Below, piece after piece: positions 1-64,000 of a DNA stretch of 64,000 nt (position 1 is its first letter; each line of letters starts with the position of its first letter). Source of the stretch: Sulfobacillus thermosulfidooxidans DSM 9293 (GTDB lineage Bacteria > Bacillota > Sulfobacillia > Sulfobacillales > Sulfobacillaceae). A program made the translations under genes and the position numbers. Below the pieces are notes generated by a model. It was not told the origin of the DNA and did not search any database. It saw nothing but the letters and a program-made list of their open reading frames with translations. Location: assembly GCF_900176145.1 (NCBI RefSeq), contig NZ_FWWY01000001.1, forward strand, positions 1,845,819 to 1,909,818. Direction: 5' to 3'.

Positions 1-168
1 TTGAGCTTGGGATTGTCAGGGCCCCCAGGATTTGACGAAACGGTGGCCGACTTTATTTTCACGGTGGACAGTACAGATCCGCTGCTGATTCAAGAGACCC
101 ACGAACTGGTGAGTCATGTGTTGTACGAGTTGGTTCATGTCTTTTTGGAGCAGGAGGTGTTGTTATGA
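1..168 (+). CDS. SIS-domain protein, C-terminal end (partial)
   Basis: The frame is open from the first base and ends with TGA at 166-168, giving the last 55 residues of a protein whose start lies outside the window. The peptide contains SLGLSGPPGF followed by FTVDSTDPLLIQETHELVSH and a hydrophobic helical end. This is the usual C-terminal layout of a GmhA-like SIS domain: a strand, then 'x-I-Q-E-x-H', then the last helix. The stop overlaps the ATG of the next gene (ATGA), so it is translationally coupled to the hypC-like gene. GmhA-like sugar-phosphate isomerase genes are known companions of group 1h hydrogenase operons; the substrate cannot be read from this fragment. Confidence 0.7.
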   Translation: MSLGLSGPPGFDETVADFIFTVDSTDPLLIQETHELVSHVLYELVHVFLEQEVLL

Positions 169-422
169 AGTCCTCTTCTCTGTTCTTGTCATTACAAGGA
201 CTGCCACAATATGAGGCCCATTGTGTGACCTGTTCTGATGAATTGCAAAAATTTCACGTGCTGGCTATCGATTCCCTTCAATTGATGGCCCAGGTTAGGG
301 GCGATACCGAAGAAACCTGGGTCGATATCACGTTTGTTCCCGACCTTGCGGTCGGAGATGACATCTTATGCCACGGGGGCACCGCGCTGGCCAAAGTGAC
401 AGAAAGCGAGGACATCTCATGA
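165..422 (+). CDS. hypC: HypC/HupF-family hydrogenase maturation chaperone, variant
   Basis: 85 residues, about the usual HypC length. HypC carries the Fe(CN)2CO unit with HypD and delivers it to the hydrogenase large subunit. The C-terminal part (VDITFVPDLAVGDDILCHGG then TALA) fits the HypC beta-barrel, in which 'x-V-G-D-x-V-L-V-H-x-G-x-A' is conserved. Canonical HypC starts Met-Cys, and that Cys2 is essential; here the protein starts MKSSSLF and instead has HCVTCSDE (C20, C23) and a further Cys69 next to His70. From memory, variants with a CxxC near the start occur in actinobacterial group 1h operons. Start and stop overlap both neighbouring SIS genes by 4 bases. The assignment rests on position and fold pattern. 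Confidence 0.7.
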   Translation: MKSSSLFLSLQGLPQYEAHCVTCSDELQKFHVLAIDSLQLMAQVRGDTEETWVDITFVPDLAVGDDILCHGGTALAKVTESEDIS

Positions 423-1087
423 CCCAGCCAGAGGCCGGTTCGGAATTTGACCAGTTGTTTTATCCCGGATTATTTGCGAGTCCCAAGGCCCCGGCGAATT
501 TAGACGATGTGTTGCACCAAGTCACGGTATCTACCCAAAAAAAGTGCCAGGAGACCATAGCTTTACGTCGTCAAATTTATCAAAGTGCCCACGCTCAACT
601 GGTTGCGGCCGCTAAAGACATGGCAGCCTGTTTTGCTCAAGGAGGCATGTTGCTCGCCATGGGCAATGGAGGAAGCAGTACGGATTGTCAAGATCTGGTG
701 GCCGATTTTATGGATCTAAATCTCTCTGTGCCGGTATTGGCATTGACCCATGACGTTGCCGCCGTTACCGCCATTGCCAACGACGTGGGCTTTGATAATG
801 TCTTTGTCCGCCAAGTGATTGCGTTGGGGAAAGCCGGGGATATCGCCATAGGGTTTTCCACCAGTGGGAACTCCGAAAATGTCATTTTAGGTCTCAACCA
901 AGCCAAACGGCAAGGCCTCTTAACCATTGGAATTTCGGGGTATGATGGCGGAAAACTTGCCAAGAATGCGGATATCGACTACTGCTTTATCGCCCATAAC
1001 GAACACACACCGCGTATCCAAGAGGGACAAGCGACGATTGCCCATGTTCTCGTCCGGCTGGTGGAAGCCCTCTTAACATCCAGGTAA
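419..1087 (+). CDS. SIS-domain phosphosugar isomerase-like protein (GmhA-like)
   Basis: 222 residues from the ATG at 419, which overlaps the hypC stop (ATGA); a longer frame upstream lies entirely within hypC and is not used. Phosphosugar-binding motifs are visible: MGNGGSSTDCQD (about 81-92) and STSGNSENV (about 147-155), the two loops that grip the phosphate in SIS domains. The family includes D-sedoheptulose-7-phosphate isomerase (GmhA). The C-terminal IQEGQATIAH corresponds to the catalytic-helix region. It is the second SIS gene in the operon, so hypC sits between two SIS genes. Why hydrogenase operons carry such isomerases is not established; a role in cofactor building or a sugar-linked modification is only speculation. 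Confidence 0.8.
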   Translation: MTQPEAGSEFDQLFYPGLFASPKAPANLDDVLHQVTVSTQKKCQETIALRRQIYQSAHAQLVAAAKDMAACFAQGGMLLAMGNGGSSTDCQDLVADFMDLNLSVPVLALTHDVAAVTAIANDVGFDNVFVRQVIALGKAGDIAIGFSTSGNSENVILGLNQAKRQGLLTIGISGYDGGKLAKNADIDYCFIAHNEHTPRIQEGQATIAHVLVRLVEALLTSR

Positions 1088-1113
1088 CAGCGAATGAAGA
1101 AGGGAGTGGTCTG

Positions 1114-2238
1114 ATGCAATTTATTGATGAATATCGAGACGAAGAATTATCGAAAAAAACCGCCAGTGAAATTGCCCGCTTGGCCCACGGTCGGGATATC
1201 AAGATTATGGAAGTTTGTGGCGGCCATACACACACTATTTTTAAACACGGCATTGAAGATTTGTTGCCATCCAACGTCGACTTAGTGCATGGCCCAGGAT
1301 GCCCGGTTTGTGTTCTACCGATGGGTCGGGTCGATGATGCCATCGCCATTGCTCGCCAACCCGGCGTTATTTTTACCACGTTTGGCGATATGATGCGGGT
1401 TCCGGGCTCCAATGGCAGTCTTCTTGATATCAAGGCGGATGGTGCAGATGTCCGTTTTGTCTACTCGCCTCTGGATGCGCTGAAAGTCGCTCAACAGAAT
1501 CCTGACAAAGAGGTTGTCTTCTTTGCCGTGGGCATGGAAACAACGGCACCCTCGACGGCAGCCACGTTATTACGCGCCAAAGCTGAAGGCATTAAGAACT
1601 TTTCGGTATTTTGTAATCATGTTTTGATTATCCCGGCGTTAAAATCCCTGCTCGATTCCCCTGATCTCCGCCTTGATGGATTCCTAGGTCCAGGACATGT
1701 CAGCATGGTGGTGGGCATGCGCCCGTATGAATTTGTGGCGCGGGATTACCACAAGCCCGTGGTCATCGCCGGCTTTGAACCATTAGATATTATCCAATCG
1801 ATTTATATGGTGGTCAAACAAATCGCCGAAGGACGGGCTGAAGTAGAAAACCAGTATACGCGGGTGGTGCGTAAAGAAGGCAATGTCATGGCCCAAAAAG
1901 CGATGGCCGAGACCATGGAACTTCGACCGTTTTTTGAATGGCGAGGTCTTGGGTTCATTAACTACAGTGCATTTCGCTTGCGGGATGCATTTCGTGACTG
2001 GGATGCGGAAATCAAGTTTCAAGTTCCCGGTGTCCGCGTTGCCGATCCTAAGGCCTGCCAGTGCGGTGAAGTCCTTAAAGGGGTCATTAAACCATGGCAG
2101 TGTAAAGTGTTCGGCACCGCGTGTACTCCCGAAACCCCGATCGGCACCTGTATGGTCTCTCCCGAAGGGGCGTGTGCAGCCTATTACAATTATGGCCGGT
2201 TTTCTATGGCCCAAGAACGCAAGAATTTATCGTGGTAA
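1114..2238 (+). CDS. hypD: Hydrogenase maturation factor HypD
   Basis: 374 residues, the normal HypD length. HypD is an iron-sulfur protein that, with HypC, forms the scaffold on which the Fe(CN)2CO group of [NiFe] hydrogenases is built. The family signatures are all present: CGGHTHT (C35), GPGCPVC (C63, C66), the FFAVGMETTAPS stretch, GPGHVS and the C-terminal cysteine cluster CQCGEVL - KVFGTACTPETPIGTC - PEGACAAYY that holds the [4Fe-4S] cluster. An AGGAG-poor but purine-rich GAAGGGAG stands 6-12 bases before the ATG. It lies between the SIS gene and hypE in the same operon. Confidence 0.96.
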   Translation: MQFIDEYRDEELSKKTASEIARLAHGRDIKIMEVCGGHTHTIFKHGIEDLLPSNVDLVHGPGCPVCVLPMGRVDDAIAIARQPGVIFTTFGDMMRVPGSNGSLLDIKADGADVRFVYSPLDALKVAQQNPDKEVVFFAVGMETTAPSTAATLLRAKAEGIKNFSVFCNHVLIIPALKSLLDSPDLRLDGFLGPGHVSMVVGMRPYEFVARDYHKPVVIAGFEPLDIIQSIYMVVKQIAEGRAEVENQYTRVVRKEGNVMAQKAMAETMELRPFFEWRGLGFINYSAFRLRDAFRDWDAEIKFQVPGVRVADPKACQCGEVLKGVIKPWQCKVFGTACTPETPIGTCMVSPEGACAAYYNYGRFSMAQERKNLSW

Positions 2239-2266
2239 TACCGTGTGAGTGTGAGGAGGGAGAAAC

Positions 2267-3352
2267 GTGGCCAAAGCGTCAGAAGTCGTGGCAAAAATTG
2301 AGAAAGCCCAAGAAGCGCGGCGCAAACGAGCCGTATTACGCGAAAGTCATATTACTATGAGTCATGGCAGCGGAGGCAAAGCGACCCACAATTTGATCGA
2401 TGCGGTCTTTGCGCAAGCTTTGAGCAATCCCTATTTAGACCGCATGGAGGACAGTGCGGTGATGTCCTGGGATGCGTCCTCGAAAGTGGCGTTAACGACC
2501 GATACCTATGTTGTTAGCCCGGTTACATTTCCTGGCGGGGATATTGGTTCCTTAGCGGTACATGGGACCATCAATGACTTAGCCATGGCTGGGGCGATGG
2601 CTCTTGGTTTATCTGTGGGCTTTATTCTCGAAGAAGGATTTCCCATTGAAGACTTACGGCACATTGTGACGTCGATGGCAGAGGCTTCGGCCCGGGCCCA
2701 CGTACCGATTGTCACGGGGGACACCAAAGTGGTGCCGCGCGGCAAAGGGGACGGGATTTACATTAATACAGCCGGAATAGGGCGGTTATTACCCGGGGCG
2801 AGTTTGGGATATGACAAGATTCGGGTCGGAGATAAGGTGATTGTGAGTGGGGATCTGGGAGACCACGGAATAGCCGTCATGTTAGCGCGTGAGAGTCTCG
2901 ATATCGATGCCGACGTGAAAAGTGACAGTGCCCCCCTTCACGAGATCGTTTATGACCTTATCACACAATTAGGGCCTGCGATTCATTGTCTTAAGGATCC
3001 CACCAGAGGTGGGGTGGCTACCACATTAAACGAACTGACACAATCCAGCCGTTTAGCCATAGGACTTCAAGAACGGGCGATTCCTATCAAAGACGTGGTA
3101 AAAGGCACCTGTGAATTATTAGGTCTTGATCCTTTAACGATTGCCAATGAGGGAAAGCTGATTGCTATTGTCGACGCACAAGTGGCAGATGAGGCGTTAG
3201 CCATTATCCGTTCCCATGAACAAGGATATCATGCCCAGATTATTGGAGAGGTGTTACCAGAACCCGAAGGAATGGTATTTATGCATACCGACATTGGGGG
3301 AATGCGTGTGCTAGATATGCTCGTCGGTGATCCTTTACCCCGGATTTGCTAG
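2267..3352 (+). CDS. hypE: Hydrogenase maturation factor HypE
   Basis: 361 residues from a GTG start preceded by GAGGAGGGAG. HypE dehydrates its own C-terminal thiocarboxamide to a thiocyanate, the source of the CN ligands. The essential C-terminal Cys is present: the protein ends PRIC. It shows the AIR-synthase-like ATP-binding fold motifs (MSHGSGGKATH near residue 30, DTYVVSPVTFPGGDIG, VHGTINDLAM, VTGDTKVVPRGKGDG, DPTRGG). It has about 25 extra charged residues (KASEVVAKIEKAQEARRKRA) before the conserved start, longer than the E. coli type. It sits directly between hypD and hypA. Confidence 0.96.
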   Translation: MAKASEVVAKIEKAQEARRKRAVLRESHITMSHGSGGKATHNLIDAVFAQALSNPYLDRMEDSAVMSWDASSKVALTTDTYVVSPVTFPGGDIGSLAVHGTINDLAMAGAMALGLSVGFILEEGFPIEDLRHIVTSMAEASARAHVPIVTGDTKVVPRGKGDGIYINTAGIGRLLPGASLGYDKIRVGDKVIVSGDLGDHGIAVMLARESLDIDADVKSDSAPLHEIVYDLITQLGPAIHCLKDPTRGGVATTLNELTQSSRLAIGLQERAIPIKDVVKGTCELLGLDPLTIANEGKLIAIVDAQVADEALAIIRSHEQGYHAQIIGEVLPEPEGMVFMHTDIGGMRVLDMLVGDPLPRIC

Positions 3353-3361
3353 GAGGCTGTT

Positions 3362-3763
3362 ATGCACGAATTGTCATTGGCCATTCCCATTTCGGAATAT
3401 GTCTTGCAGGAATCACAAGGGCGAAACGTCGAGGAAATTGTTCTTGATGTGGGGATGCTCAGCGGAATTGTGCCAGACGCCCTGGATTTGGCTCTGCAAG
3501 TGGTGCTGCAAGGCACTTGTGCCGAAGAAGCCCGTATTACCTATGAATGGCAAGACGGCGAAGGGCAATGTCGTTTTTGTAACACCCGTTTTCCTATGAA
3601 GGACGTATTAGATGTTTGCCCAGGTTGTGGCCAAATGGGCGCGAAGATTTTATCGGGTACCCAAATTCGCCTGACAGGTCTTCGCTTTTCGCCTCGTCGT
3701 GATACCTCCCAGGGTGAGAAACCCTCTACCCCCATGGCGAGTAACAATCCCTTACAGGGATAG
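3362..3763 (+). CDS. hypA: Hydrogenase nickel incorporation protein HypA
   Basis: 133 residues. HypA delivers nickel to the hydrogenase large subunit together with HypB. It begins MHELSLA, the conserved MHE nickel-binding start, and contains the zinc site made of two CxxC motifs (CRFCNTRF and CPGCGQ). AGGAGG stands just before the ATG, 9 bases after the hypE stop. The last 20 residues (RRDTSQGEKPSTPMASNNPL region) extend beyond the usual ~115-residue family core. The stop is followed by a short tandem repeat and then hypB. Confidence 0.95.
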   Translation: MHELSLAIPISEYVLQESQGRNVEEIVLDVGMLSGIVPDALDLALQVVLQGTCAEEARITYEWQDGEGQCRFCNTRFPMKDVLDVCPGCGQMGAKILSGTQIRLTGLRFSPRRDTSQGEKPSTPMASNNPLQG

Positions 3764-3798
3764 CTAGTTAAGCTAGTTAAGTTGGTTAAGTTGGCTAA
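3763..3798 (+). repeat. Four tandem copies of a 9-base unit between hypA and hypB
   Basis: Four consecutive 9-mers: gctagttaa, gctagttaa, gttggttaa, gttggctaa. The first two are identical and the others differ at one to three positions. They start at the last base of the hypA stop and end 27 bases before hypB. Each unit contains TAA, so the stretch is closed in one frame. It may act as a spacer or simply be slippage. Confidence 0.9.
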
Positions 3799-3825
3799 GA
3801 AGGAAAAACAAGGAGGGCATTAACG

Positions 3826-4644
3826 ATGTGTGCAACGTGTGGTTGTGGTAATGATGTGGAACATGTGGGTATAGAGGGCCAGGAACTGACTGCCCATCAC
3901 CACCATGCTTTTTGGGAAGAGGGGACCCCTCATCCGACAGATCAAAAAGGGGAAATGCAAGACCATAAAACCCTGGAAATTGATATATTATCGGTCAATA
4001 ACCAAAATGCCCAGAAAAACCGTCAGGCTTTTCACGCGCATGGGATTACGGCGATCCAAGTCCTGAGCTCGCCCGGATCAGGAAAAACCACTTTATTAGA
4101 GCATACGGTCGCCCGTTTGCAGAAAGATCAGATCACCATGGGGGTCTTAGTAGGCGACCAACGCACGGACCGGGATGCTGAACGCTTGCGGCAAGCAGGC
4201 TGTGAAGCCAAGCAGATCACGACTGGCAGTGTTTGCCATTTGGATGCCCATATGGTGGCGCATGCAGCTGATCACCTCAGTTCTTGGCCCGATATTCTTT
4301 TTATCGAAAATGTTGGTAACCTCATCTGTCCCGCTCTCTTTGATTTGGGAGAAGACGCCCGCGTTGTGCTCTTGAGTGTGACGGAAGGTGAAGACAAGCC
4401 AGTGAAATATGCCGACATGTTTGTTACGGCTGATCTGATCCTCGTCACCAAAGTCGATTTGCTGCCGTATTTGGATATATCGTGGGACAATCTTTATCAC
4501 GTGATTAACGAGGTTAATCCAGGAGCCAAGATTCTTCCGGTATCTGTGAAAACGGGGCAGGGAATCGACGAGTGGATACAGTGGCTTATCTGGCAAAAAG
4601 AGCGCACCCGCTTGACTCATCCCTTGTCCTCGCCCAGTCATTGA
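3826..4644 (+). CDS. hypB: Hydrogenase nickel incorporation GTPase HypB
   Basis: 272 residues. HypB is the SIMIBI-class GTPase that works with HypA to insert nickel. The N-terminus has the high-affinity metal motif CATCGCG (C2, C5, C7) and a short His cluster (HHHH, about residues 24-27) that could bind nickel. The P-loop is SSPGSGKTT (about 81-89), followed by GDQRTDRDAER, the ENVGNLICP switch region containing a metal-binding Cys, and the TKVDLLPYLD base-recognition motif (NKxD replaced by TKVD, as is usual in HypB). The RBS AAGGAGGG is 8 bases before the ATG. Confidence 0.96.
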   Translation: MCATCGCGNDVEHVGIEGQELTAHHHHAFWEEGTPHPTDQKGEMQDHKTLEIDILSVNNQNAQKNRQAFHAHGITAIQVLSSPGSGKTTLLEHTVARLQKDQITMGVLVGDQRTDRDAERLRQAGCEAKQITTGSVCHLDAHMVAHAADHLSSWPDILFIENVGNLICPALFDLGEDARVVLLSVTEGEDKPVKYADMFVTADLILVTKVDLLPYLDISWDNLYHVINEVNPGAKILPVSVKTGQGIDEWIQWLIWQKERTRLTHPLSSPSH

Positions 4645-4715
4645 GGGATCAAAATCTTTGGGCGAGAAGGCCACGGCTTAAAACTCGATCCATTTCAATA
4701 TGAGGAGGCGACAAC

Positions 4716-5606
4716 ATGGACGCCATGACCACACAGTTTGAAGCGCTGGTTGAAGCGGTAGACCAGAAGCTCGAGTCGATCGAAAAGACATCAGTTCCTG
4801 GATTTCGTCAACAGGTGGGTGAATTGGTTAATGATTTACTCGAAATGTACCGGATGGGATTCGAGCAAGTGATGCATTATGCCCATTCTTATCCCGGTCT
4901 TCCACAAAAATTAGCCGAAGATCCGGTATTAGGCCCCTTGTTGATGATCCATAATATGCATCCCCTATCTTTTGAGGAACGGGTCAACAAGGCCTTAGAA
5001 AACGTACGGCCCTATTTAAAGACCCATGACGGCAATGTGCGATTAATTTCCGTCGAACAAGGGATTGTGACGCTGGCCTTGGAAGGACATTGTCAAGGCT
5101 GCCCATCTTCGAGAATCACGGTCAAAACGGCCATTGAACAAGAACTGATGCGCTTGGCACCTGACATGTTGGATTTAATTGTCGAAGGTGAAGACCATTT
5201 AGAGGCCATGAGTGCTGATGATAGTTCGCGTGTGGTGATACCGTTAAGCGCGGTACAAGGAGTGACGGTCAAGAGCAGGCGGACCACGGGATGGTTTGCG
5301 CTCGATAACATCACCACATTATCCCCAGGATCCGCACAAAAGACCAGGGTGGAGGATCATCCGGTTATTATTGCCCGCCTTGGTGACGAATTCTTTGCCT
5401 ATCACGATTACTGTCCCCAGTGCCGGCATGTCAACCAATTGACCCTTCGGGTCAAAGACAGTGCAATCGAATGTCAATCTTGCCACGCACTGTATGATGC
5501 GAGACGGGCAGGGCGCTCCATAGATCATACATCGTATCATCTTGAGCCGTTACCGCTTTTGATTGAGGGACATGAGGCCCGCATTGCGATGCCTGTCGCT
5601 GAATAG
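4716..5606 (+). CDS. NifU-like / Rieske-fold fusion protein of the hydrogenase operon
   Basis: 296 residues. After a helical N-terminus (1-85), residues about 88-155 form a NifU C-terminal (Fe-S scaffold) domain with the cluster-binding HCQGCPSS motif (C126, C129). A Rieske-like domain follows (about 175-292). Its ligand loops are YCPQCRH (C233, C236, H238) and CQSCH (C253, C256, H257), giving C-x2-C ... C-x2-C rather than the standard C-x-H ... C-x2-H. The site may therefore hold a rubredoxin-type iron, zinc, or a four-Cys [2Fe-2S] cluster. AGGAGG precedes the ATG. Location in the hyp operon suggests cluster supply or electron transfer for the hydrogenase; this is inference. Confidence 0.85.
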   Translation: MDAMTTQFEALVEAVDQKLESIEKTSVPGFRQQVGELVNDLLEMYRMGFEQVMHYAHSYPGLPQKLAEDPVLGPLLMIHNMHPLSFEERVNKALENVRPYLKTHDGNVRLISVEQGIVTLALEGHCQGCPSSRITVKTAIEQELMRLAPDMLDLIVEGEDHLEAMSADDSSRVVIPLSAVQGVTVKSRRTTGWFALDNITTLSPGSAQKTRVEDHPVIIARLGDEFFAYHDYCPQCRHVNQLTLRVKDSAIECQSCHALYDARRAGRSIDHTSYHLEPLPLLIEGHEARIAMPVAE

Positions 5607-5618
5607 GGAGGAACATGT

Positions 5619-6239
5619 ATGCCACGATCGATTTTGCGTGTGAAAAATTGGGTGCGGGAAGATTCTACGCGAACAGAAGAAGACGTCTGTGAAGTGTGCA
5701 ATCGCCTGATTCCTCAAACAGGTCACCGTCATTTACTGCGTTTACAAACCGGCCAGGTGGTTTGTGCATGTCAACATTGTGCACTTCTCTTTGATGCTCC
5801 GGCACAAAGTCAATATCAAAGTATCCCCACACGCATCATTTCCCTGGGTAGAGCGATGCTGGGCATGGAATTTTGGGATATGATTTCGTCCCCCGTGCAT
5901 CTGGTAGGGATTGTTAAACGACGTGGTGGGCAAGCGGAGATTTTTTATCCCAGTCCCGCAGGCGCCGTAAGTGGCGGGCCAATATCCCGGGAGTTTTTAA
6001 CCCTCCCCTTGCAAGAGGCCTTGGACACGATGAGTGATGAGGTCGAAGTGCTGCTTTTTGCCGATCTTTCTGGCATGACTGAAGGTTTTCTTATTCCCCT
6101 AGATCGGTTTTACGAACTGATTGGGCTGCTACGACTGAATTGGCAAGGGCTTTCTGGGGGAAATGAGGTCAGCCGCCGTATTCGTCAGTTTTTTGATCAA
6201 TTGGCCAGGCAAGCCCCGTCTCGAGGAGGTCTAGCATGA
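5619..6239 (+). CDS. DUF5947-family protein of the hydrogenase operon
   Basis: 206 residues. It has a zinc-ribbon-like N-terminus: CEVC (C24, C27), HRH (36-38), then CACQHC (C49, C51, C54) followed by ALLFDAP. The remainder is a mixed alpha/beta domain without recognised catalytic residues (REFLTLPLQE, VLLFADLSGMTEGFLIPLDR). This matches my recollection of DUF5947, a family restricted to hydrogenase gene clusters. It starts 12 bases after the NifU/Rieske stop with AGGGAGG as RBS and its end overlaps the next ATG. Role unknown; metal or cluster handling is plausible from the Cys/His content. Confidence 0.7.
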   Translation: MPRSILRVKNWVREDSTRTEEDVCEVCNRLIPQTGHRHLLRLQTGQVVCACQHCALLFDAPAQSQYQSIPTRIISLGRAMLGMEFWDMISSPVHLVGIVKRRGGQAEIFYPSPAGAVSGGPISREFLTLPLQEALDTMSDEVEVLLFADLSGMTEGFLIPLDRFYELIGLLRLNWQGLSGGNEVSRRIRQFFDQLARQAPSRGGLA

Positions 6240-6886
6240 CCGAACCGGTTCAATTTGCGATAGATGGCGTGTCTTTGGTCCGCAATGCTGCGATGCCCAC
6301 ACTACAATTTCTGATTCATATTCGAACCACTCCGCCTTTTGAGCGTGTGCACGCGATGGTCTTGCACGTCCAGGTGCAAATCGCCCCACGCGGGCGATCC
6401 TATTCCGAATTTGTGCAAAACCGTTTGCTTGATGTCTTTGGTAGTCCACAGAGATGGCATGAAACCATGCACAATTTTTTGTGGGCTCAAACCTCTTTAT
6501 CGGTTCCGCGCTTTGAACACGAAACGACCACTCAGTTGCCGATTGTCTGTACGTATGATTTTGATGTGTTAGCGGTGAAATACTTACAGTCCTTGGACGC
6601 GGGCATGATTCCCATGGAATTTTTGTTTAGCGGAACGCTGTTTTATCACGATGCTCAGCGCGGGGTGCAAGTCCAACCCATTTCTTGGAATTGTGAAGCC
6701 CCGTTCCAATTGCCTGTAAACATTTGGCGGCAACTCATGGCCGCTTATTATCCCCACCAGGCATGGATTCGGATCGATCAGGATCTTTTTGATCGGCTCA
6801 ATCTTTTCCGCAGCCAACATGAAGTGTCGACATGGGATGATGCCTTAAGATTACTGCTTGACCAAGAAACGGAAAGGAGATCTTAA
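6236..6886 (+). CDS. DUF6084-family protein of the hydrogenase operon
   Basis: 216 residues, cytosolic, beta-rich. The ATG overlaps the preceding stop (ATGA), with GAGGAGG upstream. Visible conserved-looking stretches are LQFLIHIRTTPPFERVHAM, LWAQTSLSVPRFE, YDFDVLAVKYLQSLDAGMIP and a C-terminal LNLFRSQHEVSTWDDALRLL. The pattern agrees with what I recall of DUF6084, found beside DUF5947 in actinobacterial-type group 1h hydrogenase clusters. No catalytic motif is evident. Function unknown. Confidence 0.65.
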   Translation: MTEPVQFAIDGVSLVRNAAMPTLQFLIHIRTTPPFERVHAMVLHVQVQIAPRGRSYSEFVQNRLLDVFGSPQRWHETMHNFLWAQTSLSVPRFEHETTTQLPIVCTYDFDVLAVKYLQSLDAGMIPMEFLFSGTLFYHDAQRGVQVQPISWNCEAPFQLPVNIWRQLMAAYYPHQAWIRIDQDLFDRLNLFRSQHEVSTWDDALRLLLDQETERRS

Positions 6887-6890
6887 GTTC

Positions 6891-7871
6891 ATGAACTCAT
6901 GGCAAAATACCGAAAAAATTGCTGACGCCGTTCTTTATGAAGGATATGCCCTGTATCCCTATCGGCCCAGCGCGATTAAAAATCAACAGCGGTGGACTTT
7001 CGGACGCATTGTTCCTGAAATTTATCACCAAAAAACCCAATCGACGGATCCCTGGTTTCGCCGGGCCCAAACTTTATTACAGGCATCCTCTTTAGCCATC
7101 ACTTTACGTTTACGCTTTTTACAAATCGCTGAGCCGCCCCTTTCGCCAGATTCCCCGTCCTTGTCCTGGCAACAAGCCTTGCCCCGAGATTTTAGTTGGA
7201 CCATTACTTCGTTGCCATGGGATAAAACGATTGAGATTCCCGCTCACCTTGAGGATGCCGGAGCGGTCAAGAATATCGTTTTTCACGTGGAAATGCATGG
7301 CAATCTGTTTATCAGTGAACCAGAGCCCGTATGGCTGTTGACGACAACGATTAAAAATGTGACGCCGGATATTTCGGGATTTGATGAAGCGTCAGCCTTA
7401 AGGCACTCCCTTATTGCGACCCATTGGCTGTTATCGACGGAAACGGGAAAATGGGTCTCATTACTGGATCCTCCGCGTTCTTTTGAAGACCAAGTGGCAA
7501 CATTGACGCAAGATGGGGTGTGGCCAGTCTTGGCTGGCGATGAGCAAGATGGAAAAATTTGTTTGGTTTCACCAATTATTTTGTATGACTATCCCACTGT
7601 AGCCGACAACAGTCCCGGCGATTTCTTTGATGGCGCGGAAATTGATGAAATGCTAACACTGCGCATTCTGACCCTAACTGACGCAGAAAAAGAGGAGGCG
7701 ATGCGTGCCGATCCCAAGGTTCAGGCATTATTGGAACGCACACAAAATCTCTCCCGTGATGATCTCTACCAATTACATGGCATGGCCTACCGCGTATCAC
7801 CGCATTCTTCTACTCTACCCCACAAGGAAGAAGACGGCACCCATGACAAGGAGGATAGCCATTATGAATGA
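6891..7871 (+). CDS. Conserved hydrogenase-operon protein, function unknown
   Basis: 326 residues from the ATG at 6891, chosen because GGAAAGGAGA lies 10 bases upstream and the frame further upstream runs into the preceding gene. The N-terminus reads KIADAVLYEGYALYPYRPSA then K-N-x-x-R-W-T-F-G, a very recognisable opening shared by accessory proteins of group 1h hydrogenase clusters. The middle is predicted beta-sheet rich; the end (DPKVQALLERTQNLSRDDLYQLHG then MAYRVSP) is helical. No signal peptide or membrane helix. Biochemical role unknown. It ends inside the start of the next gene (8-base overlap). Confidence 0.7.
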   Translation: MNSWQNTEKIADAVLYEGYALYPYRPSAIKNQQRWTFGRIVPEIYHQKTQSTDPWFRRAQTLLQASSLAITLRLRFLQIAEPPLSPDSPSLSWQQALPRDFSWTITSLPWDKTIEIPAHLEDAGAVKNIVFHVEMHGNLFISEPEPVWLLTTTIKNVTPDISGFDEASALRHSLIATHWLLSTETGKWVSLLDPPRSFEDQVATLTQDGVWPVLAGDEQDGKICLVSPIILYDYPTVADNSPGDFFDGAEIDEMLTLRILTLTDAEKEEAMRADPKVQALLERTQNLSRDDLYQLHGMAYRVSPHSSTLPHKEEDGTHDKEDSHYE

Positions 7872-8178
7872 AAGAGAGGAAGCGTGGAACCCATTTGATT
7901 TTTGGCAAGATGCCAAAGAAACTCCTATTCAAGCGTTTTTAGACGGGCGACCGCTCAATGCCGGAGCGCAGGTTTTGCTTCATCCCAAGAAGCATCAAGA
8001 TATTTTTGATGCGGTGCTGGCAGGAAAGCTCGCGACTGTCGAGTCTATCCAAGAAGACTTGGAAGGGCGTATTTATGTTGTGGTGACCATCGATGAGGAT
8101 CCTGGTCGTGATTTGGGTCAAGAACAATTGGTGGGGCATCGTTTCTTCTTTGATTTAGACGAGGTGGCATGGCCATGA
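7864..8178 (+). CDS. Small conserved hydrogenase-operon protein
   Basis: 104 residues. The start at 7864 (MNEREEAWNP) has AAGGAGG 10 bases upstream; the longer open frame only shadows the previous gene. The core is GAQVLLHPKKHQDIFDAVLAG ... ATVESIQEDLEGRIYVVVTID then EDPGRDLG and GHRFFFDLDEV. This is a small beta-barrel-like domain regularly seen immediately before the maturation protease in group 1h operons. Function unknown; an accessory role in hydrogenase assembly is inferred from the constant neighbourhood. Confidence 0.7.
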   Translation: MNEREEAWNPFDFWQDAKETPIQAFLDGRPLNAGAQVLLHPKKHQDIFDAVLAGKLATVESIQEDLEGRIYVVVTIDEDPGRDLGQEQLVGHRFFFDLDEVAWP

Positions 8179-8675
8179 CCCCTTCTTTGGATTCAACCAT
8201 TCTCGTTGCAGGGATTGGAAACATTTTTTTAGGAGATGATGGATTTGGCGTTGAAGTCATCCGGCGTTTGAGCGCACGATCTTTACCCGTGAGTATGATG
8301 GTGTTTCAGGATTTTGGCATCCGCAGCGTCGATCTCGTCTATGCCTTGCATACGCCGTGGAAAGCCGTGATTTTAGTGGATGCTTATGCGCATGGAGAGA
8401 CGCCGGGACATTTGCAAGTCCTTCACATCACCCCAGATGATATTCCCACGTCTGCCCCCGTGATGGATGGTCATAGCCTAAATCCCTTAATCGTTCTCTC
8501 CATGGCAAAGCAGCAGGCGCGAACCCTTCCCCCCGTCTATCTCGTGGGATGTCAACCTCTGACATTTGGCCCTGAAGAAGGGTCGATGGAGCTTAGTGCC
8601 CCTGTTGAGGCGGCAATCGAGCAGGCCTGCGACTTGGTTATCAATCTGGGTTATCAATTGGCACAAAACGAATAG
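8169..8675 (+). CDS. [NiFe]-hydrogenase maturation endopeptidase (HyaD/HycI family)
   Basis: 168 residues. This family cleaves the C-terminal peptide of the large subunit after nickel insertion. The signature GIGNIFLGDDGFGVEVIRRL (about 15-34) includes the nickel-sensing acidic residue, ILVDAY supplies the second Asp and MDGHSLNP the conserved His. Other family stretches are VQDFGIRSVDL-like and YLVGCQPLTFGPEEG. The start overlaps the previous gene by 10 bases; either ATG at 8169 or 8175 could be used. It closes the tightly packed part of the hyp operon. Confidence 0.92.
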   Translation: MAMTPSLDSTILVAGIGNIFLGDDGFGVEVIRRLSARSLPVSMMVFQDFGIRSVDLVYALHTPWKAVILVDAYAHGETPGHLQVLHITPDDIPTSAPVMDGHSLNPLIVLSMAKQQARTLPPVYLVGCQPLTFGPEEGSMELSAPVEAAIEQACDLVINLGYQLAQNE

Positions 8676-8753
8676 GACCTACGAGAAGGGTATAGCGAAA
8701 CGTGAATCTGGTGATTTTTGATAATTCATAAAAAAGATTTAGAGGAGGAATTA

Positions 8754-9875
8754 ATGATGAAAGAATCCGCATCGACTTGGCAGGATGTAGCCACTGTAGA
8801 AAAGGCTGAGTTAGTGGATATGGCCCAAAACATCTTTGAGAGTTTGGTCAATGCCATCGATGACTTAGGAGGGCATCAGCTCGCGCAAAACGTGAAGGAA
8901 TTTGCCGGGGTGTTGGAACAACAAATGACCCAAGGAAATTTTCCCTTAGCGGGAACTACAACCTTAATTGGGGAAATGTGGCAAAGCCTATCACCGCGTT
9001 TGGAAGATTGGGCGAAGAGGCTACTGGGTTCTCAAGGATTCCAGGATATTTTAAATCTCATTGCTTCCGGCCAATTATCCTCTGATCTGTTGGCCCAAAT
9101 TGCTAAAATGGCAGACAATCAGCAGGTTGCCAACTTCCTTCATGATTTGTCCAGACAGGTGAGCCCATGGCAAGATAAGATGGTTGATCAGATTGTGCAA
9201 TGGACGCAAAGTGACAGTGTGATGAATGCTGTTCTGCTCTTAGCCCGGGCCGAGTCCTTGATGCAGCTTGTTCTGAGCCAAGAAGTGATGGCTCTAGCCG
9301 AACACGTCAAACAGGCCACCCCGGCGCTTTTACAGCTAACCGAACTGTTATCGCAGCCAGAATTCGCCCGGGTGGTAGAGTTTAGCCAACGGGCCATGAA
9401 AAATCCTAAACTGTTAAGCCTGCTCGAAACCTTGGAAAATCATATCGATACCGCCAATCAATTACTGAACCATCTCACCCGATTTGAAGAACGCGGGGGT
9501 TTACAAGTGTTAGAACGGGTTATGGATGCGTTTTCAGGTGATGACGTGAATGTTGACACGTTAGCAAAATTGCCGGCCATCACGAATAAGGGCATCGAGT
9601 TTGCTGATTGGGCCTTGAACAGTGGGTTACCGGAATTGACCCAAAATATGTTACTAGCTATCGATGTTAGTCTAGCCGAAGCGCGCCGGGATACAACCAA
9701 ATATGGGGCGATGCGGTTGGTCGGGGCTTTGAAAGATCCGGCCATTCAAGACGGCATAAAAGTGGGTATGGCGTTTTTACGCCATCTGCCAAATATTTTA
9801 ACGTTGCCACCAAAGTCACAACAAACGGCTGATTCTGGTACGTCAGAACATGAAGTCGCCGCGAGTGAAAGTTAA
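8754..9875 (+). CDS. DUF1641-containing helical protein
   Basis: 373 residues from ATG 8754, with AGAGGAGGAA 5-13 bases upstream. Almost entirely alpha-helical with repeated amphipathic segments (for example LLQLTELLSQPEFARVVEF, LLSLLETLENHIDTANQLL). Near the C-terminus MRLVGALKDPAIQDGIKVGM followed by AFLRHL matches the DUF1641 signature, known from proteins encoded beside formate dehydrogenases, sulfide:quinone reductases and hydrogenases. There is no membrane helix or metal motif. It is much longer than the minimal DUF1641 proteins (about 150 residues), so the family core is at the C-terminal end and the rest is probably helical repeat. A role in attaching or assembling the hydrogenase is inference. 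Confidence 0.7.
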   Translation: MMKESASTWQDVATVEKAELVDMAQNIFESLVNAIDDLGGHQLAQNVKEFAGVLEQQMTQGNFPLAGTTTLIGEMWQSLSPRLEDWAKRLLGSQGFQDILNLIASGQLSSDLLAQIAKMADNQQVANFLHDLSRQVSPWQDKMVDQIVQWTQSDSVMNAVLLLARAESLMQLVLSQEVMALAEHVKQATPALLQLTELLSQPEFARVVEFSQRAMKNPKLLSLLETLENHIDTANQLLNHLTRFEERGGLQVLERVMDAFSGDDVNVDTLAKLPAITNKGIEFADWALNSGLPELTQNMLLAIDVSLAEARRDTTKYGAMRLVGALKDPAIQDGIKVGMAFLRHLPNILTLPPKSQQTADSGTSEHEVAASES

Positions 9876-9937
9876 TAGCTCGTGTTCGATGAAAACGTAA
9901 AGACAAGGGAATAGCAAAGGAGCGTCGGGAGCGGGAG

Positions 9938-11386
9938 ATGACGACTAGAACAGGGTTAGAGAGCCATTCAAAGCGTTTCATGTTGGGGTTGACTCTTCCT
10001 GACTTATCAAGTTTGTCAATATCGAGTGTGGCTCCGCTATTTAGTATGGCGGCAGCTGGTCAGTTGCTGGTGCAACTCGCTGGTGCCGATGTGCTCTGGG
10101 CCATTTTAGCGGTCGCAATTCCCTTTGTCTTTAGCTCTTGGATTTTTCGCCTGTTGAATCACCATTTTCCGAATGCTGGGGCATCGTATCACTGGTCACG
10201 GCGGGTCTTAGGGACACAGGTTTCCCAGTTTCAGTCATGGATTTTGATAATGGCCTACTTTTGGTCCATTCCGCCTATTATTATTCCAGCCGCCGATCAA
10301 AGCCTTAGTTTATTGGGAATAGCGAGGCCTGACGCTTGGGATGTGGTGGGTTTTAGTCTTTTATGGATTATTTTTGCAGCCAGTGTCCTGCTGTTGGGCA
10401 GCCGAATGACAGCACGCGTCACACAAATTTTTTTGTTGGCGGAAGTTTTGGCTGTGATGGCGATGATGGTGATAGGGTTTGGGCATTGGCACCATGTGAT
10501 CCTGGCTCCTAGCGAAAATACGGCTGATATCAACGTCAGATGGCAGCGAATCGTCATCGCCATGGTGGTGGCGGCAACGATTGTCGATGGCTGGGAGATC
10601 GATAGTTACGCAGCAGAAGAGGCGACAAAACCCCGGAGTGCGCCCGGGACCGGGGGCATTATTGGTGCCTTGATGGTATTAGCCTATTATGGATTGTCGT
10701 GGTCCGTCATGTTGCATAATGTACCCCTCTCCATCTTGCGGCGCCATCCGGATGTGTTAATGACGTGGGCTCACATGGTGATTCCTTCGGTGCATAGGTG
10801 GGCTTTAATCCCCATTTTGGCATCCACTGCAGGATCATTGTGGTTAACGACGTTTATTTTATCCCGGGCTTTATTCGCGATGGGGCGAGATCACATCTTA
10901 CCCCCCATATTGACGCGGTTCAATCGCTTCAATGCCCCCATTTGGGCTATCATCATACCGTCTTTGGCAGCGTTTGTCATTGTCTGTGTCAATTTGTTTT
11001 GGACCTCGATGACCAGCTGGTTCAATTTGGTGTTAAGTTCAGCGGGATTTTTCTTAGTCTTGGAATTTCTTTTTGACAGTATTACGGCGTCAGTGTTTTT
11101 AAGCCGGCAACATGACTCAGCCTTGCCCCATGGTTTAGATGGGCATCAGCACCGCTTTCTTCAACTTATTTCGTGGTTGACTTCTTTATGGTTACTGACG
11201 ATGACGGGATTTTTCTTGGTTTATGGAGGCCAAGTCATCGGCAAAGGGATTGATGAGGTCGTGGGAATTCTCATGTTAGCGGGTATCATATTTGTGATGG
11301 TGCAAAGGAAACAAGCGCAGTCTCAAACCTTGTTTATTTTTGAGCCGGAAGCTCAAATGATGAAGGCCTCCTCATCAAGACAATAG
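9938..11386 (+). CDS. APC-superfamily amino acid/polyamine permease
   Basis: 482 residues with about 12 hydrophobic spans, beginning after a short soluble N-terminus. The first span contains SSVAPLFSMAAAGQLLVQLAG, the discontinuous helix of APC transporters, followed by FRLLNHHFPNAGASYHWSRR, the equivalent of the 'x-P-x-A-G-x-x-Y' motif. The region around 225-240 (GWEIDSYAAEEATKPRSAPG) is the usual loop before helix 7. GGGAGCGGGAG precedes the ATG. It follows the hydrogenase operon after 62 bases but has no obvious link with it. Substrate not predictable. Confidence 0.85.
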   Translation: MTTRTGLESHSKRFMLGLTLPDLSSLSISSVAPLFSMAAAGQLLVQLAGADVLWAILAVAIPFVFSSWIFRLLNHHFPNAGASYHWSRRVLGTQVSQFQSWILIMAYFWSIPPIIIPAADQSLSLLGIARPDAWDVVGFSLLWIIFAASVLLLGSRMTARVTQIFLLAEVLAVMAMMVIGFGHWHHVILAPSENTADINVRWQRIVIAMVVAATIVDGWEIDSYAAEEATKPRSAPGTGGIIGALMVLAYYGLSWSVMLHNVPLSILRRHPDVLMTWAHMVIPSVHRWALIPILASTAGSLWLTTFILSRALFAMGRDHILPPILTRFNRFNAPIWAIIIPSLAAFVIVCVNLFWTSMTSWFNLVLSSAGFFLVLEFLFDSITASVFLSRQHDSALPHGLDGHQHRFLQLISWLTSLWLLTMTGFFLVYGGQVIGKGIDEVVGILMLAGIIFVMVQRKQAQSQTLFIFEPEAQMMKASSSRQ

Positions 11387-11434
11387 TTCTTGACTCCCTA
11401 AATCCCTACACGGTTTTCCTTGACAGGGTGCACG

Positions 11435-11815
11435 TTACAACAGGTGCACGATCCGGGCGAATGTCTTGGTCTTTTTGTGCACCGCGCGAACCTGCACCGT
11501 TGAGCCCACTTTTATTTGACTTAGGTTTATCTGAGTCTTTTTCGCACGATATTTGGTGTGAGAGTTAATGAGAAATGTCCAGATTTTACCACGAGCTGTT
11601 TTTACCACGAGCTGTGTCGAAGAGATCACCGAAACCCTTCCTTTGACGTGAATCACATGCGCATGGTGGTGTTCTTTACTGTGCGAAGTCCTGTGGGTTG
11701 AAGAGGAATGAACAGAAGGCGCGGGTGAACTCACCTTGGTCGATCCGCACCCAACCAGGCTTAAGGACAAAAGCGGGATAAAAAGATAAGGCATCAAAAA
11801 ACGACGAAGACTCAT
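11435..11815 (-). CDS. Small secreted lipoprotein with OB-like (DUF5666-type) domain
   Basis: 126 residues. A signal peptide ends in the lipobox LVGC, so Cys23 should be lipidated and the protein anchored outside the membrane. A Ser/Thr/His-rich linker follows (SVHSSSTHRTSHSKEHHHAH), then a beta-rich domain HVKGRVSVISSTQLVVKTAR ... YRAKKTQINLSQIKVGSTVQ then VRAV. This is the pattern of DUF5666-like OB folds: a value expressed, then 'G-x-x-V-x-V'. It converges with the APC permease. The His-rich linker might bind metal; function unknown. Confidence 0.7.
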   Translation of the reverse strand: MSLRRFLMPYLFIPLLSLSLVGCGSTKVSSPAPSVHSSSTHRTSHSKEHHHAHVIHVKGRVSVISSTQLVVKTARGKIWTFLINSHTKYRAKKTQINLSQIKVGSTVQVRAVHKKTKTFARIVHLL

Positions 11816-12051
11816 GAAATATCAACCTTTCTGTACCAGTTTAAAAAACGATTATTTGTTGCCAAAATCCTACCGTTCCCATGCCCTCGGCCTTGATGGC
11901 GTGAAGAAGCACAGCAAGGCTGAGATTAGTAAAACCTGTAATCTTTTTCTAAAGCGTGTCGGTTTCCTTCACAAATCCGTGCGGCATGCGGATTTTTTCT
12001 TGGTTCCGTAACCAGGCCATTGAAGCTTGGAAGACTATTTTATTTCTCGAA

Positions 12052-13224
12052 CTATCCGTCATACCGGAGGGCATGAATGGGATCTAAGGCCGAAGCTTTT
12101 ATGGCCGGATAGAGGCCAAAGATCAGACCGACTGCCGTACTAAACACAAAGCCAAGCATTAAGGCGACGGGCGAGAAGATGGCAGGGGTTTTCAAAATTG
12201 CTGGGATAATATGCATCACACCGAGTCCCAAAAGAATGCCAATTACCCCGCCTACCAAGCTCATGGCCATGGATTCCAAAAGAAACTGAAGAAGAATATC
12301 TTCGCGGGTAGCACCTAGCGCCTGGCGAATACCGATCTCTCTCGTCCGTTCTGTAACGGAGACTAACATGATATTCATGATGCCTATCCCTCCAACAACC
12401 AAGGCCACGCCAGCGGTACCAGCTAACAAGTCAGTGAAAGTGGCCCGGGTGGCTTGCAAGGTTTGAAGGACCTGATCTTCTGAGGCGACACTAACGGCAC
12501 TCGTTGATCCGAATTGATTGGTATAGAGATTCGTGAGGTAATTGGCGGCCAAATTGGCTTGATTCGGGTTTTGCGCTTTCACGATGATCTGGCTCAATTG
12601 ATTGGTTCCTAACAAGGATTCACTCACGGTAATCGGAATAAATAGGGTATTGTCTTGACTGGCTCCAGGCCCTTGACCCACCGGATTAAGAACGCCCACG
12701 ACATGAAATTGCTGTCCCAAGATCATAATGGATGATCCGATGGGATTCTCTCCATTAAACAAGTTGGTGGCTTGGTTCGCCCCTAAAACGGCCACATGTT
12801 GATCCTGGCTCACTTCTAATGGTGTCAAAAAGTGACCGGCTGCTACAGAGACTGAACCCAACTCTAAATAGGCCGCTGTGGTGCCGTCGACTGGACCACT
12901 TTCTTGATTCGGCGGGTTGAGCGTTGATATCTTAGCGCCTTGGGTCATCTCGGGAACGACCACATCCGAAAAGGGCAAGACTCTGTGAATCAGAGTGGTT
13001 TCACTCACTGGGAACGGCGTACCAGAAGCGGGGGAGACAAACAATACATTGGTACCAAGCGTTTCAATCCGGGATGTGACTAAAGACGAAGCGCCTTGAC
13101 CAATGGCCACTAAGACGATTACGGCCGCCACTCCGATAATGACGCCTAACATTGTGAGGATGGCCCGCAGTTTGTTGCTCATTAATCCCAAAAAGGCTAG
13201 AACAAGCCCATCTCGCCATGTCAT
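12052..13224 (-). CDS. MacB-type ABC transporter permease (FtsX/MacB_PCD)
   Basis: 390 residues. An N-terminal membrane helix (about 20-45, LRAILTMLGVIIGVAAVIVL then VAIGQGAS) is followed by a large extracytoplasmic MacB_PCD domain (about 50-260) and three C-terminal helices (about 270-385) of FtsX type, including ERTREIGIRQALGATREDIL, the coupling helix that contacts the ATPase. It forms one half of a tripartite-style efflux system with the ATPase and adaptor encoded just upstream; the ATPase stop and this start overlap by 4 bases. Gram-positive MacB-like systems export peptides or antibiotics; the substrate here is unknown. Confidence 0.92.
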   Translation of the reverse strand: MTWRDGLVLAFLGLMSNKLRAILTMLGVIIGVAAVIVLVAIGQGASSLVTSRIETLGTNVLFVSPASGTPFPVSETTLIHRVLPFSDVVVPEMTQGAKISTLNPPNQESGPVDGTTAAYLELGSVSVAAGHFLTPLEVSQDQHVAVLGANQATNLFNGENPIGSSIMILGQQFHVVGVLNPVGQGPGASQDNTLFIPITVSESLLGTNQLSQIIVKAQNPNQANLAANYLTNLYTNQFGSTSAVSVASEDQVLQTLQATRATFTDLLAGTAGVALVVGGIGIMNIMLVSVTERTREIGIRQALGATREDILLQFLLESMAMSLVGGVIGILLGLGVMHIIPAILKTPAIFSPVALMLGFVFSTAVGLIFGLYPAIKASALDPIHALRYDG

Positions 13225-13910
13225 GGTGTTTTTTCCACCTCGCGTGTATTTAAAATCACATGCCCATCTTCAATCTGGATGATTTGATGGCAGGATACGG
13301 CTATTTCCTGGCTGTGCGTCACAATGACGACGGTTTTTCCTTGCCGATTTAAGCTTGTTAGCAAGTCCATGATTTCCACACCCGTTGCATGATCTAAGTT
13401 GCCGGTGGGTTCATCGGCCAAAATCAACGGAGGATCCCCGATGAGGGCTCGAGCAATGGCGACTCGCTGCTGTTGGCCCCCGGATAATTGTGAAGGGCGG
13501 TGATAGAGCCTATGACCTAAGCCCACTTGTTCTAAGGCTGTTTTGGCTTGTTCCCGGCGTTTGTGCGAAGGTACACCCCGGTATACGAGGGGCAATGCGA
13601 CGTTATCGAGAGCGGTTAATCCAGGAATCAACTGAAACGATTGAAAGACAAAGCCAATGGTGTGATTGCGCTTGTGAGCCCATTGTTCGCGGCTAAAATG
13701 ACTAACATCTTCTCCCCCTAACCAATATTCTCCGCGACTGGGAGTGTCGAGTCCGCCTAAAATATTGAGCAGGGTGGTTTTTCCCGAACCAGATGGTCCT
13801 ACAATGGCCGCGAGCATTCCAATGGGAATTTCAAAAGTGATGTCTTTCAGGACGGGATAGACATCTAGACCAAGATGGTAATCTTTATAGACCGACACCA
13901 GTCGAATCAT
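13221..13910 (-). CDS. MacB/LolD-type ABC transporter ATPase
   Basis: 229 residues. Complete nucleotide-binding domain: Walker [10 protein letters not shown] (about 38-46), Q-loop FVFQSF, signature [15 protein letters not shown], Walker [13 protein letters not shown] and H-loop VTHS. The family supplies ATP-driven mechanical power to FtsX-type permeases. It overlaps both the adaptor gene upstream and the permease gene downstream by 4 bases (ATGA), so the three are coupled. Confidence 0.95.
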
Positions 13911-15394
13911 TTGGTATGGCCCTTCTTTCCCGCGGTTTTTCCTTTATGAAGGGTTCTCCCCTTGGCTTTGAGATGGAGTTTCCCACTGGGGGAGGTGAGT
14001 ACGGCGGTAATGACCCGGTCATCAACCGCTAATCGTTTGGATTTCACGGCCGCCGTGGTGGCATTTTCTAAAAGCACATGCACCGGGATACGTGTTAGTT
14101 GGTTATTTGAAGCCAATACTTCGACAAAATCGTGGGAACCACGGCTATGAAGACTGGCTAGGGGAACTAATAGAGCGCCATGAATTGTTTTTACCACGAT
14201 CGAGACGTCGGCACTCATGCCGTAGCGGATGCCGCTCACATTATTCAGTGTCACATTCACGGGAAAATTCGCGACGCCATTGCTGTAGTTGCCGACGGGA
14301 GCAATGCTTTGAACCGTGCCCGATACCACTTTTCCGGGAAGCGCGGGTAAACTCACGGATACGCTTTGGCCCGTATGAATCAAATTAATCTGGGTTTCTG
14401 GAATCGGCACTGTGACCATCTTGGCCTGGCTATCTAAGGTCAATAATTTTGCCCCAGGTGGTGCGGACGAGTTTAACATCGTGACTTCGCCAGAGAAAGG
14501 GGCCTGGACAACGAGATTGGCCAATGCCTGCTGTTCTTGCACCAATGTTTGTTGGTCACGCTCAAGTTGAGCTTTGGCTTGATCCAAACTGGCCGTTAGT
14601 TGGGTTTGGCTGTCCTGTGACATCACCTTATCTAATGCAGCTTGTAACCCAGCCACTTGACTTTCGTCACCCAAAATTTTGCTTGTTAAACTGGGGGACG
14701 TCAGTGTAAGGATGGGTGTGCCTGGAGTGATTTGTTGGCCTATGGTCACGTTTACATGTTGAACAGTTCCTTGACACGGGGCAGTGATTGTCTTACCCCC
14801 TACTGTTGCCAGGGGTTGTCCCGAAGAAACGTATTCCCCCACGGAGGCGACTTGAGTGAGGGGGCCCTCGACAGAAGAGGTGACAACACCTTGGGACTGG
14901 GCCTGGGCTAATTGGTCTTCAGCTTGTTGCAGGTTGTCTTCGGCTTGAACGATACTGGCTTGTTGGGATGCCCGGTACTCGGATGATAATAGCAGATTCA
15001 CTTGGTTTTGCTCACTTAAGACCGCGGCATTTTGTGCGGCCACCTCACTGGCCAAAGTGGGATCGCTAAAGGTTGCCAGCATTTGCCCTGTGTTCACAGT
15101 TTGTCCTAAGCTGACGTTCAGCTGGCTTAAAGATGCATTAGCGGGTACGGATACGGTATACGTCTCAACCGGAATGATTTCTCCTGTGGCTGAGTCGATT
15201 TGTGACAAGTTGCCTTGTTGAACGATGGCAGTGAGATATTTGGCGGGCAATGGCGGACGAGTCGACCGGATGACAATGTAAGTGAGAGCCGACAGGACCA
15301 ACAGGGTGCCCCCAGCTAGTATCACGACACGCCGGTATGAAAGCATGCGCTGTTTAATAGATGATGTAGGCATATTGTGATGGATCATGATCAA
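13907..15394 (-). CDS. MacA/HlyD-type efflux adaptor protein
   Basis: 495 residues. One N-terminal membrane helix (about 19-45, VVILAGGTLLVLSALTYIVI) anchors it; the rest is outside. The order barrel-sandwich half (VETYTVSVPANASLSQLNVS, LGQTVNTGQML), helical hairpin (coiled coil rich in Q/A at about 120-165 and 240-290), second lipoyl half (TITAPCQGTVQHVNVTIGQQ and VVQAPFSGEVTML), beta-barrel (VSVSLPALPGKVVSGTVQSI) is typical of MacA/HlyD adaptors. There appear to be two lipoyl-like motifs in series, somewhat more than a minimal adaptor. The end is Lys/Gly-rich ([18 protein letters not shown]). First gene of the minus-strand efflux operon. Confidence 0.9.
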   Translation of the reverse strand: MIMIHHNMPTSSIKQRMLSYRRVVILAGGTLLVLSALTYIVIRSTRPPLPAKYLTAIVQQGNLSQIDSATGEIIPVETYTVSVPANASLSQLNVSLGQTVNTGQMLATFSDPTLASEVAAQNAAVLSEQNQVNLLLSSEYRASQQASIVQAEDNLQQAEDQLAQAQSQGVVTSSVEGPLTQVASVGEYVSSGQPLATVGGKTITAPCQGTVQHVNVTIGQQITPGTPILTLTSPSLTSKILGDESQVAGLQAALDKVMSQDSQTQLTASLDQAKAQLERDQQTLVQEQQALANLVVQAPFSGEVTMLNSSAPPGAKLLTLDSQAKMVTVPIPETQINLIHTGQSVSVSLPALPGKVVSGTVQSIAPVGNYSNGVANFPVNVTLNNVSGIRYGMSADVSIVVKTIHGALLVPLASLHSRGSHDFVEVLASNNQLTRIPVHVLLENATTAAVKSKRLAVDDRVITAVLTSPSGKLHLKAKGRTLHKGKTAGKKGHTK

Positions 15395-15761
15395 ATTCCC
15401 CTTAGGTCCTATAATGGGTCATCACACGGTCTATATAACTTGACCCTGTGACCGGTGGATTGAAGAATGTGGAACCCTATTCATAAGGGTACTGTCATCG
15501 AATCTGAAAAACTACAAGTTAGTCCTGAAGAAAGACTGAATTTGATTTTCATCGGATACAAAGTTGAGCGTGTATTAAATTAGTTGCCAATTAATGCAGA
15601 TGATTATCGGCATCAAAATGAAGTCGTGAACTTTTGTTCTCGGCTGCGATAGTTTACAAACCTAAAATTAATAATGGAAATGATTTGTAAAGATGCACAA
15701 AAATTTAGGAAATAGCGCTAGTTATAATGAGTTATAAAAACAAATATTGGGGGATTGAGTG
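15395..15761. other. Intergenic region between efflux operon and nirB
   Basis: About 365 bases without a supported gene, AT-rich toward nirB. It must hold divergent promoters. A TATAAT hexamer at 15723-15728 lies 21 bases before the GGGGG ribosome-binding site of nirB but has no good -35 at 17-18 bases, as expected for an activator-dependent promoter. Near the efflux side, TTGACC and two partly matching GGTCA-type half sites (15415-15450) are seen; no known operator is recognised. Confidence 0.5.
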
Positions 15762-18164
15762 ATGAACCGTTTAGTAATTATTGGACATGGTATGGCAGCA
15801 ACCCGCCTTGCTGAACGAATTGTGAACATTGCCCCCAATATGTATGAACTGACCATTATTGGTGAAGAGCAATTTCCCGGATATGACCGGATCCAGTTGT
15901 CCCATGTACTTGCTGGAAATGTAGATCCTAGCGGTTTATTGCTCAAAGACGAAAAATGGTACTACGATCACGGCATTACCGTGAAAACGGGAGACAAAGT
16001 TATCGAACTTCAGCCTAAAGACAAAATCATACGAACAGAGCAGGATTTAACATTTACATATGACGAGTTAGTACTAGCAACAGGATCATCGGCTTTGCGG
16101 ATTCCGGTTCCAGGTGCTCATCTTCCCGGAGTGGTTACTTTTCGTTCTTTTGATGATTGCGAAACGATGATTCAAATGGCGCGAGTACACAGAAATGCCG
16201 TTGTGATTGGTGGAGGATTATTAGGTTTGGAAGCTGCTCATGGTCTGAATGCTTTAGGGATGAACGTTACGGTGGTACACGCCGTCTCCACACTCATGGA
16301 GCGCCAGTTGGACTGGCACGCAGGCAAACTACTAGAACGTGAATTGCGCCATCAAGGCATTGAACTGGCAATGGATGCAAAGACGATTGCCATTCATGGT
16401 GACCATCATGTTGAGTTCGTGGAGTTATCGGACGGCCGTAGGATTAGTGCGGATTTAGTTGTGATGGCGGTGGGAATTAAACCCAACGTGGATTTGGCTA
16501 AGGCATCAGGGATCACCGTGAATCGTGGAATTGTGGTCGATGATTTCATGCGAACGTCTGAGGCCCATGTGTGGGCGGTCGGAGAATGTGCTGAGCATGC
16601 AGGCGTTGTTTACGGGATTGTGGCACCGCTCTATGAACAGGTCGAAGTGTTGGCTAAAAAACTAGCGCAAATGCCAGCGGAGTCCTATAAAGGATCCGTT
16701 CCAGTCACTAAATTAAAGGTATCGGGCGTCGAAGTATTTTCTGCTGGCGACTTTCAAGATGATGACCACTCTAACACGTTAGTGATGATGGATGGTTTAA
16801 AGAATCGCTACAAAAAAGCCGTGTTCCGCCAGAATCAACTAACAGGAGTCATACTCTATGGCGATACGACGCATAGTGCTAAATATTCTTCATTAATACG
16901 CCAAGGGGCAACGTGGGAAGATCTCGAAAAGGCTGGTCTTTGGGGAGATAACGCGGAATCTAAATCCATATCATCTGTAGAGACATGGGACAATGACGAT
17001 ATTGTTTGTGGGTGTATGGGTGTCAATAAAGGTACCATAATGAATGCGATCAAGGCAAAAGGCTTAAGTTCTGTTGACGATATTCGGCTCGAGACCGGAG
17101 CGTCCCGGTCATGTGGAAGTTGTCGTTCTCTAGTCGGTCAATTATTGACATATGTGACTGGAAACCAAGTTGAAGATTCTAATCGGCTATGTGCCTGTAC
17201 AGATTTAAGTCATGAGATGGTTGTCGAGGCGATACGTGTGCACCATCTTTATCAAGTTCATGATGTCATGAAACAATTGAAGTGGAAAAACCCCGAAGGA
17301 TGTTCAAAATGTCGGCCGGCTTTGAATTATTATGTGCGCATGGTGTGGCCCGTGCAGGCGGATGATGATCCCCAGTCCCGCCTCGTTAATGAACGCCTTC
17401 ACGCAAATATTCAACGAGATGGAACGTTTTCGGTTGTTCCCAGAATTTATGGCGGGGTAACCAATTCTGAACAATTGAGGAAAATTGCTGATGTAGCCGA
17501 TAAGTATCAGGTACCCATGATTAAGATTACGGGTGGTCAACGTATTGATCTTCTGGGTGTTCGCAAGGAAGATTTACCTGCTGTCTGGGAAGATCTCGGC
17601 ATGACCTCTGGCTACGCGTATGGCAAAGCCATGCGAACAGTGAAAACTTGTGTGGGGACCGAATTTTGCCGTTTTGGCACACAAGATGCCATTGGTGCTG
17701 GAATTCGTCTCGAACATGCATTAGAAGGTTTAGATACGCCTCATAAGGTCAAAATGGCTGTATCTGGTTGCCCACGAAATTGTGCGGAGTCGACTGTCAA
17801 AGATGTCGGCGTCATAGGAGTCGAAGGAGGATTTGATCTTTTTGTAGGAGGGAACGGCGGGGCGAAGGTACGTGCAGGTGATTTTCTCATACGTGTACGT
17901 ACAGAAGACGAAGTCGAAGAATGGGCATTAGCCTTTTTGCAGTATTACCGCGAAAATGCCCGCTATATGGAACGAACGGCAACATGGGTTGAACGAGTAG
18001 GAATTCAAGCCATTCGTAAGACTTTAGAAAACGCTGAACAACGCCTTGCTTATGCCCAGCGGTTGCGAGATACGCTATCACGATGGCGTGATCCGTGGCA
18101 AAGAATTGTTAATACGGATGAAGAGCGTCGTTATTTCGAGACGTTCCACGTTCAACCGTCTTAA
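15762..18164 (+). CDS. nirB: Assimilatory nitrite reductase large subunit NirB
   Basis: 800 residues from ATG 15762 (a GTG one codon earlier is possible; GGGGG is 8 bases before the ATG). NirB reduces nitrite to ammonium with NAD(P)H. Domains in order: FAD/NAD-binding pyridine nucleotide reductase (1-410, VIIGHGMAATRLAERI, VVIGGGLLGLEAAHGL, WAVGECAEH), a BFD-type [2Fe-2S] domain (about 415-465, CGCMGV ... CGSC) and the ferredoxin-like plus siroheme/[4Fe-4S] domain. Cluster ligands are TCVGTEFC (about 628-635) and SGCPRNC (about 667-673). It pairs with nirD downstream. The siroheme biosynthesis gene is on the opposite strand 2.9 kb away. Confidence 0.96.
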   Translation: MNRLVIIGHGMAATRLAERIVNIAPNMYELTIIGEEQFPGYDRIQLSHVLAGNVDPSGLLLKDEKWYYDHGITVKTGDKVIELQPKDKIIRTEQDLTFTYDELVLATGSSALRIPVPGAHLPGVVTFRSFDDCETMIQMARVHRNAVVIGGGLLGLEAAHGLNALGMNVTVVHAVSTLMERQLDWHAGKLLERELRHQGIELAMDAKTIAIHGDHHVEFVELSDGRRISADLVVMAVGIKPNVDLAKASGITVNRGIVVDDFMRTSEAHVWAVGECAEHAGVVYGIVAPLYEQVEVLAKKLAQMPAESYKGSVPVTKLKVSGVEVFSAGDFQDDDHSNTLVMMDGLKNRYKKAVFRQNQLTGVILYGDTTHSAKYSSLIRQGATWEDLEKAGLWGDNAESKSISSVETWDNDDIVCGCMGVNKGTIMNAIKAKGLSSVDDIRLETGASRSCGSCRSLVGQLLTYVTGNQVEDSNRLCACTDLSHEMVVEAIRVHHLYQVHDVMKQLKWKNPEGCSKCRPALNYYVRMVWPVQADDDPQSRLVNERLHANIQRDGTFSVVPRIYGGVTNSEQLRKIADVADKYQVPMIKITGGQRIDLLGVRKEDLPAVWEDLGMTSGYAYGKAMRTVKTCVGTEFCRFGTQDAIGAGIRLEHALEGLDTPHKVKMAVSGCPRNCAESTVKDVGVIGVEGGFDLFVGGNGGAKVRAGDFLIRVRTEDEVEEWALAFLQYYRENARYMERTATWVERVGIQAIRKTLENAEQRLAYAQRLRDTLSRWRDPWQRIVNTDEERRYFETFHVQPS

Positions 18165-18210
18165 AGAAGATCATAATTAAAACCTCTTCGCAAAGGAGAT
18201 GTTTTGCATA

Positions 18211-18576
18211 ATGGCATGGATTAAGGTCTTACGGTTTTCTGATGTGGCACCGCAAACGGGCCGCAAGGTGATTGTAGGAAATTGCCATCTCGCTGTATTC
18301 CGATTACGGGACGGTACCCTTAGAGCAATCGCTAATCAGTGCCCCCATCGGCAAGGATCACTGGCTGATGGGATTGTTAGCGGACACCACGTGTATTGTC
18401 CGCTCCATGACTGGAAAATTAATTTAGATAACGGTTGTGCTGAAGCTCCGGATCAGGGGGAGACCAGCGTATTTCCAGTAAAAGTTGTTGAGGATAATAT
18501 TTACATCGAATTGGACGATATGGCATTGGCTATGTGCACTGGTGTCTCGCAAACGGTATTGTCTCAATCTGAATAA
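18211..18576 (+). CDS. nirD: Nitrite reductase small subunit NirD (Rieske)
   Basis: 121 residues from ATG 18211; AAAGGAG at 18193-18199 fits this start, while the in-frame ATG at 18199 overlaps the RBS. NirD-type Rieske domain with both ligand loops: CPHRQGSLADG and CPLHDWKI, i.e. C-x-H and C-x2-H. Unlike some proteobacterial NirD proteins that have lost the ligands, this one should bind a [2Fe-2S] cluster. Its last 13 bases overlap the 3' end of the converging trpD2-like gene. Confidence 0.95.
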   Translation: MAWIKVLRFSDVAPQTGRKVIVGNCHLAVFRLRDGTLRAIANQCPHRQGSLADGIVSGHHVYCPLHDWKINLDNGCAEAPDQGETSVFPVKVVEDNIYIELDDMALAMCTGVSQTVLSQSE

Positions 18577-19613
18577 TGTCTCCATGCTTGCCACTGCTGA
18601 AATATCTTTTTGGCTTGCCCTGTGTCTAAGAGGTGGCGTGCTAACTCAACTCCTTCTTGCCAATTGGATGTACAGCGGGAAAACCATAATCGCACACCGG
18701 CATTGTATAGTACCAGATCGCGTAAGGGATGAGGGTCTCCGGCTAATATATGGAGTATCGCCTGAGCTTGTTCGGATGGGGACAGGCTCATTCGGTTAAT
18801 GGTCGGCATTAAGCCTATCTCCACGGGATTGATGGTTATCTCTTCCGTATGGTCTCTTGTGACTTTCCATAGAACACTGGGACGGTGAACATAGAGATCT
18901 TCGGACCCTTCTACTCCTTGTACTATCAAAATTTCTTGATAATTGAGGCGGGATAACAGACCCAAAATGGCTCGACGCTGTGTGAGATGAAAGATTCCCA
19001 TGATAAGACGCGCATTATTTGCCGGATTCAACGTCTTTTCAACGGTATTGAATAATGTCCGAAAGTAAAGTTCTTCGCGGATTGGCCGGAGTCGTTGGAG
19101 AGGAGGGCATACGATTTCTACATCGAGAAATGAGATGCCAAGTTGTTGATAAGTGCACTGTATATCGTTTGCACTGGAACCCAAAGGCAAATGAAGAGCC
19201 GATAAGACATCAAAAAGCCCTGTGCCTTTTTTAGGAGGCAGAGGGCTTTTGACGCCGTGAAGTAATATGGGAACGCCCGCAGCACGAACAATGAGAGTTG
19301 CGGGGATCGTTGCAAAAAAACTATTTTGCCTACCGTCGAACGGGCCAACCGTATCGAGGCCGGGATCAATTCGCCAAGGAATCGGGATGGGTGGGACAAG
19401 ATGTAAACGCAATGTATCAGAAAAGGCGAACAGTTCCTCAGACGATTCAGTCTTTATGCGTTCGCTAGCCAAAAACGCACCAATTTGGGCCGGAGTAGCT
19501 TTGTTCTCAATGATAAATCGTGCAGCCAACTGGGCTTCTTCTATGGTGAGGTCACGGGAGCCTTTCCGTCCACGCGCGACTTCTTTAAGCAAGTCAGAAA
19601 ATTGTAATTCCAC
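18564..19613 (-). CDS. TrpD2/YbiB-like anthranilate phosphoribosyltransferase-family protein
   Basis: 349 residues. The N-terminal helical domain (LTIEEAQLAARFIIENKATP then AQIGAFLASERIKTE) and the following VRAAGVPILLHGVKSPLPPK then KGTGLFDVL segment follow the glycosyltransferase family 3 layout. The phosphate-binding 'GTGGD' loop of true TrpD is replaced by DTVGPFDGRQNSF, which is the TrpD2/YbiB pattern. E. coli YbiB is a DNA/RNA-binding member with no known enzymatic activity. It is the last gene of the minus-strand nitrate operon, 85 bases beyond the NarK stop. Its role in nitrate use is unknown. Confidence 0.8.
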   Translation of the reverse strand: MELQFSDLLKEVARGRKGSRDLTIEEAQLAARFIIENKATPAQIGAFLASERIKTESSEELFAFSDTLRLHLVPPIPIPWRIDPGLDTVGPFDGRQNSFFATIPATLIVRAAGVPILLHGVKSPLPPKKGTGLFDVLSALHLPLGSSANDIQCTYQQLGISFLDVEIVCPPLQRLRPIREELYFRTLFNTVEKTLNPANNARLIMGIFHLTQRRAILGLLSRLNYQEILIVQGVEGSEDLYVHRPSVLWKVTRDHTEEITINPVEIGLMPTINRMSLSPSEQAQAILHILAGDPHPLRDLVLYNAGVRLWFSRCTSNWQEGVELARHLLDTGQAKKIFQQWQAWRHYSD

Positions 19614-19698
19614 TGTTTCAATCGTTCCTCATTTCTGGGAGTAATAACCTTTAAAAGTTAATGCACAAATCCTTAATTAATGTCGCTATGAGCGAATA

Positions 19699-20937
19699 TT
19701 ACGATTCTAAATCGAGATCCAATGCGGTTTCGGATTTCAACAAGGATTGTGGGTTTAGAGATGGCCGGTTTAGGTAGACTAAGGCCCCGAGACCCATCAG
19801 AGCTAAAATTGTAAGAATGATAAAACTGGTCGGAGCATGATGCACACCGCCGACCATCGCCATCACTGGCGGGATAATAAATCCGCCCAGCGCACCGAGT
19901 CCACCAATGATACCGGCGGCTCCGCCCACGGCATGAGGAATTCTGAAGGGGACAATTTTGAAAACAGCCCCGTTTTGAATTCCCATTCCAACAGCAATAA
20001 GCAGAACACTTATCATTGCATCCGTTACGGTGCCACTTTGAGTGACAAATGCGGCACCAAATGCAACAGCCAATAACGAGCCAGCAATGACGAGAGTGGG
20101 AGAGATTCTATCAGCAAGCCACCCTCCGACAATCCGAATGAGGGATGTAGTTAAAGTAAAAAGTAAAGTAAACAGACCAGCTTTGACTAGTGGAACATGA
20201 AATGTGCCGACCCAGAAGGAGGGTAACCAGGCGACGAGAGCTAAAAATCCACCAAAACTTATGAAATAAAGAAATGTTAGAGGCCATGTTGCGGCTGTAC
20301 GTAATGCTGTTAAGAAAGGACTATCGGTTTTGTTGGGCTTAAGCAACGCGACAGATGGGGATTCACGCGCATAAATCCCTATGCCTATAAGCATCAATAG
20401 TGCCCAAAGACTATAAGCGGGAATGAGTCCTATATGGGCAAAAGCAAACGGTAATAACAGGGCGAAAATGCCGGGAGCGAGATTACCGAGGCCAGCATAT
20501 AACGCAAGAGCAGTTCCTTGACGCGTGTGTGGTGCCGCTTGTGATACTTGGGCAATACCTACGGGAAATGTTGCAATGCCAGCGCCAACAAGAAATCCTA
20601 AAATTAATAATAACGGAAAGAGACCGTTCATATGATGCGGATAGTGGGTGGCCATTACCCAAACAATACCTAATAATCCGAGAACTGCCGCAGTCAGCAA
20701 TGTTAAGAAGGGCAGTTTAAAGCCGCGCCGATCAGCCCATGCCCCAAAAGGTAGACGAAGGAGGGAACCTGATAGATTCGCAATAGCCGCCAAAAGTCCC
20801 GCATCTAGTGGAGTAAGATGCATGAGGTGAATAAACTTGGGAACAAGAGGGCCATAGATGGACAGCCCGGCAAATCCTATGAAAAATCCTAAAGTAGGCC
20901 ACGCTAAAGTTTTCGCATACGAATTTTGGTTTATCAT
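19699..20937 (-). CDS. NarK/NasA-type nitrate/nitrite transporter (MFS)
   Basis: 412 residues with 12 predicted membrane helices. MFS motif A appears as FGAWADRRGFKLP, and two Gly-rich helices, YAGLGNLAPGIFALLLP and GIIGGLGALGGFIIPPVMA, correspond to the nitrate signatures of helices 5 and 11. Arginine in helix 2 (LLRLPFG) fits the substrate-binding Arg. Placed between the siroheme gene and the trpD2-like gene, downstream of nasC, so nitrate import is the likely job. AAGGAGGAAGG stands before the ATG. Confidence 0.9.
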   Translation of the reverse strand: MINQNSYAKTLAWPTLGFFIGFAGLSIYGPLVPKFIHLMHLTPLDAGLLAAIANLSGSLLRLPFGAWADRRGFKLPFLTLLTAAVLGLLGIVWVMATHYPHHMNGLFPLLLILGFLVGAGIATFPVGIAQVSQAAPHTRQGTALALYAGLGNLAPGIFALLLPFAFAHIGLIPAYSLWALLMLIGIGIYARESPSVALLKPNKTDSPFLTALRTAATWPLTFLYFISFGGFLALVAWLPSFWVGTFHVPLVKAGLFTLLFTLTTSLIRIVGGWLADRISPTLVIAGSLLAVAFGAAFVTQSGTVTDAMISVLLIAVGMGIQNGAVFKIVPFRIPHAVGGAAGIIGGLGALGGFIIPPVMAMVGGVHHAPTSFIILTILALMGLGALVYLNRPSLNPQSLLKSETALDLDLES

Positions 20938-21036
20938 GAACCTTCCTCCTTAAAAATGAAAAAGTCAAGACACTGTTCGTTTTCAACAGAACAGATGGAA
21001 GTTTTGCCTCTAAAGATTGTCGGAACCCTTAAAGTA

Positions 21037-21615
21037 TTACATAGAAATATTTTTAGAGGGGTATTGCTCAATGATTTCCGATAACTCTTCTGCTCGGTGT
21101 TTTATCGCTGAGATCGGATAGCCGGCGCTGCGTAGATGAGAAATTTCCTGAAGGAACTCTACCCATTCAGGTCCAATTATGTCTTCTAGCTGTTGCCGTA
21201 AGGCTTGTGCAAGGGCAGGAGCCTTACCGGATGTTGAAATGCTGATGACCAAGTCTTGCCGACGAAAGTGGCTTGTTGAGTAAAAATCACACATAGTGGG
21301 ATGATCAACCACGTTGACTAAGTTGCGATATTGTTTGGCCCATTGCCATGACTGTTCTGCTTCTATGGGGTCAGAGGTTGCGATAAAAACAACCCGGAAA
21401 GACTGAAAATCAGAATGCATAACGTGTCGAGGAATCCACGTAATTTTTCCGATTTTAGCCCATTGTTCAATAGGCACAGTTACTATAGGGCTTATGACGG
21501 TGATATTTGCATCCGAAGCCAGAAGAACTTTGATTTTCCACTCGGCTTGTTGTTCTCCGCCGACGATAAGGACAGGCAGTCGATTCATTTCCAACATGAC
21601 TGGAAATAATGCCAT
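21037..21615 (-). CDS. Precorrin-2 dehydrogenase / sirohydrochlorin ferrochelatase (CysG-N/Met8 type)
   Basis: 192 residues. It opens with FPVMLEMNRLPVLIVGGEQQ, the NAD-binding strand-loop of the CysG N-terminal domain, followed by VISPIV and the Ser-containing TSHFRRQDLVISISTSGKAP, which matches the conserved 'F-x-x-P-A-x-x-x-r-g-x-l-x-i-a-I-S-T-x-G-x-S-P' region. It oxidises precorrin-2 and can insert iron to give siroheme, the cofactor of NirB. Located 19 bases after the nasC stop in the same operon, consistent with siroheme supply for nitrite reductase. Confidence 0.92.
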   Translation of the reverse strand: MALFPVMLEMNRLPVLIVGGEQQAEWKIKVLLASDANITVISPIVTVPIEQWAKIGKITWIPRHVMHSDFQSFRVVFIATSDPIEAEQSWQWAKQYRNLVNVVDHPTMCDFYSTSHFRRQDLVISISTSGKAPALAQALRQQLEDIIGPEWVEFLQEISHLRSAGYPISAIKHRAEELSEIIEQYPSKNISM

Positions 21616-21633
21616 GTTACCACCTCCTTAAAC

Positions 21634-23766
21634 TTATAGAGTGATCCCCAGATCGACTTCTTCAACGACTGTGACTTCTTCATAGAGGGATTGCAAGGGG
21701 CTTAATGATACAACCGTGTGCTTGAATTCCGGCATACCGGATAAGCTTAAAGGGCCGAGGGGAATGAGATGATTTATAGCTTTGTCCAACTCGTTATGCA
21801 TACTGACAAACACCGTGTCTTGGCGTATGTCTTGTGTAATGTGGGCAGTCAATGTCAGACTTGTGCCATGGGAGTTCGTGACCCTCACTGGTGACCCGTC
21901 AGAAATTGCTAATTGTCGAGCTGTTTTTGGATGGATGAATAGTGTGCTAGTGGGTGTCTTTTTGAGAGTTGGCATGAACCGAGTTTGCGCGCCGCTATTG
22001 TAGTGGGCACCTAAACGGCCCGTAATCAGATGAAAAGGATATTCAGAATTTGTAAGTTCCGTGGCTGGACCAGGCACAAGGGTACTGAATCGCGCTCTAC
22101 CATCAGAAAATGCAAAGGCAGTTTCATAGAGACGCGGTGTTCCCAAAGGAGAATCCTTGGTTATGGGCCAATGGGCAATTTGGCCAGACATAATGCTTTC
22201 CCAAGACGTCCCGGAGTAATCTGAAGGGGCACCTTCCGTAGCTTTTTGCATTTCTTCGAAAATCTCTCGTGTAGTTTGGTAGGGAAAATATTGTGCACTG
22301 TCCAGTCTTTTAGCAAGCTCTTGAAATACTTGCCAATCTTGCCATGCGTTCACTGGCCGTAGATGAGAAGAAAGTGGGAGTACTGGAACGATCCGAGCTT
22401 CGACATTGGTAATCGTGCCTTCAGCAACGCCAAATCCTCCGGCAGGAATGACAACGTCTGCTTCCTGTGCGGTTTCGGTAAGAATGGGGTCGATGACGAC
22501 TAAAAACTCAAGGTTTTTCACTGCATGACGGACTGCAGAAGTATCGGGAGCCGATAGTAATGGATTAGCTCCGACAACCATAAGAGCTTTAATGTCCCCT
22601 CGATCAATAGCAGGAAAAAATTCGCTGGCTGTGAAACGTCCAGCAGGAGGAATTGTTTGCGGATCAACCCCCCAAACACGGGCGATGGCTTGTCTATGAA
22701 TCGGATCAGTTATGGGTCGGGAACCTGGTAGCTGGTCAGATTTCTGTCCGAGTTCCCGTCCACCCTGTCCATTAGCCTGTCCCGTTAACATTACCGCGCC
22801 AGTCCCTGGTCGGCCAATTTGCCCTGTGACCAAGACAACATTTAAAAATGCCGATACGGCTTCTACTCCGTGCTGATACTGTTCCATTCCACGGCCATGA
22901 AGCAACATTGATCGGGTAGACACTGCAAAGAGACGAGAAATGGTTTCAATGATTTTTGGGGAAATTCCGGTCAATAAAGATACGACATGTGGGGAATAAT
23001 GCCGGGCTTGCTTGGCCATTTCTTCAAACCCTAGTGTGCGATTGGTGACGAAATCATGATTGACTAAGTTCTGTTGGATGATGCTATGAATCATCGCCCA
23101 CGCAAGGAATCCGTCGGTCCCAGGACGGATAGCCAGATGATAATCGGCTGATTTGGCTAATCGTGTTCGCCGTGGATCAATGACTATAATGGTTGCACCA
23201 TGGGTTTTGGCGTGTTGAATAGCACGCATAGCCATAGGATGAGCATCACTGAGATTGCTGCCAACGATCAAAAGTGTTTCTGCCTGGCGAATATCCTCAA
23301 AAGTGCTGGTAGGACGGTCGAGACCTAACATGGTGACATAAGCTTTTGCGGCTGACGACATGCAAAAACGCCCATTATAATCGATTTCGCGAGTACCCAG
23401 GGCCAAACGGGCAAATTTTCCCAAGATGTAAGCTGTCTCATTAGTCAGAGCTCCACTACCGTAAACAGCAATGCTGTCCGGACCCCAATTTTTTTTGATC
23501 GATCGTAGACGTTCAGCCACGGCGTCGAGGGCCGTCGTCCAGCTGGTTGCCGTAAGAGGTTGTGTACGAGTGGAACGAAGTAGTGGGGCTTCGATTCGCT
23601 GGGTGTGGTTGAGAACCTCGAGGCTAGCCAATCCCTTTCGGCAAAGATGCCCTTCGCTAATAGGGTCGTGAGGCTTACCCACAATACGCTGTCCCTTGGT
23701 GGTTTGCTTAATTGTTACCCCGCATTGCAGAGCGCAAAACGGGCAGGGGGTATAAACGATCGACAT
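21634..23766 (-). CDS. nasC: Assimilatory nitrate reductase catalytic subunit (molybdopterin)
   Basis: 710 residues, the usual size of cytosolic Nas/NarB enzymes. The N-terminal [4Fe-4S] ligands are CPFCALQC plus GHLCRKG (C8, C11, C15 and C42). Molybdo-bis-MGD binding stretches are visible: YGSGALTNETAY, VGSNLSDAHPM, DPRRTRLAKSADYHLAIRPG, VVIDPILTETAQEADVVIPA and the C-terminal molydop-binding domain (LITGRLGAHYNSGAQT). There is no C-terminal BFD [2Fe-2S] domain, so the electron donor should be ferredoxin or another small protein. First gene of the nitrate operon, with a promoter at 23851-23879. Confidence 0.92.
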   Translation of the reverse strand: MSIVYTPCPFCALQCGVTIKQTTKGQRIVGKPHDPISEGHLCRKGLASLEVLNHTQRIEAPLLRSTRTQPLTATSWTTALDAVAERLRSIKKNWGPDSIAVYGSGALTNETAYILGKFARLALGTREIDYNGRFCMSSAAKAYVTMLGLDRPTSTFEDIRQAETLLIVGSNLSDAHPMAMRAIQHAKTHGATIIVIDPRRTRLAKSADYHLAIRPGTDGFLAWAMIHSIIQQNLVNHDFVTNRTLGFEEMAKQARHYSPHVVSLLTGISPKIIETISRLFAVSTRSMLLHGRGMEQYQHGVEAVSAFLNVVLVTGQIGRPGTGAVMLTGQANGQGGRELGQKSDQLPGSRPITDPIHRQAIARVWGVDPQTIPPAGRFTASEFFPAIDRGDIKALMVVGANPLLSAPDTSAVRHAVKNLEFLVVIDPILTETAQEADVVIPAGGFGVAEGTITNVEARIVPVLPLSSHLRPVNAWQDWQVFQELAKRLDSAQYFPYQTTREIFEEMQKATEGAPSDYSGTSWESIMSGQIAHWPITKDSPLGTPRLYETAFAFSDGRARFSTLVPGPATELTNSEYPFHLITGRLGAHYNSGAQTRFMPTLKKTPTSTLFIHPKTARQLAISDGSPVRVTNSHGTSLTLTAHITQDIRQDTVFVSMHNELDKAINHLIPLGPLSLSGMPEFKHTVVSLSPLQSLYEEVTVVEEVDLGITL

Positions 23767-23850
23767 AATCTCCTCCCTCTAAATGATGCTTAGACCTCGG
23801 TAAGAGCGCTTGGTGTGTTCTTATGCAATGGGGGTGTTAGATATAGGCGT

Positions 23851-23879
23851 ATAATATCATAGTCATTGAGCGATGTCTA
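23851..23879 (-). promoter_or_regulatory. Predicted sigma-A promoter of the nasC operon
   Basis: On the minus strand TAGACA (23879-23874) and TATTAT (23856-23851) are separated by 17 bases, each matching the vegetative -35/-10 consensus at 5 of 6 positions. It lies 85 bases upstream of the nasC start. Confidence 0.55.
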
Positions 23880-24053
23880 ACATAAAGTTAATAATATTAT
23901 GTCAGTAATCCGTATTATTATGTGAGTTTTATTTAAGGTGTGGAAGTATATTGATAACCTAAATATCTTGGAAATCTAGGGTATATAGGCAACTAGAAAA
24001 TTGTGATAACTGACCAATATATAACATCACTTGAATTTTTTCTGACATCTACC

Positions 24054-24083
24054 TTGAAAAGATGCTTCGTGTATAAGTATAAT
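24054..24083 (+). promoter_or_regulatory. Predicted sigma-A promoter of the truncated haemoglobin gene
   Basis: TTGAAA (24054-24059) and a perfect TATAAT (24078-24083) with an 18-base spacer, 30 bases before the ATG. The RBS AAGGGGG follows at 24099-24105. Confidence 0.65.
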
Positions 24084-24112
24084 TTTCGCAATTTTATCAA
24101 GGGGGATTTACC

Positions 24113-24478
24113 ATGAGTTACGAAAGTACACCAACTCTCTATGAAAAATATGGTGCGGCCATAGACAGGGTGGTTTCTCTGTTTTATCAAAAGGTTCTTG
24201 ATGATAAGGATTTACAGCCCTTTTTTTTAGGAGTCAACATGGATCGCCAGAAAAAACACATGTCCGCTTTTATTACTTATGCCTTAGGAGGGCCGAATAA
24301 CTATAACGGCAAAAATATGGAAGCTGCGCACCGAAAATTGAAGATAACTGATCATCACTTTGATGCGGTGAGCAAGCACTTATCCGATTCGTTGGAACAA
24401 TTTAGTGTGGAAGACAGCGATAGGATGATTATATTGTCAACAATTGAACGATTGCGTGAAGCCATTGTAGGCGTGTAA
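24113..24478 (+). CDS. glbN: Group I truncated haemoglobin
   Basis: 121 residues, normal trHbN length. It starts TPTLYEKYGAAIDRVVSLFY then QKVLDDKDLQPFF, contains MDRQKKHMSAFITYALGGPN and MEAAHRKLKITDHHFDAVSK, i.e. the B-helix, E-helix and the proximal His region (AHRKL; His F8 of the 'x-x-x-A-H' motif). These proteins bind O2 and NO and can act as NO dioxygenases. The position opposite the nitrate reductase operon suggests handling of NO from nitrite, an inference from location. Confidence 0.93.
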   Translation: MSYESTPTLYEKYGAAIDRVVSLFYQKVLDDKDLQPFFLGVNMDRQKKHMSAFITYALGGPNNYNGKNMEAAHRKLKITDHHFDAVSKHLSDSLEQFSVEDSDRMIILSTIERLREAIVGV

Positions 24479-24526
24479 CTATAGGCTATCAGAATCCGGC
24501 ATTCCCGGTAAGAAAGAGGAGAACCT

Positions 24527-24967
24527 ATGGATCGACATGTAGTGACGCAAAAAATTTTAGATGCGAAATTTCGATTAAAGCTCACATGGGCTGACATAGC
24601 GCACGCAGTCGGACGATCAGAAGTTTGGACAACGGCTGCGTGTCTGGGGCAGGCGACGTGTTCCTATGATGAAATAACGAAATTAGCCACTGTCTTGGAC
24701 TTGGCACCAGAAGAGTTGGAGACTCTTAGTATAGTACCGCACCGGGGAGATACCCCAAAAATTCCTCAAGATCCCACCATTTACCGGCTCTATGAAATTT
24801 TGTTAGTCTATGGCGATACGATCAAAGAATTGATCCATGAAAAATTTGGCGATGGCATTATGAGCGCTATCGATTTCATGATGGATATCGATCGGAAACC
24901 TGATCCCGCCGGAGATCGTGTCATCATAACGATGAATGGAAAATTTTTGCCCTATAAAAAATGGTAA
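24527..24967 (+). CDS. cynS: Cyanate hydratase (cyanase)
   Basis: 146 residues, close to the 156 of E. coli cyanase. It converts cyanate and bicarbonate to CO2 and ammonia via carbamate. An N-terminal helical domain (TWADIAHAVGRSEVWTTAAC, LGQATCSYDEI) is followed by the catalytic domain with all three active-site residues in the family context: Arg87 and Glu90 in IYRLYEIL and Ser113 in FGDGIMSAID. It ends NGKFLPYKKW, as in the family. RBS AAGAGGAG. It follows the haemoglobin gene by 48 bases and adds a second ammonia source to the nitrogen block. Confidence 0.96.
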   Translation: MDRHVVTQKILDAKFRLKLTWADIAHAVGRSEVWTTAACLGQATCSYDEITKLATVLDLAPEELETLSIVPHRGDTPKIPQDPTIYRLYEILLVYGDTIKELIHEKFGDGIMSAIDFMMDIDRKPDPAGDRVIITMNGKFLPYKKW

Positions 24968-25254
24968 GAGTTGTGCCTAGACATTCATTAAGCGAGTTAT
25001 TGCCGGGTTCGTAAATCTCCAGCTCCATTCTGCTAGTGAGCAACAGTTTCTTCGGAGTACCGTCTACCTTGATTAACGGGCATGTATTGTGTTAGAAATT
25101 CCCTTTAATTGATAGCATGTTACATGATGTTGTTGTCAGTTATTACAGATATTCCGAAAATATATTACAAAACTAAGCGATTTATGATAAAAAAATAACA
25201 TCATTGTGAATTCCAAGGACAGTGATTTTTAGACAACACGAAAGAGGGAGATTC

Positions 25255-26640
25255 ATGAAGTCATTGTCTTCGACATTAAAATCGAATTATCTTGGTTATT
25301 TTGAGGTCGCTGCGCTCTCATTGGCTATGATAGCTCCGACAATGGCCATTTCCTTTAACACGCCGTATGCGGCCCAAGCCGATGGGGCGGCGGTGCCTCT
25401 GGCGTTTCTTGCGGCTTTTGTCGGGATTGCCTTAGTGGCTGTATCGTTCTTTGAGTTTTCCAAAGTGCGCCCCCATGCCGGATCTCTCTATGCGTATAAT
25501 TCCCTAGGCTTGGGGTTAAAGGCAGGCTTTTTATCGGGATGGCTTTTATTGGGAACCTATGTGACCTTTACCGCAAGTACGGCGGCGATGTTTGGCTATA
25601 TTGCGCAAGTGCTTTTACAAAATTTCGGCATTAAACCGTCGTGGTATTTGATGACTCTAGGGGCTCTTGCGCTGTCTACCTATCTCGCCTATAAAGATAT
25701 CCGCTTATCGGCACGTTTTGCTTTGATCATGGAAGGACTTTCGGTGCTTATCATCACGGTTTTGTCACTCATTATCGTGGTCCATGGGGGAGCTGGTGGC
25801 AATTCCTTTAAGCCTTTTGAACCCAGCTTGAAAGGATGGTCGGGAGTCGGATTTGCGACAGTGTTCGGCCTTTTGTCCTTTGCAGGATTTGAAGGCGGAG
25901 CGACGCTTGGCGAAGAAGCTAAAAATTCGCGGAAATTGGTGCCGTGGGCCCTTTTTGGAACCGTTATTGTGGCCGGCACATTTTTCACGTTTGGCAGTTA
26001 CGCTCAGACGATTGGCTTCGGGTTAAATCATATCAAAGCCTTTCAAACATCAGGCGCTCCACTGAATGATTTGGCTCACCGGTATTTAGGAGATGTGGCC
26101 GCCATTGCCGTCGATGTCGGTACGACGATTTCAGCATTTGCCTGTGTACTGGGTTCATTAAATGCATCAGGACGTGTTTTATTTGCTCTGACCCGAGATG
26201 GGACGGTGGGAACATCTTTCAGTGTGACGCATCCGGTGCACCGAACTCCTTATAAAGCGATTTTTCTCGTCAGTGCGGTGTCTTTTGTGATTATCACAGC
26301 GATGTATAATGTGGGCCCGAGCAATATCTATGGAGAAGTCGCAACCTTAGGCACATTAATGTTGCTCGTGGGATATGTCTTGATAAATATTTCGGCCATC
26401 CGTTATTTTCGCACGCAGTTCAGTTGGATTCGCCACCGTATTATTCCGGTCCTTGGAGCCTTGGCGATGTTTTGGCCTATTTATAGTTCGCTGTATCCGG
26501 TTCCGGCCTACCCGTATAATATTTTGCCCTATATTGCCTTAGTATGGGGTGTCTTGGGTTATGGCATTGTCCATCTAAAGCTCAAAAAAGATCCCGCGCA
26601 TGCTGAACGCATGTTACAGCTGGAAGAGGAAGCCGGCTGA
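25255..26640 (+). CDS. APC-superfamily amino acid permease
   Basis: 461 residues from ATG 25255 (GAGGGAG 5-11 bases upstream; the frame extends 11 codons further without an RBS). About 12 membrane helices. Helix 1 has SLAMIAPTMAISFNTPYAAQ, and FSKVRPHAGSLYAYNSLGLG is the conserved motif after helix 2. FAGFEGGATLGEEAKNSRKL corresponds to the helix 6-7 loop with the usual 'E-x-x-N-P-x-R-x-x-P' pattern. A strong terminator follows at 26665. Substrate unknown; separated from cyanase by 287 bases with no recognised gene. Confidence 0.88.
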   Translation: MKSLSSTLKSNYLGYFEVAALSLAMIAPTMAISFNTPYAAQADGAAVPLAFLAAFVGIALVAVSFFEFSKVRPHAGSLYAYNSLGLGLKAGFLSGWLLLGTYVTFTASTAAMFGYIAQVLLQNFGIKPSWYLMTLGALALSTYLAYKDIRLSARFALIMEGLSVLIITVLSLIIVVHGGAGGNSFKPFEPSLKGWSGVGFATVFGLLSFAGFEGGATLGEEAKNSRKLVPWALFGTVIVAGTFFTFGSYAQTIGFGLNHIKAFQTSGAPLNDLAHRYLGDVAAIAVDVGTTISAFACVLGSLNASGRVLFALTRDGTVGTSFSVTHPVHRTPYKAIFLVSAVSFVIITAMYNVGPSNIYGEVATLGTLMLLVGYVLINISAIRYFRTQFSWIRHRIIPVLGALAMFWPIYSSLYPVPAYPYNILPYIALVWGVLGYGIVHLKLKKDPAHAERMLQLEEEAG

Positions 26641-26664
26641 TGTAATACGGGCCCAGTGATTTTC

Positions 26665-26701
26665 ATACAGCCTCTCACTGACGCAAGGTGAGAGGCTGTA
26701 T
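26665..26701 (+). terminator. Rho-independent terminator after APC permease
   Basis: A perfect 14-bp stem (26665-26678 with 26688-26701) and 9-base loop, followed by ACTTTTCCT. The rest of the 359-base gap up to 26999 holds no recognised gene. Confidence 0.85.
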
Positions 26702-26999
26702 ACTTTTCCTGCGATACATCGTCCGGTTTTAGAAAAGCTGTATACGGAATGATGTTGTTGGGGAGAAAAGCTTCTGAATGGATGATTAAGCCAAATTTGT
26801 GACAACACTCAGGCAATGTGGTTAACTAGATATAGGATTGCATAGGGCCTCCGGTACATATCACACGGTCCTCGTTGCCTTCAAGAAACGATGTTGATGA
26901 CGTGTGAAGAACGACCGACATTCCTCTGACGTTGAGTTTACGAGATGCAAATATATTGAGGAACTATCCAGTGATTGTTGACACAGAAAGGACCATTTT

Positions 27000-27929
27000 A
27001 TGATGTATGGCATGATCGGACTGGGAATGATGGGAAGAGCTATGGCAACACGCTTGGTTGAAGCCGGATACGATCTCGTCGTTTATAATCGAACGCTTTC
27101 GAAGGTAGAAAGGTTTGCCAAACAATATCCTGCACACGTGCAAGTGGCGTCATCTCCCCGTGAACTGGCTGAAAAGAGCCAGTGGATATTCTCGGTCGTC
27201 ACGGATGATCTGGCAATCGAGCAGATCGCCGGAACTGGCCATGATGATCATGGCCTTTTGTCAGCTTTGGGCCCTCAGCATATTTGGGTTGATTCGAGCA
27301 CGATTAGCCCTCGCTTAAGCCGAAAAATGTCGGACATGGTGGCTCAAACTGGGGCTGTGCGGTTGGAAGCTCCCGTATCGGGCAGTGTGGATGCTGCCAG
27401 GGCCGGGACGTTGCTCATGTTTATCGGAGGCTCCCAAGATGTCATGGAACAAGTCAGACCTGCATTAGACCATATGGCCGCGCGTATTGAGTGGGTTGGT
27501 GAAGTGGGTCAAGCTTTGGCCTTAAAACTCGGGATGAATTTGAACCTGGCTCTTCAAATAGAAGGGTTTGTGGAAGGGATGATGATTGCGGAAAGCGCGG
27601 GACTTCCTCGTGAGAAAGTCATCCACTTCATGCTGAATTCGGTTATTGCATCTCCCGCCTTGAAATACCGAGTACCCTTAAGTCAGAATCCGCCTGATGA
27701 ACCGTGGTTTACAATCAAGCTGATGTTGAAGGACTTGAATCTCGCATTAGAACAAGCCAACCAGCATGCGACGGCTATTCCTTTAACCAGTATGACGGCG
27801 GACCTCCTGAGACTGGCTGTGCGTCACCGCGTGGGAGATGAAGATTTAGCTGAACTAATCAATTATATGTCAGCCCTTGTCGGATCACCGGAAGGGCATA
27901 TGGTCCGAAAAGGCGGAAATGACAAGTAA
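27000..27929 (+). CDS. 3-hydroxyisobutyrate dehydrogenase-family NAD(P)-dependent oxidoreductase
   Basis: 309 residues. Rossmann start MIGLGMMGRAMATRLVEAGY with GxGxxG, then YNRT as the NADP(H)-leaning second strand end (Asn-Arg rather than Asp). The substrate loop is EAPVSGSVDAARAGTLLMFI (usual 'D-A-P-V-S-G-x-x-x-A-x-x-G-x-L') with the first Asp replaced by Glu, and the catalytic Lys lies in ALALKLGMN. The C-terminal domain (DEPWFTIKLMLKDLNLALEQ) completes the family. It may act on 3-hydroxyisobutyrate, glyoxylate or succinic semialdehyde; the exact substrate cannot be told. Confidence 0.88.
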   Translation: MMYGMIGLGMMGRAMATRLVEAGYDLVVYNRTLSKVERFAKQYPAHVQVASSPRELAEKSQWIFSVVTDDLAIEQIAGTGHDDHGLLSALGPQHIWVDSSTISPRLSRKMSDMVAQTGAVRLEAPVSGSVDAARAGTLLMFIGGSQDVMEQVRPALDHMAARIEWVGEVGQALALKLGMNLNLALQIEGFVEGMMIAESAGLPREKVIHFMLNSVIASPALKYRVPLSQNPPDEPWFTIKLMLKDLNLALEQANQHATAIPLTSMTADLLRLAVRHRVGDEDLAELINYMSALVGSPEGHMVRKGGNDK

Positions 27930-28182
27930 ATCTGGTTGAAGAGAGATGCCCCAAAATAAGAAGTAAACCGCAAAATATGATGATTCATCAACTGGGTTTG
28001 AAGAGTTTTTCTCAATCACCGTTTGAGCGGATGTCAGTGAACGATTATTGGGGTCATTGAAAGTTAATTGTTTATCATCATAGCAATGGATTCGTAAAGA
28101 ACATGGGGGCTATCCTCCTAAAATGACCTCCGGATACGATTGTCAATCATTAATCTTGTGCCTAGCGAAAGGATTTAGTCCG

Positions 28183-28959
28183 ATGACATCACCCTATCAA
28201 CATCTCATTGTGGACATTCGAGACCATATAATGGAAATTCGTCTCAATCGTCCGCATCTTCTCAATGCCCTCAATGACAGTATGCTCAAGGAATTAGCTT
28301 TAGTGCTCGAAGAAGCTCGCAGTGATGACAATATTCACGTTGTTATTCTATCGGGGAGTGGGAGAGGATTTTGCTCGGGTCAGGATTTAAAGGAACTGGC
28401 TGCTCGTGGTGGGGAGGTCAATATTCAGGAGCATTTGACCCGTTATTATGATCCTGTCATTATGGCGTTATATCACATGCCGAAACCGACGATCGCGAAA
28501 ATTCAGGGCATTGCTGCCGGGGCGGGAATGTCTTTAGCTTTGGCCTGTGACATCCGAGTAGGATCGGAGAACGCGCAATTTGCGCAATCATTTGTGAAAA
28601 TTGGCCTCGTTCCCGATTCCGGATCGACCTATTTTTTACCCAGGTTAATTGGCATGGCTAAGGCCATGGAATTAGCTCTTCTAGGCGATATCATTACGGG
28701 GGAGCAGGCGTATTCTATGGGATTACTGAATCAATTAGTTCCCAATATGCAATTAGATACTGTGACCTGGGCTTGGGCCGAGCGCCTGCGTCAATTGCCA
28801 TCAGTAACCTTAAGTCTGATCAAAGAAGGCATTCATAAGAGTCTCGATCATTCTTTGTCTGAGCAACTACAAGTTGAACAGCAGTTACAAGTCCTAGCCG
28901 CGGCCACAAAAGCGCATCACATGGCGGTGCAATCATTTGTAGAGAAAAAAAGATTTTAA
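28183..28959 (+). CDS. Enoyl-CoA hydratase/isomerase (crotonase family, PaaG-like)
   Basis: 258 residues from ATG 28183; AAAGGA at 28159-28164 is rather far, and the upstream in-frame ATG at 28123 would add 20 residues unlike the family. Crotonase motifs: GSGRGFCSGQDLKELA (oxyanion-hole loop), IQGIAAGAGMSLALACDIRV, and VKIGLVPDSGSTYFLPRLIG, in which the second catalytic Glu of hydratases is replaced by Asp, as in PaaG-type isomerases. A role in ring-1,2-epoxyphenylacetyl-CoA isomerisation is suggested by this pattern, but no other paa genes are nearby. Confidence 0.85.
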   Translation: MTSPYQHLIVDIRDHIMEIRLNRPHLLNALNDSMLKELALVLEEARSDDNIHVVILSGSGRGFCSGQDLKELAARGGEVNIQEHLTRYYDPVIMALYHMPKPTIAKIQGIAAGAGMSLALACDIRVGSENAQFAQSFVKIGLVPDSGSTYFLPRLIGMAKAMELALLGDIITGEQAYSMGLLNQLVPNMQLDTVTWAWAERLRQLPSVTLSLIKEGIHKSLDHSLSEQLQVEQQLQVLAAATKAHHMAVQSFVEKKRF

Positions 28960-28976
28960 TATCACGATCACATAGC

Positions 28977-29023
28977 AGCTAACCCATGCCACCGTTTTGA
29001 TTTGACTGTGACATGGGTTAGCT
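28977..29023. terminator. Hairpin between converging genes
   Basis: A perfect 12-bp inverted repeat (agctaacccatg at 28977-28988, catgggttagct at 29012-29023) with a 23-base loop lies between the enoyl-CoA hydratase and alcohol dehydrogenase ends. There is no T-run, so termination strength is uncertain. Confidence 0.55.
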
Positions 29024-29041
29024 AGCGAACGATAAGTCAAT

Positions 29042-30073
29042 TTAAGGAACGAGCACCGCGCGTCCCATGATTTCGCCGCGGTCTAGCATTTGCATAACAC
29101 GGGGAGCATCTTGCAAAGGAAACTGTGTGGCCGTGATTTTGACTTTTCCTTGGCGATTCAGTTCCATAAGTTCCGCCAACTCGTTATAAGTCCCCACCAA
29201 ATTCCCCACAATATTAATTTCTCGGTTAACGAATTCTAGGGTAGGAACATTGACGGAACCTCCATAACCTACCACAGAATAGGTGCCCCCTTTGGCCAGC
29301 ATGGCGATGGCAGCTTGAGGCGTTTGGTATTCTCCAACAAAGTCTAACACGATATTGACACCGTCTTTGGCCACTGATCGGACTCCGGATACCCCGCCGT
29401 CTGCTCCAGCCAAAACCGTGTAATGGGCTCCAATTTCTTCAGCAAATTGCAGGCGTTGCTTTTGGGTGTCTACGGCAATAATCGTTGCGGGGGTAAGGGC
29501 GCGTAAAATTTGTACAGCAAAATGACCTAATCCGCCAATACCTATGACCACAACGAAGGTCCCGGGGACGGTTAATGGAACCAATTTTTTTACGGCATGA
29601 TATGCCGTAATGCCTGCATCGGCAAACGGGGCGAGAGGAACCGGATCGGTTCCGGGTGCTAAGGGAATAACGGCCCGAACCGAAGTTTTCAAATATTCCG
29701 CGTAGCCGCCATCTGTGCCGTCCAGTCCGGGGAAATGGCTATGGGTGCAATGCATATCCTGTCCTGCCCGGCAAGCAGGGCAAATGCCACAAGACATGAG
29801 TGGGTGCAATATAACGGGATCACCCTTGTGCAAGTCTTTCACTCCGGAGCCTACGGCTTCAATCCATCCGGCATTTTCATGACCAATGGTGTAGGGTAAG
29901 GACGGATTTCCCAATGCATCTTTCCAAATGCCATCGACAATATGCAGGTCGGTGCGGCAAACGCCTGCTCCGCCGATTTTGACAATGACATCTGTTTCGG
30001 AGTCAATCTTAGGTTCTTCGATATCATCGATGGTAATGGGTTCATGATAGGCATGGATACGTCCGGCTTTCAT
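29042..30073 (-). CDS. Zinc-dependent NAD-linked alcohol dehydrogenase
   Basis: 343 residues, medium-chain ADH family. Catalytic zinc ligands: C39 (GVCRTDLH), H65-E66 (GHENAG) and a later Asp/Cys; structural zinc: C95, C98, C101, C109 in MSCGICPACRAGQDMHC. The NAD-binding Rossmann loop is VVVIGIGGLGHFAVQILRAL with an acidic residue (IAVDTQ) ending strand 2, indicating NAD rather than NADP. The length and spacing resemble the thermophilic tetrameric ADHs. It stands alone on the minus strand. Confidence 0.92.
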   Translation of the reverse strand: MKAGRIHAYHEPITIDDIEEPKIDSETDVIVKIGGAGVCRTDLHIVDGIWKDALGNPSLPYTIGHENAGWIEAVGSGVKDLHKGDPVILHPLMSCGICPACRAGQDMHCTHSHFPGLDGTDGGYAEYLKTSVRAVIPLAPGTDPVPLAPFADAGITAYHAVKKLVPLTVPGTFVVVIGIGGLGHFAVQILRALTPATIIAVDTQKQRLQFAEEIGAHYTVLAGADGGVSGVRSVAKDGVNIVLDFVGEYQTPQAAIAMLAKGGTYSVVGYGGSVNVPTLEFVNREINIVGNLVGTYNELAELMELNRQGKVKITATQFPLQDAPRVMQMLDRGEIMGRAVLVP

Positions 30074-30366
30074 CGTTTAACCACATCCTTTGATAGGGAA
30101 ATGTGAATGGATAACATATTACTCTGATCAATAATTCAGTTAATTAGGAAAATATTTCGTTTGCTGTTAGGCTAAAATCGTTTTTTTTCGGCCGTGTGCT
30201 CTGGATAGGAGGCCTTACTGCCACGACCCACCTGTAATGATTATATACAACAAAGTGTGACTTTTTTAATAAAGCAATCTTCAGGATTAAAGCCGGGAAA
30301 TGTACGTTGATCATATTATCATGAAATGTGCACTAAGCCCCGCGGTGCGGTGAAAGAACGTCCGTA

Positions 30367-31254
30367 TCAGGGGAGGGTAATACGGGAGACAGCCGACGGA
30401 GTTCTAGCAGCGAGGCTACTCGAAACGATTAAAAGAATCCACAAGGGCGCCGAATTGGGATCTGTAGCCAGGGCTCCCCAAATCCCAAAATCCATGCCGA
30501 CAATCCACCAAAAAAGCCACCATAGCACCGAGAGATTTATCAGGATGCGAGAGTAGGGTAATATCAACCAGAAGAGGGTGAAGACGGTAAATGCCATCAG
30601 GAGAAGATTGTTGGCCAGATGAGGATAACGGCTTGTGAAGGTTATGATGTTTTGAATACCAGTATTGAATAAGGGGATAGGCAAACGGGTTTGGTTCATC
30701 TTCAAACTCCAAGCCAGTTGGTGGACATGGTCAAATGTCATGCGCATTTGCCAGATGGTCGCGGATGTCCATAGACCGATGAGGATCCAGCGAATGCGGG
30801 ATAGGATGTGGCCCTGTGTCCAATCGGAGGCGGGGCGCCATAACAAATAGGCAAAGACGGCATAGAAAAATACCGACCCGGGACTGCCACTTACGGCATT
30901 CGCCAAGGGGGTCAAAGTCATACCCAACCCCTCCCCCCAAATCCACACTATAAGACTCCATACGAGGGATAATCCTATCCCCGTTTTTTCCCAAGTGGGT
31001 GCGGGCAACGCAATGAAAATTCCTATAACGATTTGGATAATAGCAGCACCAAGATTGGCGATTAGCATATGTTGGGCCCATTGGTGAATGCCCCAGTGCA
31101 AAATGGGATGCAGCCACTGAGGTTGGTCAACGAGGTTAGGTAAAAATACCTGCGTGATGAGCGATTTAGTAAACATTGCGGGCTTTAATTGCAACAATCC
31201 ATCAAGAATCCACAAACTACTTATGCCATATTTGATTAGGGAACGCCCCATCAT
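30367..31254 (-). CDS. Polytopic membrane protein of unknown function
   Basis: 295 residues with about 7 hydrophobic spans. It begins GISSLWILDGLLQLKPAMFT then KSLITQVFLP, a pattern I associate with uncharacterised DoxX-like membrane proteins. Trp-rich segments (SVLWWLFWWIVGMDFGIWGA) near the C-terminus and no cysteine or obvious catalytic motif. Gaps on both sides (293 and 514 bases) suggest it is transcribed alone. No function is proposed. Confidence 0.6.
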   Translation of the reverse strand: MMGRSLIKYGISSLWILDGLLQLKPAMFTKSLITQVFLPNLVDQPQWLHPILHWGIHQWAQHMLIANLGAAIIQIVIGIFIALPAPTWEKTGIGLSLVWSLIVWIWGEGLGMTLTPLANAVSGSPGSVFFYAVFAYLLWRPASDWTQGHILSRIRWILIGLWTSATIWQMRMTFDHVHQLAWSLKMNQTRLPIPLFNTGIQNIITFTSRYPHLANNLLLMAFTVFTLFWLILPYSRILINLSVLWWLFWWIVGMDFGIWGALATDPNSAPLWILLIVSSSLAARTPSAVSRITLP

Positions 31255-31768
31255 TAATCACCTTCTGGTAATGATTGTGGTGAAGATTCTGCTCTTTTAC
31301 GGAGTATTGACTATGAAAGGATACGAGGGGCGAGTCTGAACGGATCTATGACGATTACTAAGAAGTGTTTCCCCCAACGCGTTGGGCATATTTTTCAGAT
31401 CCTGGATAGGGGCATTTCACCTTGGATTGAAAATTCACGGCCTGCGATCGGAGATCTTTTCCCCTATATGGCTAGAGTTCTGTCTGTCCTTCCTCAAGAC
31501 GCACATATGGGAACACAAAGTCTCTTCATTTTTCCTGCCGGTATTTGCTTTTTTTCTTGAGGATAGATAAGAAAGCTTCCCACAAATGCGACGATCTTCA
31601 TGATCGTTATCCCATGATGCAAAGAAGAAGTTCGATCCTGCAGATTATTCTCTATTGCTACCATATGGCAAAAGCTCGCACGCTATAATGATAGTCAGAA
31701 CACAAAGAGAGGAAAGAGAATTGGAATGCGGTTGACCTAAGAGAAAGGCCAAGAAAGGGGAGGATGTT
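31255..31768. other. Long intergenic region upstream of gadB
   Basis: 514 bases. Two short overlapping open frames (31348-31570) have no RBS and no recognisable protein; they might be a decayed gene. A TATAAT at 31684-31689 stands about 80 bases before gadB without a convincing -35 and may be its promoter. Confidence 0.4.
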
Positions 31769-33169
31769 TTGAGTTGGCGTCCCGATCGGCATATGAAAAA
31801 AGCATCGGAGGAAGTGGCGATTAATCCCTTGTTTGCCCGCCGCGGAGAAGAATCGGTTCCCCGATATCGTCTCTCGGAAGAAGGATTATTGCCTGAAACA
31901 GCCTATCAAATTGTTCATGATGAATTGACTTTAGACGGCAGTGCTCGGTTAAACTTGGCGACTTTTGTGGGAACGTGGATGGAGCCAGAAGCTCAGAAAC
32001 TGTATGTCGAAGCGGCCAATAAAAATATCATCGATAAAGATGAATATCCTGAGACGGCTGCTATTGAGGAACGGTGTCTGAAAATCCTGGCAAACTTATG
32101 GAATGCTCCGGATCCCGCCAATAGTATTGGGGTGTCCACAACAGGTTCATCGGAAGCTTGCATGTTAGGAGGCCTGGCTTTAAAAAGACGGTGGCAATTA
32201 TCCCGGCGTCAACAAGGAAAATCCACCGACCATCCCAATATTGTCTTTAGTTCAGCTGTCCAAGTCGTCTGGGAAAAGTTTGCGAATTATTTTGAAGTCG
32301 AACCCCGCTATGTGAACATCACGCCCGAACATCCTTATTTGACGCCAGAAGGTGTGATCAAGGCGGTGGACGAAAATACTATTGGAGTTGTCCCCATTTT
32401 AGGGGTGACCTATACCGGCAGTTACGAACCCGTTGAAGCTATCGCACAGGCTTTAGATGATTTAGAAAAACGCACGGGCCTGTCCATTCCCATTCATGTG
32501 GATGCGGCATCGGGCGGTTTTGTGGCGCCCTTCTTGCAACCAGATTTGGTATGGGATTTTAGACTGCCGCGGGTCCACTCTATTAATACCTCAGGCCATA
32601 AATACGGACTGGTCTATCCGGGGCTGGGATGGGTTTTATGGCGGGATAAGACGTTATTGCCAGAGGAATTAATCTTCAATGTCTCATATTTAGGGGGCAG
32701 TATGCCAACGTTTGGACTCAATTTTTCCAGACCCGGGGCCCAAGTTCTCCTTCAATACTATAATTTTCTTCGGTTGGGACGTCAGGGCTATTACACGGTC
32801 CAAAAGACGTGTCAAAATGTTGCTCATTTTTTGGCACAGGAAATTGGGGCTATGGAGCCGTTTGAGCTGGTAACTGACGGATCGGATTTGCCGGTATTTG
32901 CCTGGCGAAAAAGACCGGAAGAGAATCCTTTATGGTCTTTAGAGGATTTATCTTTTGTATTGCGGGAACGGGGATGGCAAGTACCAGCCTATCCGTTACC
33001 ACCAACTATGCAAGACGTTACCATAATGCGCATTGTTGTTCGCAACAGTTTTTCTATGGATATGGCACAGCTCTTTTTGGATGACTTAAACCGGGCGGTG
33101 GCGTATTTACAGGGGTTAGATCATCCCTTTCCCCAGGCTTTACGCCAACATAAACCGTTTCATCATTGA
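31769..33169 (+). CDS. gadB: Glutamate decarboxylase
   Basis: 466 residues from a TTG start with AAGGGGAGG 5 bases upstream. PLP-dependent alpha-decarboxylase that consumes a proton while turning glutamate to GABA. The N-terminal part aligns with the bacterial Gad pattern (AYQIVHDELTLDGSARLNLA then TF; KNIIDKDEYPETAAIEERC). PLP-binding Lys278 lies in SGHKYGLVYPG, HVDAASGGFVAPF supplies the ring-stacking region and the cofactor Asp. The C-terminus (QHKPFHH) resembles the pH-responsive tail of GadB. Acid resistance is the usual role and fits an acidophile, though no adjacent GadC antiporter is present. Confidence 0.95.
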   Translation: MSWRPDRHMKKASEEVAINPLFARRGEESVPRYRLSEEGLLPETAYQIVHDELTLDGSARLNLATFVGTWMEPEAQKLYVEAANKNIIDKDEYPETAAIEERCLKILANLWNAPDPANSIGVSTTGSSEACMLGGLALKRRWQLSRRQQGKSTDHPNIVFSSAVQVVWEKFANYFEVEPRYVNITPEHPYLTPEGVIKAVDENTIGVVPILGVTYTGSYEPVEAIAQALDDLEKRTGLSIPIHVDAASGGFVAPFLQPDLVWDFRLPRVHSINTSGHKYGLVYPGLGWVLWRDKTLLPEELIFNVSYLGGSMPTFGLNFSRPGAQVLLQYYNFLRLGRQGYYTVQKTCQNVAHFLAQEIGAMEPFELVTDGSDLPVFAWRKRPEENPLWSLEDLSFVLRERGWQVPAYPLPPTMQDVTIMRIVVRNSFSMDMAQLFLDDLNRAVAYLQGLDHPFPQALRQHKPFHH

Positions 33170-33191
33170 GAACCAAGGTGAGAACCAAGGT
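33168..33191 (+). repeat. Tandem 12-base duplication at the gadB 3' end
   Basis: gagaaccaaggt occurs twice in direct succession (33168-33179 and 33180-33191). The first copy overlaps the last bases of the gadB stop codon. Confidence 0.8.
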
Positions 33192-33294
33192 GTTGTGTCA
33201 TTTGCTTTGAGCTTTTGATAAGAAAACAGGGTTAATGAGATTTCATCGCTCTTTGGGGATTAAGAAACAAATTTCCCGCCGAGCAAGTCCGGAT

Positions 33295-34466
33295 CTAGGA
33301 CGGTGTTGTTGAACATTGATGGTGCAACTCTTTTTGCTGGTACATGGCATGGTCTGAACGCATCACCGCTTCATTAAAATGACCACCCATGGGTTCCCAA
33401 CTCCAACCTAAACTAATCCCGAGATTTACCACATGTCCTGGAGAGATGGTAAATGGGTGCGTTTCAATAGCCTCTTGGATACGCGGGAGGATTTGGGGAC
33501 CATCGTTCAGATCGGTGCTGGGAAAAATCATCACAAACTCATCACCCCCGAGCCGAATAATTTGATCCTCTGGTCGACAAACACTTTTTAAGCGGTCAAC
33601 GGTTTGGCGCAAAATGTTATCACCTGCTGCATGTCCAAACTGGTCATTGACCAGTTTGAATTGGTCGAGGTCGCAAAAAACTAGCCCTAAGGAGGTGGAT
33701 TGTAATAGAGACGTTGCATAAAGATGTCCAAAGCTGCGGGTCATTGCTCCGGTTAATTCATCCACTGTCAGTTGTTGGTGGGTGCGTTTGACTTGTTGAC
33801 GCAATTCAAACCACAAAATGGCCCAGAGAAATAATCCGCCAATCCAAATCGTCGGATAATAGGTTCGGTGATGCTGAATCCACCAAATATCATGAACGAA
33901 AAGTGCCGTGGTCAACAATCCGGCTAACATGTAGATGACGCTTTGTTTCCTCGACCGTTTCCAGAGTGAATAGATACTCAAACCAACAATGGCTGTGGCA
34001 CCTCCACCATAAATCAAAACTTTGACGGCGATAATCGCCCAACTCGGATGAACGATGGCAATCCAAAACCCGTCCGGAATGGGTTTGAGAATAGGATTCC
34101 ATGCACAGCCCGGGAAATTTAGAAAGATAGCAAAAGCTATGCCCATAATCCAGAGTAAAGAGTCATAACGCCATTTACGCAGGTGTAATAGTGCCACTTG
34201 CGCTTGAATCACAGAAACTTCGGTGAGATAGGCGGCGGGGAGAAAAATCGGCTCCAAATGCGAGCGGTTTGTCCGTTATGACTCATCAAAAGCAAAGCGA
34301 ATACAGCCCAAAAAATACTGCCCATAAACATGGTGAGAACTACGGGTTTGGCGATACGGTCCCAGAAGCTACCTAAATAGCTGGAAATTAAGGCTCCGGA
34401 TACCAAGTAAACCAAAGACGTTGCCCAAAGAGGAACGATAACCCAAGGCATCGATAATTGATCCAT
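33295..34466 (-). pseudogene. Seven-helix membrane GGDEF diguanylate cyclase, split by a frameshift
   Basis: Two overlapping minus-strand frames form one gene. The first (34466-34209) gives two membrane helices and reaches SHNGQTARIWS; the second (open from 34257 to 33295) continues PIFLPAAYLTEVSVIQ with five further helices (7 in total) and a GGDEF domain containing LVFCDLDQFKLVNDQFGHAA and RLGGDEFVMIF. Diguanylate cyclases make c-di-GMP. The active-site GGDEF is intact; no downstream RxxD inhibitory site was identified. A single base change in the 34230-34257 stretch (containing a run of five A) would restore one ORF of about 390 residues. It may be a real pseudogene, a separate membrane subunit plus TTG-started cyclase, or a sequencing error. 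Confidence 0.75.
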
Positions 34467-34597
34467 GACACTTCTCCCGCGTCTATCAAAATCGTTTTTA
34501 TATTGCCATTTTTTCGAACAAACATCGACTTACTAATCACACAAATGTTGCATGGTGATTCGTGAATGTTGAAATACGAATAATGTCAGGTCCCAGA

Positions 34598-34852
34598 TTA
34601 AAGAAGTGGCATGGGCCTTTCGGAATCCTCTTGCAATTTTATGAGACGAAAAATCCAGCGTTTAGGCCCTTCTTCATCCATTTGAACCATTCCCCCTCGC
34701 CGAAGTTGTTGAAATTCGTGGATAAAGGGAGCAGGATTGTGATTGGCTTCTAAAATGAGCGTGTCGCCCACTGCCAGATTGTCAAATGCTTCAAGTAAAT
34801 GCCAATGGCGTTGTCTGGCCGGAAATTGGGATACTTTTTTCTGGATAATCAT
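34598..34852 (-). CDS. DUF2249-family protein
   Basis: 84 residues from ATG 34852, selected because AAAGGAG lies 9 bases upstream; 13 extra in-frame codons upstream overlap this RBS. The sequence PARQRHWHLLEAFDNLAVGD followed by TLILEANHNPAPFIHEFQQL and GPKRWIFRLIKL fits DUF2249: 'R-h-x-x-I-f-x-x-f-d-x-L-x-x-G-e-x-x-x-l-x-n-D-H-x-P-x-P-L'. DUF2249 proteins are TusA-like in fold and often found near respiratory haemoproteins and sulfur genes. No cysteine is conserved here apart from none in the core. Exact function unknown. Confidence 0.75.
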   Translation of the reverse strand: MIIQKKVSQFPARQRHWHLLEAFDNLAVGDTLILEANHNPAPFIHEFQQLRRGGMVQMDEEGPKRWIFRLIKLQEDSERPMPLL

Positions 34853-35143
34853 CTGACAAAACTCCTTTAACCCGATTTTAGGTTTTGACAATGTTTTTTT
34901 TAATAATCATAACCGTCATGATAGAAAGTAGCATCGGCCATTTGGGAGTCTTCCTGGGCAATACTCTTGAACCACGCCTTTCGAGTTATAAAAAATTTCG
35001 CTAAGATTATCATTTTGCTAACAATCTTTGATACGTTATAACTATACCCTTGGTATGTTCTGGCGACATGTTGCAGTACTGTCCCAAAAAAGTTCGATTA
35101 GCCATGATAATGAATGAAAAAATGGTCGCAAGGAGGGAAGTCT

Positions 35144-35803
35144 GTGAATCTTACATTGATCTTACGGCAAAAAATGGGGAAATTGTTTTCGATTGATACC
35201 TGGCTTCCCACAGAATTGCCGGAGTATGCTACAGGCTTTATGTATACGTTGGGGTCCTTGACGGCTTCGAGTTTCGTGATGCTCTTGATTTCAGGCATTG
35301 TGATGGCGGCTAATGGGCCACAATGGTGGACCATTTCTCATTTGGGGTTTTTTGTTCGCGGTGTACATTTTTGGTCTGTGCAAGCCTTCTTTTTCTTCAT
35401 GGTCATGCATCTATTGCGGGTATTTTTTTCGGGGGCATGGCGGGGAGGACGGGAGCGAACCTGGCTATTAGGTACACTGGCCCTTCTTATTGCCATTCCC
35501 ACCGCGTTCACGGGATATCTCATGCGCGGCGACTTTTATTCACAATGGAATGCAGTTCAGGCCAAAGACGGTTTAAATGCGTTAGGATTGGCCTGGTTCA
35601 ATACATTAAATGCCGGACAGATGTATGGGTTACATGTGATTGTGTTCCCGTTTGTGTTGGGCTACATTATCGCGGTGCATATTGCCATGGTCCGCATTAA
35701 AGGTGTCGTTCCCCCCTATCCAACCCATGAAGAATTGATTGCGGATGGTGCGATAAAAGCCCCAACGCCAAAGGAGGTGCCTCATGTACCATCCGGACAT
35801 TGA
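35144..35803 (+). CDS. Cytochrome b6-type subunit of a bc-like complex
   Basis: 219 residues from a GTG start with AGGAGGG 6 bases upstream. Four membrane helices. Two pairs of haem-b ligands are visible: H75 and H89 (14 apart) in VHFWSVQAFFFFMVMH, and H164 and H179 (15 apart) in LHVIVFPFVLGYIIAVH. The 15-residue spacing of the second pair is the b6 (plastid/Firmicute) pattern. No cysteine is present, so a covalent haem c_i like that of true cytochrome b6 is not possible. It overlaps the next gene (subunit IV-like) by 20 bases. No Rieske or cytochrome c gene is beside it. Confidence 0.88.
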   Translation: MNLTLILRQKMGKLFSIDTWLPTELPEYATGFMYTLGSLTASSFVMLLISGIVMAANGPQWWTISHLGFFVRGVHFWSVQAFFFFMVMHLLRVFFSGAWRGGRERTWLLGTLALLIAIPTAFTGYLMRGDFYSQWNAVQAKDGLNALGLAWFNTLNAGQMYGLHVIVFPFVLGYIIAVHIAMVRIKGVVPPYPTHEELIADGAIKAPTPKEVPHVPSGH

Positions 35804-36728
35804 TGTGACCCACCGCTATAAATATATTCCTGCCGATTTTGCCAAACACCTACTGAGCACCACAGTTGTCATAGCGATTTTGACGATCTTGTTATCGGCG
35901 ATTTTTCATGAACCGGTACGCCCTGCTATTAAAATTAACCAGTATGCCAGGCAACATCCTTTAGGCTTCGTGAGAGTGGCGATGGGGGATTTAGATGGTC
36001 ATGGGGAAATTGCCAATTATGGGCCACCATATAATAACGGAACCGGATATGTCCAGGATTTTGTTCAGAAGTGGGTCGGCATTTTGCATCCGGTCTATCC
36101 CCGTGAAGATTTTATCCTCAAACCGTTACAATATGCGGCAACCATTAACCCTCGTTTTAACCCACCTCTTCAGCAGTTTTTAGCCGCCAGCCCCAGTCAA
36201 CAAGCACAGTGGGAAGCTGCCTACAATCGCGTTCTTCCCCAAGCGAAATATGTCGCGGGGAAAATTGTTGTGCCTCCCGCTGACTATGGTCCGGTTGCGG
36301 CATTAATGCAAGATCTTTTGCAGCTCGGGCAAAGTGGATTAATGACAGGAGCATTAGACCGGAGCCCGGCCGACTACCAGTTTGATAATCAGAATTCGCT
36401 GCTGTTTTTGCAAGGGAAACCGCTTCACGACGCCGCAGCTAAATTGGAACTCAAAGGAGATCAATGGGGCATTATTCATGAAGAAGATGCACCCTATCCG
36501 GGGCCCTGGTGGATGACGATTGTGACCGCTATCTATCAGATTCCTTTTATTGCGAATGCATCTGCCGCCGACGCTCTCGCTTTGGGATCAGGCTTGGTTC
36601 TCTTCCTATTTCTCATGTTTGCCCCGTGGATTCCGGTATTGAACCGACTTCCCAGGTATTTGGGGGTTCACCGGTTGATATGGCGGGACTATTACAAAAA
36701 ATATCATGCTAAGGATTTTCAACTTTAA
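35784..36728 (+). CDS. Cytochrome b C-terminal (subunit IV-like) protein with large extracytoplasmic insert
   Basis: 314 residues. One membrane helix (about 22-42) is followed by some 190 residues predicted outside (45-235), then two to three helices (about 243-290) and a basic end (RYLGVHRLIWRDYYKKYHAK). Ordinary subunit IV has three helices and only a short first loop. In the position where the Qo-site PEWY motif is expected the sequence reads PGPWW (239-243), so the usual Glu is absent. The insert has no CxxCH or Cys ligands. Overlaps the cytochrome b6-type gene by 20 bases, so they are one operon; assignment as partner of that subunit is strong, its redox mechanism open. Confidence 0.75.
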   Translation: MYHPDIDVTHRYKYIPADFAKHLLSTTVVIAILTILLSAIFHEPVRPAIKINQYARQHPLGFVRVAMGDLDGHGEIANYGPPYNNGTGYVQDFVQKWVGILHPVYPREDFILKPLQYAATINPRFNPPLQQFLAASPSQQAQWEAAYNRVLPQAKYVAGKIVVPPADYGPVAALMQDLLQLGQSGLMTGALDRSPADYQFDNQNSLLFLQGKPLHDAAAKLELKGDQWGIIHEEDAPYPGPWWMTIVTAIYQIPFIANASAADALALGSGLVLFLFLMFAPWIPVLNRLPRYLGVHRLIWRDYYKKYHAKDFQL

Positions 36729-36746
36729 CGGGATAAGGTTCTTTCG

Positions 36747-36791
36747 TAACAAACGGGTTAAAGTCGTCCAGGCGATTTTGCCCGTTTGTTA
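36747..36791. terminator. Bidirectional hairpin between cytochrome b genes and flavoprotein gene
   Basis: A perfect 11-bp inverted repeat, taacaaacggg (36747-36757) and cccgtttgtta (36781-36791), with a 23-base loop, lies exactly between the converging operons. Confidence 0.65.
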
Positions 36792-36799
36792 TGCCCCAA

Positions 36800-37972
36800 T
36801 TACGGCATAATGGGCATCCACCCGGCAAAAATGCGGTAACTCCAATTAAAGACCGATTTTGAGGCCGCAGCCATCCGCCCGACATTGACCCATTGCCGTT
36901 TCCCTCCATAGAGGGTATCGCTTAATGTAAAAATTCCCCGCCCGTTTCCTAACCATAACACATGAAGAATATACGGATGATACGGCCGACTGGTTTTATG
37001 TTTACGTTCTGCCCAGAAGGCATGGACAGCGGTCCTGGCTTGTAACATCGCGATATGTCCCAGTTTAGGGAGCGCCGAGCGGTTAACATCGCCCACAGCA
37101 TAAATATTGGGCCACCGTTCATGACGACAATATTCATCGGTCGGCATCCACCCATAGCCGTCGTCGAGCCCACTAAGGCGCAGGAGTTGAGAGCCGGGAT
37201 AGGGAGGCACCCAAATCATCCGGTCTGCTTCCAAGGTCACTTGATTCTTCAACACAATCGCTTCACGGGTCACCCGCTCGTATTGGGCATGGGTGATGAG
37301 ATGGATATCACGCCGTTTTAATTCTTTGAGAAGAAATTCTTGACTGATGGATCCTAAGGACTCCCCTGGTACGCCAGCCGGTGTGAGTACCGTAATCGAG
37401 GTGCCTTTTCGCCGGTTGTGCTGGCTCAACCATGCATCGAGTAAAAATCCTACTTCAAATCCCGGCACATCTAATGATGCTTGCAGTTGAATAGGATCAT
37501 AAGGACTTTGGTGTAAACAGCCAATACCGATGACGATATGATGAATGGGATTGTGCACGGCATATCCCGTATTGCGGGCTAGATAGTCTTCGCACACTCC
37601 ACTTCTTTGGGGACCTAATCCCTCAATGGTTGCCCAGCCGGGATCTGAACCTGTGGCTACAAATAAGGTATCATAGGCTAATGGGGGATGTCCGGTCAAA
37701 ATGACTTGCTGCGATGCGGGATCAATTTTGAATATGGTATCGCGAATAAAGTGAAAGCCCGCCTGTTCATATTTCTTGGCCATATTAATATGCCACTGGT
37801 CTGCAATTTGGGGATGACCGGCAGCTGCCATCACCATGGCAGGGCGGTAGGTCATCATGGGCCATTGATCAACAATGGTCACATCGAGCTCATGGCGTGC
37901 AAAGAGTTTGTGTAACCAATAGGCGGTTGCCGAGCCGCCAAAACGGGAACCGAGTACAACCACTTTATGCAT
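36800..37972 (-). CDS. FAD-dependent oxidoreductase, SQR/NDH-2-like
   Basis: 390 residues. FAD-binding start VVVLGSRFGGSATAYWLHKL, NAD/FAD strand VTIVDQW, LFVATGSDPGW and the second FAD motif NIYAVGDVNRSALPKLGHIA. The C-terminus (SVFNWSYRIFAGWMP) is an amphipathic, Trp-rich membrane-contact helix as in sulfide:quinone oxidoreductase and type II NADH dehydrogenase. Cysteines at 127 (GVCEDY), 152 (GIGCLHQSPYD) and 282 recall the three SQR cysteines, but the third lies before, not after, the GD motif, so SQR activity is uncertain. It overlaps the FMN-protein gene by 8 bases. Confidence 0.75.
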   Translation of the reverse strand: MHKVVVLGSRFGGSATAYWLHKLFARHELDVTIVDQWPMMTYRPAMVMAAAGHPQIADQWHINMAKKYEQAGFHFIRDTIFKIDPASQQVILTGHPPLAYDTLFVATGSDPGWATIEGLGPQRSGVCEDYLARNTGYAVHNPIHHIVIGIGCLHQSPYDPIQLQASLDVPGFEVGFLLDAWLSQHNRRKGTSITVLTPAGVPGESLGSISQEFLLKELKRRDIHLITHAQYERVTREAIVLKNQVTLEADRMIWVPPYPGSQLLRLSGLDDGYGWMPTDEYCRHERWPNIYAVGDVNRSALPKLGHIAMLQARTAVHAFWAERKHKTSRPYHPYILHVLWLGNGRGIFTLSDTLYGGKRQWVNVGRMAAASKSVFNWSYRIFAGWMPIMP

Positions 37973-39440
37973 GGGACATCATCTCTTTTGGCGCATTTAA
38001 TAATCGATATTGCCGTAAAAGCAGTTGGTTGAGTACTTGATATTCGGCCACGACCCGGTCTAACTGGGCAGCCAAGCTATGGTTTGGGTGCCCCAAGGGC
38101 AAATTCAGATTTAATAACGTGGCTGCCTCTTGGGTTTTCGGTATCAATGACACGGTTCGTAACTGGTTGATGTGGGTGAGACCCATGGCTTCCAACATGA
38201 TGCGTAGTTCTGAGGCGGTGGCATTAAACCAGTTCACGCCATGTTCGACGGCTTCGCCCACGTCAAATGGGGGTCTTTTTTGATGGGCACTACCTGCAAA
38301 AACTAAGGCACTGGCTCCTTCTAGTGTTGTGGGCATAAAGGGCGAGAGCTGCATGTGGCTCATAGCAAATAGAATGGCCGAACCCACGGCCACAGCGTCG
38401 GCCCCGAGTGCGAGTAATTTGGCAATATCGGCTGCACCTTTGATGCCGCCTGAAGCAATGAGCGAGATGTGATGAATATCATGGTCATCTAACCAGGTCC
38501 TGGCTCTTTTGATGGCAACGGCGGTGGAAATGCCAAAGTGGTCAGAAATGACCGCTGGACTTCCTGAACTCCCGGCTTCTTGGCCATCTAAGGTCACGAC
38601 ATCGATCGGCCACGAGGTTAAAATGGCTAAATCCCGTTCAATATGGTTAGTGGCCGGGAGTTTGACTCCGAGCGGGACATCGGGATTGAGCGCTTTGATA
38701 TGGTTCAACACCCGGGGAAGGCGTGGGGTACCCGAGCGAATCACGATATGTTGGCTATGGGCAATGCGTTTGAGACGACGGGGCAAATGCTTATGTTTGG
38801 AAATGCGAATGGCGGCTTCCGCGCCTTGACCCAGATGAATTTCGATCATATCGGCGAGAGTAATCATGGGCTTTTGATGGTTCCATGGCCCTTGCGACCA
38901 TTGTAGAACCCAGCGGTAGGCATAAGCCCGTTCTTCGGGGAGAAACGGGCCTTCACCCGATGAAGTGGCGCTTCCTGCCAACGACGAAATTTGAGCAAGG
39001 GCCAGTTTGGCGTCAGCGCTAAGAGCCATACCATAAGCCATGGGCGCAATGAGCACGGGTAATTCCAGTTTCAACGGTTTTTTAGTGCGCGGCCCAATTG
39101 TCACTGCCAAGGAAATATCTTGGGTACGGGGTTCTTTAAATTCCAATGTGGCGGGATCAAAGGCGAGTTGATCAAGCAGGCTGGGTTGAAAAACAAATGA
39201 TCCCATGGGATGTTCCGCGGCTTTGCCATTCTGGGCGCGTTGCAGGAGTAGGAAAATTTCTCGCCACGACCAAGCCTGTAGAGCAAAAAATACTTCCGTC
39301 AGGTGAGTGCGGGGAGAGGAGCCGGCTAACTGTTCGGCGCCATGGCTCACCCAGCGGATGAGCCACCATAAAAGACCGATTCCGGCAATGAACAAAAGAA
39401 TGATAACAATCAAAACGGCTAAGAACACTGTGGTTAGCAT
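37965..39440 (-). CDS. Membrane-anchored FMN-binding glutamate-synthase-like protein
   Basis: 491 residues. One N-terminal membrane helix (about 4-30) precedes a glutamate-synthase alpha-subunit-like FMN barrel (about 95-420). Typical stretches are PVLIAPMAYGMALSADAKLA, SGEGPFLPEER, EIHLGQGAEA, GVKLPATNHIERD, VDVVTLDGQEAGSSGSPAV-like and ASGGIKGAADIAKLLALGAD then AVAVGSA, which binds the FMN phosphate. There is no glutaminase domain and no clear [3Fe-4S] cysteine set, so it is not a complete GOGAT. It is coupled to the SQR/NDH-2-like gene downstream, suggesting a joint membrane redox task. Substrate unknown. Confidence 0.8.
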   Translation of the reverse strand: MLTTVFLAVLIVIILLFIAGIGLLWWLIRWVSHGAEQLAGSSPRTHLTEVFFALQAWSWREIFLLLQRAQNGKAAEHPMGSFVFQPSLLDQLAFDPATLEFKEPRTQDISLAVTIGPRTKKPLKLELPVLIAPMAYGMALSADAKLALAQISSLAGSATSSGEGPFLPEERAYAYRWVLQWSQGPWNHQKPMITLADMIEIHLGQGAEAAIRISKHKHLPRRLKRIAHSQHIVIRSGTPRLPRVLNHIKALNPDVPLGVKLPATNHIERDLAILTSWPIDVVTLDGQEAGSSGSPAVISDHFGISTAVAIKRARTWLDDHDIHHISLIASGGIKGAADIAKLLALGADAVAVGSAILFAMSHMQLSPFMPTTLEGASALVFAGSAHQKRPPFDVGEAVEHGVNWFNATASELRIMLEAMGLTHINQLRTVSLIPKTQEAATLLNLNLPLGHPNHSLAAQLDRVVAEYQVLNQLLLRQYRLLNAPKEMMSHA

Positions 39441-39515
39441 AATAAATTCTCCTTTTGAGGCATCTGAGAACGATGAACGGCCTATAACTCGTATTCCGCA
39501 CCTAAAATTTGGTAA

Positions 39516-40250
39516 TTACTGAATTTCTGGACTGTCAGGCACGATGCGCGAGGGCGGGGTGGTAAAGACGCTGGCCGGCATAGCGAGAGCCTCTAAAATC
39601 GCCTCCAAGGTGGGATGAAACAGGGGATCGAGCGCGATATGGCGCTGCCCGTCGACATCGGTCACCACCTGCACGGATTCCAAGAGCCGAACCACTTCGT
39701 GACCGGTGGGACGCCGCAAGGCGCCCCGGGAAGGCGAGGGGATCGCACATTCGGAGCGGCGGAGACGCCGTTCGAGTAAACTATAGAGCAGGCACGCCAG
39801 CAGAAGGACATAGCCGAGGGCCTCGATGCGTTCGGGTTTTTTGGAAAAAAGGGCATCCACAAAGAGGGGGTCTTTCACGAAATGAAAATGCCGTTCCACA
39901 CTGGTTTGCTCTTTATACTCGCGCAATAACTCCGCGGCCGAGAGGCGGGTCTCCGGCACGGTGGTGATCAACACAAATGTACTCCGGCGCTCCCATTCCT
40001 GCTGACGGCGGGCTGCATCCAGGGCACCGATCGTCACATCGATATACCAGTCTTCGTGAGAATCCGCGGGACCCGGATCGCGTCGGGGCCGACCGGGCCG
40101 GGTCTGGCGAATCTCCGACCGGATCGTCGTGGTGACCGCAAACCACGGGTGATGCCAAGTGGTCTGCCATTGGGCCAGCGCCGCTTCTGCGTCGGCCGCG
40201 CAGGCAAAGCGTTGGCGATGGAGGCGCGTGGCGGCGATTCCGCCCCCCAA
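39516..40250 (-). pseudogene. IS1634-family transposase, C-terminal part
   Basis: About 240 residues with RFACAADAEAALAQWQTTWH, RPGRPRRD, then TTVPETRLSAAELLREYKEQ followed by TSVERHFHFVKDPLFVDALF, the region carrying the last catalytic Glu and the 'Y-x-x-x-x-x-E-R' signature of IS4-superfamily transposases. The N-terminal part is at 41676-42665. The two parts are separated by the IS3-family insertion, so neither works alone. Confidence 0.85.
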
Positions 40251-40319
40251 ATTTGGACATTTGCGATCTCTTTCACGCGGATACGCATTGGGACATCATA
40301 TCAGCCCTACGGGCTGGGA

Positions 40320-40363
40320 CTGGGGGACAGGGGCCAGGGCGTCACCTCGCCCCTGTCCCCCAG
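40320..40363. repeat. Perfect 15-bp palindrome in the IS3 3' non-coding tail
   Basis: ctgggggacaggggc (40320-40334) pairs exactly with gcccctgtcccccag (40349-40363) across a 14-base loop. The surrounding ~190 bases between the orfB stop and the IS3 end (40265-40458) have no gene. It could act as a transcription block protecting the element. Confidence 0.85.
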
Positions 40364-40458
40364 TGCAAAAGTCGCTAGCTTTTCTACACTTTGACGGGCA
40401 TCCAGGTCGCTTGCCCTCCAGCGACTCGTTGTCGCATCGTCGCCGGGGACCAAAATTC

Positions 40459-41334
40459 TCAGCTCCCATGCAGCCGATCTTGGTTATAAAAGGCAATCCA
40501 TCGCGTTATGGCCGCATAGGCCTCGCCATATGTGGCAAATTCTTGAGTGAGACACTCGCGCTCCAACTGAGCATGCCACGACTCAATAAAGGCGTTTTTA
40601 TTCGGCGTGGCCACCGGAATGCGTTCATGTTCCAGACCATAGGCGGCACAAGCCGTTTCGAAGGCCTCGGCGATAAACTGGGGGCCATTGTCCGTCCGTA
40701 GAACGGGAGGCGTTTGCCATTCCGATTGACGCTGGAGTACCGCGTGTTTTAGAGTTCGCACAACATCCGTCGCCTGACAATGGAGTCCCATGTGGTAGGC
40801 AATAATCATGCGGTCACACACATCGATAATGGCTTGGAGATACAAAAACCGATCCTCGCCCGCGATATACACATAGGTAATGTCCGTTTGCCAGAGCTGA
40901 TTGGGAGCCGTAATGATGCGGTTCCGCGCCAGCCGGCGCGGATGCCGGATGCGGCGTTTTCGCTGAGGCCATAACAAGTGCCATTGTCGAAGGAGGCGAT
41001 ACACCTTTTTGAAACTAATCTGTAGATGATAGCGTCGTCGCAAGACCCATGTGATTTTATGATACCCATAGGCCGCGTTCTCCGTCGTCAGAATATCGGT
41101 AATCCAGTCCATAATCTGGCCATCGGCGATTTTCTGGCCATTTTGTGTGACGCTGTATCCTCGCGGAGGTCGACCCGGCGCCTGATGGGGCCGATCTGGT
41201 TCAGGATGGCGTTGGCGATGACGCCACGCATAAAAGGTGGCCCGTGAAAGGCGAATCGTCGCACACCATCGGCGAAGGGACACCTGGGGAGCGCGGTGAT
41301 GCCAGTCCATCACGTGTTCACACAATTCTGTCAC
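40459..41334 (-). CDS. IS3-family transposase OrfB
   Basis: 291 residues from a GTG that overlaps the orfA stop (GTGA). HTH_21 region (SLRRWCATIRLSRATFYAWR) then rve-type integrase core with the DDE triad: Asp in WQTDITYVYI, Asp in LRTDNGPQFI and Glu in NKNAFIESWHAQLERE. Intact at full family length, so it may be active. It is in the -1 frame relative to orfA and is probably made as an OrfAB fusion through the slippery heptamer at 41346-41352. Confidence 0.93.
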   Translation of the reverse strand: MTELCEHVMDWHHRAPQVSLRRWCATIRLSRATFYAWRHRQRHPEPDRPHQAPGRPPRGYSVTQNGQKIADGQIMDWITDILTTENAAYGYHKITWVLRRRYHLQISFKKVYRLLRQWHLLWPQRKRRIRHPRRLARNRIITAPNQLWQTDITYVYIAGEDRFLYLQAIIDVCDRMIIAYHMGLHCQATDVVRTLKHAVLQRQSEWQTPPVLRTDNGPQFIAEAFETACAAYGLEHERIPVATPNKNAFIESWHAQLERECLTQEFATYGEAYAAITRWIAFYNQDRLHGS

Positions 41335-41609
41335 GGACGGATCCCCTTTTTTTGCAGCAGATCTTGAAGCATGGCAATCTGCAGATCTTTTTCCCCGAGT
41401 AATTTCTTTAATCGTTCATTTTCGTCTACCAGACTCATGAGATCGTGGGGATGGTGGGCCGCCTTCACCGCCTCACGCACCCAGCGACGCACCATGGATG
41501 GACTCAGCTGATGACGACGAGCGACTAATGTCGCATTTTGCGTGTCTTGAGCTTCTTGAACAATCTGTTGCTTGAATTCCGGTGAATAGGTTTGACTCAT
41601 CGTGCACAC
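41331..41609 (-). CDS. IS3-family transposase OrfA
   Basis: 92 residues. N-terminal helix-turn-helix of the HTH_8/IS3 type (YSPEFKQQIVQEAQDTQNAT, LVARRHQLSPSMVRRWVREA) followed by a leucine-zipper-like helix (LVDENERLKKLLGEKDLQIA then MLQDLL), the standard OrfA architecture for binding the terminal repeats and for dimer formation. Ends a few codons after the frameshift site. Confidence 0.92.
   Translation of the reverse strand: MCTMSQTYSPEFKQQIVQEAQDTQNATLVARRHQLSPSMVRRWVREAVKAAHHPHDLMSLVDENERLKKLLGEKDLQIAMLQDLLQKKGIRP
41346..41352 (-). promoter_or_regulatory. Programmed -1 frameshift slippery heptamer A AAA AAG
   Basis: On the minus strand the orfA codons read caa aaa aag ggg; AAAAAAG is in the right register (X XXY YYZ) for -1 slippage into the orfB frame, 12-18 bases before the orfA stop. 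This is the classical signal of IS3-family elements. Confidence 0.8.
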
Positions 41610-41675
41610 TCTCTCCTCTGAACTGATAATTATCCTACCAGGAGAGATCGCGATTGTCTCGTCTTCTTAAGGGGC

Positions 41676-42665
41676 TTAAAAGGCGGATTGCTCCAATGCC
41701 GTCCGTGATCGCTGGATCTCGCGATCCAAGGTCTTCGCACGGCGCGGATCTAAGACGGATGAGCGATACACGACACAGCGGTAATGCCGCCCGTCAATCT
41801 CGCCCACCTGCTCTGACGCGCCATAGTGGGCGGCCTGACGCCGTTGGCCAATCGGGCCGATGGCGATCCATTGATCGGTGGCCCAAGCCGCCTGCTTCAG
41901 GGTCGACACGATCCCGAAGGTGTCGGGGCACCGGGACACAAAGGCGACCCCTTGATGATCCAGCCGGGCTAAGTTGGGCCCGGTCACTAAGGCGGAATCG
42001 GCGACATAAATGAGTTGCGCCAATTGCTCGGGCTCCATGGCCGCTACTACGCGGTCGACCATCTCCGCATTGAGTGTTTTGTCGGAGCGATTCCCGGACT
42101 CGACGGTTCCCGCGAGGGGGACCCCCTCGCGATTGACGAATAGCGTGAGGACAATTTGCTTAAGGTCCGGGCGCGCATCCTTGGAATGCCCGAAGGCGGG
42201 CTGGACGGGCGCCGATCCCCCATGATCGAAGGTCCCTGTCAAGGACCGGGAGGTGGTGTCAAAATGTCCACTGTGCAACGTCACCCCTTCGCGCATATAC
42301 GCTTGGGCGGCGACGGCACTAAAAATGCGGGCGGGTTGCGCGCGGGCCAATTTATCCAAGGCCCGCCCCAAGCTGTCATCCGACAGGTCGGCCGCCAAGC
42401 GATCGGCTCCGATCAGGACCGCCACATCCGTGGTGGTCCAGCGTTCGGCCATCCGATACAGAGGGGATTTGCCGAGCAGCAGATCCAGGACCATCACCAA
42501 CAGCCGCTCCCCGGGCGACACGTGGCATTGGCGGGCATCCCACCGCACGGAACGATTGACCATATCGACGAGGCCGATGTCATCGGCCACCTGGCGAAAC
42601 AGCGGGGCCGCACCGACGACCCGACTGTTGGGAATGAGAAAGTTCATACAGACTCTATTCGCCAT
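41676..42665 (-). pseudogene. IS1634-family transposase, N-terminal part
   Basis: About 329 residues. DUF4277-like start (LFRQVADDIGLVDMVNRSVR), then DDE-type core with the first Asp in HFDTTSRSLTGTFDH and another in VADSALVTGPNL, RCPDTFG. It ends at a stop brought in by the IS3 insertion just after RSRTALEQSA. Continues in the fragment at 39516-40250. Confidence 0.87.
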
Positions 42666-42764
42666 CCGCTGCCAAAATCCTTTGCGAGAATATTCTGTGT
42701 ATTTAATGGATATTTACCAGTTTTTAGGTGCGGAAAACGAGCTATAATGTCTTTGGCGAGCCAT

Positions 42765-43832
42765 TTAGGCTGGATGCTGTTTGGCGTGTAGAGCGTTAGC
42801 AATTAACCGAATGAGAATCGAAGTGACCAGGACAATTACACTAACGCTTAAGTCGACGGGATTGAAAAAATCTAATAGTAAGTGGGTGGCCGTGGTCGGA
42901 GTGGGAATAAAAAAGGTAATTACGATTTCCAAAATGGTAAAAACCCATACCGCTATCGGAGTAAGATTATAGGATTTTGTAAATAGTTTTGACAAATTAA
43001 CGCCCATACAAAATAAATGGGCTGCCAAATAAAAGACGATGGCCCCAGTCCATATCAATAAAATGATTAATCCCGGCCGGCTTAAATAAAATGTGTGACT
43101 CGATTGATTGCTTAGAACATAGACCAGTGGCCAGCGTAAACGGAGCACGGCATAAGGGCCTATCGATCCTACAGTAATCACATAAATCAAAGAAATAACA
43201 ATCCCTTGAAAGAGAATCGCCCCTAAGGTGAGTTTGCGAATGAGCATTTGGGTGGGAGAGCGAACGAAGTGAGCAACGGTCACGGAGACTTCATTTTGTT
43301 TCCATAAAAACCAGGTGCTTAAAATCGCTTGCAGCAGAGGATGTACGACAATATGGGTCGAAGGTCTAAGGGCCCACCAGCAGTGGACATTTGTCCATTC
43401 AATCGTAATTAGTAGAAAAAGGAGAAGCATGAGTATGGGAAACCAAAACTGGATATTACGGGCGAGGACATGAAAAGAGCGACTCGCAAACCATGCGGAT
43501 TCGGCCGCAATCATTAATTTCATGGCCCATAGGGGCGTGAGCGGATAAAAGACTGCCGATAACATTTGAGCAAATAATGCCAGCATGGTGGCATCAAGAA
43601 TCAAACATAAGGTGATATGAATGAACAAAATAGGCCAGGCAAAGCCATGCCAGGTATGTCGCATGCGGTCCGCCAGAATTCCAGAGGGCGTGATGTTCAT
43701 CCAGATAAGAGCCAAGGAGCTCATCACGACAGCCATGGCGATGCTGGCTAATATAGCCCAAGGGGTATCATCGCCTGCCAACAACAAAATGGCTTGCGGC
43801 CAAATGAAGATGGCGCCCGTGACAATGGACAT
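42765..43832 (-). CDS. gerAB: GerAB-type spore germination permease
   Basis: 355 residues from the first ATG, about 9-10 membrane helices of the endospore germination permease family (an APC-superfamily fold). It is the B component of a GerA germinant receptor. The frame is open further upstream and reads IEPIGAAEYVLYIA immediately before this Met, which looks like the missing first half of helix 1; the only start-like codons there are ATT (43874), ATA (43880) and CTG (43844). The annotated start is therefore probably too late or non-standard. Last gene of the gerA-C-B order. Confidence 0.8.
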   Translation of the reverse strand: MSIVTGAIFIWPQAILLLAGDDTPWAILASIAMAVVMSSLALIWMNITPSGILADRMRHTWHGFAWPILFIHITLCLILDATMLALFAQMLSAVFYPLTPLWAMKLMIAAESAWFASRSFHVLARNIQFWFPILMLLLFLLITIEWTNVHCWWALRPSTHIVVHPLLQAILSTWFLWKQNEVSVTVAHFVRSPTQMLIRKLTLGAILFQGIVISLIYVITVGSIGPYAVLRLRWPLVYVLSNQSSHTFYLSRPGLIILLIWTGAIVFYLAAHLFCMGVNLSKLFTKSYNLTPIAVWVFTILEIVITFFIPTPTTATHLLLDFFNPVDLSVSVIVLVTSILIRLIANALHAKQHPA

Positions 43833-43882
43833 GGCAATGTACAGAACATATTCTGCCGCGCCAATTGGCTCAATCGATATTC

Positions 43883-44974
43883 TTACCGTAAGATCCCTTC
43901 TCCTTTGACAGAAATCGTCACTGTAATTTGTGCATGAATCGGCATAAAGGCTGAAGAATGTGTGCCAAACCAGAAAATCTGCTCGGCATAGCCAAATGGG
44001 TCGACCTTAGTAGCATTGGCCCGGTGAATAGCATCGAGACAGGCCTGAAGGATCTCATGCTCTGCTTGAGTAATCACCGCCTGTTGACTAGACAACTGCA
44101 TAATTTGATGACCTGCCACTTCGTCGATATACCCAGATAAGCGAATATTTTCTTTGACGTCCAAAGTATGTCCAATTTGGTGAATACTTAATGCGCGGTG
44201 CTCATGCATGGTGGTGACATTGACTAGATCCTGATTCCACGCAAAGGATAATGACGTTTTTTGCACGCGCCCGGTTAAATACCCAAATCCTTCCGTCTCT
44301 TGGTGGCTGAAGATAACTGGATGGCCACCCGATGGATACGCAACGATATGGCGAATCCGAAAATCTTTTCCAGTGAGGGAAACCAATGGTGTAAAGGGAC
44401 TGATGCCAGCACTTACGCCATGAGACCAAAATTGCCAGCCGCTTTGGCGAAGGCGAATTGGTTGACAATTTTTGCATTCGAAATAGGCCGATAAAAAAGT
44501 GCGCGGAGGCACCACCTGGGGAGAAACGTATTCCACAATGGGCTCGAGAGGCGCTTCAGCAGCCATCGTCCAATAGGTTTTAGGAACGGTGCCCTCCGCA
44601 TTGATGGCATTGATTACCGGCCACAGTTGTTGCCAGGAAAGATGGCAGGACCAGACCAGAGTCTGTAACTGTCCTAAATATAACGCGCGACTGGATTTTT
44701 CTTGGGCTCGCATCAATGCTTGGGGGAAGGTGGTGGCATGCACACTGACAGCATAATACTCCTGATTGGGTTTGATGTTGCTCAGTGAGCTTGGGGATAG
44801 GGTGACGTTAGGAAAAACGAAGATCCATTTGTACTCCCCCGGGCTTTTGGTCTTATCGACTCCAACAGCTAAGACAATACCCCGATGTTCGAGGGCTTTG
44901 GAATCCCAGCAACCAGTCAACGAAAGAGCTAACAAGCCCACAACCAGGACTTTGCTAACAATACGCTTATTCAC
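43883..44974 (-). CDS. gerAC: GerAC-type spore germination lipoprotein
   Basis: 363 residues. Signal peptide with lipobox SLTGCWD, so the Cys at 22 is lipidated and the protein sits on the outer face of the inner spore membrane. The start LTGCWDSKALEHRGIVLAVG and VDK is the family hallmark ('G-C-W-D-x-x-E-l-x-x-x-x-i-v-x-a-x-G-i-D'). The C-terminal domain includes EILQACLDAIHRANATKVDP then FGYAEQIFW, the conserved 'a-x-x-D-i-f-G-f-g-x-x-x-x' region. Overlaps gerAA by 8 bases. Confidence 0.93.
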   Translation of the reverse strand: MNKRIVSKVLVVGLLALSLTGCWDSKALEHRGIVLAVGVDKTKSPGEYKWIFVFPNVTLSPSSLSNIKPNQEYYAVSVHATTFPQALMRAQEKSSRALYLGQLQTLVWSCHLSWQQLWPVINAINAEGTVPKTYWTMAAEAPLEPIVEYVSPQVVPPRTFLSAYFECKNCQPIRLRQSGWQFWSHGVSAGISPFTPLVSLTGKDFRIRHIVAYPSGGHPVIFSHQETEGFGYLTGRVQKTSLSFAWNQDLVNVTTMHEHRALSIHQIGHTLDVKENIRLSGYIDEVAGHQIMQLSSQQAVITQAEHEILQACLDAIHRANATKVDPFGYAEQIFWFGTHSSAFMPIHAQITVTISVKGEGILR

Positions 44975-46643
44975 CCGCGTTAGCTCGCCCCCGCTTCAAA
45001 TGTACCGGTTCAGGAACTTTTTCATGTTGACTGGTCACAATGGCAAGCGGACGAGCTGCTGACAGGCGAGTTCGCAGTACAGTCCATGGAAGTCGGATAA
45101 GGTAGTCTTTCCAATCTGTACGCCGAAAGGGCGTAGCCGGTTCAAAATAGGGGGTACCAAAGGAAGTCATTGCGCTTAACGTGCCAATTAAGAGTAAGGT
45201 GACCAAGAGAATTCCCAAAATGCCCATGACAGCAGATACTAAGAGCATAACCACGTTGACAAGTCGCCATGTTCCCGTTAATTCATAAACCGGCACCGAG
45301 TAAAAACTTAATGCGGTTAAGGTGATGACCACAATGATTTGGGGACTGACGAACCCGGCTTTCACCACGGCGGTTCCGACGACAATAGCTCCCACTGTGC
45401 CAATCGTGGTGCTCATGGGTTTAGGAAGACGTAGTGCGGCTTCACGTAAGACCTCGACAATCACAACCATTAAGATGGCTTCGACAAATGGCGAGAAAGG
45501 CAAGGCGGCATGATCCCCCAAGGTAATGACAAGTAAGGTAGAAGGAATTAAATTGGGATTGACTTCGGTGAGCGCAATATATAAAGCCGGAAAATAAATA
45601 CCTAAAATCCATCCTAATAACCGGATCATCCGCACAAACGAGGTGTCATACCATGCTCCTGAATAGTCCATAGCTGTGCGGTAGAAATCGCCTAAAGGCG
45701 CTGGGGCAATGAGGACAAAGGGATCGCCATCAACCAAAATTACGACTTTACCCTCAAGGAGCCTCCAACAGGCAATATCGACCCGTTCTGTGGCACGAAT
45801 GGTGGGAAAAATAGAACGTGGGTGATCCCGAATAAGGCCCGCAATTAACGTGGAATTGGCATGTCCACTAATTTTGACATGTTCCAAACGGTTCAGGCAG
45901 GTTTGGATAAGAGACGGATTGGCCAAGCCTTCTATATAAGCCAACACGACGGTCGTATGTTGGCGAGTTCCAACCGTCAGCTTGTGAAAGCGTAATTGGG
46001 GATCTAAGATGCGCTGCCGTAATTGGTTCATCTGAGTTAAAATGACTTCGTTAAAGGCTTCTTCCGGCCCTCGTACGCTAAGTTCAGTCTGGGGTCGGCT
46101 GATACTGCGTTGGCGATATTTCACGGTATCCACGACCCAGACCTTATCAAAGCCTGGCGCAAAAATGAGGGTATTGCCAGCAGCTAAGGCTTCGATAATC
46201 TTATCCCACTGGCTTTCAGAATGAATATGGCCCGGTGTAATGGTGTTTTCGCCCCACGAAGCCGGGGACGTTGTTGTCTTTAACAAGGGAGCAATAATAT
46301 CTTGATCGACCATTTGCGTATCCGATAGGCCGTCAATGCTGGCTACTAGCACTTTGTGGGGAGCACAAGATGGGACAATGATCCAGCGTAATAACACATC
46401 CGGACTAGAACCGAATCCCGATTTGAGACGATCATAGACGGCAGACAAATCGGGCGAATATTGGAGCAGCGAATAAGGTGGCTCGGATAATAACTTGATC
46501 CAGCCCTCCAGTTCTTGTAGAAGCGGCTTTGCCAATTTGATGACGTCTTTCAGGGCTTCGGCATTAAACAATTCATCCACCGACTTATTTTCACCTCCTT
46601 GTGTTAGTGTGAGCTTTAGGGAATTTTTCCATGCAATGGCCAA
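44967..46643 (-). CDS. gerAA: GerAA-type spore germinant receptor subunit
   Basis: 558 residues. Large soluble N-terminal domain (about 1-300) and a C-terminal membrane domain with about 5 helices. Family marks: VLLRWIIVPSC, YIEGLANPSLIQTCLNRLEH-type region, EGKVVILVDGDPFVLIAPAP, YSGAWYDTSFVRMIRLLGWI and LPFSPFVEAILMVVIVEVLR then EAALRLPKP. This subunit, with GerAB and GerAC, senses nutrients and starts germination. AAGGAGGTG precedes the start region. Its presence indicates that the host forms endospores. Confidence 0.94.
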   Translation of the reverse strand: MAIAWKNSLKLTLTQGGENKSVDELFNAEALKDVIKLAKPLLQELEGWIKLLSEPPYSLLQYSPDLSAVYDRLKSGFGSSPDVLLRWIIVPSCAPHKVLVASIDGLSDTQMVDQDIIAPLLKTTTSPASWGENTITPGHIHSESQWDKIIEALAAGNTLIFAPGFDKVWVVDTVKYRQRSISRPQTELSVRGPEEAFNEVILTQMNQLRQRILDPQLRFHKLTVGTRQHTTVVLAYIEGLANPSLIQTCLNRLEHVKISGHANSTLIAGLIRDHPRSIFPTIRATERVDIACWRLLEGKVVILVDGDPFVLIAPAPLGDFYRTAMDYSGAWYDTSFVRMIRLLGWILGIYFPALYIALTEVNPNLIPSTLLVITLGDHAALPFSPFVEAILMVVIVEVLREAALRLPKPMSTTIGTVGAIVVGTAVVKAGFVSPQIIVVITLTALSFYSVPVYELTGTWRLVNVVMLLVSAVMGILGILLVTLLLIGTLSAMTSFGTPYFEPATPFRRTDWKDYLIRLPWTVLRTRLSAARPLAIVTSQHEKVPEPVHLKRGRANAGE

Positions 46644-46749
46644 AATCGAAATTTCTGTGGCATTTTGCTAGCATGAATCAAGAGAACGGATTTAAAGGTG
46701 GCGGACGAAGTCAAATTCATGACGGTGTATCAAATGGGGGGGAATATAT

Positions 46750-47898
46750 GTGGCAACAAGTTGGGCTATTGGACTCATGACTGGAACTTCAGCAGATGGA
46801 ATTGATGCAGCTCTTGTGAGCATTGAAGAAAATGGTACCCTTTGGCCCACATGTCAACTCGTGGGCTTTGATTATCATCCCTTTACTGAGGTGCAACGCC
46901 AAGACATCTTTTCGCTGTTTCAATCTACTGTGTCCCTCAAGCAGTTGGGACAAGTGCATACCTGGTTAGCACGGGAATGTGCCCAGAGTGTTCAGAGGCT
47001 TCTTGAGGCTTATGGGCTTGAGGCACAGGATATTCGCGCTGTGGGATTTCATGGGCAGACCATTGCGCATTATCCTGAAATGGGGTTTACGCTTCAAATC
47101 GGCGACCCTGCCCTTTTAGCGGCGTTAACTGATATCCCCGTGATTTCGAATTTCCGCTCTTCCGATGTAGCGGCAGGCGGTCAGGGAGCACCTTTGGTTC
47201 CTTACTTTGATTATGCCATGTTTCGCTCCCCGGCACGCTCCCGCGTCCTTCTGAATATTGGCGGAATCGCCAATATCACCGTCATTCCCCCAAATGCCGA
47301 GATACAAGATGTCATGGGGTTTGATACGGGTCCGGGTAACATGCTACTCGATGGCATCATGGTATTGGTTTCTCAGGGAACATATCAATTTGATGACAAG
47401 GGACATTATGCGGCCTTAGGTCAGGCAGATCTCACGTTAGTCAAGCAGTGGATGAACCACCCCTATCTAAAACAAAAAGCTCCCAAAAGTGCGGGAAGAG
47501 AACAATTTGGACGGGATTATTGTTCACAACTCATGGGGGATATGAAGGCACATGATTTAAGTCAGGAAGATAGTCTACGAACTGTGTGTGCATTTATCGC
47601 AGAAAGCATTGCTCAAGCTATTAAGGAACAGGTCTCTTGGCCTTATGACCTCATCGTTTCGGGCGGTGGGGTCCATAACGAGACATTAATGGCCGAATTA
47701 TCTAAGAGACTAGGTGGGGTAAAGTGGCAGCATACAGATGCCTTTAAGATTCCAGGGGATGCTACAGAAGCCATGGCTTTTGCGTACTTCGCGTGGCAAT
47801 TTCTTGAAGGAAGACCGACAAATATACCACAAGTCACAGGAGCTAAGATGCCCGCATTATTAGGAAGTTTAACACCTCGCCCAGGGCACTTCGTCTAA
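46750..47898 (+). CDS. anmK: Anhydro-N-acetylmuramic acid kinase
   Basis: 382 residues. The frame's initiator is GTG at 46750, though GGGGGG is 8-14 bases upstream. AnmK phosphorylates 1,6-anhydro-MurNAc with ring opening for cell-wall recycling. Motifs: GLMTGTSADGIDAALV (phosphate loop), AVGFHGQTIAHYP, ISNFRSSDVAAGGQGAPLVP, NIGGIANIT (with the catalytic Asp region) and GFDTGPGNMLLDGI, ending IVSGGGVHN ... DATEAMAFAYFAWQ. All catalytic stretches are intact. Divergent from gerAA. Confidence 0.95.
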   Translation: MATSWAIGLMTGTSADGIDAALVSIEENGTLWPTCQLVGFDYHPFTEVQRQDIFSLFQSTVSLKQLGQVHTWLARECAQSVQRLLEAYGLEAQDIRAVGFHGQTIAHYPEMGFTLQIGDPALLAALTDIPVISNFRSSDVAAGGQGAPLVPYFDYAMFRSPARSRVLLNIGGIANITVIPPNAEIQDVMGFDTGPGNMLLDGIMVLVSQGTYQFDDKGHYAALGQADLTLVKQWMNHPYLKQKAPKSAGREQFGRDYCSQLMGDMKAHDLSQEDSLRTVCAFIAESIAQAIKEQVSWPYDLIVSGGGVHNETLMAELSKRLGGVKWQHTDAFKIPGDATEAMAFAYFAWQFLEGRPTNIPQVTGAKMPALLGSLTPRPGHFV

Positions 47899-47922
47899 AT
47901 CCGGAATATGGTTTTTCTCGCA

Positions 47923-49482
47923 TTATGCTTTAAATTGGAAGACCCATATGGGGCCATGATGAGCGATCAATCTCCAGTACTTAGGATGTGTAGTGAGACG
48001 TTTCAAAGTTGTGGAAACTAGCGATCGCGGCGTCAAACGATTCAGGGGATTAACTTGTTGATTTAAGATAACAACCGTATCAGGAACAATCCGAGAATGG
48101 CGCGGCAAAGGTAAAAAGCGGACAATAGGTCGCGCTGAAACCCTTGTTAATGTACTGTTTTGCCCATAGACGGGTACATGGGGAGGAATTTTCTTTAAAC
48201 ACAATGTGAGAGATTTCGTAGGGTTTTGTGCATACCACACGAGTGGTTCTTCCGCCTGAATCCAAAAGACGAAACTGAGCACGACCAATCCCCATGGAAG
48301 GAGTCGCGTCATGGGGCGAGCAGGTAGATGTGCCCAAAAAAGTATCAGGCTGATAAACCAAAATGGCGCAATGGGTAAAGAATATTGATTAAATGGGTTA
48401 ATTTGACCTCGAAATGCAGATAGACTATTAAAAAGAAAAATGATCCATGCAGGCCAGGCCCATCCGCCTTCGACTAAGCCCCAAAGTGTGGGAATAAACG
48501 CTAAAGGAGCAGCCAATAGGACAAAATAGATGGCACGGCTGTTACCGAGGGCTTTCATAATAATCCATGGTTTGCTGAGGATATTTTCTAGACCGGATAA
48601 CGGTGTAGGACCCAACCATCCATAATATTGTGTCCATTGGGCCATTTGATGCCCTGCCACCGCGGGGAACAGAATGTTGACTTCAAAATAGGCCAAAATC
48701 ACGCCTATTGCAAAAGTGCTGATAGCCATGGTCCATTGTCGCCGTAATAGCCACGGAACTGCTAGTCCTATCACAACCAGTGTCGCGGTGACTTTGGTCA
48801 AGATCATCAAGGAACAGGCGAGCCAAAATTGGCGAGTATGATGGGTTTCGATAGCCCAAGCCGCATAGAAAAAGGCAGGAATAGCTAACGTATCAGGATG
48901 CCAATCAAATAATGCGGGACCTAAAATGGCGGGATATACCGCATAAAGAAACAAAATACCCCAAAATATCATGGGAGATAGGGAATATTTTCTCATCCAC
49001 CATGCCAGAAAAGGAATACCTGACGCCAATGAGGCTGCTTGAATCAATAATATGCCTGAAGAACCAAGCCCAGAATAGGCCCAGCCCAATGGATATAAGA
49101 TCCAAGACCCGGCATCTGTTAGAGCAGGATGTCCATTAAGGGTCGATTTTGCTATCCAATGTCCATGATTAATTAACCATAATATTTGTGCGTAATAACC
49201 AAAATCCCATGTCGTGGCGCGTTGAGTAAAAAGACGAATGAGTGCTAATATCCAATAGACTATCAAAACAATGAGGGTGAATGCCCATATTTTCTTTGTG
49301 GTATTTGGATTAACAATGGGTGTCTGAGACGTTAATGAAACCTCCTCATCACGACAATAAATTGATCTATTAACAAACATACGACAAATGACTGCAAAAT
49401 CCCTTTCGTGATGTAACAAAATGGAAAAATCTTTGACAGAATTCAAGTGAGAAGGCACTTTCTTAGATTTCAGTATTTCCAT
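47923..49482 (-). CDS. DUF2079 polytopic membrane protein
   Basis: Up to 519 residues as an open frame. About 10-12 membrane helices begin near residue 68 (IWAFTLIVLIVYWILALIRL). TTWDFGYYAQILWLINHGHW and GHPALTDAGSWILYPLGWAY match the DUF2079 pattern 'D-x-G-i-y-x-Q-x-x-w'. This family resembles GT-C glycosyltransferases. The first ~50 residues are unlike the family and a GAGGAGG at 49345-49351 suggests a later start, but no ATG, GTG or TTG follows it at a suitable distance; the true start is unresolved. Function unknown. Confidence 0.75.
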   Translation of the reverse strand: MEILKSKKVPSHLNSVKDFSILLHHERDFAVICRMFVNRSIYCRDEEVSLTSQTPIVNPNTTKKIWAFTLIVLIVYWILALIRLFTQRATTWDFGYYAQILWLINHGHWIAKSTLNGHPALTDAGSWILYPLGWAYSGLGSSGILLIQAASLASGIPFLAWWMRKYSLSPMIFWGILFLYAVYPAILGPALFDWHPDTLAIPAFFYAAWAIETHHTRQFWLACSLMILTKVTATLVVIGLAVPWLLRRQWTMAISTFAIGVILAYFEVNILFPAVAGHQMAQWTQYYGWLGPTPLSGLENILSKPWIIMKALGNSRAIYFVLLAAPLAFIPTLWGLVEGGWAWPAWIIFLFNSLSAFRGQINPFNQYSLPIAPFWFISLILFWAHLPARPMTRLLPWGLVVLSFVFWIQAEEPLVWYAQNPTKSLTLCLKKIPPHVPVYGQNSTLTRVSARPIVRFLPLPRHSRIVPDTVVILNQQVNPLNRLTPRSLVSTTLKRLTTHPKYWRLIAHHGPIWVFQFKA

Positions 49483-49731
49483 TTGAAAAATATCTGAAGG
49501 AAGGGAAGGGCAATGGCATTCGACGAAGATTATGCATAATCACTCAATCAATGCTTAAGAAAATCATTAGACATGCCATAACACTAGAACATGTTTGCCA
49601 TAAAGAATAATATGGCACTAAACGCACGGATAATAAGCAATGCGGATACGCCGTATTGATCATAAATTAGAGAATTAATCAGGAGTTACAAAAGAGTTCA
49701 CGGACTCTCCTTTTCGCGGCAGCTATCTATC

Positions 49732-49962
49732 CTAATCAATCTCATGAGAGTGATAATGTCTTTGAAAGGTGACTTGCCATCCAATGAGCCCTATTGTGCC
49801 AGCAATCCATAAACCTGTCATGAGGCCTTTCCAGAATAAGGGAATAGGACTGGTCAGTGTCACGGCTATCATAGTGGCTCCTAAGGCAGTAAGGCCATTT
49901 AACATGCCAGTTTTGCGCCGGAACATTGGGTCAGAAATAGTTTTACGAGTGTTGGAGTGCAT
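49732..49962 (-). CDS. Small membrane protein of unknown function
   Basis: 76 residues from ATG 49962, chosen because GGAGGGG lies 6-12 bases upstream; the frame extends 27 codons further without an RBS. Two membrane helices (LNGLTALGATMIAVTLTSPI and FWKGLMTGLWIAGTIGLIGW) and a His-containing tail (RHYHSHEID). No family recognised. It lies alone between the DUF2079 gene and cydA. Confidence 0.55.
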   Translation of the reverse strand: MHSNTRKTISDPMFRRKTGMLNGLTALGATMIAVTLTSPIPLFWKGLMTGLWIAGTIGLIGWQVTFQRHYHSHEID

Positions 49963-50330
49963 ATTTACCCCTCCATTCAAATGGCGAGCCCCCAGGAATT
50001 TTATGAAAATATTATAAAGGAATTGCAAGGTCCGTGGCAGCAACGGTTAACCCATATTTTTCTCGTTGAACGATTAATAGGGTCAGGTTACCAATTCCGG
50101 TAGCGGCTTCTGTGTTTCCATCTTTGTGGCAGGCTCATAATACCCTAAATTATTACATCACTGAAATGGTGTAAAACCAACCTATGCTAGTTCCTTTGGA
50201 GGAACGGCCTAGGACCAATCGGACACGCGAAGCCACCCCAGGTGCCCGTATTTCTTGCCCTCTCGAACTCTTACGCTAATAATATCTGGATTTGCCTATA
50301 AAGGCAGATCCCAATGTAAGGAGGGAGAAC
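49963..50330. other. Intergenic region upstream of cydAB
   Basis: 368 bases without a gene. It contains the inverted repeat listed at 50153-50174, a small hairpin gttcctttggaggaac (50189-50204) and, close to cydA, TAATAATAT. The bd oxidase promoter is presumably here. Confidence 0.45.
50153..50174. promoter_or_regulatory. Inverted repeat, candidate operator of cydAB
   Basis: TTACATCA-N6-TGGTGTAA: 8-base arms with 7 of 8 positions complementary. Such spacing is typical for a dimeric repressor. It does not match the Rex consensus exactly. It stands about 157 bases before cydA. Confidence 0.35.
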
Positions 50331-51734
50331 ATGGATCAATTGGGTTTGGCTCGGCTACAATTTGGAGTCACCACAGTATATCACTTCTTATTTGTTCCTC
50401 TGACCATTGGATTGGCGTTTCTCATTGCGATAATGGAAACGATTTATGTCCGAACGGGCAAAGAAGAATATCGACCGCTCATACAATTTTGGGGTCGACT
50501 GTTTTTGATTAACTTCGCAGTAGGGGTGGTCACGGGTTTATTGCAGGAGTTTCAATTTGGCATGGACTGGGCCAATTATTCCCGATTTGTGGGGGATATT
50601 TTTGGCGCCCCCTTGGCTGTCGAAGCGTTGTTAGCCTTCTTTATGGAATCAACGTTTATCGGCGTTTGGAATTTTGGGTGGGATCGGCTATCTAAAAAAG
50701 TGCATCTGCTGGCTATTTGGTTGGTAGCGATAGGCACTATGACTTCAGGTTTTTGGATTTTGACGGCGAATTCGTTTATGCAAGAGCCCGTCGGTTACCA
50801 AATGGTGCACGGAACGGCGCAAATGGTGAGTTTTGGGGCGCTGTTGACCAATCCTCAGTTATGGGTAGAATTTCCGCATACCATTTTAGCTTCCTATTTA
50901 ACCGCATCCTTTTTCGTGTTGGCGATTAGTTCCTATCAATTGTTACGGCATCACTATCCAGAGTTGTTCAAATTTTCATTTCGGTTAGCATCGATTGTTG
51001 GGTTAATTTCTGCCGTGTTGGTTATTGTTGTAGGCGATTTGCAAGCAACACACCTTGAAACGTCACAACCTATGAAATTGGCCGCGGCCGAAGCGCTCTG
51101 GAACACCACATCACAGCACGCGCCATGGAGTGTCTTTGCTATTGTGGATGGGAAAACGCAAAAGGATTATGCGCAGATTCAAATTCCCGACATGTTGTCG
51201 ATTTTGGCTTATAAACGCTTAAGTGGCGCAGTTCAAGGTATTCACCAGGTTCAAGCAGAATATGTGAAAAAATACGGTCCTGGCAATTATGTGCCGCCCG
51301 TAGCCCCGGTGTATTATGCGTTTCGCCTCATGATTTTTGCCGGTACGGCGATGCTGGCTTTAGTTGCCTATGCGGTGTATTTGTTAAAGAAAGCTCGATT
51401 TGCTGAGAAACGGTGGTTTCTTCGACTATTGGAATGGAGCCTTATTTTACCTTATTTAGCCAATTCGGCAGGATGGATTATGACAGAAGTGGGCCGTCAG
51501 CCATGGGTCGTATACGGTTTACTCAGTACGGCGCACGGGGTGTCTTCACCGCAAAGTGTTTCGGCGGCAGATATTGCATTGTCTCTGAGTGCATTTGCTT
51601 TAGTCTATGGATCCATGGCTGTCGCAGCGATTTACCTATTTCGCAAGTACACATTCATGGGCTTAGACCCTACGACAAATCAGCCCGAATCACTCACGGA
51701 TAAAGACATGTTACTGGCGGGATCAAAATCATAA
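50331..51734 (+). CDS. cydA: Cytochrome bd-type quinol oxidase subunit I
   Basis: 467 residues from ATG 50331 with AAGGAGGGAG just upstream. Nine membrane helices expected. The start RLQFGVTTVYHFLFVPLTIG contains the haem b595 ligand His18. Further on the haem b558 ligands are expected in YQMVHGTAQMVSF and WIMTEVGRQPWVVYG, the latter being the conserved GRQPW quinol-site motif. The Q-loop is short, as in Firmicute and cyanide-insensitive (CIO-like) enzymes. Paired with cydB 21 bases downstream; high-affinity O2 reduction. Confidence 0.95.
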   Translation: MDQLGLARLQFGVTTVYHFLFVPLTIGLAFLIAIMETIYVRTGKEEYRPLIQFWGRLFLINFAVGVVTGLLQEFQFGMDWANYSRFVGDIFGAPLAVEALLAFFMESTFIGVWNFGWDRLSKKVHLLAIWLVAIGTMTSGFWILTANSFMQEPVGYQMVHGTAQMVSFGALLTNPQLWVEFPHTILASYLTASFFVLAISSYQLLRHHYPELFKFSFRLASIVGLISAVLVIVVGDLQATHLETSQPMKLAAAEALWNTTSQHAPWSVFAIVDGKTQKDYAQIQIPDMLSILAYKRLSGAVQGIHQVQAEYVKKYGPGNYVPPVAPVYYAFRLMIFAGTAMLALVAYAVYLLKKARFAEKRWFLRLLEWSLILPYLANSAGWIMTEVGRQPWVVYGLLSTAHGVSSPQSVSAADIALSLSAFALVYGSMAVAAIYLFRKYTFMGLDPTTNQPESLTDKDMLLAGSKS

Positions 51735-51755
51735 CGGGGCAAGGAGGCGATAAGG

Positions 51756-52757
51756 ATGCTCAATGAGTTCTGGTTTATTTTAATCGCTGTGTTGTTTATC
51801 GGCTATTTTATTCTGGAGGGATTTGACTACGGGGTGGGCATGATATATCCCCTAGTCAGTCACAATGATCACGAACGACGCATGGCGATTAACACCATTG
51901 GACCTTTGTGGTCGGGAAATGAAGTGTGGTTGATTACGGCGGGTGGTGCACTATTTGCAGCGTTTCCGTTTTGGTATGCCACCCTCTTTAGTGGATTCTA
52001 TCTGGCCCTTGTGTTGATGCTGGTGGGGCTGATTTTTCGCGGTGTTGCCATTGAATATCGTAGTAAAGTGGCCACAGAACGTTGGCATAGGACCTGGGAT
52101 ATCTTATTGAGGACAGGCAGCTTTTTGCCCGCGTTGCTCTGGGGAGTTGCATTTGCCAACTTACTTCAGGGAGTCCCCATCAACGCCCAAATGAACGATG
52201 TAGGTGGCTTTTGGAGTTTACTCACACCGTACACCATATTAGGAGGTGTGCTCAGTCTTCTTCTCTTCTTAGCCCAAGGCGCCTCTTTTTTAACCTTAAA
52301 GACCACGGGAACACTGCGTACCGCATCATTACGTCTAGCAAAAAGCTTGTTAACATCTGTGCTGATTGTTGCCTTGGCTTTTGGTATATGGACGGCAAAT
52401 TTGGCGACCGTGGATCACCGCAGTATCTACCTGCTGTTAACAGGACTTGGCTGGATAAGCCTCTTTGCCGCCCGGTGGATCATTGCCAAACGGCAGCAAT
52501 GGGGATTCTTGCTGCAATCTCTGATGATTGCGCTCAGTACAGCGGGATTTTTTGTCGGTCTATTTCCCCACGTAATGATTTCAAGCGTATCGCCCCGTGA
52601 TGATTTGACGATTTATAATGCGGCCGCCAATCCTTATACATTGCATGTCATGACGATCGTGGCATTGACTATGGTTCCCATTGTCCTGGCTTATCAAGTG
52701 TGGACATATTGGGTCTTTCGCAAACGCATAACGCCGCAAGAACATTTAGAATATTAA
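51756..52757 (+). CDS. cydB: Cytochrome bd-type quinol oxidase subunit II
   Basis: 333 residues, eight membrane helices. Family start FWFILIAVLFIGYFILEGFD then YGVGM contains the conserved 'F-x-x-L-E-G-F-D-x-G-V-G'. Also NTIGPLWSGNEVWLITAGGA then LFAAFP, and the C-terminal VYQ/W region. AAGGAGG lies 8 bases before the ATG. CydB supports haem insertion and stability of the bd oxidase. No cydX-like or cydDC gene follows. Confidence 0.95.
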   Translation: MLNEFWFILIAVLFIGYFILEGFDYGVGMIYPLVSHNDHERRMAINTIGPLWSGNEVWLITAGGALFAAFPFWYATLFSGFYLALVLMLVGLIFRGVAIEYRSKVATERWHRTWDILLRTGSFLPALLWGVAFANLLQGVPINAQMNDVGGFWSLLTPYTILGGVLSLLLFLAQGASFLTLKTTGTLRTASLRLAKSLLTSVLIVALAFGIWTANLATVDHRSIYLLLTGLGWISLFAARWIIAKRQQWGFLLQSLMIALSTAGFFVGLFPHVMISSVSPRDDLTIYNAAANPYTLHVMTIVALTMVPIVLAYQVWTYWVFRKRITPQEHLEY

Positions 52758-52882
52758 AGGACAGGTCATCACGTCCCTGGGTGGTTTGTTGTAAGATGCT
52801 CAAGAGTTTTTAACCGGTCACCGTATAGGATTTAGCTGGTGACGAGGTTATGGATTACAAAACAAAGAAAGAGGTGGTCATA

Positions 52883-53224
52883 ATGAACGAGGAACACAGG
52901 CACGCAAAAGGGAAATGGGAATCGTTCGATCCCGAAGAAATTCCGCCGATTGAGGATGATTTACCTCCGGGGGCACACCGGACTCCACCCAAAGGATATC
53001 CTTTCGATCGGAATCAATATGCTATCCCGGCATGGTATGCATTGCCGATTGATACGCCAAAACATGCAAGGAATGCGGCTAGTCGCTTTCCTCAAATGGA
53101 TGTCTATGATCAACTAGGTCCTGCCGCTAAGGAGCGTATTTGGCGGCGTATTGTGGATGCCGAACGGGTGTTTGGAATTGAACCTAGCCGTGAAGTCTTA
53201 GAACGTGCCGGATATTCAGAATAA
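52883..53224 (+). CDS. Small soluble protein of unknown function
   Basis: 113 residues from ATG 52883, with AAAGAGGTGG upstream. Acidic, Pro-rich N-terminus (FDPEEIPPIEDDLPPGAHRT), then YALPIDTPKHARNAASRFPQ and a helical end (ERIWRRIVDAERVFGIEPSR). The 'P-x-D-x-x-x-H-A-R-N-A' string recalls small proteins that match 'Y-P-I-d-d-x-x-H-A-R-n-A-l-x-R', sometimes phage-associated, but function is unknown. Standing 125 bases after cydB it may be cotranscribed. Confidence 0.6.
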   Translation: MNEEHRHAKGKWESFDPEEIPPIEDDLPPGAHRTPPKGYPFDRNQYAIPAWYALPIDTPKHARNAASRFPQMDVYDQLGPAAKERIWRRIVDAERVFGIEPSREVLERAGYSE

Positions 53225-53237
53225 GTTAAGCCATCGC

Positions 53238-53275
53238 AGCGTCCGCCGAAGCTATGTCAGGGCTGGTCGGACGCT
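53238..53275 (+). terminator. Probable terminator hairpin
   Basis: agcgtccg (53238-53245) pairs with cggacgct (53268-53275), followed by TTGGTTTTGCC. It lies 14 bases after the stop of the small unknown gene. Confidence 0.5.
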
Positions 53276-53451
53276 TTGGTTTTGCCAGAAAACCATTGTG
53301 ATTAATTGTTACGGGTTATGGGTGTTTTAATGCGGCAAAACAACGGACATTTGCCACAATAATGTAGGGAAGATTTACCAAAGGCATTGTGACATCTAAG
53401 GGGATGTCATGCTGCGAAGAGGATTTCAGGTAATCACCAGCAATCATCGTT

Positions 53452-53949
53452 TTGGGAGTGCGCACACAAGAACACGTGGTGATTTACGCCCGAGTGTCTT
53501 CTGCCAAGCAAAAGGTAGAGGGCAACTTAGAACGGCAAGTCCAACGTTTGAAACAATATGCACAAGCGCACGGGTACGAAGGGTCACGGATGTTTCAAGA
53601 GCAAGCGTCTGGTTTCAATGAGAACCGTCAGCCACTGCACCACCTGTTACGACTCGCGGAACAGCACACCATTCAACGCGTATTGATTGAATTTCCTGAC
53701 CGGTTGGCACGGTTTGGCTATCGGTATTTGGAGCGATTTTTAAGGAGTCACGGTGTGACCGTCGAAGTCACGCATAAACAATGGGTGCGTGACTTGGCGT
53801 TTCGCGAAGGAATCTTAACCGTCGAACGCAATCCCGCCTACACATCGCAAAAGTGCTCGCATTGTCATAGACAAGGTGAACGAACCGGTCATCATTTTAT
53901 CTGCCAAAATCCAAGCAGGTCTATCATGCAGCCAATGACTGTCGGGTAG
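53452..53949 (+). pseudogene. IS607-type remnant: serine recombinase fused to the end of TnpB
   Basis: Residues 10-107 are an IS607 TnpA-type serine recombinase: VVIYARVSSAKQKVEGNLER (catalytic Ser), ASGFNENRQPLHHLLRL, RVLIEFPDRLARFGYRYLER. The N-terminal MerR-like DNA-binding domain is missing. At HKQW-VRDLAF the frame passes directly into the C-terminal part of a TnpB (RNA-guided nuclease): ERNPAYTSQKCSHCHRQGER then TGHHFIC, the zinc finger. Just after QNPS a small frameshift breaks the normal K-Q-V-Y-H-A-A-N-D-C-R ending (readable in another frame, 53910-53945). An internal deletion of most of tnpA-end and tnpB explains the structure. Not functional. Confidence 0.85.
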
Positions 53950-54190
53950 TGCACGGGTGGTACGAGTGGAGTCTGAACCCTTCTCTTGGGATGACGGTTT
54001 ACCGAAGTGGGAGACGTGGACACGCCGATAAGGGAGCCCGTTCTCACAAGCTCTTCCACGCATTTGCGTGAGAAAAAGGTCAGCCCAACAACAGTGAATG
54101 ATGATATCTGATGATATTATCGGACAACTGTTGATACCACGTTCAAGAAAGACTTTCCGGAGGGAATGAAGACAATAATTCATCTTCTTT
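53950..54190 (+). ncRNA. Possible omega-RNA / right-end remnant of the IS607-type element
   Basis: The stretch after the tnpB remnant contains gtctgaacccttctcttggg, then accgaagtgggagacgtgg and a hairpin ttctcac...gtgagaa (54038-54044, 54069-54075). TnpB-encoding elements carry a guide (omega) RNA across the tnpB 3' end and right end, often with a 'GTCTGAACC...' and 'AAGTGG' pattern. This is recognition by eye only. The rest of the gap up to 54242 shows no gene. Confidence 0.35.
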
Positions 54191-54242
54191 TTTTCTACAA
54201 AAAGAAGACAAGGATCGGGATTATATTTAGACGGCTTTAAAA

Positions 54243-54278
54243 GAAACCCGCCTCTTTGGTTGTATCGAGGCAGGTTTC
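54243..54278 (-). terminator. Rho-independent terminator after the lpd-like gene
   Basis: gaaacccgcctc (54243-54254) pairs with gaggcaggtttc (54267-54278) with one mismatch and a 12-base loop. On the minus strand it is followed by TTTTAAAG. It ends the transcript of the broken reductase gene. Confidence 0.7.
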
Positions 54279-54292
54279 AGGTAAGAATCTTA

Positions 54293-55701
54293 TCAAATGC
54301 TGCGCGCCAGTCGATCAATGATTTCGAATTGAGTCGGATGGGGGAAAGTCATCTGTCCTAATGCACGGGGTGTCAATTTAAGACGGACAGCCATGTGCAA
54401 AGCTGCTGATAGGGCTGCTGCACAAGCTCCTACGCCATGGGCGCCAATTATGGTTCCGTCCGCGGCATTGATGATAAACTTCAAAAATCCTTCGGTTTCT
54501 CCGGCAATTTGCGCCCACGCTTCAAGTCCCATGGGTCGCACATATTCGTGGACTTTGATACCTCGTTGTTGAGCCTGCTCTTTCGTTAAACCGACAGCCA
54601 GCGCTTCGGGACGCGAAAACACGGTGGTAGGCATTTCGCTAGGATTGAACGCATTATCAGGAGATTGAGGATCTAACATGGCAGTTGCCGCGATCTCACT
54701 CATACGCACGGCAGAGTGAAATAACATGGACAAGCCGGTCACATCTCCCGCTGCATAGATGCTTGGAATATTTGTATGCATTTGAGGATCCACCGTGATG
54801 CCGTGGGACGTATACGCTAATCCTAGATGGTCGAGCCCAAGACTTGGGGGAATATAAGGAACACGTCCGGCTGCCGCTAGGACCCGTGAGGTTTTCCATT
54901 GTTGTCTTTGGCCTGAGTGCAGATTGTGACCTTGAACCAGAAATTGTTGGTTATCTTGTTGAAGGATAGCGGTGACACGAACATTCGTGACCAATTCAAT
55001 GCGTTGGGATAAGTTGGCGGTCACTGCCGTGATCAAGTCGGGGTCCATGCCGGATAAAATTGTTGGCATCATTTCGATTAAGGTAATATGAATCCCCAGA
55101 TCCGATAACATGGAGGCTGTTTCAACACCAATATAACCCCCACCTAATATCACCAAATCTTAGGGTAATTTGTCTTGGGGTTTTTGCCAGGCAAATAGGT
55201 CGTGAGAATTCCACGTATATTCGAATCCGGTGATAGGCAAGGATTGGGGCTCAGAGCCGGTGGCGATTAAAATTTGACGCCCCTCTACAGTCAACACATC
55301 ACTGTGATCAAGGTCGGTGACTTCGACGTGGTGGGCATCTAATAAGCGTCCTGTGCCGTGAATAAAACTCAAGGATGTTGTCTGCGTAATTTCTAGCCGA
55401 TGTTGGCTGTAACGCCTGGATTGGATACCGTCTTTAAAGTCCCGAATGGCTGACCAATTCCCTGCAACACGAGAGCCCGTAATTCCAAAAAATTGGCTTG
55501 TGTGCTGTTATAGACCATGATAGTGGCTTGCCTCACCGCTTTAGAGGGAACGCATCCTTCATAAAGACAGTTGCCTCCGAGATTTCCTAAGGAATCAATA
55601 AGTAATACCCGTTTATCAGCGTTAGCAAGACGAAATGCGGCAGAATATCCTCCTCCCCGTGCACCAATCACGATGAGATCAAAAATTTCTTGATGAGTCA
55701 T
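54293..55701 (-). pseudogene. Dihydrolipoamide dehydrogenase-like flavoprotein with frameshift and in-frame stop
   Basis: Three pieces make one protein of about 470 residues. The N-terminus (from 55701) has DLIVIGARGGGYSAAFRLAN and the redox-active CLYEGCVPSKA disulfide. At six T's (A's at 55487-55492 on the plus strand) the frame is lost; the next frame gives FFGITGSRVAGNWSAIRDFK and joins the fragment with FIHGTGRLLDAHHVEVTDLD. A TAA at 55157-55159 then interrupts DKLP-DLVILGGGYIGVETA, after which the NAD domain, DVTGLSMLFHSAV and the dimerisation domain continue to 54293. The C-terminal HPTQFEI replaces the usual catalytic 'H-x-H-P-T-x-S-E' region, starting FPHPTQ. Either a young pseudogene or a sequence with two errors. 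Confidence 0.85.
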
Positions 55702-55762
55702 GATGTTTCCTCCTTTGGTGAATGATTTTGAATTCCCGGTCTAGTTATGGCTGGATGGAAAG

Positions 55763-55801
55763 TTTGAGGAGAACGGCATGTTGCCGCCAGTTCTCCTCAA
55801 A
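55763..55801. terminator. Terminator hairpin between the small membrane gene and the lpd-like gene
   Basis: Perfect 12-bp stem, tttgaggagaac (55763-55774) with gttctcctcaaa (55790-55801), 15-base loop. Lies 26 bases beyond the stop of the upstream minus-strand gene. Confidence 0.7.
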
Positions 55802-55826
55802 AGAACCTATCGATTTGCTGTAAACG

Positions 55827-56048
55827 TTAAGAATGATGAAATGTGTGTTTATCCGATGACGCATTGTCACTGCTGTAGTAAATCGCAGCAAATCCCAACA
55901 AACCCAGCGGTATCAATGCGGTTATCATGACTTGAGCCAATGTTAAGGGCGTACTTGAAGAATTATGTGTTACTAAAGCTGCAATCATTAACGTGAACAC
56001 GAATCCTATACCCACAATCGTAGCCATGAACCGAGATGATGTTTTCAC
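55827..56048 (-). CDS. Small two-helix membrane protein
   Basis: 73 residues. Two membrane helices (MATIVGIGFVFTLMIAALVT and ALIPLGLLGFAAIYYS) joined by a short loop, with a polar His-containing C-terminus. The ATG overlaps the stop of the YeeE/YedE gene (4 bases), so it belongs to that operon. No family recognised; perhaps an accessory subunit of the transporter. Confidence 0.6.
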   Translation of the reverse strand: MKTSSRFMATIVGIGFVFTLMIAALVTHNSSSTPLTLAQVMITALIPLGLLGFAAIYYSSDNASSDKHTFHHS

Positions 56049-57307
56049 GGTAATACCCTCCTTTGGGGATGTGATGGGCTCTCGTGTGCCGGATTAACTT
56101 TTTCACTGGCATTGCCATAAACCCATTTGGCCGTGATGATCATGGCGATTAATACGGCAATGGTGAAAATCCAGGCACTGACCGCCATCTGAACCCCTCC
56201 GCTTAAAATGTGGCCGCTTGCACAACCATCAGCCATGCGGGCACCAAACAAAACCAGAAAAGATCCCACAAATGCGCCTATAGCCCGGGTTACAAGATTG
56301 GTGCCAAATCGGTTTCGCCAAGAAGGAGGGATGACTGGCCGAAAGGCATTAAAACGACGACTGATAAATAGGGCGGCTATGAACGCACCAAAGAACGTGC
56401 CGATATCGGATAAAGGCTCCCACCCGATTTTTCCGAAGACTTTGGTGCTATAGGCATAGTGAGGAAGAAATAAACGACCTGCTAACCACGAAAAAGTTGT
56501 CGATTCACCAAAGATTTGATGGAGAAAAATTCCTAAGACTACCGTCACACCAATGACAGCACCGACAAATAACATAATGGGGGAATAAAAGTTAGGATTA
56601 GGAACATCTCGGGCCACGATCTCATGATTCCAACTATTTGTGTTTACGGAAAGACCGCCTTCGGAAAGATAAGCCAAAGTATCGGCGCGGTATTCCTGAT
56701 CAGTAGGATCCATGGTTTTCGATAAGGATTGTCTAATGCAACTTTTATGTCCTCCTTGATACCGAGGAAGAAAGTACGCCACTAATAATAGGATGGTAGC
56801 ATAAATGAGAGATATACCAAAGGTCAGGCCGGGATGTATATGCTTGATGGAACCGGTGATAATAAAATTGCCAAAGTTTAAGGTATGAACCAACCATTGT
56901 CCCCATGCACTTTGATATTACAAGGTCCAAGCTGCAGCGCCTAGAATTCCACCGGGAATAGCATAAAGAACATCACGCCGCCCTTCTCCAAGAGCCATCC
57001 ATTCAGAACCCGGCACATATCCGGAAATAGCCATTCCCACGCCAAAGAATAATCCGCCTAACACAATTCCGATTATATATACGGGTTTGGGACCAAAATG
57101 CATATCAACGCCACTTGCATATAATCCATATAAGACGACAGCGCCAATTGCTGAGCCAATAGCAATACATCCTATGAATAAAGGATCTTTCCAGCGTGCT
57201 AAGCGGATCAATGTCTCAGGATTTGCAATGCCCCATAATTCCGCAAATCCTCCAATAATCGCCCCAATTACGATGCCAATCCATAACGGTGCATCTGCCT
57301 TAATCAT
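56045..57307 (-). pseudogene. YeeE/YedE-family sulfur transporter, split by an in-frame TAA
   Basis: The two halves lie in one frame and are separated only by the TAA at 56918-56920: [11 protein letters not shown]-stop-YQSAWGQWLVHTLNFGN. The start at 57307 ([12 protein letters not shown]) has GGTGG upstream. The first half holds [20 protein letters not shown] then [11 protein letters not shown]; the second has GARMADGCASGHILSGGVQM, i.e. both halves of the internally repeated sulf_transp fold with the conserved Gly-Cys motif (here the first repeat has GYVPGSEW and lacks the Cys). YeeE/YedE proteins import thiosulfate or supply sulfur for selenium/sulfur metabolism. Full length would be about 420 residues. 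Initiation at 56893 (GTG-like) for a second half is conceivable. Confidence 0.82.
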
Positions 57308-57724
57308 GAGATTCACCACCTTATAATCGTTATACGAATCCATAAGGATTCGCCTTGATTATCTAATAAGGAAAATGCAGGAAATATGGCCGTCTTGGGG
57401 AGAGTTCGGGGACTACGTGGCCCATGTCTGATGAGCAAATGGCTCCGGACGCGGGGATTTTGGCGCGTCAACATCATCCTAAGGAGTCGTTCATAATAAC
57501 TAATCTTTTCCGGATTGTTGGAAGCCGTTTTTTAGGGGGATAAGTGAAAATCTCATTCCCTAAAACAATTACAAACCAATGAAGAGGCAACAGTTGTTAT
57601 CGATCTTCTCGAGTTAATGACGATTTTTGGGATTATATATGACGTCTTCTGAAGGCAGGATCTAACAAGGTGAAGATATGTGGGCCAAGAGACGAATGAC
57701 TCTTGGCCGTTTAATGGCATATTC
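57308..57724. other. Gap upstream of the YeeE/YedE gene
   Basis: About 417 bases with no supported gene. At its left part there may be the promoter of the minus-strand YeeE/YedE operon. A perfect 9-bp hairpin, ggccaagag (57683-57691) and ctcttggcc (57700-57708), stands just beyond the stop of the TusA-like gene and could terminate it. Confidence 0.45.
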
Positions 57725-57955
57725 TTATTTTTTGTGGATAAGGACATTAAAGGTTTGGTAATTGTTTTCAAACGTAATCGATTCAAAATCGACTTGACTT
57801 GCAAATCCTTCAATGGTTTTTGGAATGGCCGTCCAAAAATCTTCGTGCTGAATCACAATAATGGCTGACTCGCCTGTCTGAAGTTGATTGACCGCTTCGG
57901 CAATCCGCGGGCGCCTTTCGCTTGCTGGTAAACCTTTTAAATCTAAAACAACCAT
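57725..57955 (-). CDS. TusA/DUF2249-like small protein without the catalytic cysteine
   Basis: 76 residues. The layout VVLDLKGLPASERRPRIAEA-VNQLQTGESAIIVIQHEDFW then TAIPKTIEGFASQV follows the TusA fold: 'l-D-x-r-G-l-x-C-P-x-P-x-x-x-x-x-x-x-l-x-x-x-x-x-G-x-x-l-x-v-x-x-x-d'. The Cys-Pro of TusA, which carries the persulfide, is replaced by Ala-Ser. It therefore cannot act as a normal sulfur carrier and may instead be a DUF2249-like regulatory or binding protein. It lies on the same strand as, and upstream of, the split YeeE/YedE operon. Confidence 0.65.
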   Translation of the reverse strand: MVVLDLKGLPASERRPRIAEAVNQLQTGESAIIVIQHEDFWTAIPKTIEGFASQVDFESITFENNYQTFNVLIHKK

Positions 57956-58160
57956 GATTATGTAACTCCTTAGTCATGAAATTTGCTATCAGATGATTCC
58001 ACGTTTTTACGATACCGGGGACGGCTAATAGACACTATGCCTCCTGTGGGGAATTTTTCACTGAACAACACGGCCGGTCTGTTCATCCACATCAGTCAGC
58101 AGAGTTAGCAAAAATTATCAATCTCTTACGAGCTAAAAAGCCTTGCGCAATGTCTTTAAT

Positions 58161-58179
58161 TACTATAACTTGTATAGTA
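58161..58179. promoter_or_regulatory. Palindrome upstream of the MFS gene, candidate operator
   Basis: TACTATA-N5-TATAGTA is a perfect 7-base inverted repeat 37 bases before the MFS start. The right arm overlaps a possible -10 (TATAGT). Remainder of the 260-base gap (57956-58215) shows no gene. Confidence 0.4.
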
Positions 58180-58215
58180 AAAGAATCACATGGCCATATT
58201 GAGGAAGGATACCTC

Positions 58216-59487
58216 ATGCTGACACAATCGCTGTCTAAAGAATCAGAAAAGAGCACCCAAGGACAACCACCGCCTCACTCCAGGTGGAAAGCCTTATTTT
58301 GGATTACACTCGCGGAATTGCTGGCCATGAGTGTGTGGTTTAGTGCATCCGCTGTAACCAAAACATTACAAGTCGAGTGGCATTTGTCGGCTACCCTGCT
58401 CAGTTGGCTTACCGCTACGGTACAACTTGGCTTTGTCGGCGGCGCTTTAATTAGTGCCACTTTGGGTTTGGCTGATCGATTTCGGTTACGCACCTTGATG
58501 GCATGGGGGGCGTTCGGGGCAGCATCGACGACCGCGCTCTTAGCGATCTTTCCCCACGGTGGTTGGGAACCTTTTGCCCTACGCGTCTTAACGGGAGCCT
58601 TTTTGGCCGTCGTCTATCCGACCGCAGTGCAGTGGATTGCTAGGTGGTTTCCCCGCCAACGCGGACTCGCTGTAGGCATTCTCATTGGAGGGCTGACAAT
58701 GGGATCAGCAATGCCTCATTTGCTAGTGGGGTTTCCCTTATTACGGCACTGGCAAGCGGTATTAACCGGGAGCGCGACACTGGCTATGATTGCGTGGGCT
58801 TTGATTTTGTGGGTCGTTCCAGAACATCCCGGAACTTTTCCTGCCCCGGTATTTCGGTGGAACCGGATTGGTGCAGTATTGCGTGATAGACCGGTGATGT
58901 GGGCAAACCTGGGGTATTGGGGTCATATGTGGGAACTCTATGCGATGTGGACTTGGTTGCCCGCTTTTTTTGTGGCTAGTTGGTCTCGTGATTGGCATGG
59001 CAATACGCTGATTGGATTAGCTGGGACGGCCAGTTTTATTGCTATTGGACTGGCCGGATTTGCTGGCGCTCTATCTGGCGGATGGGCAGCTGACCGTTTT
59101 GGCCGAACCCGCGCCACAATGGGAGCCATGACTCTCAGTGGCACGATGGCCATTCTCATTGGATTTACCTTTCGCCTGGCACCGAGTTGGACATTTCTCG
59201 TCGCTGTCATTTGGGGAATTAGTGTGATTGCCGATTCTGCCCAATTTTCGGCCGCAGTAACAGAGTTAAGCGCGCATGATCTGCAGGGCAGTGCCTTAAC
59301 CCTGCAAATGGCGGTAGGATTTCTCATTACCATTGGCTCCATTGAACTGGTGGGCATCCTTGAGCCGATTCTTGGTTGGCATTATGTCCTTGCCGTTCTT
59401 GCCTTGGGCCCAGCCATAGGTGTTTGGGCCATGGGGCGATTGAGACGCCGCCCCGAAGCCGTGCGGTTAGCTCATGGTCGGCGTTAA
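58216..59487 (+). CDS. MFS transporter
   Basis: 423 residues from ATG 58216, where AGGAAGGA is 7-14 bases upstream. Twelve membrane helices. ITLAELLAMSVWFSASAVTK at the start and the Arg/Gly-rich cytoplasmic loops (LADRFRLRTLMAWGAFGAAS; WAADRFGRTRATMGAMTLSG, motif A in the second half) are clear MFS features. The ARWFPRQRGLAVGILIGGLT motif resembles the nitrate/oxalate-type (NNP/CynX-like) subgroup, but the substrate cannot be inferred. It precedes a LysR regulator on the same strand. Confidence 0.85.
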   Translation: MLTQSLSKESEKSTQGQPPPHSRWKALFWITLAELLAMSVWFSASAVTKTLQVEWHLSATLLSWLTATVQLGFVGGALISATLGLADRFRLRTLMAWGAFGAASTTALLAIFPHGGWEPFALRVLTGAFLAVVYPTAVQWIARWFPRQRGLAVGILIGGLTMGSAMPHLLVGFPLLRHWQAVLTGSATLAMIAWALILWVVPEHPGTFPAPVFRWNRIGAVLRDRPVMWANLGYWGHMWELYAMWTWLPAFFVASWSRDWHGNTLIGLAGTASFIAIGLAGFAGALSGGWAADRFGRTRATMGAMTLSGTMAILIGFTFRLAPSWTFLVAVIWGISVIADSAQFSAAVTELSAHDLQGSALTLQMAVGFLITIGSIELVGILEPILGWHYVLAVLALGPAIGVWAMGRLRRRPEAVRLAHGRR

Positions 59488-59598
59488 AATCCCTAGGCCA
59501 GGGTTGGGGCAGGAGTCATCAAATTTAAAATTTGTTATTGATTGTATTCACCGGACTTTTTCTCGCTCTTTGGTTTAGGGTAAAATAAAGTCCAAGAA

Positions 59599-59617
59599 CT
59601 ATGCACTTTTTGCATAG
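59599..59617. promoter_or_regulatory. Palindrome in the leader of the LysR gene, candidate autoregulatory operator
   Basis: CTATGCA-N5-TGCATAG, a perfect 7-base inverted repeat whose right arm touches the RBS AGGAAGG (59616-59622). The T-N11-A spacing of LysR boxes is present within it. Binding here would directly block expression of the regulator. Confidence 0.45.
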
Positions 59618-59631
59618 GAAGGACGATCCCG

Positions 59632-60534
59632 ATGACTGATGAGGATCTGCATATTTTTCGCACGATTGCGATGACAGGAAATTTATCCCGCGCTGCTGTG
59701 CTTTTGCAAACGAGTCAACCTACGATTTCTCGTCATTTACAGCATCTTGAAAGAGAATTGGGTACGACGTTAATGGATCGTTCTAGTGGATCTATTCAGC
59801 TGACTCCTCAAGGATTGCAAGTGTTAGAGTTTGCGCAACGTGTTCTTGGAGAATGGGACGCCTTAAAACAATCTTTTCATCAACAAAAGCCGATTAGCGG
59901 ATTCATTGAGGTTGCCTCCAGTACAGTGCCAGCGAAAATCCTGGTGTTGCCGGCGGTGGCAAGTTTTCTTCATCAATATCCTCACATTCATGTCCACGTG
60001 TCCATTATGAATTCCCAGAACGTTTTCCACGCGATTGATGAGGATCGTGTTGCAATGGGTTTTGTCGGACTTGAGCCGCCATCTAAATCGTGGCATACCG
60101 AATTGATCGGCCGTGACGAAGTGATTCTGGTCGTTCCGAATTTGCCGCAATATGAGAAGTGGCCAACATCCATTCCCTTAAAAGATCTGGCACAATTACC
60201 TTTTGTTCAGCGTAAAGAAGGCTCGGGCACACACCTGACGGCCATTAAGGCGCTGCGGGAGCGAGGATTTGAACAGAACTGGCGCGTTGTCTGCGAGGTG
60301 GATTCTCACGAAGCCTTGATTGAAACGGTGGCTACCGGGATTGGAGTCGGTTTTGCGTCCCGGCAAATCGCAGCGATGATGAGCACTCGCCAAGTGAGAA
60401 TGGTGTCTGTGGAAGGTGGACCGATTTTGCGTCATTTATACTTGATCCACAAACAGGACGCCGAGAACAATAAGGTTTCTGACCTATTTCTTGGTCATCT
60501 TAAAGCACAATATAACATCTTGACACGCGCATGA
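59632..60534 (+). CDS. LysR-family transcriptional regulator (CysL-like)
   Basis: 300 residues. N-terminal winged helix (FRTIAMTGNLSRAAVLLQTS QPTISRHLQHLERELGTTLM split over residues 8-47), followed by the periplasmic-binding-protein-like effector domain (VASSTVPAKILVLPAVASFL, VGLEPPSKSW, VVPNLPQYEKWP, GIGVGFASRQIAAMM). The sequence is closest in appearance to CysL/CbbR-type regulators. It probably controls the MFS gene upstream and itself via the palindrome at 59599-59617. AGGAAGG stands 9 bases before the ATG. Confidence 0.9.
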   Translation: MTDEDLHIFRTIAMTGNLSRAAVLLQTSQPTISRHLQHLERELGTTLMDRSSGSIQLTPQGLQVLEFAQRVLGEWDALKQSFHQQKPISGFIEVASSTVPAKILVLPAVASFLHQYPHIHVHVSIMNSQNVFHAIDEDRVAMGFVGLEPPSKSWHTELIGRDEVILVVPNLPQYEKWPTSIPLKDLAQLPFVQRKEGSGTHLTAIKALRERGFEQNWRVVCEVDSHEALIETVATGIGVGFASRQIAAMMSTRQVRMVSVEGGPILRHLYLIHKQDAENNKVSDLFLGHLKAQYNILTRA

Positions 60535-60559
60535 TGAAAAGCCTGAGAGTACATGGGGC

Positions 60560-62443
60560 CTAATGGGAATGATTTTTTAGGGATATCACAAACCATGCAT
60601 GGAAGCCGTTTTCAAAGTTAATCCAAGCTTCAGAAGACGATATGAAATCGACGAACGATATGGGGTGGTCTTGTGGAGAAAGAATTAGAGTCCAGCTCTG
60701 TCCGCCGTTGTCTGTGACAAAGATTTGATCGGCTGTCCAAAAGTACCCCATTTGGGTGGAGGGGAAAAACAGGCCTTGTGGCCGATTCAATGCAAAAATA
60801 TTTGGGGGCAGTTCATAAAGAACCCACTGGCCATTTTTATTCCTATGATAGAGAGATAAAGCGAGGGGATGCTGCATGGTATAGCGGGCAATTGCTTTGG
60901 GATTCGGATGGGACTGATGAAACCGGGCGAATGCTTGTGACTGCGCTCTGTTCGTACCTATTGCCCAAATATCATGGGCACTAGGCTCAGCGATCCACTG
61001 CGGACTTACGGGCCAGTTCAAAATCTGCCAGTGAATTTTGGAACCAGGACGCATTGGGTATTCAAGACGCATGGGAACAAGGCCGTGAGACGTCTTCACT
61101 GCGGCTAAGATGGTATGAGCATTCGCGGCGAGTGTCTGAATGTGATCATGAGGCAAAACCTTGACGCGTGAAAACGTGTATCCGTGATTGAGACTATACC
61201 ATAAAGAACCCTGGGCAGTTGTCATCCATAAACTATGATCCGGTCCCCAATATGGAGTTCCCGCCAGCGTAGAAAATTTGTGTTGAACCGACCATGACAT
61301 GCCGCCATTATGGGTGATTAAAAGATCGGATTGATAACCCTGGGTGCTAATGCCTACACCTATCTGATGGGACGTCCATGCTATGGGACCATTGGGCGTT
61401 AACGGAGGATAAATGACGGACCAAATTTTCCCTCTATCGCGAGTGCGCCACAGCGTATTCATGCCTTGAAAAGAGGAAAGCAGGAACCAGGTTGTGGGGG
61501 AGGGAAATGATAACGACAGAACTGTTTGCTGACTGGGTGTGAATATGCTCGTCCAAACCGGTGTAAATTGGCGACCTTCATCCCTCGTCATCAAGATCGG
61601 CCCACGGACTAATGGCAAATATCCGCTCGCATCATTGAGGAAGAGAAGACCAGTCCCTTCACTGTCCACATAGCCTCCTAAAGGAATGGGAGGATGTGGT
61701 GAAGGTGTGGATAGCGAACCTGTGCTGGCTATTAACTGCCAGCTTTGGCCTCCATTGTGGGTGTGATATAATGCTTTCGTTTCGGCTCCAGCTCCCATTT
61801 GCTGGCCAACCAGGAGCCACCCCGTGTGAGGTGTCAGAAAATCCACGGCATTTGTCACGACTCCTGGGGTGTGTAATGGCGAATTGAGGGCAACCCAACT
61901 CTGGCCTCCATTGTTCGTTCGCATTAAATCTGATCGCATGGTCTGTTGATTCGTTTCAACCATATATCCGGTGGTGGTTGAAACGAAATCAGGAATGCCT
62001 AAACTGATATCAGGCCCAGCCTGATAAATGAGTTGCCAGGTTTTTCCACCGTTTACCGTTTTCATTAATTGATTGGCATCAGAACATCCGGTGTGAGAAC
62101 ACGTAGTTAACCAACCTTCTTGGGAATTAAGCATATTCAGGTGGGTAATAACGGGGCGAGTATAGAGCCGTTTCCAGCTATATCCCCCGTTTGTGGTTTG
62201 AAGCACCCCGTCGTACTGGCCAATGACCCCAGTGGCGTCGCCGTATCGGGCCGTAAAAAACTGCACCGAAGAGAGGGAAAGTGTCGCGGATGCCAGGACT
62301 GGCCGTATACTTGCGGTCTCTTGATTGACACGAAATGGCTTGAGCGAGAGCGATAATGGTTGAGACATCGATGGCTTTGTGCCGCATGCGGCCAACATGA
62401 TGAAACTGATACCAAAAAGAATCAGGGCCTGGCCATTTTTCAT
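60560..62443 (-). CDS. Asp-box/YCF48-like beta-propeller lipoprotein
   Basis: 627 residues from ATG 62443 (GAGGAGGG upstream; 12 more codons are open before the RBS). Signal peptide ending in lipobox LAAC, so it is anchored outside the membrane. At least nine Asp-box-type repeats are visible (TTNGGYSW, TVNGGKTW, TNNGGQSW, THNGGQSW, TRDEGRQF, TRDRGKIW, THNGGMSW, SLNHGYTF, VTDNGGQSW), spaced about 45-70 residues, typical of a sialidase/YCF48 propeller. No sialidase catalytic residues are apparent. Such proteins are common in acidophile genomes and of unknown role, perhaps surface binding. Confidence 0.85.
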   Translation of the reverse strand: MKNGQALILFGISFIMLAACGTKPSMSQPLSLSLKPFRVNQETASIRPVLASATLSLSSVQFFTARYGDATGVIGQYDGVLQTTNGGYSWKRLYTRPVITHLNMLNSQEGWLTTCSHTGCSDANQLMKTVNGGKTWQLIYQAGPDISLGIPDFVSTTTGYMVETNQQTMRSDLMRTNNGGQSWVALNSPLHTPGVVTNAVDFLTPHTGWLLVGQQMGAGAETKALYHTHNGGQSWQLIASTGSLSTPSPHPPIPLGGYVDSEGTGLLFLNDASGYLPLVRGPILMTRDEGRQFTPVWTSIFTPSQQTVLSLSFPSPTTWFLLSSFQGMNTLWRTRDRGKIWSVIYPPLTPNGPIAWTSHQIGVGISTQGYQSDLLITHNGGMSWSVQHKFSTLAGTPYWGPDHSLWMTTAQGSLWYSLNHGYTFSRVKVLPHDHIQTLAANAHTILAAVKTSHGLVPMRLEYPMRPGSKIHWQILNWPVSPQWIAEPSAHDIWAIGTNRAQSQAFARFHQSHPNPKAIARYTMQHPLALSLYHRNKNGQWVLYELPPNIFALNRPQGLFFPSTQMGYFWTADQIFVTDNGGQSWTLILSPQDHPISFVDFISSSEAWINFENGFHAWFVISLKNHSH

Positions 62444-62605
62444 CGTCTGACCCTCCTCAAATGGGATCGCCATCTCCACACTACTCTATTTAACGGTTTC
62501 CGTTGGGAAAAGGTCACGTCCCCCAAAAATAAATGAGGGTCACCTCGGGTAAGAGATGGTCCCTCTGACAAAGCAATCTGTCATTTTTTGCATTTTGAAA
62601 TCGTC

Positions 62606-63255
62606 TTAGTGCAACGCGGCATTCAAAATCCCTTTAAGGTACTCATTTTCGGGAACGGCTCCCAAAATTTCTACATGACCATTGAAAATGGATTTGGGCA
62701 CACTGGAGACGTCGTGGCGGGCTGCAAGCTCGTTGAAGGTGCCGGAATCGATGAGATCATCGGTAATGTGAGGTTGAATGAGGGACATATCATGGGCCAG
62801 TCGGACTGCCCTGGGACACCACCGGCACGTTGGTGTGGTAAAGACCTGAATATGGACAGGTTGACCGAGTTGTTTAAGCGTTTCTTGAGTTTTTTCGCTA
62901 AGCGTTTCGTGATGGGTAGAAAGAGCCTTGATGTCTTCTAAAAACGTGCCAAATTCTAGGCCACTCGGAATCCCAACATAGCGAATACCCGTTTCTTGAT
63001 GCTGTTTATCCGCCAATATGCCAATGGGACCCGTGATACTCTGCCCTGTCTCATGTCCGGGTTCCAGTTCCGGAGCCTTATCCACTGTAGCCACGGAGAA
63101 AAGCGGGGTCAGTTGGGCGACTTCTTGCGAAATATCCCAAAACACCTGAAAATACTCGCTTTGGGGCCAGGATAAATGAGGAGTTGTACGGGGTCTTTAA
63201 GGTCTTGAAGAAATTGTGACACTTGTTGTTGAAGTTTTTCATCTAAATATGCCAT
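62606..63255 (-). pseudogene. Protein disulfide oxidoreductase (two-thioredoxin-fold), frameshifted near the start
   Basis: The ATG at 63255 opens with MAYLDEKLQQQVSQFLQDLK then DPVQLLIYPGP, the usual first strand of a PDO N-terminal domain. At the run of four C's (63163-63168, plus-strand GGGGCC) the frame is off by one base; adding one C gives PGPQSEYFQVFWDISQEVAQ and continues to the end. The second domain has the active site TPTCRWCP, the cis-Pro region SSVPKSIFNG and a typical end. The reconstructed 216-residue protein is the size of archaeal/thermophile PDOs. The first domain lacks a CxxC. The second half alone (179 residues open frame from 63145) might be expressed. Confidence 0.8.
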
Positions 63256-63404
63256 ATTGGTCACCTGCGTAGAAGATTTCGGTAAAGCGCATGTTAACCC
63301 GATGCTGTTACCCTATCACGTGGGCTCAAAGAATCAATCCATCAATGGACCTAACCTGGCACATCCTCCATTGTTCATTGTTGGATTTCTGACAGTCAGA
63401 AAGG

Positions 63405-63461
63405 ATGATTAAAGCTAGCGATGCTGTGGTCAACGGCCCCTTGAATAAAGTCGTAAAATAG
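63405..63461 (+). pseudogene. 18-codon PdxA-like fragment
   Basis: The plus strand encodes M-I-K-A-S-D-A-V-V-N-G-P-L-N-K-V-V-K then stop. DAVVNGPLNK matches the conserved 'D-A-x-V-x-x-P-x-N-K' motif of the PdxA N-terminal half. No other part of a pdxA gene is recognisable next to it. It may be a leftover of a duplicated or rearranged gene; a chance match cannot be excluded. Confidence 0.4.
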
Positions 63462-63501
63462 GTCTATTGCAAAATGTACAATCTCAAATCCTTCTGCTAT
63501 A

Positions 63502-63548
63502 TAAAAAGACAGACCGTTCCCAGTCGGTATCGATTGAGGAACGGTCTC
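63502..63548 (-). terminator. Rho-independent terminator of the pdxA-family gene
   Basis: agaccgttcc (63512-63521) pairs with ggaacggtct (63539-63548), 17-base loop; on the minus strand it is followed by a T-rich run (GTCTTTTTATATAG, 63502-63511). Confidence 0.85.
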
Positions 63549-63568
63549 ATAACGGCTATTTCAAATTA

Positions 63569-64000
63569 TTAATTGCGGGATTGCTTTAATAGGGTTAATT
63601 CTTTGGCGACCCGAAGCGCTTCTGATTGTCCATGAGCATCGGCAATGCCCTGTCCCGCAATGTCGAAGGCCGTACCGTGGTCAACTGACGTCCGTATCAC
63701 AGGCAAGCCTAATGTGACACTAACCGTGCCGTTGAAATCTAAGGTTTTGGTAGCAATATGGCCTTGGTCATGGTAAAGGGATAACACTCCGTGGTAACGA
63801 CCCATGCGGGCCTGATAGAAGACGGCATCGGCCGGAATGGGTCCTTCAACGCTAAGACCATCTTGTTGTGCTTTTTTAATGGCGGGGATTAAGATCTCTT
63901 GTTCTTCCGTTCCAATTAACCCGTTTTCTCCCGCGTGAGGATTTAACGCGGCGACGGCTAATACGGGTTGTTCAAATCCCAATTCCACCAGGTATTTGAT
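63569..64000 (-). CDS. pdxA: PdxA-family 4-hydroxythreonine-4-phosphate dehydrogenase, C-terminal part
   Basis: The frame is open to the right edge of the window, giving the last 143 residues. It contains [20 protein letters not shown], the 'N-P-H-A-G-E' substrate loop, [30 protein letters not shown] (metal-binding Asp/His) and [13 protein letters not shown], all diagnostic for PdxA-type dehydrogenases. PdxA acts in pyridoxal phosphate synthesis; PdxA2-type paralogues act in four-carbon sugar-acid catabolism. The two cannot be told apart from this part. Confidence 0.9.

Follow-up and report, generated by a model that had tools for sequence, protein, structure and literature searches.

A cytochrome b6-type gene pair without a Rieske protein in Sulfobacillus thermosulfidooxidans and its relatives: a possible electron conduit linking menaquinone to a carrier outside the cytoplasm

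The route by which Gram-positive iron oxidisers such as Sulfobacillus link their quinones to iron or copper-protein carriers on the outside, and the means by which they form NADH without an ordinary bc1 complex, are questions raised in the literature (PMC4378227, PMC6803676). A locus that bears on both lies in the 3.86 Mb genome of Sulfobacillus thermosulfidooxidans DSM 9293, within a 64,000-nt stretch of contig NZ_FWWY01000001.1 (positions 1,845,819 to 1,909,818), here termed the window and used for all coordinates unless another contig or locus is named. The open reading frames of the window place at 35144-36728 a two-gene unit in which a diheme b6-type subunit is followed by a partner protein. 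The question is what such a pair may do when the Rieske protein is lacking.

The b6-type subunit (35144-35803, forward strand) is a protein of 219 aa with four predicted membrane helices. Its GTG start at 35144, as given in the preliminary description, is borne out and is preferred over a longer open reading frame from 35114, because a good Shine-Dalgarno sequence (AGGAGG, 35131-35136, forward strand) lies ahead of it. By sequence, the subunit clearly belongs to the cytochrome b6 superfamily: it matches the Pfam families Cytochrom_B_N_2 (PF13631, E 2.3e-16) and Cytochrome_B (PF00033, E 8e-12), aligns with canonical b6 in profile-profile comparison (99.8%, E 5e-29), and finds cytochrome b6 in the PDB (E 5e-21). 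The four haem ligands that were first read from the window are indeed kept. With numbering counted from 35114, these are His85 (codon 35366-35368) and His99 (35408-35410) of helix B, spaced H-X13-H (35366-35410, forward strand), and His174 (35633-35635) and His189 (35678-35680) of helix D, spaced H-X14-H (35633-35680, forward strand), all invariant in 47/47 representatives. The window pair, thus, includes a diheme cytochrome b N-terminal domain with its four His ligands. The haem c_n Cys of helix A, by contrast, is absent at its position from the 47 b6 sequences; where the canonical b6 of the relative AMDSBA4 reads FVYCFGGV, the window protein reads FMYTLGSL (35237-35260, forward strand). Only two Cytochrom_B_N_2 genes occur in the genome, the window gene and a paralogue, and both are accompanied by a partner gene. 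The best NCBIfam match of the subunit is ExtP (NF040969), the b-type cytochrome of a selenite/tellurite reduction operon, at 71.8 bits, which is far under the curated cut-off of 290 bits. The name points to a non-bc operon, and ExtP may thus be an earlier example of a b6-type subunit that does not serve a bc complex, a comparison drawn by family name and not by operon content; no multihaem partner adjoins the window pair.

The partner gene (35784-36728, forward strand) has its own Shine-Dalgarno sequence (AGGAGG, 35772-35777, forward strand), overlaps the b6 gene by 20 nt, and encodes 314 aa with two membrane helices. The first predicted helix (35838-35903, forward strand) falls at the position of helix E in the model of a fused homologue, and the second (36567-36629, forward strand), at the position of helix F, is followed by a basic cytoplasmic tail. 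Between them lies a mostly helical extracytoplasmic insert (residues 43-241; 35910-36506, forward strand). The preliminary description of an outside insert free of haem motifs holds, with a length of about 200 residues; neither window protein contains Cys, and CxxCH is therefore absent from the pair. Conserved sites of the insert, in partner numbering, include YGPPY (79-83), W143, W228 and H232. In an Alicyclobacillus-Sulfoacidibacillus subgroup, the cytoplasmic tail of the partner carries a conserved four-Cys motif, CxxCPxxxxCxxEF...CY, which is seen at the C-termini of seven partners (L124, L125, L128, L130, L132, L135 and L138). From its sequence, this tail might form an Fe-S or metal site near the inner haem.

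Beyond the pair, an inverted repeat (36747-36791), with 16-nt arms at 36747-36762 and 36776-36791 that are 88% complementary, sits ahead of a convergent flavoprotein gene and could end the transcripts of both. The convergent genes (36800-39440) encode an SQR-like flavoprotein and a membrane-anchored glutamate-synthase-like FMN protein, and just downstream of the latter are transposase-like open reading frames (39516-42665), which are overlapping insertion-sequence genes. On the other side, a membrane protein with no Pfam match (30367-31254; LLQLKPAMF) has a homologue in a Rieske-sulfocyanin gene cluster of the Alicyclobacillaceae genome I2511 (L193, 6743-7621, E 8e-24).

The naming of the partner as subunit IV-like fares differently by sequence and by other evidence. 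The window partner has zero matches in Pfam or NCBIfam, the Pfam subunit IV family matches none of the 68 partners, and hhalign of the partner against subunit IV gives a probability of 3% over 29 columns. The absence of PF00032 was rejected as proof against a canonical subunit IV, since the test is too insensitive, having missed canonical subunit IV in two other genomes (G026 and G035). Thus, sequence gives the claim no support, while gene order, a natural fusion and predicted structure speak for it. The fusion occurs in two metagenome-assembled genomes of Ktedonobacterales (L140 and L142), in which b6 and partner form one chain of 547 residues, and both proteins therefore belong to one complex.

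An AlphaFold2 prediction of the window partner with 68 relatives has a mean pLDDT of 79, while much of the insert (residues 51-190) reaches 95-98 and is mostly helical. A search of the PDB with the partner sequence gave nothing, and the idea that the insert is a known redox fold was rejected, Foldseek and VIA-align having returned no convincing match for the whole partner (best E 1.8; best Z 2.7), a result that does not make the fold of the insert a new one. The fused homologue is modelled with a pTM of 0.73. On superposition, 282 residues of this model align with bc1 cytochrome b (Z 20, 3.2 A; model residues 9-525, bc1 chain residues 8-317), as against about 190 aligned residues with b6f cytochrome b6 alone, and about 90 partner residues are therefore predicted to fit helices E-F, in a model that is the homologue's and from a predictor that has seen bc1 structures in training. 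In the model, the partner has no helix G, and the loop between helices E and F is split by the insert. Chiefly from this superposition, the partner is taken as a probable equivalent of subunit IV.

The pair is coherent as a family. Among 61 relatives, the partner is present in 36 genomes, and in the readable flanks the b6 gene is always beside it, with no Rieske or CxxCH protein adjoining. At 89 of the 91 partner genes examined, b6 adjoins the partner, which amounts to 89 distinct pairs. When 84,980 species genomes were scanned, 294 stretches proved to encode relatives, and the 80 that were fetched derive from Sulfobacillus, Alicyclobacillus, Sulfoacidibacillus, other Bacillota, Ktedonobacterales and some very small genomes. 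Since a spread sample of the same phylum has the pair in 6/398 genomes, the family is restricted; the viral contigs searched hold no relative of it. In the Sulfobacillales, the pair forms two ancient clades, one with PGPWW (that of the window) and one mostly with PGAWW or PAAWW, the latter including the second pair of the genome (C1:2814905-2816507). Distances among b6 subunits and among partners are correlated (r 0.96), a co-inheritance that is expected from shared ancestry. No neighbouring gene is consistently adjacent across the copies. A gene for the SQR-like and/or FMN protein recurs about 2-7 kb from the pair in several lineages (L043, L050, L052 and L055). The SQR-like flavoprotein was considered as a partner named by neighbourhood and rejected, as it recurs near several copies but the association is weak. 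The pair is also held by genomes of 0.6-0.8 Mb (L136 and L139, from G460 and G461, and L143), one of which is labelled Colwellbacteria, and in these a third, small gene for a membrane protein comes after the pair.

This conservation bears on whether the pair is a bc complex in decay, which has lost its Rieske protein and cytochrome c and is disappearing. The Rieske protein, the Cys of haem c_n, helix G and the Glu are all missing, as decay would have it. Both subunits, however, are strongly conserved across the order and beyond, in two ancient paralogous clades with the haem ligands intact everywhere, and transcription has been reported (PMC6315122). Decay is disfavoured because the pair is conserved, and appears most improbable.

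A second possibility is that the missing subunit is encoded elsewhere. As first described for the window, no Rieske or cytochrome c gene lies in or next to the operon, and this extends to the relatives; no protein with CxxCH occurs in or beside the pair in the listed loci. The search for unlinked Rieske genes that had been proposed was carried to the whole genome and yielded four Rieske-domain matches, none of bc type: an oxygenase of 322 aa, a ferredoxin-type protein of 114 aa, a NirD-type protein of 125 aa and a NifU-Rieske fusion. The CTHxGC/CPCHGS arrangement of bc-type Rieske proteins is in none of these four. The NifU-Rieske fusion is encoded in the window itself (4716-5606), beside hydrogenase-maturation-like genes, and its Rieske domain scores slightly under the Pfam cut-off.

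The same search does detect bc-type Rieske proteins where they exist. Of 20 further genomes, some contain one (AMDSBA4, G035 and Alicyclobacillus), and the positive controls AMDSBA4 (L189), G035 (L190) and Alicyclobacillaceae I2511 (L193) have operons with a bc-type Rieske (CTHLGC/CPCHGS), a canonical b6 (YCFGG) and subunit IV (PDWY). These canonical operons share with the pair b6 homology and some organisms, as the genomes of AMDSBA4, G035 and I2511 (or records of the same isolate) also hold the Rieske-less pair. The bc-type Rieske of the relatives was rejected as the missing subunit, as it belongs to an operon of its own at the loci where a canonical b6 was found beside it (L189, L190 and L193). 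Thus, the Rieske-less pair is a distinct complex and not a bc complex with a relocated Rieske gene, because ordinary Rieske-b6-subunit IV operons coexist with it. The canonical complex of AMDSBA4 agrees with Justice et al. 2014 (PMC4378227).

The reading of PGPWW in place of PEWY also stands. The motif YPGPWW of the window partner (36495-36512, forward strand) occupies the PEWY/PDWY site of canonical complexes, and the 68 partners read YPG[PA]WW, YPAAWW or YPGAVW there, with no Asp or Glu in 68/68. The missing Glu was rejected as proof that a Qo site is lacking: it is not diagnostic, because the Rieske-adjacent cytochrome b of class relatives also departs from Glu, reading PPWY (L060), PLWY (L061 and L066) and PLWF (L064). 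Some of these four Rieske-bearing cytochrome b proteins have a fused CxxCH domain. In bc complexes, the Rieske head docks at the helix E-F loop. The lack of a bc-type Rieske together with an insert in the E-F loop is, thus, stronger evidence than the missing Glu. Given that the genome encodes no bc-type Rieske, that the insert is free of haem motifs, and that Glu and the c_n Cys are both absent, an ordinary Rieske-based Qo cycle is, as was anticipated, unlikely in the window organism.

Expression data bear on the paralogous pair. In Christel et al. 2018 (PMC6315122), transcripts are compared as Leptospirillum (L. ferriphilum) removes Fe(II). On this removal, two genes annotated 'cytochrome b/b6 domain', Sulth_2730 and Sulth_2731, fall 3.4-fold (819 to 238) and 2.7-fold (2148 to 804), respectively, and sulfocyanin Sulth_2749 falls in the same experiment from 9756 to 1112 (PMC6315122). 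Mapped by gene order and not by sequence, Sulth_2730/2731 correspond to the paralogous pair and not to the window pair, because order and rough gene count match Sulth_2749 and Sulth_2770: two sulfocyanin genes (C1:2828751 and C1:2830123) lie 12-14 kb past the paralogous pair, and farther on, at C1:2855051, is an HdrC-like gene. The co-expression with sulfocyanin is not specific, because most cytochromes fell in what is reported there (PMC6315122).

Sulfocyanin accompanies canonical cytochrome b in some related acidophiles. The window genome has six SoxE-family matches. In I2511, genes for canonical b6, subunit IV and Rieske are followed by one for sulfocyanin (L193, 8880-12261), and the canonical cytochrome b of G047 (L064) has a sulfocyanin-like C-terminal domain; in G463, apparently the same genome, a SoxE match (E 7e-18) lies inside the corresponding open frame. 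This adjacency and fusion suggest, at the level of sequence, that canonical cytochrome b complexes of related acidophiles probably hand electrons to sulfocyanin. For the Rieske-less pair, sulfocyanin is not an obligate partner, because S. acidophilus (G011) keeps the pair without a detectable sulfocyanin; none was detected either in the pair-bearing G035 and small genomes. The proposed tie to iron metabolism through an outside donor or acceptor is plausible on indirect grounds, namely the co-expression of the paralogous pair with sulfocyanin (PMC6315122) and the occurrence of the pair in known iron-oxidising and iron-reducing acidophiles. Both iron oxidation and iron reduction are listed for the cultivated species of Sulfobacillus and for Alicyclobacillus tolerans (PMC8790237).

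These observations also bear on a Q cycle that would run without a Rieske protein. Its Qo pocket would work, a cupredoxin (sulfocyanin) or cytochrome c on the insert would replace the Rieske protein and take the first quinol electron, and the second would cross to the Qn site; reversed by the proton gradient, the cycle would push electrons from Fe(II) to menaquinone. Both b haems are kept, a Qo site without Glu is possible given the Glu-less PEWY variants of Rieske-bearing class relatives, related acidophiles have sulfocyanin joined to canonical cytochrome b or encoded next to it, and Sulfobacillus is an Fe(II) oxidiser whose genome offers no ordinary bc1 to carry electrons uphill (PMC6803676). 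However, the pair of S. acidophilus has no detectable sulfocyanin to work with, the haem c_n Cys is lost, and the partner is without helix G. Moreover, we know of no bifurcating cytochrome b that works without an Fe-S partner. Such a cycle is, thus, unlikely, and its boldest form, in which the blue-copper protein sulfocyanin replaces Rieske on the insert and acidophiles without bc1 drive Fe(II) electrons uphill to menaquinone, is quite improbable. If true, a Rieske-less Q cycle would be a more surprising answer than a simple conduit.

Across the cytochrome b superfamily, two b haems are stacked across the membrane between quinone-side pockets. The preferred reading, at a probability of roughly two in five, is that the pair forms a diheme cytochrome b complex that stands alone, does not bifurcate and acts as a conduit between menaquinone and an outside carrier. 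The sequences show a diheme membrane core and a dedicated partner with an outside domain, and no further cofactor site is recognisable in them. The b6 subunit would hold the two stacked haems across the membrane, the partner would supply counterparts of helices E and F of cytochrome b, and the cofactor-free helical insert would lie on the outside, at the place where an ordinary complex receives its Rieske head. In this proposal, for which we infer quinone binding, the outside partner and the direction alike, electrons would pass one by one between the pool of menaquinone and a mobile carrier that docks on the insert from the extracytoplasmic side. Sulfocyanin, rusticyanin or a c-type cytochrome are candidate carriers, or Fe(III) may be used directly. 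The potential of Fe(II) is about +0.7 V at pH 2 and that of menaquinone about -0.07 V. The outward direction, quinol oxidation, is the likelier, because without bifurcation electrons from Fe(II) could not be lifted to menaquinone. Against the conduit, no partner is encoded beside the pair, S. acidophilus has a pair without a detectable sulfocyanin, the co-expression is unspecific and concerns the paralogous pair, and the sequence of the partner does not match subunit IV.

Electron flow in the opposite direction is conceivable with a different donor. The pair would then be an inlet, in which an outside donor, such as a reduced sulfur compound or another donor below the potential of Fe(II), hands electrons to the outer b haem and menaquinone is reduced by the inner one, much as happens in hydrogenases and formate dehydrogenases through their cytochrome b subunits. 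Besides the pair, a CyoABC-like bo3-type quinol oxidase and haem o synthase are encoded in two of the small genomes, of 0.7-0.8 Mb (G460 and G461; oxidase loci L206 and L207), and subunit II of this oxidase is without the CuA motif. This setting fits a quinone-linked role of the pair, and the bo3-type enzyme is the only oxidase found in these genomes, which would suit an inlet, but small genomes may have other quinone reductases. Similarly, an SQR-like flavoprotein gene occurs within about 5 kb in several separate lineages, but SQR-like proteins reduce quinone unaided, and the pair has no co-encoded dehydrogenase. An inlet is, on balance, rather unlikely.

A further alternative takes the electrons from the cytoplasm. 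The pair would be a transmembrane reductase, b561- or ferric reductase-like, that reduces outside Fe(III) or another oxidant apart from the quinone chain. The four-Cys tail of the Alicyclobacillus-Sulfoacidibacillus subgroup, as a possible Fe-S or metal site by the inner haem, and VIT-family iron transporter genes near some copies would agree with this. However, the metal site is putative, the tail is absent in Sulfobacillus, the window included, and the pair has no NAD(P)H or flavin domain, which leaves a transmembrane reductase with little likelihood.

The nearest known systems to the proposed conduit are the cytochrome b6f and menaquinol:cytochrome c (Rieske-b6) complexes of Firmicutes. As in these, a four-helix diheme b6-type subunit is followed by a separate partner gene, the ligands are spaced H-X13-H and H-X14-H, and the fused-homologue model superposes on a whole cytochrome b. 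Unlike these, the window pair has no Rieske, cytochrome c/f or c_n Cys, and its PEWY position is non-acidic; the partner has an outside insert of about 200 residues, no helix G and no detectable similarity to subunit IV.

The basic observation is not new, because stand-alone cytochrome b genes are already remarked in both PMC4378227 and PMC6803676. Justice et al. 2014 (PMC4378227) notes that other Sulfobacillus have a petB-homologous diheme cytochrome b that may serve another function, while cytochrome c and the iron-sulfur protein are missing, and Panyushkina et al. 2019 (PMC6803676) again finds only cytochrome b; a canonical bc1 complex is absent according to both papers. The 'di-heme cytochrome b homologous to petB' is very probably encoded by the same genes as those considered here. 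The available text of these papers yielded no description of the partner family, its fusion, distribution or structure, or the losses of the motif and of c_n; likewise, they yielded no description of the coexistence with canonical complexes, the small genomes or the four-Cys tail.

Apart from this pair and its paralogue, the genome yielded no cytochrome b6-type machinery; both pairs are conserved across the order and are clear candidates for the link between quinones and outside carriers in these iron oxidisers. The family illustrates the form that a cytochrome b complex can take once its Rieske subunit is gone, and offers a defined two-gene target.
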